Assembly (NCBI RefSeq): GCF_003096575.1
Contig: NZ_QEKT01000001.1
Location: 6,102 to 70,101 of the forward strand
Direction: 5' to 3'
From: Convivina intestini
GTDB taxonomy: Bacteria > Bacillota > Bacilli > Lactobacillales > Lactobacillaceae
DNA: 64,000 nucleotides
A program made the position numbers and the translations under genes. Positions 1-64,000 of the stretch are shown here, in pieces (the stretch's first letter is position 1; the number at the start of each line of letters is the position of its first letter). The notes beneath the pieces were generated by a model. It saw only the letters and a program-made list of their open reading frames with translations. It was not told where the DNA came from and ran no database searches.

Positions 1-1
1 T

Positions 2-3000
2 AGCCAGTCGGCTTCAACTAGTGCTTCGATTTCCGATTCGATTTCTGGTTCAACTTCAGCATCGAAGTCAGCAAGTACCTCGACTTCGATTTCAAACTCG
101 GATTCAAAGTCCGCTAGTGAATCAACTTCGACGTCTAGTTCGATCTCGACTTCAACGTCGAATTCAACCAGCGCTTCTGGTTCAACTTCAGCTTCTGAAT
201 CGACTTCGGCTGCTTCAGCAAGTATCTCGACTTCGATGAGTACTTCAACTTCTAACTCGACTTCAGGTTCAACCTCTGGTTCAAAGTCATCGAGCACTTC
301 AACCTCAGATTCAACTTCAAGTAGCGAATCGATTTCGACCTCGGTTTCAAATTCTGATTCAACTGCTTCGATGAGTACTTCAATTTCGAACAGTTCTTCA
401 AAGTCAACTTCGATTTCGGATTCAGCGAGCCAGTCGGCTTCAACTAGTGCTTCGATTTCCGATTCGATTTCTGGTTCAACTTCAGCATCGAAGTCAGCAA
501 GTACCTCGACTTCGATTTCAAACTCGGACTCAACATCAGCCAGTGCGTCAACTTCAACATCTAGTTCGATTTCGACTTCAACTTCAAATTCAACTAGTGC
601 TTCGATTTCAACTAGCACGTCTGCTTCAAGTTCGATGTCAACTTCAACTAGCCAGTCTGCTTCAACTAGTGCTTCGATTTCTGATTCAACTTCTGGTTCG
701 ACATCGGCCTCCAAGTCAGCAAGTACCTCAACTTCGACGTCAAATTCAGATTCGACTTCCGGTTCAAAGTCAACTTCTAAGTCGAACAGCACTTCAAGTT
801 CGGATTCAAGCTCTGACTCAAAGTCAAGTAGCGAATCAACTTCAACATCAAGTTCAATTTCAACTTCGATTTCGGACTCGACTTCTGACAGCATTTCTAA
901 GTCGGCTTCAACCAGTGCTTCGGCTGCTTCGACAAGCACTTCGACATCGATGAGTATTTCGACTTCTGATTCTGGTTCAACTTCCAAGTCGACTTCTAAA
1001 TCAACAAGTACTTCTGGTTCGGATTCAAGTTCTGATTCGAAGTCAAACAGTGAATCAACCTCGACTTCAATTTCGAACTCGGATTCGACGGCTTCAATGA
1101 GTACGTCGATTTCAAATAGTTCTTCGAAGTCAACTTCGATTTCAGACTCAATCAGTCAATCAGCCTCAACGAGTGCTTCGATTTCGGACTCAATTTCTGG
1201 TTCAACTTCAGCTTCCAAGTCAGCAAGTACTTCAACATCTAGTTCAAACTCAGATTCCAAGTCGACGAGCGAATCAATTTCAACTTCAATCTCGAATTCG
1301 GACTCAACCGCTTCGATGAGTATTTCGACCTCAATGAGTACTTCGAGTTCTAATTCGACATCTGGCTCTACCTCTGGTTCGAAGGCTTCAAGTACATCTA
1401 CCTCAGATTCAACCTCAATTTCTGGTTCAATTTCAACGTCGATTTCTAACTCGGATTCAGCCGCTTCGATGAGTACTTCGATTTCGGATAGTTCTTCTAA
1501 GTCGACATCGGCCTCTGCATCAGCAAGCCAGTCGGCCTCAACGAGTGCTTCGATTTCAGATTCAACTTCTGGTTCGAAATCAGCTTCTAAGTCAGCAAGT
1601 ACTTCAACTTCTGACTCAAACTCAGACTCAAAGTCAAGTAGTGAGTCAACTTCGACGTCAAGTTCAATTTCAATGTCGATTTCAGACTCAACTTCTGACA
1701 GTATCTCTAAGTCAGCTTCGACATCGGCTTCGGCTGCCTCAGCAAGTACTTCGACCTCGATGAGTACTTCAACTTCTAACTCGAATTCTGGTTCTACCTC
1801 TGGTTCGAAGTCGGGAAGTACTTCGACATCTGATTCGACTTCTGATTCGTCATCGATTAGTGGTTCGATTTCAACATCGATTTCGAACTCAGATTCAACT
1901 GCTTCGATGAGTACGTCGATTTCAAATAGTTCATCTAAGTCAACTTCAGCTTCTGATTCAGCGAGCCAGTCGGCTTCAACCAGTGCCTCGATTTCTGATT
2001 CAGCTTCGGCTTCGACATCTGCTTCTAAGTCCTCAAGTACTTCAACTTCGACATCAAATTCCGATTCAACATCAGGTTCGAAGTCGTCTTCGAAGTCAAC
2101 TAGCACCTCAAGTTCCGATTCAAGTTCTGACTCAAAGTCAAGTAGTGAGTCAACTTCGACGTCAAGTTCAATTTCAACGTCGATTTCGGACTCAACTTCT
2201 GACAGTATCTCTAAGTCAGCTTCGACATCGGCTTCGGCTGCCTCAGCAAGTACTTCGACTTCGATGAGTACTTCAACTTCTAACTCGACTTCTGGTTCAA
2301 ATTCTGGTTCGAAGTCGGGAAGTACTTCGACATCTGACTCGACCTCAGATTCGACCTCAATTAGTGGTTCGATTTCAACCTCAATTTCTAACTCAGATTC
2401 AACTGCTTCAATGAGTACGTCGATTTCAAATAGCTCTTCGAAATCAACTTCTGAATCTACTTCGACCAGTCAATCAGCTTCAACTAGTGCCTCGATTTCT
2501 GATTCAACCTCTGGCTCAAAGTCGGCTTCAAGGTCAGCAAGTACTTCAACTTCTGATTCCAATTCAGATTCAAAGTCAAGTAGTGACTCGACTTCGACTT
2601 CAAGTTCGATCTCAACATCGATTTCTAACTCAACTTCTAACTCAACTTCTGACAGTATTTCGAAGTCGGCCTCAACATCGGCTTCGGCAGCCTCAGTAAG
2701 TACCTCGACTTCAACCAGTGCTTCTGCGTCTGATTCTGGTTCAAGTTCCAAGTCGACTTCAAAGTCAACTAGTACGTCAACCTCTGGCTCAAGTTCAGAT
2801 TCAACTTCAACTAGCGAGTCAATCTCGACTTCGATTTCGAACTCGGATTCAACGGCTTCAATGAGTACGTCGATTTCAAATAGCTCTTCGAAATCAACTT
2901 CTGAATCTGCTTCGGCCAGCCAGTCAGCTTCAACGAGTGCTTCGATTTCAGATTCAACTTCTGGTTCAAAGTCGACCTCTAAGTCAGCAAGTACTTCAAT

Positions 3001-6000
3001 GTCTGACTCAAGTTCAGATTCAACCTCAACTAGTGAGTCAATCTCGACTTCAATTTCGAACTCTGATTCAACAGCTTCAATGAGTACTTCGATTTCCAAC
3101 AGCTCATCAAAGTCAACTTCAGCTTCTGATTCAGCCAGTCAGTCGGCTTCAACGAGTGCTTCGATTTCAGATTCAACTTCTGGTTCAAAGTCGACTTCTA
3201 AGTCAGCAAGTACTTCGACTTCTGATTCGAACTCAGATTCAAAGTCAAGTAGTGAATCAACATCGACCTCAAGTTCAATTTCAACATCGATTTCTAACTC
3301 AACTTCGGACAGTATTTCAAAGTCGGCCTCAACATCGGCCTCGGCTGCTTCAGTAAGTACTTCGACTTCAACCAGCGCTTCGGCTTCTGATTCTGGTTCA
3401 AGTTCAAAGTCGACTTCGAAGTCGGGAAGTACTTCAACCTCTGATTCGAACTCAGATTCAACCTCAACTAGCGAGTCAATCTCGACTTCAATTTCGAACT
3501 CCGATTCAACGGCTTCAATGAGTACGTCGATTTCAAATAGTTCTTCGAAGTCAACTTCAGCTTCTGATTCAGCAAGTCAGTCGGCTTCAACCAGTGCCTC
3601 GATTTCCGATTCAACTTCTGGCTCAAAGTCGGCCTCACGTTCCGCAAGTACTTCGACTTCTGATTCGAACTCAGATTCAAAGTCAAGTAGTGAGTCAACA
3701 TCGACCTCAAGTTCAGTTTCAACATCGATTTCTAACTCAACTTCTGACAGTATTTCAAAGTCGGCCTCAACATCGGCTTCCGCAGCTTCAGTAAGTACTT
3801 CGACTTCAACCAGTGCTTCGGCTTCTGATTCTGGTTCAAGTTCAAAGTCGACTTCTAAGTCAACTAGCACTTCAACCTCTGGGTCGAGCTCAGATTCAAC
3901 CTCAACTAGCGAGTCAATCTCGACTTCAATTTCGAACTCCGATTCAACTGCTTCAATGAGTACATCGATTTCAAATAGTTCTTCGAAGTCAACTTCTGAA
4001 TCGGCTTCAGCAAGTCAATCGGCCTCGACTAGTGCTTCAATTTCTGATTCAACTTCAGGTTCAAAGTCGTCTTCAAGGTCAGCAAGTACGTCAACTTCTG
4101 AATCTGGTTCTGACTCTAAGTCGGTGAGCGATTCGTCATCAATCAGTACTTCGATTTCAAATAGCTCATCCAAGTCGACTTCAGAATCGACTTCATCAAA
4201 TCAGTCGACCTCAACCAGTAACTCAATCTCTGATTCAGCCTCTGGCTCGAAGTCAAGTTCAAAGTCGGCAAGTACGTCAACTTCTGAATCTAAGTCAGAT
4301 TCACAGTCAACCAGCGATTCAAGTTCAATTTCAGCTTCGATTTCGACATCGGTTTCTGATTCAAAGTCAAGTTCTGTAAGTACTTCTGTTTCTGGATCGA
4401 ATTCGACCGCCTCAGCTAGTGCTTCGACTTCAACCAGTATTTCAAATTCTGATTCAAAGTCAGCTAGTGATTCAACTTCAGTGAGTCAGTCGATTTCAAG
4501 TTCAATCTCTACTTCAGATTCAAATTCTGGATCTAAGTCAACATCGAAGTCGGCAAGTACCTCGACTTCAGACTCAAATTCTGACTCAAAGTCAACTAGC
4601 GATTCTACTTCAGCATCAATTAGTGAATCGACATCAGCAGCTTCGATGAGTACGTCAACTTCAACTAGTACGTCGGTTTCTGATTCCGTATCTGGTTCGA
4701 AGTCCGCTTCCAAGTCAGCAAGCACCTCAACATCGATGTCGAACTCTGATTCGAAATCAACGAGTGATTCAGCTAGTGAATCAGCATCGGCTACTTCAAT
4801 GAGTGCTTCGACCTCAACTAGCACTTCGATTTCTGATTCAGTTTCAGGTTCAAAGTCTGCGTCAAAGTCGGCAAGTACGTCAACTTCTCAATCGAATGCT
4901 GATTCAACGTCAAGCAGTGATTCGACTTCAATTAGTCAATCAATTTCTAGCTCGACTTCATCCTTTGATTCCAAGTCAACATCCAAGTCGACTTCTAAGT
5001 CAGTAAGTACCTCGACTTCTGATTCTGAATCTGACTCAAAGTCAATTAGCACTTCTACGTCAACATCAGTAAGCGCTTCAACTTCGACTTCGATTTCTGA
5101 TTCAAAGTCAATTAGTAATTCTGCGAGTGAATCAGTATCGGCTGCTTCGATGAGTGCATCAACTTCAACCAGCACGTCGCTTTCTGATTCAACTTCTGGT
5201 TCAAAGTCTGCTTCGATCTCAGCAAGTGCGTCAACTTCAGCCTCAATTTCGGATTCAAAGTCTGACAGTACTTCCGAATCAACGAGTCAATCGGCTTCAA
5301 TTTCGACTTCAAAGAATGGTAATAATTCAGACTCAACCTCAACGAGTGCAAGCCAGTCAGCTTCAACATCGACTTCAAAGGATGGTAGCAATCCGGCTTC
5401 AGCTTCTGCTTCAACCTCAATGAGTCAGTCAACTTCTAACTCAATGTCTACAAGTGCAAGTCAGTCGGCTTCAACATCAACTTCAAAGGATGGTAGCAAC
5501 CCGGCTTCAGCCTCAACGAGCCAGTCAACATCAAGCTCAATGTCAACGAGCGCAAGCCAATCTGCTTCGACCTCAAAGTCAAAGGCAGCGCACGATCCAG
5601 CCTCGATGTCTGATTCTGAGTCAATGAGTCAGTCGGCCTCGGCTGCTGGTTCAACGTCAATGTCAACGAGTGCGAGCCAATCGGCTTCGACTTCAAGCTC
5701 AAAGGCAGCGCACGATCCAGCCTCGATGTCTGATTCTGAGTCAATGAGTCAATCAGCCTCGGCTGCTGGTTCAACGTCAATGTCAACGAGTGCTAGTCAA
5801 TCAGCTTCGACTTCAAAGTCAAAGGCCAACGACCCAGCCTCAATGTCTGATTCTGAATCAATGAGTCAATCAGCCTCGGCTGCTGCTTCAACATCAACGA
5901 GTTCGGCTCACGGTAAGGTAGTACCAAACTCAACATCAACAAGCTTGAGCCCTGTTCTTTCAACTTCTGTTTCGAATGCGAAAGCACAAGGACACAGTGC

Positions 6001-6121
6001 TTTGCCAAATACAGGAAAAGATAGTAATAAGCAATCAGCCGCCGGCCTAATCGGCTTAGCTGCTGCAACCTTGTCACTAGGTGTACTTGGTTCAAAGCGC
6101 AAGAAAGAGGAAGAAAAGTAA
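2..6121 (+). CDS. Giant serine-repeat (SRR) cell-wall-anchored adhesin, 5'-truncated by window edge
   Basis: The frame is open from the left edge, so signal peptide and binding domain lie outside; about 2,039 residues are visible. Residues 1 to ~1,960 are almost pure Ser-X dipeptides (X = T, A, I, D, N, K, G, M, E, Q), as in SRR glycoproteins such as GspB, SraP and Fap1, where they form a rod-like O-glycosylated stalk. The C-terminus has a sortase signal: LPNTG at 6002-6016, a hydrophobic helix, then a Lys/Arg/Glu tail. Family knowledge suggests export by accessory SecA2/SecY2 and attachment by sortase A. No accessory Sec or glycosyltransferase genes lie downstream in the window, so they may be upstream. 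Ser codons are mixed (TCN and AGY). Large DNA repeats make copy number unstable. The class is certain; the ligand is unknown. Confidence 0.93.
3..531 (+). repeat. Long direct repeat inside the SRR stalk, offset 426 bp
   Basis: About 100 bp from position 3 recur essentially unchanged from 429, an offset of 426 bp or 142 codons. Similar blocks (S-Q-S-A-S-T-S-A-S followed by the N-S-D-S-T-A-S-M block) recur through the gene to about 4.1 kb with an irregular higher-order period. This fits recent duplication and homogenisation of stalk modules. Confidence 0.75.
5581..5917 (+). repeat. 120-bp tandem repeats near the SRR C-terminus
   Basis: Three tandem units start at 5581, 5701 and 5821. The first two are nearly identical with a period of exactly 120 bp (40 codons). 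The third is diverged and one codon shorter near its start. Each encodes a block beginning K-A-(A)-[11 protein letters not shown], the only place where the Ser-X rule is regularly broken. They lie between the stalk and the wall-spanning region. Confidence 0.85.
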
Positions 6122-6156
6122 GACAACAAGCATTACTTTTTAACCCCAAGCATGGC

Positions 6157-6190
6157 AAAAGCCCCTGGATTTTAAATCCAGGGGCTTTTT
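6157..6190 (+). terminator. Rho-independent terminator of the SRR gene, probably bidirectional
   Basis: A perfect 12-bp stem (6161-6172 with 6174-6185, arm GCCCCTGGATTT) is flanked by four A upstream and five T downstream. It lies between the SRR gene and the convergent minus-strand gene, so it can serve both. Confidence 0.88.
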
Positions 6191-6212
6191 GTAATGTTAT
6201 TTTATGGAGGTC

Positions 6213-6851
6213 TTATCGTTTAGATTTTCTAAATCCGGCATTTAAGGCATCTTGTTCACTATTGAAATAAACGGCGTTACCCGGTTTGATATTGTAATGC
6301 TGTTGATCGGGCATATGATAAATTCTACTTTTAGCATCGCCGATAATTGTACCAGTCACCTGTGAAGCCGGTTGTGCTGCTTGGACTTCCGGTTGGGGTT
6401 GTGGATCAGCCGGAGGTGTTGGTTGGCTGGATTGACTTGACTCTGGCTCTACAGCTGGTTGTGCAGTAGAGCTGATTGATGAAGAACTACTAATAGTGCT
6501 TGTGCTGGAAGACTGACTAGTGGTACTGCTGTTGTGCTTGGTTGTTGAAGAGGAAGACTCTTTTTTGGTGGAACTAGCAGAACTTTCTTGTTTGTGTGAA
6601 GAGCTGCTAGTACTGGATTTCTTACTGGATGAACTATTCCGGTGGACTTGTTGGGCTGTTAATTTGCTTTCAGAGCTGTTGAAGCCAACACCGACAAATG
6701 ATATCAGTAATACAACGAATGATACCAGTGTTATTTTCTTATTTTTGGCATAATCAATTTTATATATGAATTTATTAATTAAAATTTTGATACCAAAAAT
6801 TAAACTGGTAAAAAAACTAATTAAAAGTAATAGTGCAAAAAATGTAAGCAT
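6213..6851 (-). CDS. Membrane-anchored Ser-rich protein with C-terminal sunset domain
   Basis: A 212-residue protein. Start ATG at 6851 is chosen because GGGAGA lies just upstream on the minus strand; the longer frame to 6893 has no better site. Residues ~1-25 and ~40-58 are hydrophobic segments, followed by a Ser/Thr/Lys linker, then a Pro/Gln/Ala linker, then a conserved C-terminal block (I-I-G-D-A-K-S-R-I-Y-H, then V-Y-F-N-S-E, then A-G-F-R). This block matches the small sunset or Ada-like domain found at the C-terminus of many lactobacillar membrane or secreted proteins, whose function is not established. The domain probably sits outside the cell, tethered by the low-complexity linker. 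It is convergent with the SRR gene; no functional link is shown. Confidence 0.75.
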   Translation of the reverse strand: MLTFFALLLLISFFTSLIFGIKILINKFIYKIDYAKNKKITLVSFVVLLISFVGVGFNSSESKLTAQQVHRNSSSSKKSSTSSSSHKQESSASSTKKESSSSTTKHNSSTTSQSSSTSTISSSSSISSTAQPAVEPESSQSSQPTPPADPQPQPEVQAAQPASQVTGTIIGDAKSRIYHMPDQQHYNIKPGNAVYFNSEQDALNAGFRKSKR

Positions 6852-6945
6852 ACTTTTCTCCCGAAATCTATTTATCTGGAGGTAAATAACCATAATGTGG
6901 CATATTTAACATTCCAGTCGATTAATATTTTATCAATTTAGGGAT

Positions 6946-6981
6946 AAAAAAAGAAAGCATACAATTATTTTGCATACTTTC
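6946..6981 (-). terminator. Minus-strand terminator after the DUF898 gene
   Basis: On the minus strand an 11-bp hairpin (6981-6971 with 6963-6953) has two G-U pairs that pair only in minus-strand RNA, followed by seven U (6952-6946). Confidence 0.75.
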
Positions 6982-7006
6982 GGCCATTAAATTTCAGAGA
7001 GGGTGG

Positions 7007-7339
7007 TTAGTTAATGAAAGTTGTATTACGAGCTTTCCAATCTTCAAGTTTGATTCCAACCCAAAAGCCGTAAATGCCAAGGGTAATGACTATGAAAAAG
7101 AGCCATTTAATCCAGTTACCAAAAAGACCTAGTGCACTACCATTAAATTGCATGCGATGTCCATCGATAACAGTATGATTAATTTTCCAACCATAAATCA
7201 TGACCAGCGCCCAAGGGTAGAGAATACCGAATGAAAAGGCCGTAATAATAGTTCCCAAAACAGACCAGCCAATTAAAGAAACTAAACCACCATCAAAAAA
7301 TGAAGTGCGACCGTTTCGAATTTCGTTTGTTGTAGGCAT
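7007..7339 (-). CDS. DUF898-family small membrane protein
   Basis: A 110-residue protein with two hydrophobic segments (about 18-48 and 75-98) and the pattern F-D-G-G-L near residue 15, W-K-I-N-H-T-V-I-D-G-H in the middle and G-N-W-I-K-W before the second segment. This is characteristic of the short DUF898 (YjgN-like) proteins of lactic acid bacteria. Function is unknown; it is an integral membrane protein. AAGGAG lies about 10 nt before the ATG. It is monocistronic, with its own terminator. A minus-strand hairpin-plus-T signal lies about 75 nt upstream of its start (7415-7447), so its expression could in principle be attenuated by an upstream transcript. Confidence 0.75.
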   Translation of the reverse strand: MPTTNEIRNGRTSFFDGGLVSLIGWSVLGTIITAFSFGILYPWALVMIYGWKINHTVIDGHRMQFNGSALGLFGNWIKWLFFIVITLGIYGFWVGIKLEDWKARNTTFIN

Positions 7340-7414
7340 TACAATATTTCTCCTTAATTATTATAAAGTAACAATTTTAGTTTAACATGCTTGGTATTAG
7401 AGCATTTAAAAGCC

Positions 7415-7447
7415 ATAAATTAAAAAGCATCCTCAATTACGAGAATG
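7415..7447 (-). terminator. Hairpin with T-run upstream of the DUF898 gene (terminator or attenuator)
   Basis: On the minus strand GCATTCTC (7447-7440) pairs with GAGGATGC (7433-7426), with one G-U pair, followed by TTTTTAATTT. Its GAGG arm can also pair with CCTC at 7470-7467, giving a possible alternative fold. No protein gene lies immediately upstream on that strand, so it ends either the structured RNA (if minus-strand) or readthrough. Confidence 0.5.
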
Positions 7448-8012
7448 CGGTGTGATCTGTGCGCCTGAGGTTTTTGCACCCTAGACATAATAATATTAAC
7501 CTGGGTATACAGCAGGTTATGTATAGGACTTATATCGCTATCAGCCAGAAGAGATAGCGAACGCCTAGGGTAGACGTAAGACGCCTGGGACTTATATCAT
7601 CAGCGGATAAGTGTGTGCAATCTAACAAACTATGAGAAATCGAAACTGATGAACGCCCTAATAATAAGTAGCGGGGCTTACAACACTAGGCTAAAAGTGA
7701 GATTGCATGAGATTGTATTTGAAGGTACCTAGTGAATGCCCAAGTTTGTGGTAACGGTTCCAAAAATGCCTAAAACCCATATATCAAAAACTTCATACGA
7801 GTTCAGTATAGAACAATTTAAAAGAAAAGCAAACTTAAAATTTAAGTGCTGTAACAAGGGCTGATTTTGGAATATTTTTATTTAAAAATATCTTGTTAAA
7901 TAGCTTAATGGTAGGATTTGTAGTCGTAAATGGTATAAATTGTGCACTACTAAACAGGACTGGCATAAGATACAATATTATTCGGATAGTTTGCTATTCA
8001 TTAATGGAAATT
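7427..8012 (+). ncRNA. Candidate large structured noncoding RNA preceding tRNA-Ser
   Basis: This gene-free stretch is rich in nested complementary segments: 7480-7490 with 7517-7527 (11 bp, one G-U), an inner 7498-7503/7513-7518 hairpin, 7536-7542 with 7553-7559 (7 bp), a 7-bp TCATCAG/CTGATGA pair (about 7588-7594 with 7648-7654), 7616-7623 with 7700-7707 (8 bp, pseudoknot-forming), and 7684-7690 with 7728-7734 (7 bp). The G-U pairs favour the plus strand. A weak promoter-like pair TTGGTA (7391) and CATAAA (7414) precedes it, and a terminator follows the tRNA at 8238-8260. I find no tmRNA, RNase P or 6S signature. Size and tRNA neighbour recall GOLLD/ROOL-type RNAs, but identity is not shown and the minus strand is not excluded. 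The AT-rich part 7800-8012 shows only weak hairpins. Confidence 0.45.
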
Positions 8013-8102
8013 GGAGCTATGGCACAATCTGGTACTGCAGCGGACTCGAAATCCGTCGAGCCGTCGTATGGCGGTGTGCGGGTTCAAATCCCGCTAGCTC
8101 CT
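8013..8102 (+). tRNA. tRNA-Ser(CGA)
   Basis: A full class II cloverleaf. The acceptor stem GGAGCTA/TAGCTCC is perfect, the D-stem is GCA/TGC with GG in the loop, the anticodon loop is CTCGAAA (anticodon CGA), there is a long variable arm of about 21 nt with its own hairpin, and the T-arm is GCGGG-TTCAAAT-CCCGC. CCA is not encoded. The discriminator position reads T, whereas bacterial tRNA-Ser normally has G73. It lies directly downstream of the structured segment. Confidence 0.9.
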
Positions 8103-8237
8103 TTAAATTGAACCAAACAATGATTAGGTTAATTGATTATGCGAAAAGAATTAAAACTAATCTATATTGCTTTGATCCTGTGCCTCTTAGGCGCGCAGGT
8201 ATTCGACTGCTCTTCATGTGGCTATAAGGGGACAAGG

Positions 8238-8260
8238 AAACGGTTAAACGCCGTTTTTTT
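8238..8260 (+). terminator. Terminator downstream of tRNA-Ser(CGA)
   Basis: The stem AAACGGT/GCCGTTT (8238-8244 with 8250-8256, one G-U) has a 5-nt loop and is followed by a T-run. It plausibly ends the tRNA transcription unit. A GC-rich hairpin at about 8178-8202 lies between the tRNA and this terminator. Confidence 0.8.
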
Positions 8261-8284
8261 ATTTGTCGTAAATTAGCAGTACCG

Positions 8285-8632
8285 TTACTCCGTTAACTGG
8301 GCACTTTCTTTAATCATATTGATTAGTTCCTCTTCTAATATTTCGGTATTGTTGATGTTAATTGAAATCCAGTATTTTTTATTCATATGATAACCAGGTT
8401 CAATCCCACTAATATGAACCATTTGGCTGACATGTTCCGCGGTTAATTTTAAATTCAGCCATAGCGTCGTATCCTTGATAAAAATCATTGCTATGATTTT
8501 TTTATTTTTTGGATGTCGAATGATATGCCAAATAATTTTTTCGTGCGACTTGCCACCGTTAAAGGGAAAATCTTCGTAGCCGTTACTATATTTAATGGTG
8601 AGGTTAACCAATTCATCAAGTTTAAATTGCAT
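8285..8632 (-). CDS. MmcQ/YjbR family protein
   Basis: A 115-residue cytoplasmic protein. The pattern Y-E-D-F-P-F near residue 20, W-L-N-L-K-L near residue 58, G-I-E-P-G-Y-H-M-N-K-K-Y-W in the middle and a C-terminal E-E-L-x-x-M-I-K-E-S matches the MmcQ/YjbR (DUF419) fold, a small double-wing-type domain. Members are often called DNA-binding, but no defined role is established for this type. Length is normal for the family. It is a single gene facing the tRNA unit, whose terminator lies at its 3' side. Confidence 0.8.
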   Translation of the reverse strand: MQFKLDELVNLTIKYSNGYEDFPFNGGKSHEKIIWHIIRHPKNKKIIAMIFIKDTTLWLNLKLTAEHVSQMVHISGIEPGYHMNKKYWISININNTEILEEELINMIKESAQLTE

Positions 8633-8757
8633 TTTGCTACTCGCTTTCTATATAAGATAATGTATCGCTAATAATTGACAATGACATTTGTTCCATATGT
8701 TAAATTTATTATATGGCCCAAATAGTTGCACACAATGATTTTTTTAAGGATATAAAT

Positions 8758-8976
8758 ATGAAATCTTTAAAGTTGATGGAACAAGTGATACAGGATAGAT
8801 TGCATAATGAAATCTCTAGCATAAATTATGAGCTACAAAATAGCGACTATGAGGGCATGGTTTTCTGAGTAGGAAATGGTACCATCCGTAGTCGGTTGGC
8901 CAAAAAAATGCCAACGAAAAAGGGATATTTTCTGTCCTGTTGGCGAAAGGATGATAGCGCTACGAATCGGTCATAA
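8758..8976 (+). pseudogene. mepB-like pseudogene (nonsense codon, C-terminal loss)
   Basis: AAGGA at 8746-8750 precedes an ATG at 8758. The frame reads 36 codons to TGA at 8866. Reading through the TGA, the same frame continues V-G-N-G-T-I-R-S-R-L-A-K-K-M-P-T-K-K-G-Y-F and then C-W-R-K-D-D-S before a TAA at 8974. The stretch R-x-A-K-x-x-P-x-K-K-G-Y-F followed by W-x-K-D matches MepB-family proteins (~150-160 residues), of which only the first half remains. One substitution explains the TGA, and the 3' half is missing. The family's molecular role is unclear (named from the S. aureus mepRAB operon). A translated 36-residue peptide cannot be excluded. Confidence 0.65.
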
Positions 8977-9006
8977 ATGATTTTCATGCACGGAAGGGAA
9001 ATACCT

Positions 9007-9465
9007 ATGGATAATATTCAAATTATTGTAAAGAAAACGGATGAACTTAGTCCAAAAGAACTATTAAATATATTTGAAGAACGTGTGCGTGTCTTTGTTG
9101 TTGAACAGAACTGTGCATATCAAGAGGTAGATATAAAAGACTACTCAGCAACGCATGTTATTTTAAAAAGTGATGGTAAATTAGTGGCTTATGCTCGTAT
9201 TGTTTCTAGTGATAACGCTCAATATGTTAGTTTTGGACGTGTATTAGTACCTAAAAAGTATCGCAATTTACACCTTGGACGTAAACTAATTGAAACAACA
9301 TTAGCCGCAATTAAGCGACTGTATCCAGATAAAGGTGTAAAAATTGCCGGGCAGGAATATCTAAAAGATTTTTATAGCTCTTTTGGCTTCAAACCAGTTT
9401 CTGAGGTCTATTTAGAAGATGGATTACCACATATTGATATGATCTTAGAAAATGATAACTTTTAG
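9007..9465 (+). CDS. GNAT family N-acetyltransferase (ElaA-like)
   Basis: A 152-residue protein. ATG 9007 is preferred over 8977 because GGAAGGG lies 8 nt before it, while 8977 abuts the dead mepB frame. The N-terminal E-E-R-V-R-V-F-V-V-E-Q, the central S-F-G-R-V-L-V-P-K-K-Y-R-x-x-x-L-G-R-K-L (acetyl-CoA pyrophosphate loop) and the C-terminal A-Q-x-Y-L-x-D-F-Y-x-S-F-G-F arrangement are those of the ElaA branch of GNAT acyltransferases. Substrate unknown. It sits beside the mepB remnant in an accessory region. Confidence 0.85.
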   Translation: MDNIQIIVKKTDELSPKELLNIFEERVRVFVVEQNCAYQEVDIKDYSATHVILKSDGKLVAYARIVSSDNAQYVSFGRVLVPKKYRNLHLGRKLIETTLAAIKRLYPDKGVKIAGQEYLKDFYSSFGFKPVSEVYLEDGLPHIDMILENDNF

Positions 9466-9580
9466 TATTTTTTGCCAGCAGTGGTGAAACTATATTGCTA
9501 AGAAAACGTGCTGAAAGTAAGGAATGGTGTTTTACCATAACCTTTAAACGATGGAACATCATATTTTTGTTGTCATAGAC

Positions 9581-9609
9581 AAATTAAAAGCCTACCTTTT
9601 AGGTAGGCC
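9581..9609 (-). terminator. Terminator of pnuC
   Basis: On the minus strand GCCTACC (9608-9602) pairs with GGTAGGC (9596-9590) around a short A-rich loop, followed by TTTTAATTT. It lies directly downstream of pnuC. Confidence 0.88.
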
Positions 9610-9618
9610 TGTGAAAAA

Positions 9619-10347
9619 TTATTCTTGTTTGTTATACCAATACCAAGTTCCGTAGATGGAATTTAGTAGCATGACTATTTGTAAAACAAGCATTGACACT
9701 GCGTAAGAGCCATTTAGGATAAAAATATTTTGGCTCCATACAATGACCTGAATTAGATTAACTAATAACCAAGCGAACCATTGGGAACGGTAGCCATAGG
9801 TCATTAGGACTTGACCAATAATATTCAGTGGTAGGACTGCAGAATCAAGATACACTTGCAGACCATTCAAATGTTTTGAAATCATCAATACCCCAATATA
9901 AACAATGATGGTTATAATTGCTGTCAGCAATCCGAGTTTTTTTGGCATACTCTTAGCAATAAGCTCTCCTTTTTGCTCATTACGATGTTTTGACCAGAAA
10001 TAAATGCCAAAGAATTGCATGATGAAAGCAAATCCTTGAGCGAAAACGTCCCCAAAGGTACGGGAGTTTAGGGCGACAATCATCCATGCTGAGGTGCAAA
10101 GCAGTCCCCAGAAGAAGTTTGACTGTTTTCCCTGATCAACTAATGCTAGGTTGGTCACTGTTGCTAGACCTGTCCAAAGGGTCAACCATGCTAATTGTGA
10201 ACGATCCCCAGAAAATATGAATGTAACAACTTGAGAGGCAATCATGGCTAGTAGAAGCCATTTAGTTGCTTTCTTAAGGGTCAGCAAGTCCGTTAGAATG
10301 GCTTTCCATCCGAATGTCATTCTAAGAACATCTTTCGTGTGATTCAT
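9619..10347 (-). CDS. pnuC: Nicotinamide riboside/nicotinamide transporter PnuC
   Basis: A 242-residue integral membrane protein with about seven hydrophobic helices. The C-terminal signature W-F-A-W-L-L-V-N-x-x-Q-V (about 190-202) and the N-S-I-Y-G-T-W-Y-W end are diagnostic of PnuC facilitators, which bring nicotinamide riboside into the cell for NAD synthesis (trapped by a kinase). Length is normal. GGAGG precedes the ATG by 6 nt and is immediately preceded by an A-rich tail and a hairpin, suggesting translational control (next entries). It is monocistronic, with its own terminator. Confidence 0.92.
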   Translation of the reverse strand: MNHTKDVLRMTFGWKAILTDLLTLKKATKWLLLAMIASQVVTFIFSGDRSQLAWLTLWTGLATVTNLALVDQGKQSNFFWGLLCTSAWMIVALNSRTFGDVFAQGFAFIMQFFGIYFWSKHRNEQKGELIAKSMPKKLGLLTAIITIIVYIGVLMISKHLNGLQVYLDSAVLPLNIIGQVLMTYGYRSQWFAWLLVNLIQVIVWSQNIFILNGSYAVSMLVLQIVMLLNSIYGTWYWYNKQE

Positions 10348-10350
10348 TTG

Positions 10351-10396
10351 AATCCTCCTATTGTTTTTTAGGTGCCGTCATCGGAAGCAACGCACC
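10351..10396 (-). promoter_or_regulatory. Pseudoknot-like leader upstream of pnuC (candidate riboswitch)
   Basis: On the minus strand a 5-bp stem GGTGC/GCACC (10396-10392 with 10375-10371) is followed by the tail TAAAAAACAAT and then the Shine-Dalgarno AGGAGG. Loop bases GTTG (10391-10388) can pair with tail CAAT (10363-10360), giving an H-type pseudoknot next to the SD. Known pnuC leaders include the NAD+-II (pnuC motif) riboswitch; the A-rich tail layout also resembles preQ1-I. Which, if either, is unresolved. Confidence 0.5.
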
Positions 10397-10407
10397 GTAA
10401 TGATTTA

Positions 10408-10425
10408 TTTACCACTATTGGTAAA
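10408..10425. promoter_or_regulatory. 18-bp palindrome in the pnuC upstream region
   Basis: TTTACC-N6-GGTAAA is a perfect 6-bp inverted repeat just upstream of the pnuC leader. It is a candidate repressor operator; the binding protein is unknown. Confidence 0.35.
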
Positions 10426-10582
10426 CAATTGATATTTTAACATTAAAATTGACAACTAATAATAAGAAGGGAATCTGTTTTGGATTGTTCCAAAGATGAA
10501 GAGTCGTAATAAAAGAGTTTTGAAAAAACTAAATAGTTTACAAAAATAATTATCAGTATATTTAATAATTTTGTACAAATAT

Positions 10583-10618
10583 AAAAGCACCCAGACCACT
10601 AAGAATAGTTTGGATGCT
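10583..10618 (-). terminator. Terminator of tRNA-Arg
   Basis: On the minus strand a 13-bp stem with one mismatch (10618-10606 with 10598-10586) is followed by a short T-run. It lies 55 nt downstream of the tRNA. The interval 10431-10582 shows nothing else I can support. Confidence 0.6.
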
Positions 10619-10672
10619 GTTTATATTATTACTGTAAATAAGCTATAAATGCTGTCATATCAACACGTTCTA

Positions 10673-10746
10673 TGCACTGAGGGGGAGTCGAACCCTCGAC
10701 CTGCCGGGTAGAAACCGGCTGCTCTATCCAGCTGAGCTACCAGTGC
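10673..10746 (-). tRNA. tRNA-Arg(TCT)
   Basis: A 74-nt cloverleaf on the minus strand: acceptor GCACTGG/TCAGTGC with one G-U, D-arm GCTC/GAGC, anticodon stem GCCGG/CCGGC with loop TTTCTAC (anticodon TCT), T-loop TTCGACT, discriminator A. CCA is not encoded. One A-C mismatch occurs in the T-stem. Confidence 0.93.
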
Positions 10747-10860
10747 AAAAACTTACTATCTAAGAATAGCAGAATCCCAGCGCAATTACTAGATTGCCAG
10801 GCCGACTTTTAAAATTCGTCTGGTATAATAGAAAGAACTTGAATTTTTAGTGGGAGAAGT

Positions 10861-11439
10861 ATGCAAGTAAATACCGAGGATGCGCGGACAGTGCGCTCCA
10901 AACAAGCACTTAAAGACGCGGCACTAAACTTTATTAGCCATGGTCAAGATTTTTCAATAGCTAATTTACTTGAAGCTACTGAGGTATCACGGGGGACTTT
11001 TTATCGGCACTATGCTAATAAAAATGCCTTAATTAGGGATGTAAACCAAGATTTAATCCAAGAAATTTTGGATCAAATTGATGAACAATTTCCAGTGGCC
11101 CGAGTTATTAATTTAGTCCAAGAGCGAGCCGCTTTTTATCATCAAAGCCTGAATATGGCTATTAACCCGAGTTTTTATCCAGAACTCTTAAGGCAATTAA
11201 GACAGGCTGCTGGTTACCGACTAAAGCAAGTCACAGATCCAAACGTGCGGCGGGACTTGCTCTATCAGGGGGAAGTTATTATGGCGGGCTTTTGGGCCTG
11301 CCTGGCACGTTGGTTGACGAACAACATGGAGCTTAGCCAAGCTAAATTATTACGTGAATTTACAGAAATATTTAGAATTAGCATTGGCGCCAACAGTCAA
11401 ACCGCTCTGATTTGGTTTAACTTTGAGCCTTTACCTTGA
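10861..11439 (+). CDS. TetR/AcrR family transcriptional regulator
   Basis: A 192-residue protein with an N-terminal TetR helix-turn-helix (about residues 10-57: A-L-K-D-A-A-L-N-F, then S-I-A-N-L-L-E-A-T-E-V-S-R-G-T-F-Y-R-H-Y), followed by an all-helical ligand-binding region of unknown specificity. GGGAGAAGT lies immediately upstream of the ATG. No divergent or co-directional target gene is obvious: the neighbours are a tRNA and the rplU leader. The regulated function cannot be inferred here. Confidence 0.88.
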   Translation: MQVNTEDARTVRSKQALKDAALNFISHGQDFSIANLLEATEVSRGTFYRHYANKNALIRDVNQDLIQEILDQIDEQFPVARVINLVQERAAFYHQSLNMAINPSFYPELLRQLRQAAGYRLKQVTDPNVRRDLLYQGEVIMAGFWACLARWLTNNMELSQAKLLREFTEIFRISIGANSQTALIWFNFEPLP

Positions 11440-11470
11440 TTTACAAGTCCTTTTTTGATAAACTGGAGAA

Positions 11471-11573
11471 GTTGTTAGCGTAGCTACAACCACTCAGATT
11501 AGGTTAAAGCATGCTGTGGACTAGGGCCCAGCCGCCTATAATGGTGAGTCTAAGTAAAAGGAGAATAACAGTA
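11471..11573 (+). promoter_or_regulatory. L21-type leader of rplU
   Basis: A ~100-nt 5' leader begins with the hairpin GTTGTTAGC/GCTACAAC (11471-11490). It continues with a conserved-looking segment (ACTAGGGCCCAGCCGCC and a following ATGGTGAGTC block) before the SD AAAAGGAG. The position and sequence fit the Firmicutes L21 leader, an autoregulatory ribosomal protein binding element. Confidence 0.65.
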
Positions 11574-11873
11574 ATGGCATACGCAATTATTGTAACAGGC
11601 GGTAAGCAATACAAGGTCACTGAAGGAGATACTATCTTCGTTGAGAAGTTGGATGCTGCTGAAGGTGAAAAGGTCGTATTTGACCAAGTTGTATTGACGG
11701 ATTCAAAGATTGGTGCACCTTTTGTTGAAGGTGCTAAGGTCGAGGGAACTGTTGAAAAGCAGGGTAAGGAAAAGAAGGTTGTAACTTTCAAGTACCGTCC
11801 TAAGAAGCATTCCCACACTAAGCAGGGACACCGTCAACCATATACGCGCGTTAAGATTGATTCTATCGCGTAA
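11574..11873 (+). CDS. rplU: 50S ribosomal protein bL21
   Basis: 99 residues starting [15 protein letters not shown], with the C-terminal [15 protein letters not shown] signature of bL21, which binds 23S rRNA domain I near bL20. ATG 11574 is chosen over an upstream in-frame start because it follows AAAAGGAG and gives the standard N-terminus. It is co-transcribed with rpmA 27 nt downstream; the usual intervening prp gene is absent. Confidence 0.97.
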
Positions 11874-11900
11874 TCATTTTTTGTAAAGGAGAATAGACTT

Positions 11901-12215
11901 ATGTTGATGAATCAAGATAACTTACAGATGTTTGCCCACCACAAGGGAGGCGGATCTTCAGCCAACGGTCGTGACTCAGCCGGTCGTCGCTTGGGTACTA
12001 AGGTTGCTGATGGACAAGCTTTGACTGCTGGTTCAATTATTTACCGTCAACGCGGTACGCACATCTACCCAGGTGTTAACGTTAAGAAGGGTAACGATGA
12101 TACACTTTTTGCCTTGACTGATGGGGTTGTTAAGTTCGAGCGTAAGGGCCGTGACAAGCGTCAAGTATCCGTTTACACACGTGAAGAATACAAGCAAATC
12201 TTGGCTAACGCCTAA
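11901..12215 (+). CDS. rpmA: 50S ribosomal protein bL27 with N-terminal extension
   Basis: 104 residues. The core from A-H-H-K-G-G-G onward is typical bL27, located at the peptidyl-transferase centre. Its N-terminus [12 protein letters not shown] precedes the Gly/Lys-rich tail, as in Firmicutes, where the protease Prp removes the extension after F-A before the ribosome can work. The AAAGGAG SD lies upstream. The Prp gene normally found between rplU and rpmA is not present here. Confidence 0.97.
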
Positions 12216-12223
12216 ACTTTTAG

Positions 12224-12244
12224 AACAGCTTCGGCTGTTTTTTT
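12224..12244 (+). terminator. Terminator of rplU-rpmA
   Basis: AACAGC-TTCG-GCTGTT is a stem with a stable tetraloop, followed by seven T. Confidence 0.93.
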
Positions 12245-12309
12245 GTGCCCTCATTTAACTAATTAACGAATTATAATCTGATTATCATTAAAAACGTTTG
12301 CTTTTTAGG

Positions 12310-12315
12310 TATAAT
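12310..12315 (+). promoter_or_regulatory. -10 box of the secreted nucleotidase gene
   Basis: A perfect TATAAT at 12310-12315; the -35 is weak. The box overlaps the most upstream in-frame ATG (12314), which argues that translation starts further down at 12341/12347. Confidence 0.5.
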
Positions 12316-12346
12316 GGTACATATAAGGAATATTGGGGGAATGGCA

Positions 12347-14236
12347 ATGGAAAAACAACGATGGATGCGGCTCCTATTGGGAACCGCTACCCTAGGATTT
12401 ATGGGGATTGCATTACCGGCTAGTGCCGATCAGGCCACACCTGAGACGAACACACAGTCAGTACAAGTGACGAACCAGCCTCAGACGGCTACGGATAGTA
12501 CCACTAGTCCAACAGTAACGGTTGCTAATGGTGTCGATAAATACAGCAAGCCGATTCAAGAACCTGATTTCTGGTATATACCAGAGCAGTATCAAACGGA
12601 CATTCCGGTTCAATTCTTAGGAATTAACGACTTGCACGGTGGTTTGGATACCAAGGATGCCGTTACTATCGGCCAGCGGACTTATCAAAATGCTGGGACA
12701 GTAGCCCGTTTATCTTCATATTTGAATCAAGCTCAGGAACAGTTTAAAGATACGACTGGTTCAGATAACTCGATTCGGTTGGAAGCTGGTGATGCAGTCG
12801 GGGCTTCTCCGGCTAATTCAGCTCTACTAGCTCACGAACCAACCATGCATGCTTTAAAGGCGATGAACTTTGATATCGCTACTTTAGGGAATCATGAATT
12901 TGACCGTGGTTTGCCAGAGTTTAATCGGATTTTAACGGGTGGCCAACCAGCTGCCAACGCCGATGAACTTGTTAAAGAATATCCCCACGAGAATAGTGGG
13001 TTGGATATGGTTGTTGCTAATGTGGTTCGGGCTGATAATGGTCAAATCCCATACGGTTACAAGCCTTACGAAATTCGTAATGTCAGCTTCAACGGTCGTG
13101 ATGCTCGCGTTGGTTTTATTGGTTTGGAAACGTCAACCCTACCAACGTTAACTATTTATGACAACTACAAGGACTACAAGGTGCTTGACGAAGCTGAAAC
13201 AATTGCCAAGTACGATAAGATTTTGCGTAGTCGGGGCGTTAACGCCATTGTTGTAGTGGCCCATACCGGAGTTAAGACTGATCCTAACGCAAGTACAACT
13301 GGTCCAACGGTTGATATTTTGCAAAAGTTAAATGCAATCGACCCTGATAACAAGGTTGGTTTGTACGTAGCTGCTCACTCGCACCAGTACGCCAATGCCA
13401 AGGTTGGTAAAACTCATGTGGTTCAGGCGGTTTATACCGGTAAGGCCTATGATGATACTTGGGCTTACGTAAATCCTGATACGGGTGAATTTGATCATAT
13501 TACTAGTCATGTTTATCCAGTGCTTTCCAAAGAAGATGATCCAGCTACTAAGGATGATGCCAACGTGGCGGCCATTGTAGCTGATGCGGATCACCGGATT
13601 GCTAAGAAGGCTAACGCTGTGATTGGTTATGCCCAAGATAAGCAGACCATTACTGGTCGGTTGCACAACACGGCCAGCATGGAAAACCAAGCTGGTGAAT
13701 TGGTTGCTAAGGCACAACTTTACGAAGCAACCAAGCAAGGTTTCCATCCTGATTTTGCCATGACAAATACTGGTAGCATTCGTTCGGACTTGGAAGTTAA
13801 CCCAGCTGATGGCGCCGTTACTTGGTCAGCAGCAGCAGCTGTTCAGCCTTTTGGTAACATTTTGAAGGTTGTCGAAATGAAGGGGCAAGACATTCGTCAG
13901 GCGCTAAACCAACAGTATATGAACGGTCAACGCCTATCATTGCAAATTGCTGGCTTACATTATACTTACACTAAGCAAGATAATCCTGATCAACCTTTTG
14001 TGGTGCTAGACATTACCAAAGATGATGGTACTAAGGTTCAAGACGATCAGACTTATCAAGTTGTTGCTAACGAATTCTTACAAGGTGGGGGAGATTATTT
14101 CACAGCCTTTAAGAAGAGTAAGGTGCTGGCTTCTGCTGGTTCTGATACTGATATATTCGTTCAATATTTGAAGGATATGTCCGCTGATGGACACAAGATT
14201 CAAACACCAACTTTGGATCGTAAAATCTACGTTTAA
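12347..14236 (+). CDS. Secreted 5'-nucleotidase / 2',3'-cyclic-nucleotide phosphodiesterase family protein
   Basis: A 629-residue extracellular metallophosphoesterase. A signal peptide is visible (M-E-K-Q-R-W-M-R-L-L-L, hydrophobic core, cleavage near A-S-A-D). Motifs are G-I-N-D-L-H-G-G (first metal-binding block), G-D-A-V-G, and L-G-N-H-E-F-D-R-G (GNHE). The C-terminal half is the 5'-nucleotidase substrate domain with T-N-T-G-S-I-R and Q-P-F-G-N. It probably releases nucleosides from external nucleotides for uptake. No LPxTG or other anchor is visible, so it is likely secreted. ATG 12347 has GGGGG 7 nt upstream; 12341 is an alternative. Confidence 0.88.
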   Translation: MEKQRWMRLLLGTATLGFMGIALPASADQATPETNTQSVQVTNQPQTATDSTTSPTVTVANGVDKYSKPIQEPDFWYIPEQYQTDIPVQFLGINDLHGGLDTKDAVTIGQRTYQNAGTVARLSSYLNQAQEQFKDTTGSDNSIRLEAGDAVGASPANSALLAHEPTMHALKAMNFDIATLGNHEFDRGLPEFNRILTGGQPAANADELVKEYPHENSGLDMVVANVVRADNGQIPYGYKPYEIRNVSFNGRDARVGFIGLETSTLPTLTIYDNYKDYKVLDEAETIAKYDKILRSRGVNAIVVVAHTGVKTDPNASTTGPTVDILQKLNAIDPDNKVGLYVAAHSHQYANAKVGKTHVVQAVYTGKAYDDTWAYVNPDTGEFDHITSHVYPVLSKEDDPATKDDANVAAIVADADHRIAKKANAVIGYAQDKQTITGRLHNTASMENQAGELVAKAQLYEATKQGFHPDFAMTNTGSIRSDLEVNPADGAVTWSAAAAVQPFGNILKVVEMKGQDIRQALNQQYMNGQRLSLQIAGLHYTYTKQDNPDQPFVVLDITKDDGTKVQDDQTYQVVANEFLQGGGDYFTAFKKSKVLASAGSDTDIFVQYLKDMSADGHKIQTPTLDRKIYV

Positions 14237-14245
14237 AATATTGAA

Positions 14246-14274
14246 GGCTAGCTCTTTGGAGTTAGTCTTTTTTT
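14246..14274 (+). terminator. Terminator of the secreted nucleotidase gene
   Basis: A 9-bp stem GGCTAGCTC/GAGTTAGTC with two G-U pairs, a TTTG loop and seven T. Confidence 0.88.
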
Positions 14275-14323
14275 GGTCTAGGTCATTTATGTTACAATAA
14301 GATTAATAGGAAATGAGGTTAGT

Positions 14324-15415
14324 ATGGCATATTTAGAAAATCGAATTCATAAGTTACAACAATTGTTGCAAAAGATGGGCTTAGATGGCTTGATTGTAAC
14401 GGAAGGCTATAATCTGCGTTATCTAACCGGCTTTAAGGGGGGTACAGGCGACGGTTTGCTAGTCGTTGGCTTGCATGAAGCTCGTTTAATTACCGATGCT
14501 CGTTATCAAACTGAATATCAAGATCAATTGCCAGAAGATGTAAGCTTGGCCATTACGCGCGAGTATTATGCTGAAGCGGTGAAAACCGTAGCTGAATTTG
14601 GTATTAAGCAATTAGCCTTTGAAGCTAGTCTGTCATACGAAATTTACAACTATATCGAAGAGCTATTGCCGGCTGATATTAGTCTAGATGCTTTGCCGGG
14701 TGCGATTGAAAGTCTCCGTGAAGCTAAAGATGAGCAAGAAATTACCGCCATTAAAAAAGCGACGCAGGCTTCAGTTAAAGCCTTTAATGAATTGTTGAAC
14801 TTCATTAAAGTTGGTCAAACTGAACGACAAGTAGCTGATGAATTAGATCGCCTGCAAAAGGAATTCGGTGGTAGCAAGCCTTCCTTTGATACAATTGTGG
14901 CTTCGGGTTATCGTTCCGCTTTACCTCACGGGGAAGCAACTGACAAGATCATTGAAGCCGGTGACCTAGTCACGATTGATTTTGGTTACTATGTCGATGG
15001 GTATACTTCGGATGTGACGCGGACGATTGCTATGGGTCAAATCGATCCTGAACTAGAAAAGATTTACAACATTGTCAAAGAGGCAAACGCTGAGGCAATT
15101 GATGTTGTAAAGCCTGGGATTGCCACTGCTGAAATTGATCGGGTTGCCCGCCAGTACATTGAAGAACGGGGCTATGGTCAATATTATAATCACGGAACCG
15201 GACATGGTGCTGGTTTGAACATTCATGAAGGACCAGTCTTGACGGTTAACGCTGGCGATGAAGTCTTAGCTGGTAACTTACTAACGATTGAGCCGGGTAT
15301 TTATTTACCAGATCGTGGTGGTGTTCGGATTGAAGATGATATTTTGGTAACACCCCAAGGACATGAAAACCTAACTGAAGGTATTAGCAAGGAATTAATT
15401 GTCATTGATCGTTAA
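14324..15415 (+). CDS. M24 family Xaa-Pro aminopeptidase/dipeptidase
   Basis: A 363-residue cytoplasmic peptidase. The N-terminal creatinase-like domain (about 1-130) carries Y-N-L-R-Y-L-T-G-F. The C-terminal pita-bread domain has the metal ligands in I-D-F-G-Y-Y-V-D-G-Y-x-S-D-V-T-R, N-H-G-T-G-H-G, I-E-P-G-I-Y and R-I-E-D-D. It would cleave the N-terminal residue before proline (YqhT/PepP-like) in nitrogen recycling. In many Gram-positives such a gene precedes efp; that is not the case here. It is monocistronic with its own terminator. Confidence 0.9.
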   Translation: MAYLENRIHKLQQLLQKMGLDGLIVTEGYNLRYLTGFKGGTGDGLLVVGLHEARLITDARYQTEYQDQLPEDVSLAITREYYAEAVKTVAEFGIKQLAFEASLSYEIYNYIEELLPADISLDALPGAIESLREAKDEQEITAIKKATQASVKAFNELLNFIKVGQTERQVADELDRLQKEFGGSKPSFDTIVASGYRSALPHGEATDKIIEAGDLVTIDFGYYVDGYTSDVTRTIAMGQIDPELEKIYNIVKEANAEAIDVVKPGIATAEIDRVARQYIEERGYGQYYNHGTGHGAGLNIHEGPVLTVNAGDEVLAGNLLTIEPGIYLPDRGGVRIEDDILVTPQGHENLTEGISKELIVIDR

Positions 15416-15425
15416 ATTTAAGTTC

Positions 15426-15453
15426 AACCTCTAACTTGGTTAGAGGTTTTTTT
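15426..15453 (+). terminator. Terminator of the M24 peptidase gene
   Basis: A perfect 10-bp stem AACCTCTAAC/GTTAGAGGTT with a TTG loop, followed by a T-run. Confidence 0.93.
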
Positions 15454-15500
15454 GCGCCGACCCGCATTGTCCTTTACAATAAGAAGAAAGGGAGGTTACC

Positions 15501-16859
15501 ATGGAAAAAATTGAAATATTACACACCAATGATCTCCACTCACACTTTGAAAATTGGCCCCGCATTGCCCGCTATTTGCAAGCAGAACAAGCCCAAAATC
15601 CAGCAGTTTTTACCTTCGATATTGGCGATGCCATTGACCGGTTAAATCCCTTAACTGATGCGACGATGGGCCGGGCCAATGTCGAGTTAATGAATACCGT
15701 GCATTATAATGCAGTCACGATTGGTAATAATGAGGGATTAGTTTTATCTCATGCCAATTTAAACCGATTATACGATCAAGCCAATTTTGATGTTTTACTC
15801 GCTAATTTTAAGGAACTACCTGAAAACAATCAACCGGCCTGGGCGCAACCTTATCAAATCTATACCAGTCCAGCTGGGACAAAAATCGCCGTCATTGGTT
15901 TAACCGCCCCCTATGAATTGACCTACCGCTCTTTGAATTGGCAACCCTTATCAGTGGATGAGACTTTAAGTCGCTATGTACCAATTTTGCACCAAGAGGC
16001 TGATATTGTTGTACTTCTATCACATTTAGGTTTACCAACTGATGAAGAATTGGCTGAAAAATTTGATTTAGATTTAATTTTGGGTGCCCATACTCATCAT
16101 GTTTTACCAGAAGGAAAATTGATCAACGGCACCATGTTAGCTGCGGCTGGTCGCTATGGTAGTCATGTCGGCCGAGTCGATTTAACGGTGAACGCTCAGC
16201 ATCAACTGGTTGCTTGTCAGGCTCAGGCAATTCCCAGCTATGAATTAGCCGAAGAAGTTGATGATTTAGAACAGGTTCGTTCCTGGTTGCAAGCGGGGAG
16301 TGAAGTCTTAAAGGCGCGCCCCGTCGCTGATTTACCGGAAGAATTATCGGCTAGTCAGCAGGGAGAAGCGGCAATGACGGCGCTAAAAGAAATTTTTCAA
16401 GTGCCAGCCGCAATGGTTTCGACCGGGATGTTTGTCAATGATTTACTGGCAGGACCACTCAACCAGTATGATTTATTAGAAAGTATGCCCCATTCGATTA
16501 ATCCGATGCTAGTCACTTTAAGTGGCCGTGAATTAAAGCAATTAATGGATGAAATTGATCAAAAAGCAACTTATCTTTTAGATCATCCCATGAAAGGCAA
16601 TGGCTTTCGTGGTAAAGTTTTCGGTGAGGTAATGTTATCTGGTATTGAACGCAACCATACTGGACAGATACTGTATCAAGGACAACCAATTAATGACCGA
16701 GCTGATTATCAGTTAGCTACTTTGGATCATTACCATTGGATTGAGTTTTTCCCAGTTTTGGATGATGCCCGTTTAACAATTAAATTAGGCACCTTGCTAC
16801 GAGAATTTATGGCTGATTATTATCAGCGTCGTTATGGATTTAAGCCCGAGAAGGAATAA
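15501..16859 (+). CDS. Cytoplasmic 5'-nucleotidase / UDP-sugar hydrolase family protein (YunD-like)
   Basis: 452 residues with no signal peptide, unlike the secreted paralogue 3 kb upstream. Metal motifs are H-T-N-D-L-H-S-H (residue ~8), F-D-I-G-D-A-I, I-G-N-N-E-G (in place of GNHE) and L-G-A-H-T-H-H. The C-terminal nucleotidase domain is retained. It resembles Bacillus YunD. GGGAGG precedes the ATG. yutD follows 4 nt downstream, so the two are translationally close, and this yunD-yutD pairing is conserved in Firmicutes. The physiological substrate is not established. Confidence 0.85.
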   Translation: MEKIEILHTNDLHSHFENWPRIARYLQAEQAQNPAVFTFDIGDAIDRLNPLTDATMGRANVELMNTVHYNAVTIGNNEGLVLSHANLNRLYDQANFDVLLANFKELPENNQPAWAQPYQIYTSPAGTKIAVIGLTAPYELTYRSLNWQPLSVDETLSRYVPILHQEADIVVLLSHLGLPTDEELAEKFDLDLILGAHTHHVLPEGKLINGTMLAAAGRYGSHVGRVDLTVNAQHQLVACQAQAIPSYELAEEVDDLEQVRSWLQAGSEVLKARPVADLPEELSASQQGEAAMTALKEIFQVPAAMVSTGMFVNDLLAGPLNQYDLLESMPHSINPMLVTLSGRELKQLMDEIDQKATYLLDHPMKGNGFRGKVFGEVMLSGIERNHTGQILYQGQPINDRADYQLATLDHYHWIEFFPVLDDARLTIKLGTLLREFMADYYQRRYGFKPEKE

Positions 16860-16862
16860 AAT

Positions 16863-17300
16863 ATGGACCATGAAACCTTAAAAGAGCGCACGATTGCCCA
16901 ACAGGCTGAACGTCAAAAGGCCTTTGAAGTGGGTTATTTAGGCGATAAAGTTACGATTGATCATTTAGATTTACAACTGGTGACGAACTTTAAATCAGCT
17001 TTTGACCCAATTAAATTGGCAGTACGTTACACCCCTTTATTAGCCCGGTATGATTATCTAGTAGGGGATATTTCTGCTGACCAGCTTCGACTCAAGGGCT
17101 TTTACAAAAATAGCCGGGCGGTTCCGGGGGAAAACAAAATTTTTGCTTTGGAGGATTATCTCTACGAGTATGTCAATTTTGGCGCTCCGTATTTTGTTTT
17201 AGAAAATTTAACGCCACGTGCTCCTCGTAAAAATAATCATCCTGCGCCACGTAAACACCGTTCTCGTAACTATAATCACAGTAATAAGACCAACTCCTAA
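16863..17300 (+). CDS. YutD family protein (DUF1027)
   Basis: 145 residues. The core R-Y-D-Y-L-V-G-D-I-S-A-D-Q-L-R-L-K-G-F and the E-D-Y-L-Y-E-Y-V-N-F-G-A-P-Y-F-V-L block are diagnostic of YutD-like proteins. The C-terminal ~25 residues are basic and low-complexity (Arg, Lys, His, Asn). Role unknown. It lies 4 nt after the yunD-like gene, and its stop codon lies in the loop of the terminator hairpin. Confidence 0.85.
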   Translation: MDHETLKERTIAQQAERQKAFEVGYLGDKVTIDHLDLQLVTNFKSAFDPIKLAVRYTPLLARYDYLVGDISADQLRLKGFYKNSRAVPGENKIFALEDYLYEYVNFGAPYFVLENLTPRAPRKNNHPAPRKHRSRNYNHSNKTNS

Positions 17301-17315
17301 GCGAGTTGTTTTTTT
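17291..17315 (+). terminator. Terminator overlapping the yutD stop codon
   Basis: CAACTC/GAGTTG (17291-17296 with 17303-17308) followed by seven T. The TAA stop lies in the loop, so translation ends inside the terminator. Confidence 0.85.
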
Positions 17316-17329
17316 ATCGTCTTATTTAA

Positions 17330-17370
17330 GTAACCCTTAACTTTACAGCTGGGTAACTAAATGATAGAAT
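17330..17370 (+). promoter_or_regulatory. bioY promoter with candidate BirA operator
   Basis: TTTACA (-35, 17342-17347), a 17-bp spacer and TAGAAT (-10, 17365-17370). Half-sites GTAACCC (17330-17336) and GGGTAAC (17351-17357) flank the -35 with a 14-bp spacer. That spacing is the one known for Firmicutes BirA operators, and birA is the next gene but one. Confidence 0.7.
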
Positions 17371-17406
17371 AAATTCGTTCTTAATCAAAAAATATGGGAG
17401 GAAGAT

Positions 17407-17958
17407 ATGAGTAAGAATAATTCATTGTCAGCGTTAACGATTTCGGCCGCCTTTTTGGCACTTTTGATTGTGATGGGGATGATTCCAGGAATACCGTTGG
17501 GGGTAATTCCAGTACCAATTGTCGTGCAAAACTTAGGGGTCATGTTGATTACGCTCTTGTTAGGAGCTAAACGGGGCACTGCAGTCATGGCCGTCTTCAT
17601 GATTTTAATTGCATTGGGATTACCAATTTTATCCGGTGGTCGTGGTGGCTGGGTGGTCTTTATGGGACCCAGTGCCGGATATATCATTTCTTGGTTATTC
17701 ATGCCAATTATTTACAATGGCATCCTTAAAAGGTTACCAAATCCTGGCAGTTGGTGGGTAAAAGGGATTTTACTCTGGGTAATCAGTATTATCTGGGTTT
17801 ATGGTATCGGTACACTTTTCTTAAGTAGCAGTGCCCATCTACCTTTCTGGTCTGCCTTAGTAGCTAATGGGTTCTTTATTATTGGTGATACAATTAAAGT
17901 AGTTTTGGCAGTCATCATTGCCATGGCAGTTTCGCGCATGCCCGCCATGGCTGATTAA
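17407..17958 (+). CDS. bioY: Biotin ECF transporter S component BioY
   Basis: 183 residues with six hydrophobic helices. The N-terminal P-V-P-I-V-V-Q-N-L-G-V (about 37-47), the L-G-L-P-I-L-S-G-G-R-G-G segment and the G-P-S-A-G-Y-I motif match BioY, which binds biotin and couples to the shared ECF AAT module encoded elsewhere. It precedes birA by 14 nt, so biotin uptake and biotin ligation/sensing form one operon under a probable BirA operator. Confidence 0.95.
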   Translation: MSKNNSLSALTISAAFLALLIVMGMIPGIPLGVIPVPIVVQNLGVMLITLLLGAKRGTAVMAVFMILIALGLPILSGGRGGWVVFMGPSAGYIISWLFMPIIYNGILKRLPNPGSWWVKGILLWVISIIWVYGIGTLFLSSSAHLPFWSALVANGFFIIGDTIKVVLAVIIAMAVSRMPAMAD

Positions 17959-17972
17959 TAAAGGAGATAAAC

Positions 17973-18968
17973 ATGGTGGAAAGTACCAAAAACTTAGTTC
18001 TCGCAGAGTTTTTGCAGCACCCGCAAGAATGGTTATCTGGTGATCTTTTGGCCAACCAACTTGGTATTAGCCGTGAGTCAGTTTGGAAGGCAATTCGTTC
18101 CTTAAAGGCCAGTGGTCACCAAATTGAAAGTAAGAAAAAAAGCGGTTATTGTTACCAAGGAAGTTTAAAGTTAGATCCACAGGTAGTAGCTAATTATCAA
18201 CAGATAAAACCAGCTGTTAAAGTCCTCTGTTTTGATGAGGTTGCTTCAACTCAGATTAATGCCAAGGACTATATTAGTAAAAATACAATTGATGCACCGG
18301 TTGCCATTACCGCTGAAGGTCAATTCGGTGGATATGGTCGGCAGGGACGTCATTTTGTTAGTCCCAGCGGCCGGGGGATTTATGTCAGTTTGATTTTGCC
18401 GGTGAAAGATTCTAAATTAGAACCCGGTCTATTAACTACCAGTGCTGCAATTGCGGCTATTCGAGCTTTGAGTAGTTTTTTTCCCAACAAAGATTTTCAA
18501 GTGAAATGGGTGAATGATTTACTCCTTAATAATCATAAAATCGGCGGGATTATCACTGAAGCAACGATGGACTTGGAGAGTCAGCACTATTCAGCGGTGA
18601 TTATTGGTTTGGGGTTGAACCTATTGCCGGTTGATTTTCCAGCTGAAATTAGAGCTAAAGCGGGGAGTGTCATGGATGAAAGTGATCCGGCAGTTGACCG
18701 TAATGTAATTTTAGCTAAAATTTTGGATGAATTAGTATTAATGTCGACTAACTACCAAAATGGTGATTACTTAGATGAATATCGAGAAAAATTGATTTTA
18801 ACAAATCAAGAAGTGACCGTCCAGGTTGGTAGTGAGTTCATCAATGGTCGGGTTACCGGTATTGATGATCAGGGTTCTTTGCTGCTAATCAATGAACAAG
18901 GACAAGCTGAAACCATTTATAGTGGGGAAGTTACTAAAATTAAGTTGTTATCTAATTTGAATTTATAA
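17973..18968 (+). CDS. birA: Biotin-[acetyl-CoA-carboxylase] ligase / biotin repressor BirA
   Basis: 331 residues in three parts. An N-terminal winged helix-turn-helix (about 5-60; S-R-E-S-V-W-K-A-I) binds the operator. The central BPL catalytic domain carries E-G-Q-F-G-G-Y-G-R-Q-G-R and V-K-W-V-N-D-L. A C-terminal SH3-like domain follows. It makes biotinyl-5'-AMP, transfers it to the biotin carboxyl carrier, and represses bioY when biotin is abundant. AAAGGAGAT lies before the ATG. Confidence 0.95.
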   Translation: MVESTKNLVLAEFLQHPQEWLSGDLLANQLGISRESVWKAIRSLKASGHQIESKKKSGYCYQGSLKLDPQVVANYQQIKPAVKVLCFDEVASTQINAKDYISKNTIDAPVAITAEGQFGGYGRQGRHFVSPSGRGIYVSLILPVKDSKLEPGLLTTSAAIAAIRALSSFFPNKDFQVKWVNDLLLNNHKIGGIITEATMDLESQHYSAVIIGLGLNLLPVDFPAEIRAKAGSVMDESDPAVDRNVILAKILDELVLMSTNYQNGDYLDEYREKLILTNQEVTVQVGSEFINGRVTGIDDQGSLLLINEQGQAETIYSGEVTKIKLLSNLNL

Positions 18969-19003
18969 AAAAATGACACTATCATCAAGATAGTGTCATT
19001 TTG
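18967..19003 (+). terminator. Bidirectional terminator between birA and ilvE
   Basis: A perfect 13-bp stem (18971-18983 with 18989-19001) with A-run upstream and T-run downstream, between convergent genes. Confidence 0.9.
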
Positions 19004-19007
19004 ATTT

Positions 19008-20048
19008 TTACTGGAGGGGTACATCAACTACCCAGCCTTCAGGGCCAGGTTGATCACCATTTTGAATAGCGGTTAGGCGATCGTAAAGCTTTTGGGTCCA
19101 AGGACCGACTTCGGTTTCGGAGTAGAAGACATGCTTCTTACCGTTATGGGTAATGGATCCAACCGGCGAGATGACCGCCGCGGTACCCATAGCACCGGCT
19201 TCAGCGAATTGATCCAAATCATTGATTGAAATAGTCGTTTCTTCGGGTTGCAAGCCCATTTCTTCGGCTATAGCCAAAAGCGAGTATTTAGTAACCGATG
19301 GTAGAATAGAAGGTGACTTAGGTGTTAGGAAACGGCCATCCTTGGTAATCCCAAAGAAGTTAGCCGAACCCAATTCTTCGATATTCTCATGCAAACGGGG
19401 ATCTAAGTAAACAACATCCGAATAACCGGCTTCGTGAGCCTCTTTACCGGGCAACATGGAGGCAGCGTAGTTACCACCAGCCTTAGCTTGACCAGTACCA
19501 CCATGGGCAGCCCGGTCATAGGAATTAGTGACATAGGCGGTTGGGGTCAAGCCACCTTTATAGTAGGCACCAACGGGTGTGGCATAGACTTCAAATACAT
19601 ACTCATCAGCTGGATGAACCCCAACGACGGGACCATTTCCAATTTGGAATGGTCGCAAGTACAAGGTCGCACCGGTACCATATGGTGGCACAAAGTCTTG
19701 ATTGGCCTTGACAACTTCTTTCAAGGCCTCAACAAACTGTTCTTGCGGAAATTCGGCCATCAGCAAACGATCAGCTGAGCGCTGAATACGGGCCGCATTC
19801 ATATCGGGGCGGAATAGATTCACACCACCATCTTTACGACGATAGGCTTTTAAACCTTCAAAAATGTTTTGACCATAATGGAGGCCAGTAGCTGCTTCAT
19901 GAATTGGCAATGTTGATGAAGTTTCAAGTCCACCAGCACTCCACTTACCGTCCTTGTAGTAGGCGCGGTAACGGTAGGGCAGGTCATGATATTCAAAACC
20001 CAAATCGTTCCAATCAAAGTCGCTTGGTTGTGCTTTTTTCTCTGTCAT
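19008..20048 (-). CDS. ilvE: Branched-chain amino acid aminotransferase
   Basis: 346 residues, a class IV PLP enzyme. The PLP lysine is predicted at about Lys189 in G-Q-A-K-A-G-G-N-Y-A-A-S. H-Y-G-Q-N-I-F-E-G-L-K-A-Y (about 57-69) and the R-A-A-H-G-G-T-G block fit the longer BCAT subfamily of Gram-positives. It interconverts Leu/Ile/Val and their 2-oxo acids; in lactic acid bacteria it is usually the first step of branched-chain catabolism. CGGAGGG precedes the ATG. It is monocistronic on the minus strand. Confidence 0.94.
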   Translation of the reverse strand: MTEKKAQPSDFDWNDLGFEYHDLPYRYRAYYKDGKWSAGGLETSSTLPIHEAATGLHYGQNIFEGLKAYRRKDGGVNLFRPDMNAARIQRSADRLLMAEFPQEQFVEALKEVVKANQDFVPPYGTGATLYLRPFQIGNGPVVGVHPADEYVFEVYATPVGAYYKGGLTPTAYVTNSYDRAAHGGTGQAKAGGNYAASMLPGKEAHEAGYSDVVYLDPRLHENIEELGSANFFGITKDGRFLTPKSPSILPSVTKYSLLAIAEEMGLQPEETTISINDLDQFAEAGAMGTAAVISPVGSITHNGKKHVFYSETEVGPWTQKLYDRLTAIQNGDQPGPEGWVVDVPLQ

Positions 20049-20198
20049 TTAAATCCCTCCGAGTTATTTATGATATTTACATTAAAAAATTATAATACAA
20101 ATATAACCCTTTGTTAGTAAAAATAAAAGGTGGAATTTAAATTCTGTTAGAATAGAAATAGACCATTATCAATTTGAATCCAATCAAAGGAGTCGTTC

Positions 20199-20795
20199 AT
20201 GCCCTTCATCTTAGCCTCCAATAATTCTGCAAAAACCCAAGAAATTGCCATTTTAGCGCAAGAAATGGGTCAAAAGATTATTAATTATCGTGAGTTATCC
20301 AACCAGAAATTATCTTTTCCAGCCGAGAGTACCAATTCTCAACGGCATAATGCCCTAACTAAGGCCCGTTTTATTCATCAAGCTTTTCCGGATGAATATG
20401 TTTTAGCCGACGATACTGGTCTCTATTTAGACGCCTACCCGCAGCGCTTTGGTGTGGTAACCGCCCGCGAGTTTAAAGAAAAGGGAATTATTGGTACTCA
20501 GGCCGAACAAGAGTACATTTTGAGCCTATATCAACCGGGACAGGATCGCTCGGCCTGTCTTTTAGCAGTAATGGCCCTGATTACCCCGAGTGGACAGGAA
20601 TTGTTGGCCTGGGGCAAAGGGGGCGTACGGATTGCCGATAATATTCGTGGGGGTCAATGGCTAGATGGCTTGGATAATATTTTAGAAGCTGAAAATGGCT
20701 TGACCCTTTCGGAAATGTCTTTGGAAGAGGTAGTCGGCTATCATGATCGTTCCCGCGCCTTGGCCACCTTGCTAAAGGCTTTGCCCAAAGGCTAA
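20199..20795 (+). CDS. Non-canonical purine NTP pyrophosphatase (XTP/dITP diphosphatase)
   Basis: 198 residues. The N-terminal S-N-N-S-A-K-T-Q-E-I (Ham1-type SNNxxK) and the L-A-D-D-T-G-L (metal-binding) motif near residue 70 identify the ITPase/RdgB superfamily, which hydrolyses ITP, XTP and dITP to monophosphates to keep deaminated purines out of nucleic acids. It is diverged: the usual P-G-V-Y-S-A-R-Y block reads R-F-G-V-V-T-A-R-E-F. AAAGGAG lies upstream. Confidence 0.85.
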   Translation: MPFILASNNSAKTQEIAILAQEMGQKIINYRELSNQKLSFPAESTNSQRHNALTKARFIHQAFPDEYVLADDTGLYLDAYPQRFGVVTAREFKEKGIIGTQAEQEYILSLYQPGQDRSACLLAVMALITPSGQELLAWGKGGVRIADNIRGGQWLDGLDNILEAENGLTLSEMSLEEVVGYHDRSRALATLLKALPKG

Positions 20796-20849
20796 ACCGT
20801 GCTAAAATAGCGGAGTCCGTTTGACGGTATTTGTTGACAGGAGAATCTA

Positions 20850-21881
20850 ATGAGTGTTGAATTAAGTCCTTATTGGCAAAAAATAGTGGCCAATGCTAAA
20901 AATCCAGACGGGTCAGCGCGACCATTTTTTAGTATGGCGCCCATGGAAGCCGTCACTGATACGGTTTTTCGTCGGGTCATTGCCCAATCGGCTGGACCGG
21001 ATGTGTACTATACCGAATTTACCAATGCCAGTTCAATGGTTCATCCCAAGGCAAAATTTTCCGTACAGGGACGTTTGGCGGTAGCCCCTGGCGAACAGCA
21101 ACCGATTGCCCAGCTATGGGGTTCCCGTCCTGAAGAATTAGCTGGTGCAGTTAAATTACTGCCGAAAATGGGCTATCAAGCCGTTGATTTGAACATGGGT
21201 TGTCCAGATGGTACGGTCATTAAAAATAGTGCTGGTTCCGATTTGATTCGGCATCCCGATCGGGCACTGGCTCTAATTGAGGCCGGCAAGCAGGCTGGTA
21301 TACCACTTTCCGTCAAAACCCGGTTGGGATTTTACCGAGCCGAAGAGTTCCGTGAATGGTTGCCCATCTTACTACAGGCCGATATTCAAGTTCTAACGGT
21401 CCATTTACGTTCGCGTAAGGAGATGTCCAAAGCACCGGCTCACTATGAGTACATTGATGAAATTCTAGCTATGCGTGATGAGCTAGCACCGCAAACTTTA
21501 ATTCAATTTAATGGTGATATTGCTGATTATCAGGCGGGGATGGCGTTAGCTAAAGCCCATCCAGGAATTGATGGCCTTATGATTGGCCGGGGCGTGTTAG
21601 AAAATCCGTACGCCTTTGAACCGGTGGTTAAAAAACATAGTTTGGCTGAGTCAATTAGCTTGTTAGAATTACAATTACAACTGTTTGACGAAGTTAATAC
21701 GGCCAAAATGCCCAAGCATTTTGAAGCCTTGAAGCGTTACTTTAAGATTTATTTACGGGGCTTTCCACACGCGGCCCATCTGCGTTTACAGCTAATGGAA
21801 ACCCACAGTACTGCGGAAGTGCGCGAAATTTTAGCGGCTGAAAAGCCACGGGTATTGGCTTTTGATCAAGGGCAAGCTTAA
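20850..21881 (+). CDS. tRNA-dihydrouridine synthase
   Basis: 343 residues, an FMN-dependent TIM-barrel enzyme reducing uridines in tRNA D-loops. Motifs are S-M-A-P-M-E-A-V-T-D-T-V-F-R (N-terminus), D-L-N-M-G-C-P (catalytic Cys), S-V-K-T-R-L-G, and L-M-I-G-R-G-V-L (FMN phosphate). Which Dus subclass and position is modified cannot be told by eye. ACAGGAG precedes the ATG. A long hairpin terminator follows. Confidence 0.9.
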   Translation: MSVELSPYWQKIVANAKNPDGSARPFFSMAPMEAVTDTVFRRVIAQSAGPDVYYTEFTNASSMVHPKAKFSVQGRLAVAPGEQQPIAQLWGSRPEELAGAVKLLPKMGYQAVDLNMGCPDGTVIKNSAGSDLIRHPDRALALIEAGKQAGIPLSVKTRLGFYRAEEFREWLPILLQADIQVLTVHLRSRKEMSKAPAHYEYIDEILAMRDELAPQTLIQFNGDIADYQAGMALAKAHPGIDGLMIGRGVLENPYAFEPVVKKHSLAESISLLELQLQLFDEVNTAKMPKHFEALKRYFKIYLRGFPHAAHLRLQLMETHSTAEVREILAAEKPRVLAFDQGQA

Positions 21882-21918
21882 GTTTTATCAGTAAATAATT
21901 TAATAATTTTTTGGTTGA

Positions 21919-21976
21919 GGTCATACTCAAGGCGAACACTTGCGGGGGAGCGGTGTTCCTTTGAGTGGCCTTTTTT
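21919..21976 (+). terminator. Long hairpin terminator after dus
   Basis: Three stacked stems (GGTCA/TGGCC; CTCAAGG/CTTTGAG; GAACACT/GGTGTTC) with small bulges form a ~50-nt hairpin followed by six T. It is longer than the others in the window, so an attenuator for the downstream antiporter is possible. Confidence 0.75.
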
Positions 21977-21999
21977 GTTTGAAATGAAAGTGAGAAATC

Positions 22000-23157
22000 A
22001 TGATATTAATGAATTTAATAATTGTTTTGTTAGCCAGCTTAGTGTTTAGTTACCTAGCTAATTGCATCAAATTACCGCTAGTGGTGGGGCAATTAGTCGC
22101 AGGAATTGTCGTAGGACCAGCACTTTTAAACTGGGTTAATCCCAGTACTGTCTTGGCATTTTTGACCGAAATCGGCTTGATAATTTTAATGTTTTTAGCC
22201 GGTTTAGATAGTAATCTTTCCCTGTTAAAAAAATATCTTAAACCAGCAACGGTGGTCGCTGTAGCTGGTGTCTTGGTTCCCTTATTGTTTTTTTTATATT
22301 TTGGCTGGCAATTTCATTATTCTGGACAGTATACTTGGCTCTTGGCCGTATTATTTTCGGCAACCTCTGTTTCAATTACGGCTCAGGTATTGAGTCAGTA
22401 TAATCGTTTGGATTCGGTTGCAGGGGTGACCATTTTGGGGGCAGCCGTGGTTGACGATCTTTTGGCTGTACTAATGTGGACCTTCTACGCCGCCTATTTT
22501 AAGCTTAATGGAACAAGTACTAGTCAGCCCCTGTGGCTACAATTGATGATCTTACTGACTACTTTAATTCTTTTGGTGATTTTTTTATGGAAAATTATGC
22601 CCCGATTAATTAATTTGATTAATCCAGTTGATTTACCAGGATTTTTTGGTGGTTTTTGTCTATTATTGTTACTAGGACTGAGTTACCTAGGCGAACAGGT
22701 AGGGCTTTCCAGTGCGATTACCGCCTTTTTGATTGGTTTGTTTTTGGCCCAATCGCCTCTTAAAAAGAAAATTCAAGATCAAATAGCGCCTATTGGAGAA
22801 AATTTTTTAATACCAGTTTTCTTTGCTGGGATTGGCTTAAATATCACGCTCAAAGGCCAATTAAGCCAACTTTTAGTCATTGTTTTGATGACCTTGATTG
22901 CTATTTTGTCTAAATGGTTAGGGGCTGCTGCTGGTGCCAAAATCATGAAAATCAATCGCTTAGACAGTGCCATGATTGGAACCGGCATGGTTTCGCGGGG
23001 GGAGATGGCCTTGGTAATTGCCAATTTAGCTTTGGCTAGCAATGTTTTAACAGCTAAAAGTTATGCCACCTTAAGCATTGTGGTCCTACTAACGACAATT
23101 TTCACGCCAATTGTTTTACGGTGGCAATTAGGCCTAAATGGTCGGGCGAATTTTTGA
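22000..23157 (+). CDS. CPA2-family cation:proton antiporter
   Basis: 385 residues with about 12 transmembrane helices. The N-terminal K-L-P-L-V-V-G-Q-L-V-A-G-I-V-V-G-P, the F-L-A-G-L-D segment near residue 68, the A-A-V-V-D-D-L-L-A (Asp-Asp ion-binding pair, ~150) and the C-terminal G-M-V-S-R-G-E-M-A-L block are standard for the KefB/NapA group. It exchanges Na+ or K+ for H+ in pH and salt homeostasis. No C-terminal RCK domain is present. Its TGA overlaps a possible murE upstream start. Confidence 0.9.
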   Translation: MILMNLIIVLLASLVFSYLANCIKLPLVVGQLVAGIVVGPALLNWVNPSTVLAFLTEIGLIILMFLAGLDSNLSLLKKYLKPATVVAVAGVLVPLLFFLYFGWQFHYSGQYTWLLAVLFSATSVSITAQVLSQYNRLDSVAGVTILGAAVVDDLLAVLMWTFYAAYFKLNGTSTSQPLWLQLMILLTTLILLVIFLWKIMPRLINLINPVDLPGFFGGFCLLLLLGLSYLGEQVGLSSAITAFLIGLFLAQSPLKKKIQDQIAPIGENFLIPVFFAGIGLNITLKGQLSQLLVIVLMTLIAILSKWLGAAAGAKIMKINRLDSAMIGTGMVSRGEMALVIANLALASNVLTAKSYATLSIVVLLTTIFTPIVLRWQLGLNGRANF

Positions 23158-23177
23158 TGATTTGCTATAATATTGGT

Positions 23178-24659
23178 ATGCAATTAACTAGTCAAAAAAT
23201 TACCCAATTACTGAATCAACATCAACTTTTAAAAGATGCTCCCCAAGGAAATAATTTACTTTTTGAGTTTTTACACTATGATAGTCGGCAAGTGCGACCG
23301 GACACCCTATTTGTAGTCAAAGGGGCTTTTAAAGCTGAATATCTACAAGGAATAGCTGGGGTTAGAGCCTTGGTGACCGAAAAGCCCCTCGAATGGGATG
23401 GCCCCCAATGGATTGTGACTGACAGCCAAAAAGCTTTGGCGGTTTTGTCGATGGCCTATTTTGACTATCCGCAAAAGCAGTTATGGATTGGTGCCTTTAC
23501 TGGTACAAAGGGGAAAACGACTGCTGCTTACTTTGCCTACTACATGTTAAAAGCAGCGACAGGCAATAAAACTGCCTTATTTTCCACGGTTGATCGCATC
23601 ACCGGACCAACGGCCCAAGACCGGCATAAGTCCGATTTGACGACGCCGGAATCTTATGAACTCTTCAAAGATATGCGCCGGGCCGTCGATAATGGGATGA
23701 CCCATTTGGTGATGGAAGTCAGTTCTCAGGCCTATTTGCGTAACCGAGTTTACGGCTTAGATTATCAAGTTGGTGCTTTTTTGAATATTTCGCCAGATCA
23801 TATCGGCCCTAATGAGCATCCAACTTTTGAAGACTACTTGGCTCACAAGTTAATGCTGTTTGACCATTCCAAGCAGGTGATTGTCAACGCTGAAAGTGAT
23901 CACTTAGAACAAATTATGAAGCGGGCGCAGGAAAATCATGACCATGTTTATACCTATGGAGCCGGTGGTGAGTTTACCTACCTTTCGCATGAAAGTGCCA
24001 TTCATGAGAGCCGTTTTACCGTTAATGCCTGCTCACTAACTGAGATGGAGGGGGATTACCGGCTAAATGTACCGGGTGACTTTAATGAGTCCAATGCCAT
24101 GGCGGCCTTGATTATGGTCGCTTTAGCCGGGGCTAAGCATGGCGACATGGTACAGGGACTTGATCAGGTTGTTATTCCTGGGCGGATGTTAAGCTTACCA
24201 ATTGCCGGGCATGGTGTAACCTTTGTGGATTATGCTCATAATTATGCCTCCATGTCAGCCTTATTGAGTTTTGCCCAGGATCAGTATCCTGAGGGCAAGG
24301 TGATTGTCGTAGTGGGTTCACCTGGAAATAAAGGAGTGTCTAGGCGAGCTGATTTTGGAAAAGTGATTTCTAAGTTAGCCGATGAAGTCTATTTGACGGC
24401 TGATGACCCTCAGTATGAGGATCCACAAGCAATTGCCCAGGCAATCGCCCAACATATTACCAATCCGCACGTGAAGATTCACTATCAAATGGATCGAATT
24501 AAAGCAATCCATACAGCCATTGATGAAGCTGGTCCAGAAGACATTGTCGTTGTGGCGGGTAAGGGCGAAGATCCTTACCAAAAGATTAATGGCCAGGATG
24601 TGCCCTATATTGGTGATTATGCGGTGGTAGTGGCCTATCAAAAGCAGGAAGCACAGTAA
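23178..24659 (+). CDS. murE: UDP-N-acetylmuramyl-tripeptide synthetase MurE
   Basis: A 493-residue Mur ligase. An N-terminal UDP-binding domain is followed by the ATP loop G-T-K-G-K-T-T at 109-115, a central domain with S-D-L-T-T-P-E-S-Y-E-L, and a C-terminal domain with D-D-P-Q where DAP-type enzymes have DNPR, so the third residue added is probably not mDAP and likely L-Lys. It acts in the cytoplasm in peptidoglycan precursor synthesis. ATG 23178 is preferred by family N-terminus. A TATAAT at 23166-23171 lies only 6 nt before it and no clear SD is seen; ATG 23157 overlapping the antiporter stop is an alternative. Confidence 0.92.
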   Translation: MQLTSQKITQLLNQHQLLKDAPQGNNLLFEFLHYDSRQVRPDTLFVVKGAFKAEYLQGIAGVRALVTEKPLEWDGPQWIVTDSQKALAVLSMAYFDYPQKQLWIGAFTGTKGKTTAAYFAYYMLKAATGNKTALFSTVDRITGPTAQDRHKSDLTTPESYELFKDMRRAVDNGMTHLVMEVSSQAYLRNRVYGLDYQVGAFLNISPDHIGPNEHPTFEDYLAHKLMLFDHSKQVIVNAESDHLEQIMKRAQENHDHVYTYGAGGEFTYLSHESAIHESRFTVNACSLTEMEGDYRLNVPGDFNESNAMAALIMVALAGAKHGDMVQGLDQVVIPGRMLSLPIAGHGVTFVDYAHNYASMSALLSFAQDQYPEGKVIVVVGSPGNKGVSRRADFGKVISKLADEVYLTADDPQYEDPQAIAQAIAQHITNPHVKIHYQMDRIKAIHTAIDEAGPEDIVVVAGKGEDPYQKINGQDVPYIGDYAVVVAYQKQEAQ

Positions 24660-24660
24660 A

Positions 24661-25890
24661 ATGACGGATTGGTATAGAGATAAAAAAATTTTACTAGCTG
24701 TTTCGGGTGGCATTGCCGCCTACAAGGCGGCCGAGTTAACCCGTCTGTTAATCAAGCAGGGGGCCCAGGTTCGGGTGATGATGACCCAAGCAGCCCAAGC
24801 TTTTATACCAGCTAAAACTTTAGCAATTTTATCGCAAAATCCTGTGCTAACGGATGCCAGTTGGCAAAGAGATGGGGACACAGTTGATCATGTTGCCTGG
24901 GCTAATTGGGCTAATCTCATTTTAGTAGTACCGGCGACTGCTAATTTAATCGGAAAGATTGCCCAAGGATTGGCTGATGATGTGGTATCAACGACCATTA
25001 TGGCTAGTCGGGCTGATAAAGTTTTGGCGCCAGCCATGAATGATGGCATGTGGGCTAGTCCAGCGTTACAACGTAATATTAGTCAATTGAAAGCTGATGA
25101 TTGGCTAATCATTGATCCAGTTACTGGCTTCTTGGCCGAGGGTTATGAAGGCACCGGCCGTTTAGCGGATTTAAATGACATTGTGAATCAACTACCAATT
25201 CGTTTATTAGCCCGAGTAGATAACATCTTAAAGGATAAACAGGTGGTGATTACTGCTGGGGGCACCCAAGAGGCACTGGATCCGGTCCGTTATTTAACCA
25301 ACCGTTCTTCGGGAAAGATGGGTTATGCCTTGGCTGAGGCCGCCGCTGAGCGTGGTGCTCAGGTTATCTTGATTGCTACGGTTAAGCGTCCGGTACCTTA
25401 TGGCGTAAAGCTTATAAAGGTTAGTGATACCCAATCCATGTTAGGTGCGGTAGAGTCGTATTTGCCAGGTGCGAGTGTATTTATTGCAGCCGCGGCGGTT
25501 TCTGATTTTCGGCCCGTCCAATTGGCCAAAAATAAAATTAAGAAGATGCCGGGACAGACAAGTTGGCAATTAGCCTTAACTTTGAATCCAGATATTTTAG
25601 CAACCGTTGGTCAAGCTAAAAAGCCACAACAGGTTGTCGTGGGTTTTGCCGCAGAAACGCAGAATTTAGCTGACAACGCGCAAAAAAAGCTAGCTAGTAA
25701 AGGGGCCGATATGATTGTTGCTAATGATGTTAGTGACCAAGCAGCCGGCTTTAATAGTAATGACAATGCAGTGATTCTGTTTATCAAAAATCAATCACCG
25801 CAAACAGTGGCATTGGCCGATAAGTTGGTTATTGCGCGTAAAATTATCGATCAAACAATGGCCTTGCTGGCCAGTAAGGTGCTAGAATAA
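24661..25890 (+). CDS. coaBC: Bifunctional phosphopantothenoylcysteine decarboxylase/phosphopantothenate-cysteine ligase
   Basis: A 409-residue fusion. The N-terminal FMN flavoprotein CoaC (about 1-180) has G-G-I-A-A-Y-K, D-H-V-A-W-A-N-W-A and A-P-A-M-N-D-G-M-W. The C-terminal CoaB (about 190-409) has T-A-G-G-T-Q-E and R-Y-L-T-N-R-S-S-G-K-M-G. It performs two consecutive steps of CoA synthesis from 4'-phosphopantothenate. It begins 1 nt after the murE stop, and DUF2187 follows, suggesting one operon. Confidence 0.95.
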   Translation: MTDWYRDKKILLAVSGGIAAYKAAELTRLLIKQGAQVRVMMTQAAQAFIPAKTLAILSQNPVLTDASWQRDGDTVDHVAWANWANLILVVPATANLIGKIAQGLADDVVSTTIMASRADKVLAPAMNDGMWASPALQRNISQLKADDWLIIDPVTGFLAEGYEGTGRLADLNDIVNQLPIRLLARVDNILKDKQVVITAGGTQEALDPVRYLTNRSSGKMGYALAEAAAERGAQVILIATVKRPVPYGVKLIKVSDTQSMLGAVESYLPGASVFIAAAAVSDFRPVQLAKNKIKKMPGQTSWQLALTLNPDILATVGQAKKPQQVVVGFAAETQNLADNAQKKLASKGADMIVANDVSDQAAGFNSNDNAVILFIKNQSPQTVALADKLVIARKIIDQTMALLASKVLE

Positions 25891-25942
25891 AGCATCTAAA
25901 TATGATAAAATAATATTTCATGTAAGGTGAACGGAGGCCAAA

Positions 25943-26200
25943 ATGAGTAAGGCAGAAGAAGAACAAGCTGCAAAGTTTCATGTGGGGGATGTCCTATTGG
26001 CCCCTGCCTATGGCAATTTAGAAAAACCATTTACCGGTAAAGTTGAAAAGGTTTACGAAAATGCTTTATTGGTTGAAATTGTTGAGAATGCACCGGCTGA
26101 TCAACCAGCAGTGAACGAAATGAACCATCGGGCCATTGTCCGTATGGCTGAGGTTGAGGTAATTCAGGCTGCTCCAGCTCCAGAAGAACAAGCCGATTAA
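25943..26200 (+). CDS. DUF2187 family small protein
   Basis: 85 residues. A central KOW-like beta-barrel (F-H-V-G-D-V-L at 14-20, then G-K-V-E-K-V-Y-E-N-A-L-L-V-E-I) resembles DUF2187 (YkvS-like) proteins. The Ala/Pro/Glu-rich C-terminus is disordered and acidic. Function unknown; nucleic-acid or ribosome association is only suggested by the fold. ACGGAGG precedes the ATG. Confidence 0.6.
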   Translation: MSKAEEEQAAKFHVGDVLLAPAYGNLEKPFTGKVEKVYENALLVEIVENAPADQPAVNEMNHRAIVRMAEVEVIQAAPAPEEQAD

Positions 26201-26260
26201 TATTTTAGCTAAGGCTACTACTAGAAAGACTTGTTGTTGGGTTAGCACGGTCGCGCAAGC

Positions 26261-26300
26261 AGGGCTCGTCTCTTGATTTAATCGGGAGAGAGCCCTTTTA
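26261..26300 (+). terminator. Terminator of the murE-coaBC-DUF2187 unit
   Basis: AGGGCTC/GAGCCCT outer stem (26261-26267 with 26290-26296) with a partly paired interior, followed by TTTTAATTT. argS has its own promoter downstream (TATAAT near 26331). Confidence 0.8.
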
Positions 26301-26363
26301 ATTTACTAGTTCAATGAGAATTGATACAGTATAATAGTATTAATTAACCGAAAGGATTGTTAT

Positions 26364-28055
26364 ATGTCGAAAAATCAAATGGTGGTGGCTGCCTTAACAG
26401 CAGTGGTTCCAGAATTAAGCCCCGCCGAAATTGATGAAAAAATGGAAACGCCTAAAACTGCTAAATTAGGGGATTGGGCCTTTCCAACTTTTACTTTGGC
26501 TAAGTTATATAAGAAAGCCCCTCAGCAAATTGCTGCTGACTTGGTAGAAAAAATTGATAAAAGCAACTTTGAAAAAGTAGTGGCTACTGGTCCTTACATT
26601 AATTTTTTCCTAGATAAGATGGCAACGGCTAAGCTAACCATTGCTAGTATTTTAGAAGCTGGTGAGCACTACGGTGATAATCAAGATGGTCAAGCAGGGA
26701 ATGTGACCATTGATATGTCTTCTCCTAACATTGCTAAGCCCATGTCAATGGGACACTTGCGTTCCACTGTGATCGGGAATTCTTTGGCTAACATTACCGC
26801 TAAAAATGGTTATCAACCAGTGCGAATTAATCACCTGGGTGACTGGGGAACTCAATTTGGTAAATTAATCTATGCCTACAAAACTTGGGGAAATGAAGCT
26901 GAAGTTAAGGCTGATCCAATCGGCACCCTTTTGCGCTATTATGTTGAATTTCATGAAAAAGCTAAGGACGATGATAGCTTAAATGATGCCGGTCGGGCCT
27001 GGTTTAAAAAATTAGAAGATGGTGATCCAGAAGCTCAAGAACTCTGGAAATGGTTCCGTAATGAATCATTAAAGGAATTTACGACTATTTATGATCGCCT
27101 AGGGATTGATTTTGATTCGTTTAATGGGGAAGCTTTCTACAACGATAAAATGGATGGTGTTGTTGAACAATTAGTTGATAAGAAGCTTTTGGTTAAATCA
27201 CAAGGGGCTGAAATTGTTGATTTGTCCGACATCGATCCGAATTTAACGCCCGCCATGATTAAGCGTTCGGACGGGGCAACTTTGTACATGACCCGTGATT
27301 TGGCTGCTGCTATTTACCGTAAAGAAACCTATAACTTTGTGAAATCACTATATGTTGTTGGTGGTGAGCAACGGGAGCACTTTGTGCAGCTCCGGGCCGT
27401 TTTGTCTTTGATGGGGATGCCTTGGGCCGATGATATTGAACATATTGCCTTTGGTTTGATTACATTTAACGGTAAAAAGATGTCTACTCGTAAGGGGGAC
27501 GTAGTTTTGCTAAAGGATGTCTTGGATGATGCCCATCAACTGGCCTTGGCGCAAATTCAAGAAAAAAATCCTGATTTAACTAACAAAGAACTGGTAGCCG
27601 AACAAGTGGGTGCTGGCGCAGTGGTCTTCCATGATTTGATGAATGATCGTAAAAATAATTTTGATTTCAACTTGGAAGAAGTTGTTCGTTTTGAAGGGGA
27701 TACCGGTCCATACGTACAATATACCAATGCTCGGGCCCAGTCGATTTTGCGAAAAGCCCAACGTGAAATTGACTTGAGTGATTTAGATTTAGATGATGCC
27801 CAAACTTGGGATATCATCACTACATTAGGTAATTTCCCCCAGACTGTTAAACGGGCCTGGGATAACCGCGAGCCAAGTGTGATTGCCAAATATGCATTAT
27901 TGCTTGCTCGTAACTTTAATAAGTATTATGCTAATTCCAAGATTCTGACTGATGATCAGCAGTTAAATGCTCGGTTAGCTTTAGTTGCTGCCGTATCAAC
28001 GGTCTTGACCGAATCATTACGTTTGTTAGGTGTTCAAGCTCCTAGTGAAATGTAA
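26364..28055 (+). CDS. argS: Arginyl-tRNA synthetase
   Basis: 563 residues, class I. The HIGH-like motif reads M-G-H-L within S-P-N-I-A-K-P-M-S-M-G-H-L-R-S (~residue 130), and the KMSK equivalent is K-M-S-T-R-K-G (~372), both standard for ArgRS. The N-terminal Add-1 domain (about 1-110) and C-terminal anticodon-binding DALR domain are intact. It charges tRNA-Arg, including the tRNA-Arg(TCT) in this window. CGAAAGGA lies upstream. Confidence 0.96.
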   Translation: MSKNQMVVAALTAVVPELSPAEIDEKMETPKTAKLGDWAFPTFTLAKLYKKAPQQIAADLVEKIDKSNFEKVVATGPYINFFLDKMATAKLTIASILEAGEHYGDNQDGQAGNVTIDMSSPNIAKPMSMGHLRSTVIGNSLANITAKNGYQPVRINHLGDWGTQFGKLIYAYKTWGNEAEVKADPIGTLLRYYVEFHEKAKDDDSLNDAGRAWFKKLEDGDPEAQELWKWFRNESLKEFTTIYDRLGIDFDSFNGEAFYNDKMDGVVEQLVDKKLLVKSQGAEIVDLSDIDPNLTPAMIKRSDGATLYMTRDLAAAIYRKETYNFVKSLYVVGGEQREHFVQLRAVLSLMGMPWADDIEHIAFGLITFNGKKMSTRKGDVVLLKDVLDDAHQLALAQIQEKNPDLTNKELVAEQVGAGAVVFHDLMNDRKNNFDFNLEEVVRFEGDTGPYVQYTNARAQSILRKAQREIDLSDLDLDDAQTWDIITTLGNFPQTVKRAWDNREPSVIAKYALLLARNFNKYYANSKILTDDQQLNARLALVAAVSTVLTESLRLLGVQAPSEM

Positions 28056-28138
28056 GCATTAGGTCTTACTAATTAATAATTGGAAATTTTAAATTGCCAA
28101 GATCAAGATTGATTTGTGTAATTTAAATAAGGACAAGT

Positions 28139-30220
28139 ATGAAAAAAACAAACTCTTTAATAGGGTGGCCTAAGTTCCAGCAGAGTCTGAAGGCTTTCTG
28201 GGACCGATGGCAACTGGGACGTTTATTGATCGTCAGCTTTTTGGCTTTGTTTTTAGTGGTTAGTCTTTATTTGGTGACCATTGCTAAGACGGCTCATGTC
28301 CAAAAATTAGAAGCTAACCTGTCGCAGACAACTAATATTTATGATAATAGTGACCAGATGGCAGGGGAGTTATATTCTCAAAAAGGGACTTACGTTAAAT
28401 ATAACCAGATTTCACAAAATATGCGTGATGCGGTTTTATCGGTTGAAGATCGTAATTTCTACCACGAACATGGTTTCTCGATTAAGGGTCTGGGACGAGC
28501 AGTCTTGCTCTTTATTCGCAACCGCTTAACCGGTTCGCATGCCATTTCGGGTGGTGGATCGACCATTACACAGCAGTTGGTTAAAAATGCTTATTTAACT
28601 CAGGAACAAACTTTTTCCCGTAAGCTTAAGGAAATTTTCTTATCTATGCAGGTGGAGCAAGTTTATTCTAAGGATGCCATTTTAACCATGTATTTGAATA
28701 ATTCATGGTTTGGAAATGGTGTCTGGGGGGTCGAAGACGCTTCTCAAAAGTATTTTGGCGTGCATGCCAGTGAACTTAGTACCTCGCAAGCCGCTACTTT
28801 GGCCGGGATGTTAACCAATCCTAGTGGTTTTAATCCAATCGATCATCCAGACCGATCGCAGCGTCGCCGGGATTTAGTCTTACAGACAATGGTTGAAAAT
28901 AAAAAGTTAACCAGTCAAGAAGCGGCGCAGGCCAAAGCCACGCCGATTGTTTTAAATGATACTTATACCGGTGATGAGTCTTATCGTTATCCCTGGTTCT
29001 TTGATTCTGTAATCGCCGAGGCCGTCAACAAATATGGCCTTGATGAAAAAGATATCATGAATCACGGCTACAAGATTTACACGACGCTGAACCAAAAGGA
29101 TCAGCAAAATCTACAAAATGATTATCAAAATAACACCCTATTTAATAGTCAAAATGAAGCTCAGGCTGCTACCATCGTCTTAAATGCGCAAAGTGGTGGT
29201 GTTCGGGCGGTGATTGGTGGTCGGGAAACTACCCATACTTTCCGTGGCTTTAATCGGGCTAATCAGTCCCGGCTACAGCCTGGATCAATCATTAAGCCAA
29301 TTGTGGTCTATGCACCAGCCTTAGAATCCGGGTATACCATTGACAGTAAATTACCGAACCATCAGTTAAGCTTTGGTACCAATGGTTATTCACCTAATAA
29401 CGCGTTAAACGTGCAAACGGGCGATGTAACCATGTATCAAGCGCTAGAGCATTCTTATAATATTCCAGCAGTTTACTTACTAAATAAGTTGGGCGTTAAT
29501 GTTGGTTTTGATAGTGCTCAGAAGTTTGGTCTACCAGTCACTAACGATGATAAGAATTATGCGCTGGCTTTGGGTGGTTTGACCAAGGGGGTTTCACCGC
29601 AAGATATGGCCCAAGCCTACACGGCCTTTGCTAACGATGGCACCATGAGTCAGGCCCATTACATTAATAAGATTGTTGATTCTTCTGGAAAAGTGATTGT
29701 TAGCCAACCAGACTACAAACAAAAACAGGTGATTAGCAGTAAGGTTGCCGACAACATGACTCGGATGATGTTAGGTACCTATACTAATGGAACGGGTGCC
29801 GGTGCTGCGCCAAGTGGTTATACTATTGCTGGTAAGACCGGAACAACTGAAAATCCTAATGATCCCAACAATGCAAATTCATCAAAAGATTCATGGGCGG
29901 TAGCCTATACACGGGATGTGGTTCAGGTTAGTTGGATGGGATTAGAAGGTAGCAGTCCTAATTCTTTGCCACTTGGCTTGATGGGGACGATTGGACCATT
30001 GGTAAAAACTTCAATGGGTCAAATTTTACCTAATACTGATGAACGCAACTTCACCGTAACCAACCCTAATAAACCTGCTAGTGACAGTAATAAAAACAAC
30101 AGCGATAATAAGCAAGATTGGGCTAGCAATGCCCAAAATGCGATTAGCGACGGGGTTAATAAAACGGTTGATGGTGCTAATAAAGTATGGGAAACCATTA
30201 AGAGTTGGCTAGGTAATTAG
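28139..30220 (+). CDS. Class A penicillin-binding protein (PBP1A family)
   Basis: A 693-residue bifunctional peptidoglycan synthase. It has a short cytoplasmic N-terminus, one transmembrane helix (about 30-50), a glycosyltransferase GT51 domain (V-E-D-R-N-F-Y near 102; G-G-G-S-T-I-T-Q-Q) and a transpeptidase domain with S383-I-I-K386, a Ser-x-Asn-type motif S-Y-N, and K566-T-G. A low-complexity Asn/Ser/Asp linker and short amphipathic C-terminus follow. It polymerises and cross-links peptidoglycan outside the membrane. AAGGA precedes the ATG. Confidence 0.94.
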   Translation: MKKTNSLIGWPKFQQSLKAFWDRWQLGRLLIVSFLALFLVVSLYLVTIAKTAHVQKLEANLSQTTNIYDNSDQMAGELYSQKGTYVKYNQISQNMRDAVLSVEDRNFYHEHGFSIKGLGRAVLLFIRNRLTGSHAISGGGSTITQQLVKNAYLTQEQTFSRKLKEIFLSMQVEQVYSKDAILTMYLNNSWFGNGVWGVEDASQKYFGVHASELSTSQAATLAGMLTNPSGFNPIDHPDRSQRRRDLVLQTMVENKKLTSQEAAQAKATPIVLNDTYTGDESYRYPWFFDSVIAEAVNKYGLDEKDIMNHGYKIYTTLNQKDQQNLQNDYQNNTLFNSQNEAQAATIVLNAQSGGVRAVIGGRETTHTFRGFNRANQSRLQPGSIIKPIVVYAPALESGYTIDSKLPNHQLSFGTNGYSPNNALNVQTGDVTMYQALEHSYNIPAVYLLNKLGVNVGFDSAQKFGLPVTNDDKNYALALGGLTKGVSPQDMAQAYTAFANDGTMSQAHYINKIVDSSGKVIVSQPDYKQKQVISSKVADNMTRMMLGTYTNGTGAGAAPSGYTIAGKTGTTENPNDPNNANSSKDSWAVAYTRDVVQVSWMGLEGSSPNSLPLGLMGTIGPLVKTSMGQILPNTDERNFTVTNPNKPASDSNKNNSDNKQDWASNAQNAISDGVNKTVDGANKVWETIKSWLGN

Positions 30221-30267
30221 CCAGGAGTACAACAAGATAATTTTAAGAGTTAGAAGGGACTAGTCAA

Positions 30268-30615
30268 ATGACAGTTAATATTTACGATAATGCAAACGAA
30301 ATGGCCAATGTTTTAACTGAAACTGATCAGTACATTACTTGGCAAAATGCTTTTTCAGCAGTAAAGGCTGATGTTGAAGCGAAGGCTTTGTTTGAACAAT
30401 TCCAAGGCATTCAAATGAAGGTTCAACAAATGATGCAAGCTCAACAAACTCCTGCCCCTGAACAAGAAAAGGAATGGGATGCTGTTGCTAAGCAAGTCCA
30501 AGAAAATGAATTGATCAAGGCTTTGATGGCAGCTGAACAGGCTTTAAATAGCTTGTTGGGCGAATTAAACGACATCGTTACTAAGCCAATTTCAAAGGCA
30601 TATGCCGCTCAATAA
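30268..30615 (+). CDS. YlbF/YmcA family protein
   Basis: 115 residues, mostly helical, with Gln-rich centre. The pattern N-I-Y-D-N-A-N-E-M at the N-terminus and the L-F-E-Q-F-Q-G-I-Q-M-K-V block match the YlbF/YheA (DUF964) family. In Bacillus, YlbF and YmcA form an RNase Y-associated complex affecting mRNA processing; this copy could equally be YheA-like with no known role. AGAAGGGA lies upstream. It sits 47 nt after the PBP gene. Confidence 0.82.
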   Translation: MTVNIYDNANEMANVLTETDQYITWQNAFSAVKADVEAKALFEQFQGIQMKVQQMMQAQQTPAPEQEKEWDAVAKQVQENELIKALMAAEQALNSLLGELNDIVTKPISKAYAAQ

Positions 30616-30628
30616 GTAATAATATTGT

Positions 30629-30660
30629 AAAAGCAATTCAATCGAATTGCTTTTTCTTTA
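30629..30660 (+). terminator. Terminator after the ylbF-like gene
   Basis: GCAATTC/GAATTGC (30633-30639 with 30644-30650) with a 4-nt loop and a T-run. Confidence 0.88.
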
Positions 30661-30671
30661 AAAATAATTCT

Positions 30672-31256
30672 ATGGAAAAAGTAAAAAAAATTTGGCCCAA
30701 CATCGTAAAATTTACTAAGCAGTACTTGCTTTTGATTTTAGCGGCTCTCTTGGTTGGCTGGTTAATTCATCGTTTCGTTTTTACCGCCAGTTTGGTTCAG
30801 GGGAATGCGATGGCGCCGACCCTTAAAAATCATCAATATATTTTTATTAATCGTCTAACTAAGATTAAACGCGGCGATGTGGTTAACTTTACGGCTCACG
30901 GGATTGATGCTCGGCAGGGTAAAGCTAATAATTATGTGCAACGCGTTATTGGCCTGCCTGGTGATACAGTTTCTTATCATCAGGGAGCCTTATACGTGAA
31001 TCAAAAATTAGTTTCACAAAACTATCTTAGCAATCAAGAAAAAGGCAGTGGGACCGAATTAATTTTTGGTGATCCTTGGGACTTAAAGACTCTATCCGAA
31101 AGTTCATTATGGAAAAACGCTGATCGTCATCAAGAACGAGTACCAGCTGGAAAATATTTTGTACTGGGGGATAAACGCTCCCAATCCAACGATAGTCGCT
31201 ATTTTGGTTTCGTGCCAGCCAAAGATATTCATGGTAAGGTGGTTGGCGCCTTTTAG
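30672..31256 (+). CDS. Signal peptidase I homologue lacking both catalytic residues
   Basis: 194 residues with one N-terminal transmembrane helix (about 18-38) and the S26A fold. Box B reads V-Q-G-N-A-M-A-P-T-L, so the catalytic Ser is Ala46 (GCG at 30807-30809). Box D reads Y-V-Q-R-V-I-G-L-P-G-D, so the general-base Lys is Gln90 (CAA at 30939-30941). Box E has G-D-K-R-S-Q-S-N-D-S-R in place of GDNR. The remaining structure is intact, suggesting a maintained pseudoenzyme comparable to S. aureus SpsA. Another active LepB must be encoded elsewhere. A weak start context is seen because it follows the terminator by few bases. Confidence 0.88.
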   Translation: MEKVKKIWPNIVKFTKQYLLLILAALLVGWLIHRFVFTASLVQGNAMAPTLKNHQYIFINRLTKIKRGDVVNFTAHGIDARQGKANNYVQRVIGLPGDTVSYHQGALYVNQKLVSQNYLSNQEKGSGTELIFGDPWDLKTLSESSLWKNADRHQERVPAGKYFVLGDKRSQSNDSRYFGFVPAKDIHGKVVGAF

Positions 31257-31324
31257 GTATCAGTAGACCACTTGTTATAGTGTTAGATCCGTGTTATATT
31301 TAATAAAATTATAAAACCTTTAAT

Positions 31325-31430
31325 CAGGTCCTGCGAGGCCTGCAAGGAGTTCAATTAATTACAGGGTCGCACTGGATTCTCGTAATTCTTTTTAGCCAAG
31401 CAGGGAACGCTACCTGCTTGGCTTTTTTTA
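31325..31430 (+). promoter_or_regulatory. PyrR-binding attenuator of the pyr operon
   Basis: The sequence from 31326 forms CAGGTC-CTGCGA-GGCCTG followed by CAAGG, matching the PyrR anti-antiterminator consensus (TCC-x-G-x-GAGG-C ... AAGG). An antiterminator-type pairing AATTAC/GTAATT follows. It ends with a terminator stem AGCCAAGCAGG/CCTGCTTGGCT (31394-31404 with 31413-31423) and a T-run. UMP/UTP-bound PyrR would favour termination. pyrR itself is not in the window. Confidence 0.88.
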
Positions 31431-31448
31431 TAATCAGAAAGGAATCCA

Positions 31449-32336
31449 ATGGCTAATTTTCTCAATATCAATGCGCAATCCACTAAGCAAATTATGGCTT
31501 TGGTGGAGCGTTCGCTGGCCCTGAAACAGGGGGCTAAGCCAGCAGGCCAGGCGTACACGGTGGCTAATTTATTCTTTGAAAATTCAACGCGAACCGCGAC
31601 TAGTTTTCAAATGGCTGAACAGCGTTTGGGTTGGCAGCTGATTGACATTAATCCGCAAAATAGTTCTATGTCAAAAGGCGAGAGTTTAGCAGATACTTTG
31701 AAAACGATTAAGGCTATCGGCGTTGATGTGGCCGTGGTGCGCCATGCTCAAACTGCTTGGTATGAGCATTTAGATGGTGGGCGCCATCCTTTACCAATTT
31801 TAGTTAATGCGGGGGATGGCAGCGGGCAGCACCCCTCCCAAAGCTTGCTGGATTTAGTAACAATTTATGAACACTTTGGCCATTTTCAAGGACTTAAGAT
31901 TCGGATTGTCGGTGACCTAGCCCATTCGCGGGTCGCCCATTCCAATGCTGAAATTTTCCAACGTTTGGGCGCTAATATCACGTTAAGTGGCCCTGAGATT
32001 TGGCATGATTCGGCATTTGAGCAGTTCGGGAACTATGTTGATTTGGATGACCAGCTGGATCAAGTTGATGTCTTGATGTTCTTACGCGTACAACATGAGC
32101 GGATTACGAATCAAGAAAATCAGTCCTTTTCTGCCTTACAATATCATCGAGCGTATGGCTTAACCCAGGAACGTTACCAGAAATTACAAAATAATGCTAT
32201 TATCATGCATCCCGGTCCGGTTAATCGTGATGTGGAAATTGCTAGTGATTTAGTTGAAGCACCAAAATCAAAGATATTTGAACAAATGACTAACGGGGTT
32301 TATGCCCGCATGGCCATGCTAGAAAGTATTCAATAG
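31449..32336 (+). CDS. pyrB: Aspartate carbamoyltransferase catalytic subunit
   Basis: 295 residues. The carbamoyl-phosphate loop S-T-R-T is at 46-49, and H-P-S-Q-S-L-L-D-L and the D-V-L-M-F-L-R-V-Q block are present. It condenses carbamoyl phosphate with aspartate, the committed step of pyrimidine synthesis. First gene after the PyrR attenuator, with GAAAGGA before the ATG. No pyrI regulatory subunit, as usual for Firmicutes. Confidence 0.96.
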   Translation: MANFLNINAQSTKQIMALVERSLALKQGAKPAGQAYTVANLFFENSTRTATSFQMAEQRLGWQLIDINPQNSSMSKGESLADTLKTIKAIGVDVAVVRHAQTAWYEHLDGGRHPLPILVNAGDGSGQHPSQSLLDLVTIYEHFGHFQGLKIRIVGDLAHSRVAHSNAEIFQRLGANITLSGPEIWHDSAFEQFGNYVDLDDQLDQVDVLMFLRVQHERITNQENQSFSALQYHRAYGLTQERYQKLQNNAIIMHPGPVNRDVEIASDLVEAPKSKIFEQMTNGVYARMAMLESIQ

Positions 32337-32346
32337 GAGGTAACAG

Positions 32347-33621
32347 ATGCAATTAATTAAGAAAGCTCAGATTTTAAGCCAGGGGGCTTTGGTAACCCGA
32401 GATGTATTAGTTGACCAAGGAAAAATTGTTGAAGTTGCACCAACAATTGCACCTAAAGCTGATATGACAGTATATCCCGCCCATGGCGCCTTTTTAACAC
32501 CAGGATTAGTGGATGTGCATGTGCATTTCCGTGATCCGGGTTACACTGCAAAAGAAACGATTAAAACGGGCTCAATGGCAGCGGCGGCTGGTGGATTTAC
32601 CACCGTCTTAGCCATGCCAAACTTAAATCCAGTGCCTGATACAGTCCAAAGATTGCAAGCCCAAATTCAGCGTAATCAAGCCGATGGTGTGATTCATGTC
32701 GGACAGTACGGTGCGATTTCAGCTGATTTGACCGCCACGGAAGTGGCTGATATTAAAGATATGGCAGCAGCCGGTGCGGTAGCCTTTACCAATGATGGTA
32801 AGGGCGTGCAAACGGCGGAAACAATGTACCAAGCCATGCAGGCAGCGGCTGCAGTCAATAAGCCTTTATCAGCCCATTTGGAAGATGATTCCATGCTCCA
32901 TGGGGGGGTGATGAATGCTGGTAAGCGGGCGGAAGAACTTGGTTTACCGGGGATTACACCGCTAGCTGAAAGTTCTCAGTTGGCCCGAGATTTGGTCCTG
33001 GCCCAAGCAGCTGGGGTTCACTATCATGTCGCCCATATTTCTACCAAAACATCGGTTGAATTGGTTCGTTTGGCCAAACAAGCTGGCATCAAGGTAACTG
33101 CTGAAGTTTCTCCCCACCATTTATTACTATCGGAAAATGATATTACCGAGGACAATGCCCTCTTAAAGATGAATCCGCCTTTGCGCTCAGAAGATGATCG
33201 CCAAGCCTTAATTGCTGGCTTGTTGGATGGCACGATTGATATGATTGCCACTGACCATGCGCCCCATACCAGTGAAGAAAAGGCGCAAAGTATGCGCCAG
33301 ACACCTTTTGGCATTACCGGGATTGAAACTAGTTTTGCCTTGATGTACACCCATTTAGTTCAATCACGGGTGATGGATTTAGCTACCTTGGTCGATCGGA
33401 TGTTGGTAAAACCAGTTGAGGCCTTTAACCTAGATGCGCCAATCGAAATTAAAGCCGGAGCTACTGCTGATTTAGCCCTCTTTGATTTAGAACATCAAGC
33501 TGAAATTACTGCCGACCAATTCTACTCTAAGGGTCGTAATTCACCCTTTATAGGTTGGTCAGTTTATGGAAGTACGGTCGCCACTTGGGTAGCTGGACAG
33601 CAGGTATTTGAAAGGAATTAA
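32347..33621 (+). CDS. pyrC: Dihydroorotase
   Basis: 424 residues, amidohydrolase class I. The zinc motif D-V-H-V-H-F-R-D-P-G is near residue 58. The catalytic Asp region is A-T-D-H-A-P-H, and a second metal-site H lies in the S-P-H-H-L-L segment. It cyclises carbamoyl aspartate to dihydroorotate. It starts 10 nt after pyrB behind a strong AGGAGG. Confidence 0.96.
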   Translation: MQLIKKAQILSQGALVTRDVLVDQGKIVEVAPTIAPKADMTVYPAHGAFLTPGLVDVHVHFRDPGYTAKETIKTGSMAAAAGGFTTVLAMPNLNPVPDTVQRLQAQIQRNQADGVIHVGQYGAISADLTATEVADIKDMAAAGAVAFTNDGKGVQTAETMYQAMQAAAAVNKPLSAHLEDDSMLHGGVMNAGKRAEELGLPGITPLAESSQLARDLVLAQAAGVHYHVAHISTKTSVELVRLAKQAGIKVTAEVSPHHLLLSENDITEDNALLKMNPPLRSEDDRQALIAGLLDGTIDMIATDHAPHTSEEKAQSMRQTPFGITGIETSFALMYTHLVQSRVMDLATLVDRMLVKPVEAFNLDAPIEIKAGATADLALFDLEHQAEITADQFYSKGRNSPFIGWSVYGSTVATWVAGQQVFERN

Positions 33622-33623
33622 GC

Positions 33624-34703
33624 ATGGAAAAACGTTATTTGGTACTGGAGAATGGTTCGGTTTATGCCGGACAGGCCTTTGGCTCAAAGAAAGATGTCTA
33701 CGCCGAATTAGTATTTAATACCGGAATGTCCGGTTATCAAGAGTCAATTACCGATCTTTCTTATCGTGGTGAAATTATTGTGTTCACTTATCCATTGATT
33801 GGCAACTACGGTATTAATCGTGATGATTTTGAAAGTATCAAACCAGCGGCGGCTGCAATCGTCGTCCATGAAATTGCCCGTCGACCAAGTAATTGGCGAG
33901 AAATGATGTCCCTACCTCAGTGGGCTGAGGAAAATGATTTGCCTGGTTTAACTGGGGTCGATACGCGGGCCTTGACCAAGGAACTTCGCCAAGAAGGTAG
34001 CATGAAAGCGGCTTTGGTCGATGAAGTTAGCGATGAAGTTTTCCAAGCGTTAAAGGAATTTGATCCTAAGCATGATCGGGTCGAACAGGCCACGACTAAG
34101 ACCCAGTATTTGAATCCTAATCAAGGGGTCACTGTTGCTTTAATTGATTTTGGCCTTAAAAATTCAATCCTGCGTTCTTTGGCTAAACGAGATGTCAACG
34201 TGATTGTTTTTCCAGCTGATACGGATGCCAAGACAATTTTGGCGGCTCATCCCGATGGGATTATGCTTTCAAATGGACCCGGTGACCCGCAAGATGTGCA
34301 AGAAGTGCTGCCAGTTATTCGTGAACTTCAAGAAGAACTACCAGTCATGGGCATTTGTTTAGGACATCAGCTCTTTGCCATGGCCAATGGGGCTTCCACT
34401 TACAAGATGAAGTTTGGTCATCGAGGCTTTAACCACGCCATTGCTACCAAGGGCAAGGACCGCATGGACTTTACTTCGCAAAATCACGGTTATGCTGTTG
34501 ATCGTGATAGCTTGCAGGATACTGACTTGATTGTGACCCACGAAGAAATTAATGATGGGACCGTTGAAGGTTTGACCTTAAAGGATCACCCGGCCTTTTC
34601 AGTCCAGTTCCATCCGGATGCTGCACCCGGTCCACATGATGCTGAATATCTTTTCGATGATTTCTTAACCATGATCGAACAAAATAAACAGGGGGAAAAG
34701 TAA
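33624..34703 (+). CDS. carA: Carbamoyl-phosphate synthase small subunit
   Basis: 359 residues. The N-terminal CarA domain is followed by a class I glutamine amidotransferase with the nucleophile Cys245 in G-I-C-L-G-H-Q and the C-terminal V-Q-F-H-P-D. It supplies ammonia to CarB. It begins 2 nt after the pyrC stop and overlaps carB by one base. Being inside the pyr operon with a PyrR attenuator, this is the pyrimidine-type enzyme (pyrAA). Confidence 0.96.
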
Positions 34704-37700
34704 TGCCAAAACGAACAGACATCCAAAAGATTTTAGTCATCGGTTCGGGTCCGATTGTGATTGGGCAAGCCGCTGAATTTGATTATTCTGGTACTCAGGC
34801 GGCCCTTTCCTTAAAGGAAGAAGGTTATCAGGTTGTCTTGGTCAACTCTAATCCAGCTACGATTATGACCGATACTGAAATTGCTGACAAAATTTATATT
34901 GAACCCCTGACAGTTGAATTTTTAGACCGAATTATTCGAAAAGAACGGCCAGATGCCTTGTTGCCAACCTTGGGTGGCCAGACTGGTTTGAATTTAGCCA
35001 AAGATTTGGCTGAAGCTGGTATTTTAAAAGAATTGGGCGTTGAGCTACTAGGAACCAAGTTAACGGCCATTGAACAGGCCGAAGATCGTAAAGATTTCAA
35101 GGAATTGATGGAAGCGCTAAATGAACCCGTTCCGGAATCAGTCATCGCTACTCAGGTAGATGAGGCCGTGGCCTTTGCTAATGAGGTTGGCTATCCAGTG
35201 ATTGTGCGGCCAGCCTATACCCTAGGTGGAACCGGTGGGGGGATTGCCGAAGATGAAGCTGAGTTGATTGCCATTGCTGAAAACGGTTTGGAACTTTCAC
35301 CGGTTACTCAGGTGTTGATTGAACGTTCGATTGCTGGTTGGAAGGAAATTGAATTTGAAGTTATGCGTGACAGCCACGACAACGCTTTGATTGTGGCCTC
35401 CATGGAAAACTTTGATCCGGTTGGGGTGCATACTGGTGATTCAATTGTGACAGCCCCAGTCCAAACTCTATCTGATCGTGAATTGCAAATGATGCGTAAT
35501 GCGGCTTTGAAAATTATCCGGGCCCTCAAAATTGAGGGTGGGGTTAATATCCAAATGGCACTTAATCCTGCTTCTTATGAGTATTACATCATCGAAGTCA
35601 ATCCACGAGTTTCTCGGTCATCGGCCTTGGCTTCCAAGGCAACGGGTTATCCAATTGCCAAGGTTTCAGCTAAAATTGCCATCGGACTGACTTTAGATGA
35701 AATTATGAACCCGGTAACTGGCACAACTAAGGCTGAGTTTGAACCAGCCTTGGATTACGTGGTGGTTAAAATTCCTCGTTGGCCTTTTGATAAATTTGTG
35801 ACCGCTGATCGGCATTTAGGCACGCAAATGAAGGCGACCGGAGAGGTGATGGCCATTGGTCGTAATTTTGAAGAAGCCCTCTTAAAGGCCGTGCGTTCCT
35901 TAGAAATCGGCGTTGATGGATTAAATGAACTGCGCTTTGAAGACTGGTCAACGCCCGGTTTGTTAGAGAGCTTGATGCCGGCTGAAGATGATCGTTTGTT
36001 CCGTTTGGCTGAGCTAATGCGGCGGGGCGTGACGGTTGAAGAAATCCATGCTAAAACTAAGATTGACTTATTCTTCTTAGATAAGGTCTTACACATTGTT
36101 GAAATTGAAACCGAATTACCACAGCATGTCGGGGATGTAGACTATTTGCGTTACGCTAAGCAAAATGGCTTCGCCGACACAACAATTGCGCAGTTATGGG
36201 ATTGGGCCGACGGAAAGGCTATTCGTGATTTCCGTAAAGAAAACGGTATTTTGCCAGTTTATAAGATGGTTGATACGGCCGCGGCTGAATTTGAGTCCCA
36301 AACACCTTACTATTACGCAACTTATGAACAGGAAAATGAATCGTCTGTCGCCCAAAAACCACGAATTTTGGTTTTGGGTTCCGGACCAATTCGGATTGGT
36401 CAGGGAGTCGAGTTTGATTACACGACGGTGCATGCCGTTAAAGCCATTCAGGCCGCTGGCTATGAAGCCATTATCATGAATTCTAATCCTGAAACGGTTT
36501 CGACTGACTTTTCAATTTCAGATAAATTGTACTTTGAACCGTTAACCTTAGAAGATGTTTTAAATGTCACTGATTTAGAACAGCCGGCCGGTGTAGTGGT
36601 CCAATTTGGCGGCCAAACAGCCATCAACTTAGCCGCTGGTTTAGATGAAGCAGGCGTTAAAATTCTAGGTACTTCGGTCGCTGATTTGAATCGGGCCGAA
36701 GATCGGGAAGCCTTTAACCAGGTAATTCAGGAATTACAGTTACCACAACCCAAGGGTAAAACGGCTACGACGGTTGAGCAGGCCCTAGCAGCAGCCCAAG
36801 AAATTGGTTATCCAGTTTTGATTCGGCCTTCTTATGTTCTGGGTGGCCGGGCCATGGAAATCGTGGTTGACGATGATGAATTAAAAGATTATATGCAACG
36901 GGCGGTGAAAGTTTCCCATGACCATCCGGTTTTAATTGATTCTTATCTAACTGGTAAAGAAGCCGAAGTGGATGTCTTGTCAGATGGGACAACCACGGTG
37001 GTACCAGGAATTATGGAACATATTGAACGTGCTGGTGTTCACTCAGGTGATTCCATGTCTGTTTATCCACCACAAAGTCTGTCACAAAAAGTGCAAGATG
37101 AGATGGTGGCAGCGGCCACGAGTTTAGCGATTAAACTGGGCACAATTGGTTTAATGAATGTCCAATTTGTCATTCATGATAATCAGGCCTATGTCATCGA
37201 AGTTAATCCTCGAGCTTCACGAACGGTACCATTTATTTCCAAGGTGACTAAGTTGCCGTTGGCGCAATTAGCAACCTGGGTGATGTTGGGTGAAAAGTTG
37301 GCTGATTTAGGATTGACGACTGGTTTGGTACCTAGTGGCGAGATGGTGCATGTCAAGGCGCCAATCTTCTCCTTTACTAAGTTACCCTTGGTCGATTCAC
37401 TTTTGGGACCGGAAATGAAGTCAACCGGAGAGGTAATGGGCTCTGATTTCACTTTGCCTAAAGCGCTATATAAGGCCTTTGTGGCCGCTGGTATTCAGGT
37501 GCCAAAGTATGGTAATGTGCTCTTTACGGTCGCCGATCGGGATAAGGCCGAAGCTTTAGCTTTGGCTGAGCGTTTCCGCAACCTGGGATACTTTGTGTAT
37601 GCCACTGCTGGCACGGCCGATTACTTTACCAAGCATAATTTACCGGTGGAACATTTGGATAAACTGGGCGAATCAGCTAATAATCCCGTGACTGCCATGC

Positions 37701-37882
37701 AAGATCAGCGCATTCAGGTGGTAATTAATACCACGCCTGTTGATGACCGGGCTGAAGAAGATGGTCAAAAAATTCGAGCAGCCGCCATCGAAAACGGCTT
37801 GCCACTTTTCACGGCCTTTGACACAGTGCGGGCCTTCCTTGATGTCCTAGAAAGTCAAAGTTTAACCGTAACTGAATTGTAA
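34703..37882 (+). CDS. carB: Carbamoyl-phosphate synthase large subunit
   Basis: 1,059 residues made of two homologous ATP-grasp halves: [15 protein letters not shown] near residue 14 and [15 protein letters not shown] near residue 559. A central oligomerisation domain and a C-terminal MGS-like allosteric domain follow. It makes carbamoyl phosphate from bicarbonate, ATP and glutamine-derived ammonia. Start overlaps the carA stop (TAATG), implying translational coupling. Confidence 0.97.
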
Positions 37883-37900
37883 AAATTGATAGGAGCTATG

Positions 37901-38599
37901 ATGGCTGGACCAGTATTTGTAGCGCTAGATTTTCCTGGCGCTGAACCAACACGTGAATTTTTAAATTTATTTGATGCGGCCAAGTTGAAACCAGCCGTCA
38001 AAATTGGGATGGAGTTGTTTTATGCTACTGGCCCTGATTTTGTCCGAGAGATTAAGGCTGCCGGTTTTCCAATCTTTTTGGATTTAAAACTATACGATAT
38101 TCCTAATACAGTAGCTAAAGCGATTCAATCAGTAGCTGCCTTGGGTGTTGATTATTTAACGTTGCATGCTGCTGGCGGACCGACCATGTTGGCCGCTGCT
38201 CAGCAAAGTGCGCCAGCTAGTTTAAAATTATTAGCCGTGACCCAGCTAACTTCTTTTAGTGAAAGTGAATACCAGTTAGTTTCACAAAGTCAGCAGTCAT
38301 TAGCTCAAAGTGTGGTTCATTTAAGCCAGTTAGCAGCCCAAGCACAAGTGGCCGGAGTAATCTGTTCGGCCTGGGAAGCAGAGCTAATCAATCAGCAGTT
38401 ACCAGCTAGCTTCTTGAAAATTACGCCAGGGATTCGTCTAACTGGCGATGATCATCAGGACCAAAATCGGGTAGCTAGTCCCAGTCAGGCCCGTAAATTA
38501 GGATCCAATGGGATTGTTGTTGGCCGAAGTATTACCCAGGCTAGCGATCCAGTAGCTGCTTATCAACGCGTAGTAAAAGAATGGAGCGAAAATGACTGA
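37901..38599 (+). CDS. pyrF: Orotidine 5'-phosphate decarboxylase
   Basis: 232 residues, a TIM barrel with the catalytic D-L-K-L-Y-D-I-P-N-T motif and the phosphate-binding C-terminal G-I-V-V-G-R-S-I-T. It converts OMP to UMP. ATG 37901 is chosen because AGGAG ends 5 nt before it; ATG 37898 immediately before is too close, and the longer TTG start is unneeded. pyrE overlaps its end by 8 nt. Confidence 0.95.
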   Translation: MAGPVFVALDFPGAEPTREFLNLFDAAKLKPAVKIGMELFYATGPDFVREIKAAGFPIFLDLKLYDIPNTVAKAIQSVAALGVDYLTLHAAGGPTMLAAAQQSAPASLKLLAVTQLTSFSESEYQLVSQSQQSLAQSVVHLSQLAAQAQVAGVICSAWEAELINQQLPASFLKITPGIRLTGDDHQDQNRVASPSQARKLGSNGIVVGRSITQASDPVAAYQRVVKEWSEND

Positions 38600-39221
38600 T
38601 ATTAAAGCCCAAGTTGCCCAAGACTTATTAGATATTGGGGCTGTTAAATTCTCACCACAAAAGCCCTTTACCTGGGCATCGGGGATTCAAAGTCCAATTT
38701 ATACGGATAATCGCTTAACGATTGGTTTTCCAACGATTCGCCAACGAATTGCCCGTGGCTTGGCGGAATTAATTACCGAAAAATTCAATCAGGTCGATAT
38801 TATTGGCGGGGTAGCCACGGCTGGCATTCCCCATGCAGCCTGGGTGGCCGATCTATTGGAAAAGCCCATGGTTTATGTACGTTCTAAGCCTAAAGATCAT
38901 GGCGCTGGTCGGCAAAGTGAAGGCGCAGCCATTGAGGGAAAACGCTTAGTTTTAATTGATGACTTGATTTCAACGGGTGGTTCGGTCTTAGCAGCGGCCA
39001 AAGCTATTAATGCCAGTGGCGGTCAGGTAGTCGGCGTGGTATCGATTTTCTCCTACGAATTACCAGCTAGTCAGGTTAATTTTGATGCAGCTCAAATTCC
39101 GTTCTATCCTTTGACAACTTTTAGTGAATTAATGGCTATGGCTCAACAATCAGGTCAGTTGAGCGAAAGTGATTTAGCTAGCTTGGCCCAGTGGCGACAA
39201 AATCCACAGGCCTGGCAATAA
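38592..39221 (+). CDS. pyrE: Orotate phosphoribosyltransferase
   Basis: 209 residues with the PRPP-binding motif V-L-I-D-D-L-I-S-T-G-G-S and the flexible-loop segment K-P-K-D-H-G. It transfers the phosphoribosyl group of PRPP to orotate. Last gene of the pyr operon, overlapping pyrF. Dihydroorotate dehydrogenase (pyrD) is missing from the operon and must be encoded elsewhere. Confidence 0.96.
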   Translation: MTDIKAQVAQDLLDIGAVKFSPQKPFTWASGIQSPIYTDNRLTIGFPTIRQRIARGLAELITEKFNQVDIIGGVATAGIPHAAWVADLLEKPMVYVRSKPKDHGAGRQSEGAAIEGKRLVLIDDLISTGGSVLAAAKAINASGGQVVGVVSIFSYELPASQVNFDAAQIPFYPLTTFSELMAMAQQSGQLSESDLASLAQWRQNPQAWQ

Positions 39222-39225
39222 AAAT

Positions 39226-39265
39226 AAAAGATGTTAGTCATTTGAAAAATGACTAACATCTTTTT
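39226..39265 (+). terminator. Bidirectional terminator between pyrE and the aldolase gene
   Basis: A perfect 18-bp stem (39226-39243 with 39247-39264) with a GAA loop, A-rich on the left and T-rich on the right, between convergent genes. Confidence 0.93.
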
Positions 39266-39275
39266 ATGTGCTAAT

Positions 39276-40157
39276 TTAAGCACGATGACCGTTACCAAAG
39301 ACAGCAATTCGCTCGGTTAGGGCCGTTTCAATGCCCAAAACGCCAGGTGCTAAGAGTTTGCGAGGGTCATAATTTTTACCTTCGAGGTCTTGATTACTTA
39401 AAATAAAATCACGCAAGCCTTGATGAAAGGCTAACTGCGCTTCAGTATTCACGTTTACTTTGGCAATTCCCAGTTCAATCGCCCGTCGAATTTGGTCATC
39501 AGGAATACCGGAACCACCGTGTAAGACAAAGGGGACTTTATAGCCACTGGCAGCATCAACAGCCCGAGTTAATTCCTGAAGATGGTCTAGTTTAAGACCA
39601 GTCCAATTATCTGGGTATTGGCCATGGATATTACCAATGCCAGCAGCTAGAAAATCAATACCGGTAGCCGCCATAGTAAGCGCATCTTCCACTGAGGCAA
39701 TTTCGCCATTGCCAATAATGCCATCTTCTTCGCCACCGATGGTGCCAACTTCGGCTTCAACGGAAATGTTGCGGGCATGGGCTAGGGCGACGATTTCATT
39801 GGTTTTAGAAAGATTTTCGGCTAGGGGAAGATTAGAACCATCAAACATGACCGAAGTAAAATCAGCCTGAATTGCTTGCTTAGCAGCTTCATAATCGCCA
39901 TGATCAAGATGAATGGCAATCGGTACGGTAATATTAAGTTCTTCATCCAAATTGCGAATTAAATTCGCAACCGTACGATAACCACCCATATATTTGATGG
40001 CGCCCATGGATGCGGCAATTATTGTGGGTGCCTGTTGGGCTTGGGCCGTTTTTAAAATGGCTTTTGTCCATTCAAGGTTATTAGTGTTAAAGGCACTGAT
40101 AGCGTACCCGTGGTCACGTGCTTTTTGAACCATTTCTTTTGCAGCTACAATTGTCAT
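39276..40157 (-). CDS. Class II fructose/tagatose-bisphosphate aldolase family protein
   Basis: 293 residues. Zinc-binding H-L-D-H-G-D (~80), E-A-E-V-G-T-I-G-G-E, G-N-I-H-G and V-L-H-G-G-S-G motifs define class II ketose-bisphosphate aldolases (FbaA/GatY/KbaY type). It cleaves fructose- or tagatose-1,6-bisphosphate; the exact sugar cannot be told by eye. ATG 40157 is used, two bases after the stop of the upstream gene with GGATGGGA as SD; the ATG at 40169 has no room for an SD. Confidence 0.88.
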   Translation of the reverse strand: MTIVAAKEMVQKARDHGYAISAFNTNNLEWTKAILKTAQAQQAPTIIAASMGAIKYMGGYRTVANLIRNLDEELNITVPIAIHLDHGDYEAAKQAIQADFTSVMFDGSNLPLAENLSKTNEIVALAHARNISVEAEVGTIGGEEDGIIGNGEIASVEDALTMAATGIDFLAAGIGNIHGQYPDNWTGLKLDHLQELTRAVDAASGYKVPFVLHGGSGIPDDQIRRAIELGIAKVNVNTEAQLAFHQGLRDFILSNQDLEGKNYDPRKLLAPGVLGIETALTERIAVFGNGHRA

Positions 40158-40159
40158 TT

Positions 40160-40798
40160 TTATTCCCATCCTTCTTTTTTAAAGTCATCATTGGGGCTAT
40201 GCAAGTCGTAGTGATGGTTGTGGTTAGCGAAATTAATTCGGCTGTGTAGGCTATTTCCTGGAGCTTGGGCAATTTCAATTAGAAAGGGAACCAATTGATC
40301 TTGCCAGACTAAGTGCTGATCATAGCCATATTGAAGCCAAAAACTATCGAGTTGGGTGTCATTCCAAGCGCTGGCCCCGTGATAGGGGCGGTCATCGAGT
40401 AAAATGGCGTCGTTGTTTTTGACCAAATCTTTTTGGTGAGCTAGCACGACTTTTTTATAAAAGGGACTCTGAGCATCGTTGCCAAAGTGTTCAGTCAACC
40501 AGTCCAATTTATCCTGCCAGGCACTAGGATTGTACCAAGGGGCCGTTGATAAAATGTAGAGATCGTAATATTTAGTTAGTTGGTTAATACCGTCAATAGC
40601 CCCCGGCAAGCTAGCTAGGTTACGAAAAATGCCGGGAATTTGATCGGGTTTAGTGACCCCATGCTGATCTAAATTATGACTGTGTTGATTTAAAACGGGT
40701 AGGGTATCAACAATGGTATTATCCATATCTAAAAATAGTTTAGGTTTGATAATTAATACCTCCTTATTCTTATTCAGGCTTTTTAATGCTGAAAACAA
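40160..40798 (-). CDS. HAD-superfamily 5'(3')-deoxyribonucleotidase-like protein
   Basis: A 212-residue maximal frame from a TTG start. L-F-L-D-M-D-N-T-I-V-D-T (HAD motif I), I-L-S-T-A-P-W (motif II) and I-L-L-D-D-R-P (motif IV) fit the NT5C-type nucleotidases. A strong GGAGG (40763-40759) lies inside this frame and is followed at 5 and 8 nt by in-frame ATT (40753) and ATC (40750), with no ATG/GTG/TTG before motif I. The true start may therefore be AUU/AUC, giving ~195 residues. The aldolase gene follows 2 nt downstream. Confidence 0.72.
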   Translation of the reverse strand: MFSALKSLNKNKEVLIIKPKLFLDMDNTIVDTLPVLNQHSHNLDQHGVTKPDQIPGIFRNLASLPGAIDGINQLTKYYDLYILSTAPWYNPSAWQDKLDWLTEHFGNDAQSPFYKKVVLAHQKDLVKNNDAILLDDRPYHGASAWNDTQLDSFWLQYGYDQHLVWQDQLVPFLIEIAQAPGNSLHSRINFANHNHHYDLHSPNDDFKKEGWE

Positions 40799-40881
40799 GG
40801 ATATTATATAGCTATACCAATTTTAATACAAATTATTTTTTTATTTTTCAAGTATCAATGGTCTAGTTATAGTTCAAGCGA

Positions 40882-41697
40882 TTAAAGTTTGAAATATTTA
40901 GTTAAAAACTGGGCAACACCGTCATCGGCATTACTGCTGGTCACATTAGTTGTGATAGCTTTGATGCTGGGAATGGCGTTATCCATGGCGACACTAACAT
41001 GGACCAGTTCGAGCATCGAGCGGTCGTTTTCCTCATCGCCAAAAGCCATTAAATTAGCCGGGGTGAGACCAAGATGGTGCAAGAGATACTTTAAGGCATT
41101 GCCCTTGTCAACGCCCTTGGGCATAAACTCCAATAAGGTCCGCCGCGAACGCATCATATTCAAATTCTTAGTTAATATTGGTGTTTTGGCTAGTACGTCC
41201 TCTAAATAATCCAATTGACTTTCATCGGCACAAACGACAAATTTATTAAAGGTTGTGCCCGCTGGAATTTCGTCCAATGCCGTAAGGCTATAATCGATGC
41301 GATTGCCAACAAAATCAATATAGGCCGATTGACCATATTCCTTAATGGCATAAACTTGGTCCTGGCTAATTAAATCAACTGGCAAATTCAAATTGTGAAT
41401 TAAATTTAAGATGGAGGATAATTCATCTAAATAAAATGGTTGGTTAAATAGCGGTTCTTGGGCGGCCAAATCTAGGATTAGAGAGCCGTTGAATAAAATT
41501 ACAAAATCATCATGTACTAAGTTGAGCGGTTCAATAAAGGGCTTAACATTGGGAAAGGGACGTCCGGTGGTAAGGACGATTTTAATGCCCTTTTTTTGTA
41601 GGGCCGTTAACACCTTTTGATTTTGATTAGATAGGGTTTTATCGGGAAGAAGTAGGGTGTTGTCCATATCCAGGGCAATAAGTTTAATAGCTGACAT
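40882..41697 (-). CDS. Cof-type HAD-IIB family phosphatase
   Basis: 271 residues. HAD motifs: L-D-M-D-N-T-L-L (~9-16), T-T-G-R-P (~43), K-G-N-A-L-K-Y-L-L (motif III Lys region) and M-A-F-G-D-E-E-N-D (motif IV). The large cap of type IIB places it with Cof/YidA sugar-phosphate phosphatases; substrate unknown. It starts 2 nt after the PRD regulator stop codon on the same strand, so the two are probably co-transcribed. Confidence 0.9.
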   Translation of the reverse strand: MSAIKLIALDMDNTLLLPDKTLSNQNQKVLTALQKKGIKIVLTTGRPFPNVKPFIEPLNLVHDDFVILFNGSLILDLAAQEPLFNQPFYLDELSSILNLIHNLNLPVDLISQDQVYAIKEYGQSAYIDFVGNRIDYSLTALDEIPAGTTFNKFVVCADESQLDYLEDVLAKTPILTKNLNMMRSRRTLLEFMPKGVDKGNALKYLLHHLGLTPANLMAFGDEENDRSMLELVHVSVAMDNAIPSIKAITTNVTSSNADDGVAQFLTKYFKL

Positions 41698-41699
41698 AA

Positions 41700-43205
41700 T
41701 CAGGCCTCCGTTAAATAAATTTGAGATAAGACATTCTTGAGACGGTTCAATTCCTTATTGGTTAATTCGTTTCCGATTAAAAAAGTGGGGGAATTGAGCT
41801 TAATTTCCATTGATTCGGTAATAATTAAATCGTAGGATTCGACATAGTTAGTAACGTAATCATAATTATTTAAACTTTTAAGGGTTAAATTTACTGGTAC
41901 CAAGCTACATTTTTCAATAAAGGCTTTAATCAAATTTTGGCTATAGACCGGCAGGGAAGTTAAAATCAGTAAATTCAACTTTTTAATCGGCCGATGATTG
42001 AGACTATAGTTATACAAAATCATGGCTAAAATCGTAATCTGATCATTGGAGAGGCCCATTGGAAACAAACTATGATACAAATTCAATGATTTTTCTTGCG
42101 TAAGCGCCTCTTGTACATACTTTTCAAAGTGAGATTCATGGTACAAATATTCGTGAACGTTCACGCTTTGAAAACGAGTAGCAAACCAAAACGGCTTCAA
42201 TTGGGTTTGAATTTCACGTACTAGTTGATTTTTTTCTACGCGATTATTATTAATATCAGTGCCAGACATTTCCAAAAAGGCATCTACAATTTGTTCACTT
42301 AAAATTAGTAAATCTTGAAAGGACTGGGCATTGAAGTGGCCGTCATGTTCCTTGGTTAAACTAAGTAACTGCAGGGTTAAAAATAATTGCAGTGATTCTG
42401 AGATACTGTTTTCGGTGACCTGGCTAACAATTGGCATGAACTGTTGAATCACGTTGAATTCTTGCCGGCTGGTAAGGGCCTGAATGTCTTGACTATTAAA
42501 GATTTCATCCGGAGATTGAATCGGATGGGCTGTCTCGTATAGGGAAGCCAAAACGACAAAAACCGAAAGGGCCAGGGCACTAGCGCCTGATATGGTTTTA
42601 CCCAATAGTTTTTGGTATTCCTTTTGTAGCCCTTCACTCATTGATAAATAATCTTGATAATTGACATCGTCGTACAATGTACTGACAAAATAGGCTAAGG
42701 AACCATGCTGATGTTGTAGTAACACTAGCTTATTGTAAGCATGAACTAACAAAGAGTAGATGGATTCGCTATAGGTGAAGCCATCTTTTTTATTAAAGAC
42801 CGGACTGAAATTCTTCCGTTCTTTGAGCTTGGCAATATCACGTAAAATAGTATTTCTGGAAACTTCAAAAACCATTTGAAATTTAGAAATCGTCCATTTT
42901 TGGTTGGGTAAGGACATGCAAATATCAATCATTAACTGGCGTTGATAGGAATTAATGCTGTCGGTAACTGGATATTTTAATAATTTTCTTTGTAAAATCG
43001 TAATCTGATCTTTAGAAATTTCTTGGCCAGTTGCCAAAAAAGTTTCATGTGATGATTTTAATTCTAAATTAGCCTTTTGAAGTAGGGAATAAACCTTGCG
43101 GTTTGATAGGTTTAACTGATTAGAAATAATACTTACTCGGGGTAACTTAATTTGCGTGGCTAAGTAGCCAATAAAGTTTGAATAAACTAGGTCTGTTAGT
43201 TGCAT
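41700..43205 (-). CDS. PRD/Mga-type transcriptional regulator (putative ula regulator)
   Basis: 501 residues. Two N-terminal helix-turn-helix regions are visible (about 20-45, with S-N-R-K-V-Y-S-L-L, and 105-130, with F-E-V-S-R-N-T-I-L-R-D-I). Two helical PRD-like regions and a C-terminal alpha/beta EIIB-like segment (L-L-I-L-T-S-L-P-V-Y-S, lacking the phospho-Cys) follow. This is the layout of BglG/LicR/Mga-type DNA-binding activators controlled by PTS phosphorylation. It is divergent from ulaG. A promoter on the minus strand (TTGACC at 43283-43278, TATACT near 43262) abuts the proposed operator, suggesting autoregulation. Confidence 0.82.
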   Translation of the reverse strand: MQLTDLVYSNFIGYLATQIKLPRVSIISNQLNLSNRKVYSLLQKANLELKSSHETFLATGQEISKDQITILQRKLLKYPVTDSINSYQRQLMIDICMSLPNQKWTISKFQMVFEVSRNTILRDIAKLKERKNFSPVFNKKDGFTYSESIYSLLVHAYNKLVLLQHQHGSLAYFVSTLYDDVNYQDYLSMSEGLQKEYQKLLGKTISGASALALSVFVVLASLYETAHPIQSPDEIFNSQDIQALTSRQEFNVIQQFMPIVSQVTENSISESLQLFLTLQLLSLTKEHDGHFNAQSFQDLLILSEQIVDAFLEMSGTDINNNRVEKNQLVREIQTQLKPFWFATRFQSVNVHEYLYHESHFEKYVQEALTQEKSLNLYHSLFPMGLSNDQITILAMILYNYSLNHRPIKKLNLLILTSLPVYSQNLIKAFIEKCSLVPVNLTLKSLNNYDYVTNYVESYDLIITESMEIKLNSPTFLIGNELTNKELNRLKNVLSQIYLTEA

Positions 43206-43282
43206 TCAAAGGTCCTCCACAACTCCTATAAAAGGAAAAGTTGGTTAATCTATCTAAAGTATATAGCCTAACGAATAGGGTC

Positions 43283-43352
43283 AACAGTCTCATTCAAGCG
43301 GTCTCTTTGTGAGCAAATGAGACTGTTTTTTTTATTTTGTTTATTTGATAAT
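43283..43352 (+). promoter_or_regulatory. ulaG promoter with 45-bp bipartite operator (site 1)
   Basis: Perfect 12-bp arms AACAGTCTCATT (43283-43294) and AATGAGACTGTT (43316-43327) are separated by 21 bp. The right arm enters a TGTTTT -35 (43324-43329), with a 17-bp spacer to GATAAT (43347-43352). The same architecture recurs at 49864-49933. Because a T-run follows, it could also fold as a terminator, but no plus-strand gene precedes it. Confidence 0.7.
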
Positions 43353-43369
43353 TCAGTTGTCGCCAAGAA

Positions 43370-43383
43370 GGTATGCGCTTACA
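43370..43383. promoter_or_regulatory. Candidate cre site upstream of ulaG
   Basis: On the minus strand TGTAAGCGCATACC fits the CcpA cre consensus well in its left half and centre. It lies just downstream of the expected start point, suiting roadblock repression by CcpA. Confidence 0.6.
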
Positions 43384-43425
43384 TGACAAAGACGCTACTG
43401 AGTGTGAACTGAAAGGAAATTTATT

Positions 43426-44499
43426 ATGGCAAAGCCAAAGAATATTCAAGAAGCAACTCGTGAGAATTGGATTCAAAATACTTTCCCAGAATGGGGAACT
43501 TGGTTGAATGAAGAAATTGAAGCTTCAAAAGTACCTGAAGGTAATTTCCGGATGTGGTGGTTAGCTAACAACGGTATCTGGCTAAAGACCCATGAAGATA
43601 CCAACATCTTGGTTGATTTGTGGAATGGTACTGGTAAGCAAAGCCACGGTAACGGCAAGATGAAGGAAGGCCATCAAATGATGCGCATGAGCGGGGTGCA
43701 AAACTTGCAACCTAATTTGCGTTTGCAGCCTTTCGTGATTGACCCCTATGCGGTCAAGAATGTAGATGCTTTGTTGGTAACGCACATTCACTCCGATCAT
43801 TTGGATATCAATACCGCGGCTGCTGTTTTGCAAAATAGCGGTCCTGAGACTAAGTTTATCGGCCCTCAGGCCGTTGTTGATATTTGGGAGAGTTGGGGTG
43901 TACCTAGTGACCGGACAATTGTTGTCCACCCTGGGGATGAAGTTAAGATCAAGTCAGTCACAATCAAAGCCTTGGAAGCCTTTGACCGGACAGCCCTCTT
44001 AACAGTCGATCCTGATGTAACCATTAAGGGTTCATTGCCACAGGATATGAATGAAATTGCCGTTAACTACTTGTTCAAGACTTCTGGTGGAAACCTTTAC
44101 CACGCTGCCGATTCACACATGTCAAACATGTTTGCTAAGCACGGTAATGAAAATGATGTTGATGTTGAAATCATCAACTATGGTGAAAACCCTCGTGGTA
44201 TTACCGATAAGGTAACTTCAATTGACGTATTGCGTTCAGCCGAAGATTTGAAAACGAAGGTTGTCATTCCAGTTCACTACGATATCTGGTCAAACTTTGA
44301 TGCTGACCCACAAGAAATCGTGAAGTTATGGGCGATGAAGAAGGACACCTTGGATTATAAGTTCCATCCATTCGTTTGGAAGGTTGGTGGTAGTTATACC
44401 TTCCCTCAGGATAAAAATAAGATTCAATACCACTATGACCGTGGTTTTGCCGATGTCTTCTCTAAGGACAACGACCTACCATTCCCATCATTCTTGTAA
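43426..44499 (+). CDS. ulaG: L-ascorbate 6-phosphate lactonase
   Basis: 357 residues, metallo-beta-lactamase fold. The metal motif [10 protein letters not shown] (~118-127) and the N-terminal [12 protein letters not shown] segment are typical UlaG. It opens L-ascorbate-6-phosphate to 3-keto-L-gulonate-6-phosphate in the cytoplasm. Length is close to E. coli UlaG. AAAGGAA precedes the ATG. First gene of the ulaGDEF unit. Confidence 0.95.
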
Positions 44500-44510
44500 G
44501 GAGAAATACC

Positions 44511-45149
44511 ATGAGAAAGCCTAATTTACAAATTGCCTTAGATCAAAATACTTTAGCTGAAGCTGCTCGCATTGCCCACTTTGCTGGTCCAATTGTCGAT
44601 ATTGTGGAAGTTGGAACCATTTTGGAATTGCAAGCCGGACAAGAAGCAATTAGTGTCTTGCGGGCCATGTTCCCCGATAAGATTATCGCTTCTGACACCA
44701 AGTGTGCCGATGCTGGTTCAACAGTCGCTCAAAATTCTAAGGATGCTGGGGCGGACTTAATGACTGTCATTGATTCAGCAACGATTGCGACCATGAAGTC
44801 CGCTAAGTCAGTCTTAGATGGTATTCAAGTTGAATTGTATTCGGCTTGGAACTGGGAACGTGCTGCTCAATGGAAAGAAATTGGGATTGAACAGGTTATT
44901 TATCACCAAAGCCGCGATGCCTTGTTAGCCGGTGAAGTTTGGGGTGAAAAAGACCTAAATATCGTTAAAAAGTTTATTGAAATGGGCTTCAAAGTCTCCG
45001 TTACCGGTGGTTTAAACCTCGATACGATTAAGTTATTTGAAGGCGTACCCGTTTATACCTTTATTGCTGGTCGTGCCATTACTGGACAAGAAGATCCAGC
45101 CGCTGCCGCTCAGAGTTTCCAAGATGAGATTAAAAAGTACTGGAACTAA
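44511..45149 (+). CDS. ulaD: 3-keto-L-gulonate-6-phosphate decarboxylase
   Basis: 212 residues of the orotidine decarboxylase-like (KGPDC/HPS) barrel family. Motifs are E-V-G-T-I-L-E-L-Q-A-G (~36-46), S-D-T-K-C-A-D-A-G (Asp-Lys-Asp catalytic set) and the C-terminal T-F-I-A-G-R-A-I-T-G phosphate site. It yields L-xylulose 5-phosphate and CO2. AAGGAG lies before the ATG. The closely related hexulose-phosphate synthase is excluded by context. Confidence 0.93.
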   Translation: MRKPNLQIALDQNTLAEAARIAHFAGPIVDIVEVGTILELQAGQEAISVLRAMFPDKIIASDTKCADAGSTVAQNSKDAGADLMTVIDSATIATMKSAKSVLDGIQVELYSAWNWERAAQWKEIGIEQVIYHQSRDALLAGEVWGEKDLNIVKKFIEMGFKVSVTGGLNLDTIKLFEGVPVYTFIAGRAITGQEDPAAAAQSFQDEIKKYWN

Positions 45150-45154
45150 AGACT

Positions 45155-46012
45155 ATGGTAAAGCTTGGAATTAATGAAAAATCACTACCGTTTGCCATGA
45201 CTTGGCGTGAGAAATTGCAATTAGCCAAGGACCAAGGCTTTGATTTTATTGAATTATCAGTGGATGAAACCGATGAACGCTTAGGGCGCTTGGATTGGAG
45301 TCGGCAGCAACGTTGGAACTTAGTCCAGGACATGTACGCCGTGGATCTGCCGATTGACACAATGATGTTGTCTGGTTTGAGAAAATTTCCTTTGGGTTCT
45401 GAACAGGCCGATATTGCTGAAAAATCCTATTTAATTTGTCAAAAAGCGATTATTTTAGCCCGTGATTTGGGTATTCGTAATGTTCAAATCGCCGGCTATG
45501 ACGAATACTATGGCGAAAAAAACGATTTAACCCGGGAGCTCTTTATCGAGAATCTGCAACGGGTAGTTGATTTTGCGGCTGAAAATCAAATTATGATTGC
45601 TATTGAAACGATGGATGATCCTTTCATTAATTCAGTGGCCAAAGTTCAAGAAATTAAGCAATCAGTACGATCACCTTGGCTACAAGCCTATCCTGATTTA
45701 GGAAATATTTCGGCCTGGCCGGAGAATGTTCCCGGACAAGATTTAGCCGATGGTTTAGACAATATCGTGGCTATTCATGTCAAAGACACGTACAAAGTAA
45801 CGGAAACTACGCCCGGTAAATTTAAAAACGTTCCCTTTGGTCGCGGAGAAGTTAACTTTTTAGGTCTATTTAAAACGTTGAAGCGAATTGGTTATCAAGG
45901 AACCTTGACGATTGAGATGTGGTCCGAACATGATGCGGATGCCATTGAACAAGTGATTGAAGCCCAACAGTTTGTCCAAGATTTGTTAGCTCAAGCTGGT
46001 TTTTACAAGTAG
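45155..46012 (+). CDS. ulaE: L-ribulose-5-phosphate 3-epimerase UlaE
   Basis: 285 residues, xylose-isomerase-like TIM barrel. G-I-N-E-K-S-L-P, F-I-E-L-S-V-D-E-T, I-A-I-E-T-M-D, H-V-K-D-T and the C-terminal T-I-E-M-W-S-E (metal Glu) motifs are present. It epimerises L-xylulose 5-phosphate at C3 to L-ribulose 5-phosphate. It begins 5 nt after ulaD; no strong SD is visible, so translation is probably coupled. Confidence 0.93.
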   Translation: MVKLGINEKSLPFAMTWREKLQLAKDQGFDFIELSVDETDERLGRLDWSRQQRWNLVQDMYAVDLPIDTMMLSGLRKFPLGSEQADIAEKSYLICQKAIILARDLGIRNVQIAGYDEYYGEKNDLTRELFIENLQRVVDFAAENQIMIAIETMDDPFINSVAKVQEIKQSVRSPWLQAYPDLGNISAWPENVPGQDLADGLDNIVAIHVKDTYKVTETTPGKFKNVPFGRGEVNFLGLFKTLKRIGYQGTLTIEMWSEHDADAIEQVIEAQQFVQDLLAQAGFYK

Positions 46013-46021
46013 GAGTGTCAT

Positions 46022-46720
46022 ATGTTAGAAGAATTAAAAGAAGAGGTTTATCAAGCCAACATGCAATTGCCAGCGCTTGATTTAGTAACTTTTACCTGGG
46101 GAAACGTGTCTGGTATTGATCGAAGCAAGGGTCTCTTTGTCATTAAGCCTTCCGGCGTGGATTACAAAGCTTTGAAACCAGAAGATATGGTGGTAGTTAA
46201 CTTGGACGGTGAGGTTGTCGAAGGGAATTTGAATCCATCCAGTGATACACCGACCCATGCCTATTTATACAAGCATTTTCCAAATATTGGTGGGATTACG
46301 CATACGCATTCGCCATGGGGAGTGGCTTTTGCAGCAGCTAAATTAGATATTCCAGCTGTTAGCACGACTCATGCTGATACTTTTTATGGGGATATTCCAG
46401 CCGTACCAGCCCTAAGTGAACAAGAAATTGCAGAAGGTTACGAACTAAACACCGGTAAAGTCATTGTCAAAGAATTTGCCCAACGAAACATTGACCCTGA
46501 CGCGATACCCGCTGCCTTGGTTAGTCAACACGGACCTTTTGCCTGGGGGGCAACACCGGCTAAGTCGGTTTATAATGCCAAGGTTTTGGAAGTATCAGCT
46601 GAAATGGCTTACCATGCTTTGCAATTAACGCGCAATGAACTGCATGTACCACAATATTTATTAGATAAACACTACTATCGTAAGCATGGTGCCCATGCTT
46701 ACTACGGACAAAAAGAGTAA
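46022..46720 (+). CDS. ulaF: L-ribulose-5-phosphate 4-epimerase
   Basis: 232 residues, class II aldolase/epimerase family. W-G-N-V-S-G-I-D near residue 29, I-K-P-S-G-V-D-Y, S-S-D-T-P-T-H and the zinc motif H-T-H-S are characteristic of AraD/UlaF. It makes D-xylulose 5-phosphate, which enters the phosphoketolase pathway in heterofermenters. Context (ulaG-D-E) favours ulaF over araD. Confidence 0.92.
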   Translation: MLEELKEEVYQANMQLPALDLVTFTWGNVSGIDRSKGLFVIKPSGVDYKALKPEDMVVVNLDGEVVEGNLNPSSDTPTHAYLYKHFPNIGGITHTHSPWGVAFAAAKLDIPAVSTTHADTFYGDIPAVPALSEQEIAEGYELNTGKVIVKEFAQRNIDPDAIPAALVSQHGPFAWGATPAKSVYNAKVLEVSAEMAYHALQLTRNELHVPQYLLDKHYYRKHGAHAYYGQKE

Positions 46721-46771
46721 CTCAGATTTACAAATAATGTCCCTGTTGTTTTAAGAGGGGCCAAGGATGAG

Positions 46772-46802
46772 CCTGTCATTTTATTCAAAGTGATGGGTTT
46801 TT
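46772..46802 (+). terminator. Terminator after ulaF
   Basis: A 9-bp stem with three G-U pairs (46772-46780 with 46789-46797) followed by five T. Moderate strength only. Confidence 0.55.
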
Positions 46803-46810
46803 CTTTCCAA

Positions 46811-46829
46811 TATAATGAAAGCGCTTTTA
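46811..46829 (+). promoter_or_regulatory. -10 box and strong cre of the FGGY kinase unit
   Basis: TATAAT (46811-46816) overlaps TGAAAGCGCTTTTA (46816-46829), one base short of the ideal cre TGAAAGCGCTTTCA apart from its last pair. CcpA binding would directly occlude RNA polymerase. No convincing -35 and no copy of the ula bipartite operator are visible, so this unit is likely under different specific control. Confidence 0.75.
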
Positions 46830-46874
46830 TAGAGATGGGTGCAGTCATTATAGCAAAAATTAGGAGAAAATAGC

Positions 46875-48359
46875 ATGAACACCTACTTAATTATTGATAT
46901 TGGTACGTCAAGTATCCGCGGTATCATTTATGATAAGACGGGTAAGATAATCTATAAAGCTAGTCAAACTTATAAGCCGAAATATTTACCAGATGGTTCG
47001 GTAACCCAAGATCCACAAATTTTCATTGATTTACTAATTCAAATCATCAAGCAATGTACAGTCTTTGCCCGTGATAACGCCTATGAAATTAAAGCGATTT
47101 CAATGACTTCTCAACGTTCATCATTGATTCCAACTAAGGGCGGTCAGCCAATTGCCCAAACTATTATGTGGCAAGACACCCGGGTTAATAAGATTTTGGA
47201 CCAGTACCGAGACTATGATGATTTCTTCTTACAACGCTCCGGTAGTCGTTTAAACGCTGTATATTTAGGAGCTAAAATTTGCTGGGTTAAGTATCAAAGT
47301 CCTGAAATCTATGCTGAAGCGGACAAGATGCTAAACATTCCGTCTTTGTTGCTTTATCAAATGACGGGAACCTATACGACGGATACGACCTATGGTAGCC
47401 GGACGAACTTAATGAACATTCATGATTTAACTTGGGATCCCGATCTGTTTAAAATTTTAGGCCTAGATGTGAACAAAATGCCTGAAATCACAGCTCCTGG
47501 GGATGTTTGTGGTTATATTACAGAAGAATTTTCTCAAAAAACTGGCTTGAAAAAGGGCCTTCCCGTCATTTCAGCCGGTGGAGACCAGCAGTGTGCGGCG
47601 GTTGGTTCAGGAAGTATTACCAATGATGAAGTTTCAATTAATACCGGTACGCGTGGCTATCTAATTAAAAACGTGGATGTCTTACCTAAGATATTAGACG
47701 GAAATATTATCTACAATACTTCAGCTAATCCGAATAAATATATTTTGGAAATCGACTTGCTAGCTTGTTCTTCAACTTTGAATTGGTTTATTGATAACTT
47801 CTATGGCGAACGCGATTTTGATAAGCTAAATCAGGATTTGAGTGACTGCTACGGCCAACACATTAATTTAGCGGTTCTACCATTCCACAAGGGAAAGTCC
47901 ATTGGGGTCTACGATACCCATATCCGGGCGGCCTTCTCTAATGTTGGCCTTTCAACTCGGCGCAAAGATATGCTCTATGCCTTAATGGCCAGTCTCTTTG
48001 TGGAAATTAACAAGGGTTTGGGAATTTTTAAGGCGAACGGACCCATTTCTTCGGTTATTATTAGTGGGGGCCTAACCAACAGTACAGTCATGGATCAAAT
48101 GCAAGCTGATGCCTATAATATGCCCGTTCATAAGACCGCCAGCGTGGAATCAACGGCGATTGGGGCTTTGATTTCGGTCTTAGTGCAACAGGGCGAGTAT
48201 GCCAATTTTCATGATGCTGCCCAAAATATTATTGATGATCCCGTACAAAGTTATGAACCGAATCTGGACAATGTGCAGTGCTTGTTAGATTTTGATGCTC
48301 GTAATACGAATTTATATAGTAATCTGCAAGGAACAGCATCCGGTTACTACAAGGAATAG
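46875..48359 (+). CDS. FGGY family carbohydrate kinase
   Basis: 494 residues with the actin-like double domain. The N-terminal I-D-I-G-T-S-S-I-R-G phosphate loop, M-W-Q-D-T-R (~97), S-A-G-G-D-Q-Q and C-terminal I-S-G-G-L-T-N-S motifs define FGGY kinases of the xylulokinase/L-xylulokinase (LyxK) group. It phosphorylates a free ketose or polyol; L-xylulose or another pentulose would feed directly into the UlaE/UlaF steps, but this is inference. AGGAGAAAA precedes the ATG. A GatC-type permease follows 39 nt downstream. Confidence 0.88.
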   Translation: MNTYLIIDIGTSSIRGIIYDKTGKIIYKASQTYKPKYLPDGSVTQDPQIFIDLLIQIIKQCTVFARDNAYEIKAISMTSQRSSLIPTKGGQPIAQTIMWQDTRVNKILDQYRDYDDFFLQRSGSRLNAVYLGAKICWVKYQSPEIYAEADKMLNIPSLLLYQMTGTYTTDTTYGSRTNLMNIHDLTWDPDLFKILGLDVNKMPEITAPGDVCGYITEEFSQKTGLKKGLPVISAGGDQQCAAVGSGSITNDEVSINTGTRGYLIKNVDVLPKILDGNIIYNTSANPNKYILEIDLLACSSTLNWFIDNFYGERDFDKLNQDLSDCYGQHINLAVLPFHKGKSIGVYDTHIRAAFSNVGLSTRRKDMLYALMASLFVEINKGLGIFKANGPISSVIISGGLTNSTVMDQMQADAYNMPVHKTASVESTAIGALISVLVQQGEYANFHDAAQNIIDDPVQSYEPNLDNVQCLLDFDARNTNLYSNLQGTASGYYKE

Positions 48360-48398
48360 GGATTTACTTGTGAGAGTAAGTCTTGGGGAGTATGAACG

Positions 48399-49817
48399 AT
48401 GGAAATATTTATGAATTTTGTGACGACTTTAGGTCACAATGTGATTGTGCCAATCATCATCTTTTTAGTAGCTGTCGTCTTGGGGGTTAAAATCGCAACG
48501 GCTGTTCGCAGTGCCATTTTAGTTGGGGTAGCCTTAACCGGATTTTCTTGGATTATTGGCTCCTTTACACCGGTTGTAACCAAAATTATTAATCAAATGG
48601 TCAAAGTCACCGGGCTAAACTTACCCATTGTTGATACTGGTTGGCAGTCTTCGGCTTTAACGGCCTTTCAATCACCAGTGGGTATTTCATTTTTCTTAGG
48701 TGGATTAATCTTAGAAACGATTCTCTTTTTAGTGGGTTACACCAAGGTGTTTTTCCCAACCAACCTCTGGCAAAATTGGGGCTTTATGGTTTGGGGTACC
48801 GTGGCTTACGTGGTAACGAAAAACTTTTGGTTGTCATTTAGTTTGAGTGTCTTCTTGATGTTGATTTCGCTCCTGTTAGCTGAAATCCAATCGGACCGTT
48901 ATTCTGACTACTATCAGATTCCAAACGGGACGACAGCTTCCATGCAAAACATTGAAAATGTTATCCCGGCCCTTTTGCTCGATCCAGTTTGGAACATGAT
49001 TGGTTTAAATAAAATCAACATTACGCCAGAACGGTTGAAAGAAAAGATGGGCATCTTTGGTGAACCAACAATGATTGGGGCAATTTTAGGCCTAATCTTA
49101 GGCTTTTTGGCCAATTTAAATCATCTAGGTTCTTTGAAGGCCTGGGGACAGATTTTGTTCTTTTCCATTCAATTAGCCACGGTTATGACAATTTTCCCGA
49201 TGATTGCTCATTTATTTGGAAAAGCCTTCAAGCCAATTACCAGTGAAATTTCTAATCGTTATCGTAAGGAAGATGATGAGAGTGGTGCCAGTGTTACCAA
49301 TAAGAAGCGTTGGTTTATCGCGGTTGATGATGGTCTTGGCTATGGTGAATCAGCCACGTTGATTTCAGGTATGATTTTGATGCCAGTGATGTTGGTGTTG
49401 GCGGTTATTCTCCCTGGCAATAAGATGATTCCAGTGGTGGACCTGATTGCCTTGCCATTTATGCTGGAGTCGATGGTAGCCATTCATCGAGGTAATATGA
49501 CTAAAATCTTCGCCAGTGCGATTGTTTGGTTTAGCCTGGGACTCTATGCTGGTACCTATATGGCGCCGATGTATACCGAAGCTCTTGCTAAATATGGCAT
49601 TGCCGTGGCGACTGGTGCGACCTTGATTGTTAGTTTTAACGTCATGGCTCGTCCCTTTACAGCCTTAATCTTTGCGATTTGGATTACTGGAAATTGGTAC
49701 TTGATTTTACCAGTTGTTCTCTTGTATGTCCTCGCCCAAGGAACGTTACGCTTCAAGCGTGCGCAAATTTGGACTTATCTAGCTCATATGGCCAATAAAA
49801 ATAAAGCTGATGTTTAG
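48399..49817 (+). CDS. Galactitol-type PTS EIIC-like permease without adjacent EIIA/EIIB
   Basis: 472 residues with about 11-12 membrane helices. The N-terminal N-V-I-V-P-I-I-I-F-L, the loop L-N-L-P-I-V-D-T-G-W-Q-S (~70) and the D-P-V-W-N-M-I-G-L segment are typical of the GatC family. No EIIB or EIIA gene accompanies it, and the three genes downstream are UlaC-, UlaA- and UlaB-like with a separate promoter. Paired with a kinase, it may act as a facilitator delivering unphosphorylated sugar, or borrow EIIB from elsewhere. GGGGAG lies upstream. Confidence 0.85.
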   Translation: MEIFMNFVTTLGHNVIVPIIIFLVAVVLGVKIATAVRSAILVGVALTGFSWIIGSFTPVVTKIINQMVKVTGLNLPIVDTGWQSSALTAFQSPVGISFFLGGLILETILFLVGYTKVFFPTNLWQNWGFMVWGTVAYVVTKNFWLSFSLSVFLMLISLLLAEIQSDRYSDYYQIPNGTTASMQNIENVIPALLLDPVWNMIGLNKINITPERLKEKMGIFGEPTMIGAILGLILGFLANLNHLGSLKAWGQILFFSIQLATVMTIFPMIAHLFGKAFKPITSEISNRYRKEDDESGASVTNKKRWFIAVDDGLGYGESATLISGMILMPVMLVLAVILPGNKMIPVVDLIALPFMLESMVAIHRGNMTKIFASAIVWFSLGLYAGTYMAPMYTEALAKYGIAVATGATLIVSFNVMARPFTALIFAIWITGNWYLILPVVLLYVLAQGTLRFKRAQIWTYLAHMANKNKADV

Positions 49818-49825
49818 TATGTTTG

Positions 49826-49856
49826 AAAAGATGTTCTGAAAAGGACGTCTTTTTTT
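49826..49856 (+). terminator. Terminator of the kinase-GatC unit
   Basis: A 9-bp stem AAGATGTTC/GGACGTCTT with G-U pairs (49828-49836 with 49843-49851), followed by a T-run. Confidence 0.8.
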
Positions 49857-49863
49857 GTTTTGG

Positions 49864-49933
49864 AACCGTCCCATTCTGGTAAAAATAGTCGGGATATGTG
49901 GGACTGTTTTTTACTAGGGGCGCTTGCGATAAT
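49864..49933 (+). promoter_or_regulatory. ulaC promoter with 45-bp bipartite operator (site 2)
   Basis: AACCGTCCCATT (49864-49875) and TGTGGGACTGTT (49897-49908) reproduce site 1 at 10/12 and 9/12 positions with the identical 21-bp spacer. The promoter is TGTTTT (49905-49910), a 17-bp spacer, GATAAT (49928-49933), with operator-to--10 distance equal to site 1. The sequence GGGCGCTTGCG overlapping the spacer is a weak cre-like core. Confidence 0.7.
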
Positions 49934-50010
49934 GAGGTTGTAATAAATCAAGAAAGCCCTTACAAAACAAGGAATAGAGCGTTTCTTGAGCGAGGGGATA
50001 GGTAATTTAA

Positions 50011-50481
50011 ATGACAATGTTGAAATATTTTCGTGATAACGACTTAGTGCGAATTTACGATGAGACGCCTCAGGATTGGCAGACAGCTTTGCGAGTTTCT
50101 AGTGAAAACTTAAAAGAAAAGCAAATGATTACAGATGTCTATGTTGATGAAATCATTAAAAATGTCGAAACCAACGGTGCCTATATTGTGATTACGCCCG
50201 GGGTTGTTATGCCGCATGCACTAGCAACTGGTCCTGGTGTTTTGGATACTGGTATTAGCTTTTCAAAGTTCAACGAACCTGTTTATTTTGAAGAGAATAA
50301 TCCAGAAAAGGCTGGTAAATTGTTCTTTACTTTAGCCGCTAAAGATGAGAATCAACATCTGGAAAATATCCAAAACCTAATGGAACTATTGATGACTGAT
50401 GGCATGGTTGAAGCCCTGTCGGCCATTGAAAATATGGACGATTACCAGGCAGTGTTAGATAAGTACGAAGCGACTAATTAA
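50011..50481 (+). CDS. ulaC: Ascorbate-type PTS EIIA component
   Basis: 156 residues of the PTS EIIA type-2 (mannitol/fructose/ascorbate) fold. The phosphorylatable His lies in V-V-M-P-H-A-L-A-T-G (~72). It accepts phosphate from HPr and passes it to UlaB. First gene of the ulaC-ulaA-ulaB unit; the SD is weak (GGTAATTTAA) and a second ATG lies two codons on. Confidence 0.9.
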   Translation: MTMLKYFRDNDLVRIYDETPQDWQTALRVSSENLKEKQMITDVYVDEIIKNVETNGAYIVITPGVVMPHALATGPGVLDTGISFSKFNEPVYFEENNPEKAGKLFFTLAAKDENQHLENIQNLMELLMTDGMVEALSAIENMDDYQAVLDKYEATN

Positions 50482-50508
50482 GTCAATAAATGAGAGGGGA
50501 GTAGGATT

Positions 50509-52020
50509 ATGAATGCAATACTAGCTGTACTGCTAGGTATTTGGGATTTCTTTGCTAAGAATATCTTGACCCAGCCAGCCTACATGATTGGTTTTATCGT
50601 GTTGATTGGTTATATGTTAGAGAAAAAGCCCTTTTATGATAGCTTGGCCGGCTTTTTGAAAGCAACGATTGGCTATATGATCTTGATTGTTGGATCCAAT
50701 GGCCTGGTTACAAGCTTTCGACCAATTCTGGCGGGGTTAAAGGATCGTTTCCATCTAACTGCCACGGTGATTGACCCTTATTTTGGTCAAAATGCGGTTA
50801 CTGAAGGAGTTATGAAGACTTTTGGTAAGTCCTTTGGGGATGTAATGGTGCTCTTGCTGATTGCCTTTGTCTTTAACATCTTGCTGGTGCGCTTTTCGAA
50901 ATACACTAAGTTACGCGCAGTCTTTACCACTGGTAATGTCCAGGTCCAGCAAGCTGCCACAGCCTTTTGGATTATCTTGTTTGCCATTCCTAGCCTAGGC
51001 CGTATTGAAGTGCTCCTAGTTATGGGTCTGCTACTTGGTCTATACTGGGCCGTTGGTTCAAACATGACCATCAAGCCTATTCAAGAATTAACTGATGGTG
51101 GTGGCTTTGCCATTGCCCACCAGCAAATGTTTGGAATTGCCCTAGTAGCTTGGATTTCAGATAAGATGAAGTTTCATGCTGATAAAAAGGGTAATGATCA
51201 AGAAACGAAGCGTTTGGAAGATTATGAACTACCTGGTTTTCTACGTATTTTCAATGAAAACATGGTTGCGACGGCAATCTTAATGTTTGCCTTCTTCGGT
51301 ATCATCATGCTGGTTTTGGGACGTGATTACTTTACAACCCTTTATGTAACTAGCCATGGGGCAACTGGTTTGGCTAAGGACGCTAGTTTCTTCTTCTACA
51401 TCATGACGACTTCATTAAGCTTCGCGGTTAATTTGGCCATCTTGCAGTTAGGCGTGCGGACTTTCGTTGGTGAATTAACCGAAAGCTTTACCGGAATTAG
51501 TGACACAATTCTTCCTAACTCAGTTCCTGGTATTGATGTTGCCGCAACCTTCGCTTTTGGTGAACAAAACGCCGTGACAATTGGCTTCTTGTTTGGTGCC
51601 TTAGGACAGTTCCTAGCCATTGGCTCCTTGATGCTCTTCCATTCGCCAACTATTATTATTGCCGGATTTATCCCGCTCTTCTTTGATAACGCGGTCTTTG
51701 GTGTAATTGCCAATAACCGGGCGGGTGCTAAAGCAGCCATGATTCTACCATTCTTATCCGGTATTATTCAGGTCGTTGGTGCGGCCCTAATCGCCACTTG
51801 GATTGGTATGGCAAAGTATGGTGGCTACATTGGTATGTTCGATTGGGACACAGTTTGGCCAATGTTTACCGTTATTCTTAAGTACTTGGGTTATGTCGGT
51901 GTTGCCATCGTTGCAATTATCTTGTTGGCCATTCCACAATTGGAATACCGTAAGGACCCTAAGCACTACTTCTTAATGGTCGAAGACTACGAAGAGTACA
52001 AGGAACAAACGGAAAAGTAA
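50509..52020 (+). CDS. ulaA: PTS ascorbate transporter subunit IIC
   Basis: 503 residues, about 11 membrane helices, matching the UlaA family: N-I-L-T-Q-P-A-Y-M-I-G (~18), G-Y-M-I-L-I-V-G-S-N, G-G-G-F-A-I-A-H-Q-Q and P-N-S-V-P-G-I-D-V. It is slightly longer than E. coli UlaA because of a charged C-terminal tail. It moves L-ascorbate inward coupled to phosphorylation by UlaB. GAGGGGAGT precedes the ATG. Confidence 0.95.
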   Translation: MNAILAVLLGIWDFFAKNILTQPAYMIGFIVLIGYMLEKKPFYDSLAGFLKATIGYMILIVGSNGLVTSFRPILAGLKDRFHLTATVIDPYFGQNAVTEGVMKTFGKSFGDVMVLLLIAFVFNILLVRFSKYTKLRAVFTTGNVQVQQAATAFWIILFAIPSLGRIEVLLVMGLLLGLYWAVGSNMTIKPIQELTDGGGFAIAHQQMFGIALVAWISDKMKFHADKKGNDQETKRLEDYELPGFLRIFNENMVATAILMFAFFGIIMLVLGRDYFTTLYVTSHGATGLAKDASFFFYIMTTSLSFAVNLAILQLGVRTFVGELTESFTGISDTILPNSVPGIDVAATFAFGEQNAVTIGFLFGALGQFLAIGSLMLFHSPTIIIAGFIPLFFDNAVFGVIANNRAGAKAAMILPFLSGIIQVVGAALIATWIGMAKYGGYIGMFDWDTVWPMFTVILKYLGYVGVAIVAIILLAIPQLEYRKDPKHYFLMVEDYEEYKEQTEK

Positions 52021-52059
52021 ATTATTGTTTTAAATAAAAAAGAATTGAGGAAATATATT

Positions 52060-52365
52060 ATGAATATCTTAGTTGCCTGTGCAAATGGATCTGGAACCAG
52101 CTTGATGATGATGAAAAACGTTGAGAAATCAATGAAGAAGTTGGGTATTCCAGTTAGCAAGATTAATCACACAAGTATTGCCGAAGGTAAGTCAACGGCC
52201 GCTCAATATGACGCCGTCTTCACTCCTTTGAATTTCGTAGACATGTTTAAAGACGTTGCCGCTAAAGGTATTAAAGTTGTTGGGGTTAAGAATGTGATGA
52301 GTGAAAAAGAAATCACGCAACGCATCACTGACGAAACGAATTTCGAAGAAAAATATAAGAAGTAA
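52060..52365 (+). CDS. ulaB: PTS ascorbate transporter subunit IIB
   Basis: 101 residues. The N-terminal phosphocysteine loop is A-C7-A-N-G-S-G-T-S-L-M, as in lactate/cellobiose-like EIIB domains of the UlaB family. ATG 52060 follows TGAGGAAA and gives the standard short N-terminus; the TTG at 52045 is unneeded. It lies 39 nt after ulaA. Confidence 0.93.
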   Translation: MNILVACANGSGTSLMMMKNVEKSMKKLGIPVSKINHTSIAEGKSTAAQYDAVFTPLNFVDMFKDVAAKGIKVVGVKNVMSEKEITQRITDETNFEEKYKK

Positions 52366-52366
52366 T

Positions 52367-52408
52367 TAAAAAAGTGGCTGGCAGTTAAAACTGTCAGCCA
52401 CTTTTTTT
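52367..52408 (+). terminator. Bidirectional terminator between ulaB and lexA
   Basis: A long stem AAAGTGGCTGGCAGT/ACTGTCAGCCACTTT with one G-U, A-run before and T-run after, between convergent genes. Confidence 0.93.
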
Positions 52409-52418
52409 GGAAATAAAA

Positions 52419-53057
52419 TTAATAAATTGCATCACGGTATAGGCCAACCACTTTACCAAGAATAGAAACTTGATCTAGAATAATGGGTTCTAAACTATCA
52501 TTTTCTGGTTGTAGACGGTAGTGATTAGCTTCGCGGAAGAAACGTTTAACCGTGGCTTCGTTGTCCTCATTCATCGCCACAACTACATCGCCGTTGTCGG
52601 CATTGGTTTGCTGACGAACAATCACTTTGTCGCCATCAAGAATACCAATTTTAATCATTGAATTACCACGGACATTTAACATAAAGAGGGAACCATCATA
52701 TTGAACTAAATTATCCGGAATGGGGAAGAATTCAGTGGCTTCTTCTTCGACAGCTAAAATGGGTTGCCCGGCGGTAACTAAACCAAGCACGGGGATTTGC
52801 CCACTATTAGCTGAAACCCCTAAGATTTCTAACCCGGCCGCAGTAACTTCAATTGCCCGAGCCCGGGGCTTGTTGGCGTCTTTGGAGAGGTAACCCTTGT
52901 CTACTAAACGCTTAATGTGGCCGTGAATTGTGGAAGAAGAAGATAGACCAATTGCTTCGCCAATTTCACGCACAGTGGGCGGATAGCCATTTTTGCACTG
53001 GTTATCATGAATAAAGCGTAATACTTGAATTTGTTTACTGTCAGCGCTTTTAACCAT
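52419..53057 (-). CDS. lexA: LexA repressor
   Basis: 212 residues. An N-terminal winged helix (1-65; P-P-T-V-R-E-I-G and S-S-S-T-I-H-G-H-I) is followed by the S24 autoprotease domain: cleavage site Ala96-Gly97 (T-A-G-Q-P), Ser133 in R-G-N-S-M and Lys171 in A-T-V-K-R. RecA-stimulated self-cleavage would derepress SOS genes. ATG 53057 is chosen for AAGGA upstream; the frame to 53117 crosses the operator region. Confidence 0.96.
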
Positions 53058-53114
53058 AAAATCTTCCTTAACGTTTACTAATATACCAATATTACCGAAA
53101 AAACAGCAAAAAAT

Positions 53115-53128
53115 CAAACATATGTTCG
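53115..53128. promoter_or_regulatory. SOS box (LexA operator)
   Basis: CAAACATATGTTCG differs at one position from the Gram-positive LexA consensus CGAACATATGTTCG. It lies between lexA and the divergent yneF gene and may control both. Confidence 0.88.
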
Positions 53129-53218
53129 TTTTTCTGCTGTTTAGAGTTAAGCGGAGTATTAAGTGGCAATATGATATAATTATCTGGAAGTTTTCGATAA
53201 AAATAAAGGAGGACGGCT

Positions 53219-53440
53219 ATGATTTACCTAGTTGGTATTTTAGCCTTAGCAGTTGGTTTAGTCGGAGGATTTTTCTTAGCTCGGATGACTATGAAGAGCT
53301 ACTTAGCTAAGAACCCACCCATTTCAGAAGAGATGATGAAGTCAATGATGATGTCAATGGGTCAAAAGCCTTCACAAAAGAAGTTGAACCAAATGATGAG
53401 TCAAATGAAGCAACAAAGCCAAAAGGCACAAAAAAAATAA
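53219..53440 (+). CDS. YneF family (UPF0154) membrane protein
   Basis: 73 residues: one N-terminal transmembrane helix (about 3-22), then [17 protein letters not shown] and a Met/Gln/Lys-rich tail, as in YneF. The function is unknown. AAAGGAGG precedes the ATG. It is divergent from lexA across the SOS box, and its 3' end forms part of the terminator shared with plsC. Confidence 0.85.
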
Positions 53441-53463
53441 GCTCAACGGCTTATTTTTTTTGT
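53428..53463 (+). terminator. Bidirectional terminator embedded in the yneF and plsC 3' ends
   Basis: CACAAAAAAAATAAGC pairs with GCTTATTTTTTTTGTG around a 6-nt loop. Both convergent coding regions end inside the stem. Confidence 0.85.
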
Positions 53464-54086
53464 GCTTTCGGATCGTGATATACCCAGTTAGGATTGACTT
53501 CTCGGTCTAATTCATCAAAACTAGCTTGGATTTGATCATTGTATTTGGTAATGACTTCTTCAGAAAGCTTTCCTTTGTTGTCAACGACAATCGGAGTACC
53601 AATATTAATTGTGGTATTATTGCGTTTGAACAAATGGCTAAACTTAACCGGTCCCTGATAAACGGCCGGGACAATCGCCTTGCCAGACATCCGCGCAATT
53701 AAAATTGTACCAGACTTAAGCTTGGCGCTGTGCCGGGAACCACTTGGAAACATTATCAGTGAACGATTGCCCTTGCGTAACTCTTTAACTGGGTATTTGA
53801 TAACATTGGGGCCAACTTTTTTACGATCAACTGGGAAAGCTCCTAAGCTAGTGACCAGCCACCGCACCGGTGCGTGTTTGAAAATTTCAACCTTAGCCAT
53901 AAAAATAAAGTGCTTGGGATAAGCAGCCATGGCGTACCAAACTGGATCCCACCAAGTCCGATGGGGACCAACTAAAATATAATTATCGTTTTGGGGTAAG
54001 CGGTCGCGATTCATATAACGAACCCGCCCAGTGACCAACCAAATCAAACCGGTAATTACGATTTTCATAAAATCATAAAATTTCAT
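53451..54086 (-). CDS. plsC: 1-acyl-sn-glycerol-3-phosphate acyltransferase
   Basis: 211 residues with a short N-terminal hydrophobic segment. The HX4D motif is G-P-H-R-T-W-W-D (~45), and the third block reads F-P-S-G-S-R-H-S rather than FPEGTRS, a form I believe is common in lactobacillar PlsC. It acylates lysophosphatidic acid to phosphatidic acid at the membrane. An SD-like AGGTAG lies upstream on the minus strand. Single gene. Confidence 0.88.
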   Translation of the reverse strand: MKFYDFMKIVITGLIWLVTGRVRYMNRDRLPQNDNYILVGPHRTWWDPVWYAMAAYPKHFIFMAKVEIFKHAPVRWLVTSLGAFPVDRKKVGPNVIKYPVKELRKGNRSLIMFPSGSRHSAKLKSGTILIARMSGKAIVPAVYQGPVKFSHLFKRNNTTINIGTPIVVDNKGKLSEEVITKYNDQIQASFDELDREVNPNWVYHDPKAQKK

Positions 54087-54148
54087 TATTATAGCTACCT
54101 TTCAATTACAATCCAACTAATTTTACTTATATTTGGGGTGAAACGCAA

Positions 54149-54910
54149 ATGATTAATCCTGATTTACAGCCGGGAGAACGGCTTGATGGGCTACCCGCCC
54201 AAGATATTTACATTATTCAAAATCCAGACATGTTTTCATATTCTCTGGATGCGATTTTATTGGCTCATTTTGCCCAGGTTAAAGGGCGGGGACAGGGCTT
54301 AACCGTTGATTTAGGTGCTGGTACTGGGGCGGTTGGTCTTTTTTATGCACCTAAAACGGTTGGACCAGTCTATCTGGTTGAAATCCAAGCTCAATTAGCC
54401 GCTATGGCGCAACGCTCCGTGGTCCTTAACCGATTGCAAGACCGCGTACAAGTTCTCCAAGCAGATATGCAGGCTATTTTTGACGACATCCGCCCAGGTT
54501 CGGCTGAAGTGGTTTTGTCCAATCCGCCATATTTTCCATTAAATGAAACTACTAAAGTCAATGAAGATGAACATTATTTGCTAGCCCGACATGAAGTTTC
54601 AATTGATTTACCAGCCTTAGTTCAGGTGGCCAATAAATTACTGAAAAACAATGGCAAGTTTTATATGGTCCACCGACCGGAACGCTTGGCTGAGATTCTA
54701 GCGGCTTTAACTGCTCGTAAATTAATGCCCAAGCGGATTCAGTTTGTCTATGGAAAGGCTGACCGAGAAGCGAATATGGTCTTAATCGAAGCAATAAAAT
54801 CCGGGCGTCCGGGTGGTGTCCGGATTATGCCACCTTTGGTTGCTTATCAGGACAATAACGAATACACAGCAGCAATGCATGAAATTTTGTATGGGACCGC
54901 CTGGCAATGA
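54149..54910 (+). CDS. tRNA1(Val) (adenine(37)-N6)-methyltransferase family protein
   Basis: A 253-residue class I SAM methyltransferase: V-D-L-G-A-G-T-G-A-V-G (~51-61) binds SAM and S-N-P-P-Y-F (~120) is the N6-adenine catalytic motif. It matches the YabB/TrmN6 family. The target tRNA is inferred from family. It overlaps the GIY-YIG gene by 4 nt (ATGA), a pairing known from the yabB-yazA cluster in Firmicutes. Confidence 0.9.
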   Translation: MINPDLQPGERLDGLPAQDIYIIQNPDMFSYSLDAILLAHFAQVKGRGQGLTVDLGAGTGAVGLFYAPKTVGPVYLVEIQAQLAAMAQRSVVLNRLQDRVQVLQADMQAIFDDIRPGSAEVVLSNPPYFPLNETTKVNEDEHYLLARHEVSIDLPALVQVANKLLKNNGKFYMVHRPERLAEILAALTARKLMPKRIQFVYGKADREANMVLIEAIKSGRPGGVRIMPPLVAYQDNNEYTAAMHEILYGTAWQ

Positions 54911-55191
54911 TAAAAGAGTATTTTTTTTACGTGCTCTATACTGCAGATGGCTATTTTTATGGGGGTTATAGTGATAATGTTTATCGCCGTTTTTTAACCC
55001 ACCAAGCTGGTAAAGGAGCTAAATTTACCCGCGTTAAAAGTCGACATCCCTTGCGCTTAATCTACTTTGAAAGTTTTGATAATCAGCATGATGCCCTACA
55101 CGCTGAAGCAATGTTTAAAAAATTAGCCCGTGCTAAAAAGGAACTTTACCTACAAAGCCAGGGGGTCGACGTCAATATTTGGCTGAAATAA
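54907..55191 (+). CDS. GIY-YIG nuclease family protein (YazA/UPF0213-like)
   Basis: 94 residues, a stand-alone GIY-YIG domain: Y-V-L-Y-T-A-D-G-Y-F-Y-G-G-Y-S-D-N, then R-R-F-x-x-H-Q-A-G-K-G-A-K-F-T-R and a Glu (A-E-A-M-F-K-K). Cellular role not established. Translationally coupled to the preceding methyltransferase. Confidence 0.92.
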   Translation: MIKEYFFYVLYTADGYFYGGYSDNVYRRFLTHQAGKGAKFTRVKSRHPLRLIYFESFDNQHDALHAEAMFKKLARAKKELYLQSQGVDVNIWLK

Positions 55192-55209
55192 AAATAGGGA
55201 ACTACCTAC

Positions 55210-55238
55210 TTGTTTTTTATGTTTGATTTAGGTAAAAT
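55210..55238 (+). promoter_or_regulatory. rpsB promoter
   Basis: TTGTTT (55210-55215), a 17-bp spacer and TAAAAT (55233-55238), about 115 nt upstream of the rpsB start codon. Confidence 0.7.
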
Positions 55239-55244
55239 ACATCT

Positions 55245-55352
55245 GTTGTGCAATGCAACCAAAATACACACGGTAGAGGAGAAGGCAGAGGTGCATCTAT
55301 GATGTCGCTGCTAACCACGAATTTACCGGAGGATTAACCTAGGAGGCCTATT
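55245..55352 (+). promoter_or_regulatory. Structured leader of rpsB
   Basis: The ~108-nt leader can fold into nested stems CGGTA/TACCG, GCAG/CTGC and GCATC/GATGT before the SD CTAGGAGG. Autoregulation by uS2 is known in other bacteria; whether this leader belongs to a described class is not known to me. Confidence 0.4.
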
Positions 55353-56126
55353 ATGGCAGTTATTACAATGAAAGAACTCCTTGAAGCAGGAGTTCACTTC
55401 GGTCACCAGACTCGTCGCTGGAACCCAAAGATGGCACCGTTCATCTTTACAGAACGTAATGGTATTCACATTATTGACTTGCAAAAGACAGTTAAGTTGA
55501 TTGATGAAGCCTACAACTTTATGCGTAACGCATCAGCTGATGGCGCTACTTTCCTTTTTGTTGGTACTAAGAAGCAAGCTTCAGATGCAATTGCTGAAGA
55601 AGCTGCTCGTGCCGGTCAATTCTACATCAACCACCGTTGGTTGGGTGGAACTTTGACTAACTGGAACACAATTAAGACGCGTGTACAACGTCTTAAGGAC
55701 TTGAAGGCTATGGCTGAAGATGGTACTTTCGAACGTCTTCCTAAGAAGGAAGTTGTTTTGTTGAACAAGCAACGTGAAAAGTTGGAAAAGTTCTTGGGTG
55801 GTATCGAAGACATGCAAGAATTACCAGACGTTTTGTTTGTTGTTGACCCTAAGAAAGAAGAAATCGCTGTGAAGGAAGCTAACATGCTTAACATTCCAGT
55901 GGTTGCTATGATCGATACTAACGCTGATCCTGACGTTGTTGACGTTAAGATTCCAGCTAACGATGACGCTATCCGTGCCATCCGTTTGATCACGGCTAAG
56001 ATGGCTGATGCTGTTATCGAAGGCCGTCAAGGTGAAGATGGCAATGCTGAAGCGGTTTTCATCGAAGGTGATGACCAAACAGAGTCAATTGAAGAAATTA
56101 CTAACATTGTTGAAAAAGACAACTAA
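55353..56126 (+). CDS. rpsB: 30S ribosomal protein uS2
   Basis: 257 residues with the usual N-terminal [20 protein letters not shown] and coiled-coil insertion, and the D-P[10 protein letters not shown] block. It binds 16S rRNA at the head-platform junction and is needed for bS1 recruitment. It precedes tsf, the classical order, but a terminator separates them. Confidence 0.97.
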
Positions 56127-56142
56127 GGTTTAAGCCTTAATT

Positions 56143-56187
56143 TGCCGTTCCGGTGGACCTGTTTGGGACGCGGAACGGCCTTTTTTT
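56143..56187 (+). terminator. Terminator between rpsB and tsf
   Basis: GCCGTTCCG/CGGAACGGC (56144-56152 with 56171-56179) with an 18-nt loop, then seven T. tsf has its own -10 TATAAT at 56192-56197. Confidence 0.9.
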
Positions 56188-56235
56188 ATGATATAATAAC
56201 ACCTAGTTAATGTTTAAATTAAAGGAGTATTACAA

Positions 56236-57117
56236 ATGGCAGTTACTGCAAAGTTAGTTAAGGAACTACGTGACAAGACTTCCGTAGGAATGATGGACGC
56301 TAAGAAGGCTTTGGTTGAAGCTGAAGGTGACATCGAAAAGGCAATTGATTTGCTACGTGAAAAGGGTATGGCCAAGGCTGCCAAGAAGGGTGACCGTGTC
56401 GCTGCTGAAGGTATGACTTATGTTGCTACTGATGGTAACAAGGGTGCCGTAATCGAATTAAACTCTGAAACTGATTTCGTTGCTGGTAACGCAGAATTTA
56501 ACGATTTGCTTTTGGCCGTTACTAATGCCATTGTGACTTACGAGCCTAAGGATGTTGAAGAAGCTTTGCAGCTTAAGATTGATGAATCTGGTCAAACTGT
56601 GAACGATAAGATTATCAACGTTTCTCAGATTACTGGAGAAAAGATTACTTTGCGTCGTTTCGCTGTTGTCAACAAGACTGACGACCAAACTTTCGGGGCT
56701 TACTCACACATGGCTGGTTCAATCTCAGCTTTGGTTGTTTTGGATGGCGGTAACGAACAAACAGCCCGTGATGTTGCCATGCACGTAGCTGCAATCTCAC
56801 CTAAGTATGTTTCTGATGACCAAGTACCAGCCGATGTTGTTGCCAAGGAAAAGGAAGTTCAAATGGCTTCTGAAGACTTGAATGGTAAGCCTGATAACAT
56901 TAAGGAAAAGATGGTTCAAGGTCGTATCAAGAAGTTCTTGGCCGACATTACTTTGTTGGACCAACCATTTGTTAAGAACGGTGATCAAACTGTTGCCGAA
57001 TTCGTTGCTGCTAACAACGGTAAGGTTGTTTCTTTTGTTCGTTACCAAGTTGGTGATGGTATCGAAAAGCAAACTACTGACCTTGCTGAAGAAGTTGCTA
57101 AGCAATTGGGTAAGTAA
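56236..57117 (+). CDS. tsf: Elongation factor Ts
   Basis: 293 residues. The N-terminal UBA-like domain has [16 protein letters not shown], and the core contains the S-E-T-D-F-V-A motif that opens the EF-Tu nucleotide site. It recycles EF-Tu-GDP. AAAGGAG precedes the ATG. Codon use is strongly optimised, as for rpsB. Confidence 0.97.
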
Positions 57118-57127
57118 TTCCTTTCTA

Positions 57128-57154
57128 AGTGCACCGTTGCTGGTGCGCTTTTTT
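57128..57154 (+). terminator. Terminator of tsf
   Basis: AGTGCACC/GGTGCGCT (57128-57135 with 57142-57149, one G-U), followed by a T-run. Confidence 0.88.
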
Positions 57155-57165
57155 AATGCAATTAA

Positions 57166-57935
<770 letters not shown>

Positions 57936-57936
<1 letters not shown>

Positions 57937-58481
57937 TGGCTTTTGATTTTTCTAAGGCAAAGGAACGTATGCACGGTGCCCAAGAAGCACTTCGCCGCGA
58001 GTTGGCTGATATTCGCACTGGACGTGCTAATCCTAACATTTTAAACCGAGTTCAAGTTGAATATTATGGGGCTATGGTGCCCTTAAACCAAGTGGCCTCA
58101 ATTTCGGTGCCAGAAGCTCGCTTGTTATTGATTACGCCTTTTGATAAGAGTGCATTGGAAGCAATTGTTACTGCGATTAATATGTCTGATTTGGGTTTAA
58201 ACCCAGCTAGTGATGGGACAATTGTTCGTTTAGCAATTCCACAAATGACTGAAGAGCGTCGTAAGGAATTGGTTAAAGAGGTTAAGGCTGAGGCTGAAAA
58301 GGCTAAGGTTGCCATTCGTAATGTCCGCCGTGACGTAATGGATGACATCAAAAAAGATAAAGAATTGACTGAAGATCAAGTGCACGATGCTGAAGATCAG
58401 GCGCAAAAGTTGACTGATGACAACACCAAGGCCGTTGATACTATTGCTAGTGACAAGGAAAAGGAATTGATGACGATTTAA
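57936..58481 (+). CDS. frr: Ribosome recycling factor
   Basis: 181 residues. R-T-G-R-A-N-P near residue 27 and the C-terminal three-helix bundle segment (R-R-K-E-L-V-K-E and R-N-V-R-R-D) are standard RRF. With EF-G it splits post-termination ribosomes. It starts on the last base of the pyrH stop codon (TAATG), so it is translationally coupled. Confidence 0.97.
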
Positions 58482-58529
58482 TCTTTTCTTGATTTTTAGC
58501 AGGAAACTATTCATAATGTAATTAATTTA

Positions 58530-58670
58530 GTTCTTAGCATTGATTGGGCTTGGCAACCTAGGAGTTGAGAACAATTCGAGTGCTGAATCTTTGATTCAGA
58601 AATCAGGTGGAACCGCGCGTAAGCGTCCTGATGTCAGTTTTGACATTGGGATGACTTAGGCGTTTTTTTT
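58530..58670 (+). promoter_or_regulatory. Glycine T-box riboswitch
   Basis: A short Stem I (GTTCT 58530-58534 with AGAAC 58568-58572) contains GGC specifier candidates (58547-58549, 58552-58554). Stem III is CTGAATC/GATTCAG (58583-58599). The T-box AGGTGGAACCGCG (58605-58617) has TGGA, complementary to a U73-CCA end, as tRNA-Gly has. It ends with a terminator hairpin and eight T (to 58669). Uncharged tRNA-Gly would allow readthrough into the DUF2130 gene, glyQ and glyS. Stem I looks unusually short. Confidence 0.9.
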
Positions 58671-58689
58671 ATGAATAGAGAGGGGAATC

Positions 58690-59994
58690 ATGGCTAAGAT
58701 AAAATATCATTTACGCTCGGCAACCGAATTAGTTTTGGATGAAGCGGCTCAGGCTGGCGATTTAATTGATTTAAAAGACGAACAGAAAATTGATACGGCA
58801 GGTTTGTCCGATGAATTGAATCGCGATTTTGAACAACGCTTAGCCCAGCAAAAAAAGATCTGGCAGGAAGAACAAGCACCAATTATTGAGGCCCAAAAAG
58901 GGCAGGTTCAAAAAGATGAGCACCTAAAAGCACTAGAAATACAAGGTCAACAAAAAGAAAAGATTGCGCTTTTAGAAGCCCAAATTAAAAACATCCAGGA
59001 AAATACTGAGACCAAGGTCAAAGAAGCCATCTCTCAAAATGAGTTAGCTCATAACCAAGCCCTAACAACCAAAGATCAACAAATTACGGCGCTTGAAAAG
59101 GACATGATTCAAATTAAGAGTGAGCTGGCTAATCAAGCTAAAACTCAGGAGCTAGAAGTTGTCACAGTTAAAAATGACTATGAGGCTAAGTTAAAGGCGG
59201 CCAACGAACAAGTTGAGTTTTATAAGGACTTTAAAGCGCGCCAGTCTACCAAGGAAATTGGGGAAAGCTTAGAAGAATACGCTCATCAGGAATTTAACAA
59301 GATTCGGCCCTATGCCTTTCCTAATGCCTATTTTGAAAAAGATAATGAGGTATCGCGTCAAAGTGGATCTAAAGGGGATTTTATTTTCCGTGATTATCAA
59401 AATGGCTTGGAGTTTATCTCAATCATGTTTGATATGAAAAATGAAGCTGATACAACTGCGGCTAAGCATAAAAATGCTGATTTTTTCAAAGAGTTAGATA
59501 AAGATCGCCGGGAAAAAAAGACTGAATATGCCGTTTTGGTTTCAATGCTAGAAGCTGATAGTGACTACTATAATACGGGAATCGTGCAGGTGAGTGATTA
59601 CGAAAAAATGTATGTTATTCGTCCTCAGTTCTTTATTCAATTTATTGGAATTTTGCGTAATGCGGCCTTAAATTCAGTTTCTTACCAGCAGGAACTAGCA
59701 GCCATGCGCGAGCAAAACTTAGACATTACTCACTTTGAAGATAATATTGAAAAATTCAAGGTTGGTTTTTCTAAAAATTACACTTCGTATTCCAAAAATG
59801 TACAAGAGGCTTTGAAGAGTATTGATAAATCAATTGCTCGAATGGAAGATGTTAAGAAGCAATTAACAACTTCTGAAAATCAATTACGCTTAGCCAATAA
59901 TAAGTTAGATGACGTCAGTGTTAAAAAACTAACCCGAGGTAATCCAACCATGCAGGCTAAGTTTGCCAGCCTTAAGTCGCAAGAAGAGCGTTGA
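58690..59994 (+). CDS. DUF2130 domain protein in the glycine T-box operon
   Basis: 434 residues. Residues about 35-185 are a long Glu/Gln/Lys-rich coiled coil. Residues about 190-330 form the DUF2130 domain ([11 protein letters not shown], then S-K-G-D-F-I-F-R-D and I-M-F-D-M-K-N-E), a PD-(D/E)xK-like core resembling RmuC-type proteins. A further coiled coil ends the protein. Function is unestablished; nuclease activity is only a fold-based guess. It is the first gene after the glycine T-box, 31 nt before glyQ, with GAGAGGGG before the ATG. Confidence 0.85.
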
Positions 59995-60025
59995 TGACTC
60001 ATTAGGAAAAATTAAAGGAAAAATT

Positions 60026-60970
60026 ATGACTGAAAAAAAGCATTCATTACAAGATATTATTTTGATTTTACAGGAGTTTTGGGCTAGCCGAGGAGCTAAC
60101 CTAATGCAAGCCTACGATAATGAAGTCGGCGCTGGTACCCAAAGTCCCTATACTTTCTTACGGGCCAATGGACCAGAACCTTGGCATGCTGCCTATGTAC
60201 AGCCATCGCGTCGACCAGCCGATGGTCGTTATGGTGACAATCCGAACCGTTTGTTCCAACATCATCAATTCCAAGTGGTGATGAAGCCTTCGCCTGATGA
60301 TATTCAAGAACTTTATCTGGCTTCTTTGGAAGCGTTGGGAATTGATCCGTTAGAACATGATATCCGTTTTGTTGAGGATAACTGGGAAAACCCTTCAATG
60401 GGGGCTGCTGGGATTGGTTGGGAAGTATGGTTGGATGGAATGGAAGTTACCCAATTTACCTACTTCCAACAGGTCGGTGGTATCGAAGTGGATTCTGTTA
60501 CTGCCGAAATTACCTATGGATTAGAACGTTTGGCATCTTACATCCAAGATGTGCCTACGGTTTATGACTTGGAGTGGGGCCATGGTGTTTTGTATGGTGA
60601 TATTTTCAAAGAGCCAGAATATGAGCATTCTAAGTATGCTTTTGAAGAATCTAATCAAGACATGCTTTTACGCCATTTTGATGATTATGAAGGCGAGGCA
60701 ACTCGTTTGTTGGATCTAGGTCTAGTTCACCCAGCCTATGACTATATTTTAAAGTCATCGCATACCTTTAATTTACTAGATGCCCGTGGAACGGTTTCAG
60801 TCACTGAACGTGCTGGTTACCTGCACCGTATTCGGACCATGGCTCGTAAAGTTTCTAAAGTCTTTATTGAAGAACGAGCAAAGTTGGGCTTTCCTTTATT
60901 AAAGGATCAAGATTTACGTGAAAAGTATTTGGGCAGTCATGGAAAGTACACCCGTCAGGAGAATAACTAA
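60026..60970 (+). CDS. glyQ: Glycyl-tRNA synthetase alpha subunit
   Basis: 314 residues, the class II catalytic subunit of the heterotetrameric Gly[17 protein letters not shown]-x-D-G-R-Y-G-x-N-P-N-R and G-L-E-R-L-A motifs. ATG 60026 follows AAAGGA and gives the normal N-terminus; the frame extends upstream into the DUF2130 end without an SD. It overlaps glyS by 1 nt. Confidence 0.97.
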
Positions 60971-63027
60971 TGGCAACATTTATATTAGAAATCGGCTTAG
61001 AAGAAGTACCGGCACATTTGGTAACTAGTTCAGAAGCGCAATTATTACAGCGAGTTCGTGATTTTATGGCTGACCATCGTTTGTCATACGGTCAATTAAA
61101 GGGCCTGTCAACACCTCGACGTTTGGCAGTCCAAATCACCGACCTAGCTGCTGAATCAGAAAGTATCAGTGAAGAAAAACGTGGGCCAGCCATTGAGCGG
61201 GCTAAGGATGCTGAGGGTAATTGGTCTAAAGCAGCCCAGGGTTTTGCTCGCGGACAGGGTACAATGCCAGAAAACTTAACGCAGCGTGACGGCTATGTCT
61301 GGTTTAATAAAGTTTTGCCTGGCGAACCAGCGGCTGATATTTTGGCTAAGTTGGGTGATGAAGTGGTCATGCAAATGAAATTTACCACTTACATGAAGTG
61401 GGGAAACCATGACTTCTTGTATGTTCGACCAATTCGCTGGTTAGTAGCCATGTTGGACCGGCAAGTGATTGATTTCTCGGTTTTGGATGTTAAGACTGGT
61501 AATACCACTCGTGGACACCGCTTCTTGTCCGATGGTGACGTAGTTATTCCAACTGCTAATGACTATCAACAAAGCTTGGAGCAGGCTTTTGTTTTGGCGG
61601 ATGCTTCAGTTCGTAAGCAAAAGATTATGGCTCAATTAACAGCCATTGCTCAAGAAAATCACTGGCAACTAGATTTGGATTCAAAAGCAGCTCAAGATTT
61701 GCTAGAAGAAGTGAATAATATTGTGGAGTGGCCCACCGCCTTTGCCGGTAACTTTGCGGATAAGTACCTGGCCCTACCAAAGGAAGTTTTGATTACTTCT
61801 ATGCGCGAACACCAGCGTTTCTTCTTTGTGATTGATCAAGCCGGAGAATTGCTACCACACTTCCTTTCTGTCCGTAATGGGAACGACCAGCATCTTGATA
61901 ATGTGATTGCTGGAAATGAAAAGGTGCTAGTAGCTCGTTTGGAAGATGCTGAGTTCTTCTACCAAGAAGATCAGCAAAAGACGATTGCTGATTACATGGA
62001 ACGGGTTAAGAAATTGGTCTTCCATGAAAAGATTGGTACAGTCTATGAGCACATGCAACGGGTTGGCCAATTAGCTGCTATGTTAGCTCAACATTTGCAA
62101 CTATCTGAGGATGAAACCAAAGCCTTGCAGCGTGCTGCTCAAATTTATAAGTTTGATTTGATGACCGGTATGGTCGGTGAATTTGATGAATTACAGGGCA
62201 TTATGGGTGAACACTATGCCAACCTCTTTGGCGAAGAAGCCGCCGTGGGACAGGCAATTCGCGAACACTACCTACCTATTGCAGCTGATGGCGTGGTGGC
62301 TCAAAGTAACGTTGGGGCAGTGTTGGCACTGGCTGATAAGCTGGATGCCATTGTGACCTTCTTTGCAGCTGATATGGTACCAACTGGATCAAATGATCCT
62401 TACGGGTTGCGTCGAGCAGCCAGTGGAATTGTCCGGACTTTAGAAAGTAAGGGCTGGCAGTTGGATCTATTGGCAATTTTGAGTAAATATAAGCAAAATA
62501 ATTTGCCAGTGGCTGATACTAATTTGGAAAAAGTGATTGACTTTATGACTGATCGCTTGCGCAAACAGGCCTTGGATCAAGGTATTCGGGCTGATATTGT
62601 TTCAGCTGGAACGGCTAATGTTGTTACAGGTAACTTTGTTTATGTCGCTGATCGTACTCAGGTGTTAAGCCAACATGCCGATGATGCGAACTTTAGGGCT
62701 GTCATTGAAGCTTTGACCCGTGTTAGTCGTTTGGCAGCTAAGCAAGCTAGCGATGCAGCAGTTGAGCCAGACTTATTAGTTAATGATGCTGAAAAGCAGT
62801 TGTACCAGGCAACTAAGGAGCTTAATCTCAAGGATTTGACTCAGACTGGTGCGCAGGCCTTGTATGAAGCCTTGGCTGCTTTGCAGGCACCAATTGCCGC
62901 CTATTTTGAAGCAACAATGGTTAATGATGATGACCAGGCCATTCGGGCTAACCGTTATGCTCAGTTAAATCAAATTAGTCGTTTGATTGCCGGTATGGGT
63001 GACTTGGAAGAAATCGTAATCAAGTAA
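60970..63027 (+). CDS. glyS: Glycyl-tRNA synthetase beta subunit
   Basis: 685 residues. The N-terminal L-E-I-G-L-E-E-V-P-A-H, T-P-R-R-L-A-V, and central H-Q-R-F-F and V-L-x-A-R-L-E-D-A-E-F-F motifs are characteristic of GlyS. The HD-like and C-terminal anticodon-binding regions are present. It binds tRNA-Gly for GlyQ. Start overlaps the glyQ stop (TAATG). Confidence 0.97.
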   Translation: MATFILEIGLEEVPAHLVTSSEAQLLQRVRDFMADHRLSYGQLKGLSTPRRLAVQITDLAAESESISEEKRGPAIERAKDAEGNWSKAAQGFARGQGTMPENLTQRDGYVWFNKVLPGEPAADILAKLGDEVVMQMKFTTYMKWGNHDFLYVRPIRWLVAMLDRQVIDFSVLDVKTGNTTRGHRFLSDGDVVIPTANDYQQSLEQAFVLADASVRKQKIMAQLTAIAQENHWQLDLDSKAAQDLLEEVNNIVEWPTAFAGNFADKYLALPKEVLITSMREHQRFFFVIDQAGELLPHFLSVRNGNDQHLDNVIAGNEKVLVARLEDAEFFYQEDQQKTIADYMERVKKLVFHEKIGTVYEHMQRVGQLAAMLAQHLQLSEDETKALQRAAQIYKFDLMTGMVGEFDELQGIMGEHYANLFGEEAAVGQAIREHYLPIAADGVVAQSNVGAVLALADKLDAIVTFFAADMVPTGSNDPYGLRRAASGIVRTLESKGWQLDLLAILSKYKQNNLPVADTNLEKVIDFMTDRLRKQALDQGIRADIVSAGTANVVTGNFVYVADRTQVLSQHADDANFRAVIEALTRVSRLAAKQASDAAVEPDLLVNDAEKQLYQATKELNLKDLTQTGAQALYEALAALQAPIAAYFEATMVNDDDQAIRANRYAQLNQISRLIAGMGDLEEIVIK

Positions 63028-63049
63028 GGCTTTGACCGTACTATTTATT

Positions 63050-63077
63050 GGCACAAGTATCACCTTGTGCCTTTTTC
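63050..63077 (+). terminator. Terminator of the glycine operon
   Basis: GGCACAAG/CTTGTGCC (63050-63057 with 63064-63071), a 6-nt loop and a T-run. Confidence 0.92.
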
Positions 63078-63122
63078 ATGTAAAATAGAAGCAGGATTAA
63101 ACTTTAAACAGACGGAGCAAGT

Positions 63123-64000
63123 ATGGCAGAAATTAAGATTGACCAACTCAAAGAGCGACAAAAGCGGATCCGGAATTTCTCGATTGTGGCCCACATTGAT
63201 CATGGGAAATCAACTATCGCTGACCGAATTTTGGAGCAAACACATACAGTGGCTGAACGCGATATGCAACAGCAATTGCTCGATACCATGGATTTAGAAC
63301 GGGAACGCGGGATCACCATTAAGTTAAATGCCGTTGAAGTTCATTACGATGCCAACGATGGGCAAACCTATATTTTTCATTTGATTGATACCCCCGGGCA
63401 CGTTGATTTTTCCTATGAGGTGTCACGTTCTTTGGCTGCCGCGGAAGGGGCAATTTTAGTCGTCGATGCCTCTCAGGGAGTCGAAGCCCAGACCTTAGCC
63501 AATGTTTACTTGGCCCTTGATAATGAACTAGAAATTTTACCAGTTATTAATAAGATTGACTTGCCAGCAGCTGACCCGCAAAAAGTCCAAAAAGAAATTG
63601 AAGACGTGATTGGCATTGATGCTTCTGGAGCAGTCATGGTTTCGGCTAAGCAGGGAATTGGTATTCCGGAATTATTGGAACGGATTGTTAGTGATTTTCC
63701 TGCACCAGAAGGTGATTTGGAAGCACCATTGCGGGCTTTAATATTTGATTCCCAGTATGATTCTTACCGGGGCGTGGTGGTCAATATCCGGGTTCGAGAG
63801 GGTGTGGTTAAGCCTGGCGACCGGATTAAGATGATGAACACCGGTGCTGAATATGAGGTTACGGAAGTCGGGGTCATGTCACCGAATGCCCAAAAGCGTG
63901 ATTATCTAATGGCTGGTGATGTTGGCTACCTGACGGCTTCGATTAAGGATATTCACACGACCCATTCCGGTGATACAATCACCTCGGTTCAAAATCCCGC
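63123..64000 (+). CDS. lepA: Elongation factor 4 (LepA), 3'-truncated by window edge
   Basis: 292 codons are visible and the frame stays open to the right edge. GTPase motifs: A-H-I-D-H-G-K-S-T (G1), R-G-I-T-I-K (G2), D-T-P-G-H-V-D-F (G3), N-K-I-D-L-P (G4). The start of domain II (Y-D-S-Y-R-G-V-V) follows. LepA back-translocates or remodels stalled ribosomes and aids 30S biogenesis. ATG 63123 has ACGGAG 5 nt upstream. Confidence 0.97.

Follow-up and report, generated by a model that had tools for sequence, protein, structure and literature searches.

A bulged-hairpin module, arrayed in Convivina genomes and dispersed after stop codons in phages, as a candidate uncatalogued RNA element

What lies in the gap at 7340-8012, bounded by a DUF898-like gene on one side and tRNA-Ser(CGA) on the other, in the stretch of Convivina intestini DNA analysed here (64,000 nucleotides, called the window)? 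A sequence-only reading had proposed a plus-strand structured RNA of about 600 nt that feeds into the tRNA and is akin to the GOLLD and ROOL RNAs. The features of the locus are listed below, with matches to R2, a model built from 20 copies of the hairpin module described in this work.

7007-7339, minus: DUF898-like gene (Pfam E 1.8e-6; 27.8 bits, cut-off 28)
7448-7427, minus: intrinsic terminator, GCATTCTCGTAATTGAGGATGC followed by TTTTT (terminator scan)
~7505-7524, minus: conserved small hairpin beside module 1, of the ATACAnnnnnnTATGTAT type (alignments A1/A2)
7525-7566, minus: module 1, short-loop form (R2 match G000:C1:13614-13670, E 7.0e-6, not an R2 training row)
7587-7658, minus: module 2 (R2 E 3.8e-11, R2 training row)
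7673-7742, minus: module 3, first in the putative transcript (R2 match G000:C1:13762-13845, E 1.2e-12, R2 training row)
7805-7832, minus: candidate promoter of the stand-alone RNA, TTGCTT-16-TATACT (read from the sequence)
8013-8102, plus: tRNA-Ser(CGA) (Rfam match), a neighbour outside the hairpin element
8234-8260, plus: terminator-like site 3' of tRNA-Ser(CGA), separate from the minus-strand RNA
8285-8632, minus: YjbR-family gene (Pfam), beyond tRNA-Ser(CGA)

Three tandem copies of one hairpin module span 7525-7742. The complementary segments noticed earlier are indeed present and belong to these three copies of one covarying module (7525-7566, 7587-7658 and 7673-7742), as do the repeated ATAAGYCC-type blocks, which constitute its conserved half; the tRNA at 8013-8102 and the plus-strand terminator-like site at 8234-8260 were likewise correctly seen. 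The loop of module 2 contains a UUUCUC(C)U segment that is kept in homologues, and in the ATACAnnnnnnTATGTAT-type hairpin at 7505-7524 one pair is broken in the window copy. The structured extent of about 600 nt did not hold, given that the BLASTN match of the second Convivina species covers only 7405-7661 and that 7746-8010 on the plus strand folds no better than its shuffles (z 0.14); a promoter-like stretch at about 7800-7835 is also common to the second species. Nor did the idea of a segment feeding into tRNA-Ser survive, because the orthologous locus of the second species (L006, genome G001) has no tRNA within the 5 kb read. In this locus the DUF898-like gene next to the array appears decayed by eye (L006:1500-1720). 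Elsewhere in the window, at 236-6121, a serine-rich repeat protein of 1961 aa with an LPNTG-type C-terminal end is encoded, and ORFs with a serine-rich-repeat look adjoin another array (L021).

The only Rfam family found in the segment at gathering score was tRNA; when the limit was relaxed to E 10, five additional matches appeared, each of which overlapped the tRNA and scored far below its own gathering threshold. BLASTN of the segment against phage (50,697) and plasmid (72,556) records gave no match. The fold energy of 7508-7745 is weak and unremarkable (z of -1.46 on the minus and -0.50 on the plus strand), so that covariation, not energy, carries the case for structure.

On the minus strand of the window the module reads RGGC-N-[variable stem-loop]-RUAAG-Y-CCY, with a core GGC-N / RUAAG-Y-CC in which the pyrimidine is bulged. 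Its constant part is an asymmetric internal loop of about 11 near-invariant nucleotides, flanked by two short helices that vary freely, as does the hairpin loop. In an alignment of three loci (the window, a second copy in the same genome G000 and G001), the stems change on both sides and pairing is kept. A search with the 5' half-motif gave 31 matches in nine sources. A strict rule that asked for a complementary stem and for the 3' half was satisfied by 26 of them; three of the remaining five were found by R2, one (L022, 6525) resembles a defective module and one (window, minus strand, 11451) is a chance match.

For counting covariation, 28 modules were aligned and the eight with short or odd loops were dropped first, leaving 20 modules from two species, several of which are orthologues of each other, so that the cells are not independent. 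Of their 240 cells 95.0% are paired, compared with 82.0% after shuffling and 26-46% after sliding. Cells changed on both sides numbered 38 against a shuffled mean of 11.8, and the covariation score of 0.484 exceeded both the shuffled value (0.218, 0 of 500 shuffles reaching the observed score) and the slid ones (at most 0.163). Two coarser measures separated the modules less well from their shuffles: a both-side change occurred in 8 pairs, where shuffling gave 6.0 (26/500), and there were 15 further pair types, where it gave 14.5 (248/500). The first G or A stands opposite C or U in 19 of the 20 modules. Judged from its sequences, the module is a genuine structured RNA, uncatalogued in the Rfam 15 scans made. 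The call for covariation in homologues was thus borne out for the stems themselves, which belong to a short repeated module and not to one large ornate RNA.

The window genome (G000, 1.6 Mb) holds a second, diverged copy of the locus on another contig, and BLASTN against 60 genomes gave a match in only one other, G001, of the same genus. R1, a model of three loci, had five matches in each of the two Convivina genomes and none in the rest of 397 genomes of the family; the matched loci are tandem arrays of the one module. With R2 at E up to 0.1, each Convivina genome contains 18 modules in six loci, the 12 arrays having two to four modules each by R2 and one of them five by eye (L022). When R2 was run on 397 family and 395 order genomes, two overlapping sets searched under stricter filters, only three weak single matches of 24-32 bits appeared outside the genus. 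Two of these, in Lactobacillales, look coding by eye (L055, L069), and the third is a single candidate match of 32.4 bits in another Lactobacillales genome (L068, G716:C25:310832-310905). On inspection by eye, other matches in genome contigs (L057, L059, L060) and in viruses (L062-L064) were discarded, because they were probably coding or lacked outer pairs. R3, a largely phage-derived model described below, matched the window's own genome and no other in a filtered search of 398 genomes of the phylum Bacillota.

Integrases near arrays were confirmed by Pfam in two loci (L019, L071), an ORF of L022 begins identically to the L071 integrase, and ORFs in L018 and L020 are integrase-like by eye. 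Six of the 12 arrays start 7-22 nt after a co-directional stop codon, two of them behind the same repressor-type gene, whose L071 copy has HTH and S24 domains (Pfam); the other six, including that of the window, have no co-directional stop codon within 22 nt upstream. In L070 a module sits between a stop codon and an intrinsic terminator, as read from the sequence. Four loci, two per species, appear as stand-alone RNAs, and the copies on contig C5 lie 245 and 198 nt from a tRNA-Leu. ORFs of 56-171 codons overlap several arrays, those of 86-106 codons in L018-L020 being on the opposite strand; these short ORFs across modules are judged incidental.

Several further observations concern these regions. 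The prophage arrays L012, L013, L016 and L071 share a conserved stretch, GTGCTRGGGATCACGTTAAAAGCCAAC or near variants, in gene direction after or within the array, and L070 has a shorter form of it, GTGCAATTCACGTTAAAA. In L019 and L020 hairpins of the form GCCC-nnnn-GGGC followed by GTACAT stand at both ends of the array. A group I intron scoring above the Rfam gathering score lies in a Convivina prophage region (L018:11357-11577, minus), and a protein with a PemK/MazF-like domain (Pfam E 2e-8) is encoded at L020:5998-6909 (plus), 112 nt downstream of a four-module array.

Viral copies were obtained by scanning the 2.9 million contigs of IMG/VR with patterns containing both core halves. At least three flanking pairs were present in 45 of 109 distinct viral-contig matches, where about six were expected with G-U allowed; this count imposed no outer helix, and in two of the scan patterns the first outer pair was already fixed. 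R2 added further copies in the same viral contigs, as many as six within 12.6 kb of L167, all pointing the same way, and the 22-base form of the element occurs in at least 120 stretches. The pairing rule was passed by 224 distinct elements in 118 of 245 loci. The viral copies are single dispersed hairpins with the same core, and most of them directly follow a stop codon and are oriented as the genes are; 58 of the 224, divided 30 to 28 between the strands, fall within ORFs and could reflect chance or misannotation. In the Synechococcus phage S-EIVl two clear copies stand between annotated genes, and one of these was used to train R3; a third, weaker copy overlaps an annotated gene. The L167 contig matches this phage at 71% over 15% of an 8-kb query. 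A search with the element's sequence strings returned no phage paper by title among the matches listed.

From the stop codon to the helix the viral elements show a median distance of 6 nt (n=144; 40 values exceed 40 nt), and when the loci were single-linked into 15 protein-sharing clusters, one loosely linked cluster taking 95 of the 118 loci, cluster medians were 2-16 nt in nine of the ten measurable clusters, counting only distances below 60 nt. The next start codon follows at a median of 28 nt (n=130). A fixed spacing of this kind was rejected, as the medians of individual clusters vary between 15 and 66 nt when only distances below 80 nt are counted. A phage tRNA begins 7-10 nt beyond the end of the core in 13 of 45 listed elements, and 11 of these tRNAs are tRNA-Leu. 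One hairpin element (L193, 2158-2195) lies about 13 nt from a glutamine-II riboswitch at 2092-2145 (minus).

At orthologous sites in related contigs the element was kept in 594 pairs, which are non-independent. A further 46 ortholog pairs were scored as being without it, and in 37 of the 40 inspected a variant core was present, three lacking it; the 37 variants lie around the tRNA-Leu site, and in them pairs have been swapped, for instance U-U replaced by C-G or C-G by U-A. A REP-like mobile insertion, expected to be sporadic with clean empty sites, was rejected on these grounds. An identity as intrinsic terminator was also set aside, a U-tract (T5 within about 14 nt of the 3' end) being present in 7 of 224 viral elements only.

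R3 was built from 37 viral rows, out of 66 candidates, and four Convivina rows, pairing having been selected beforehand. Its 41 mixed elements show 133 both-side changes against 40.8 in shuffles, and 10 pairs with a both-side change against 9.4. This mostly phage-built model finds Convivina modules on which it was not trained, on the gene strand (L071, E 2.5e-5; L022, E 3.3e-5). In the window it matches module 1, itself an R3 training row (7521-7570, minus, E 3.2e-6), and at E 0.1 gives no match to modules 2 and 3.

On which strand is the RNA made, and where would it begin and end? Read as RGGC-N-stem-RUAAG-Y-CCY, the viral elements are co-directional with both flanking genes in 112 cases and opposed to both in three; 26 and 12 are mixed and 13 lie beside a contig end. 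Among 206 viral elements wobble pairs favour the gene strand modestly, with 26 G-U against 8 A-C over the two outer and four inner pairs, or 31 against 18 if the third outer pair is included. An alignment (A5) of the four stand-alone loci runs, by eye, from a TATACT-type -10 to a hairpin with a T-run; the window and G001-C3 have this -10 and the sequence around it in common. The promoter scan listed the homologous TTGATT-16-TATACT in L006 (6 sites against 3.7 shuffled) and did not list the TTGCTT-16-TATACT of the window (2 sites against 3.2). The terminator scan gave three terminator-like sites in the window segment, both strands together, against 0.8 expected, none in L006 and none at the corresponding place in L003; in L019 and L020 a T-run follows a GC hairpin on the opposite strand.

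From the terminator, the gene orientation and the viral relatives we infer that the RNA is made on the gene strand, which is the minus strand in the window, and that it probably starts near 7800 and ends at the 7448-7427 terminator, running away from tRNA-Ser. The plus-strand RNA proposed before was dropped, because genes, tRNAs and terminators oppose it and the gene orientation of the viral relatives speaks for the other strand; the Convivina wobble counts, 7 against 7, are neutral in this respect.

Anatomy, orientation and spacing together suggest an RNA signal at the 3' end of messages. Our preferred reading, to which we give a probability of about 0.4, is a phage 3'-UTR or intercistronic RNA element that would bind a predicted factor or nuclease and was duplicated in Convivina to give arrays as well as RNA genes of their own. 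A protein or endonuclease would recognise the asymmetric internal loop; this factor could mark or protect the 3' end of the upstream message, and the element would separate this message from the next gene or tRNA. Convivina prophages would have multiplied the element behind genes of the lysogeny region, and two loci per genome, that of the window among them, may have become stand-alone RNA genes of an estimated 250-375 nt, whose arrays might titrate this factor at several sites, as CsrB-type sponges do. Both roles, that of the loop as a binding or cleavage site and that of the arrays as decoys, are putative. No partner protein for the element came to light.

This reading is supported by covariation in the Convivina modules and in the 41 mixed elements, by the gene orientation, stop-codon spacing and conserved orthologous sites of the viral copies, by the half of the Convivina arrays that follow stop codons, the L070 module and the minus-strand terminator of the window, and by the recognition of untrained Convivina modules by R3 on the gene strand. 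It is weakened by the weak z-scores, the modest wobble evidence, the T-runs and ORFs on the opposite strand, the half of the arrays without a near stop codon, the failure of R3 on window modules 2 and 3, the viral matches inside ORFs and the concentration of loci in one cluster. A shared ancestor of the phage and Convivina modules is hypothetical. It is a tentative proposal, more doubtful than likely, that all these copies form an undescribed RNA class with a single bulged-hairpin core, a punctuation mark after stop codons in unrelated phages that would be read by a factor or cleave itself and that Convivina prophages captured as arrays and as stand-alone decoys.

The main rival is a trans-acting small RNA in which CU-rich segments of the long, G-poor loops would pair with Shine-Dalgarno sequences and block translation, the modules serving as scaffolds. 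The loops contain 11% G, and all four stand-alone RNAs retain GAUUUCUC(C)U. Of 30 loop rows, about four of which are nested or chance rows, 17 contain CTCC, TCCT or CCTC when read on the gene strand, against a mean of 10.8 after shuffling each loop (19 of 2000 shuffles reach the observed count), and none of the 30 does so on the other strand. However, a stricter anti-Shine-Dalgarno count is weaker (10 against 5.8, 81/2000), pyrimidine runs are not enriched in the loops (13 against 13.4) and the window copy has lost CUCCU. In the two genomes the complement, AGGAGAAATCAT, has no exact match outside the RNA loci. Allowing one mismatch gives 17 places in one genome and 10 in the other, where the reversed control gives 10 and 9. 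This target search thus stayed near the control level and no target emerged; we regard the small-RNA account as unlikely. It is also possible to think of the module as a DNA hairpin, recognised as folded single strand by a transposase, integrase or replication protein, as REP elements and attC sites are. The element is multicopy and intergenic, several arrays lie beside integrases, the outermost pairs are almost purely Watson-Crick, and the balance of A-C and G-U in Convivina would fit DNA as well. Against this stand the conserved, not sporadic, orthologous positions, the gene orientation and stop-codon spacing of the viral elements and their excess of G-U over A-C on the gene strand, which make a DNA hairpin distinctly unlikely.

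A small self-cleaving ribozyme, or a host-nuclease site, that cuts polycistronic phage RNA between genes and before tRNAs is a further alternative: some 11 near-invariant nucleotides sit in an asymmetric internal loop, and the distance of 7-10 nt to the tRNA 5' end recurs in 13 of 45 listed viral elements. Nevertheless, known ribozyme families gave no match in the Rfam scans made, which covered the window segment and parts of related loci (the group I intron lies elsewhere in L018), and the helices are too short for typical RNase III sites; we consider this account improbable. Finally, a large ornate RNA of the GOLLD or ROOL type linked to the tRNA would agree with a non-coding locus, an association with mobile DNA and a tRNA nearby, and the sequence-only reading was right in expecting a structured non-coding RNA of no known family with such a connection. 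The kinship itself fell away: the Rfam check for GOLLD, ROOL, tmRNA and RNase P gave no match at gathering score and no informative one at E up to 10, the hairpins are short and modular, and the tRNA is absent in the second species, leaving this possibility with hardly any weight.

The element is of interest as a compact RNA motif that can be searched for by pattern, with strong covariation, a characteristic genomic position in viruses and no Rfam 15 match in the scans made. If its position reflects function, it would reveal a new step in the processing of phage messages and could serve as bait for an RNA-binding protein or nuclease in hosts from Synechococcus to Lactobacillaceae, the stand-alone Convivina RNAs being a natural decoy should that function hold. 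The locus also illustrates how a neighbouring tRNA and a large unannotated gap can mislead towards GOLLD or ROOL.

Among known systems, GOLLD and ROOL are the subject of a cryo-EM paper (PMC12286853). The element resembles these large non-coding RNAs in its Lactobacillales and phage settings and in the tRNA nearby. It differs from them in that short repeated hairpins make up an RNA of an estimated 375 nt, whose strand is not that of the tRNA; GOLLD, ROOL, tmRNA, RNase P and other Rfam 15 families are excluded by the lack of any match in the segment, or for the element in parts of related loci.

Adjacency to a tRNA, a feature of GOLLD and ROOL, is not kept in L006. The REP/BIME elements of enterobacteria are bulged hairpins behind stop codons, multicopy and sometimes tandem, all of which applies to the present element, whereas its core is different and it occurs in phages at conserved positions. 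The RNase III intercistronic sites of phage T7 are hairpins with an asymmetric internal loop between phage genes; the present element shares the intergenic phage location and such a loop, but has a fixed sequence core across unrelated phages and far shorter helices. The promoter/stem-loop cassettes of T4-type phages (PeSL) likewise place stem-loops between phage genes, and are defined together with early promoters. CsrB/RsmZ-type sponges are stand-alone RNAs of repeated binding hairpins, and the stand-alone Convivina RNAs, built of a repeated hairpin motif recognised by R2, are similar in design, with a different motif and predicted binding.
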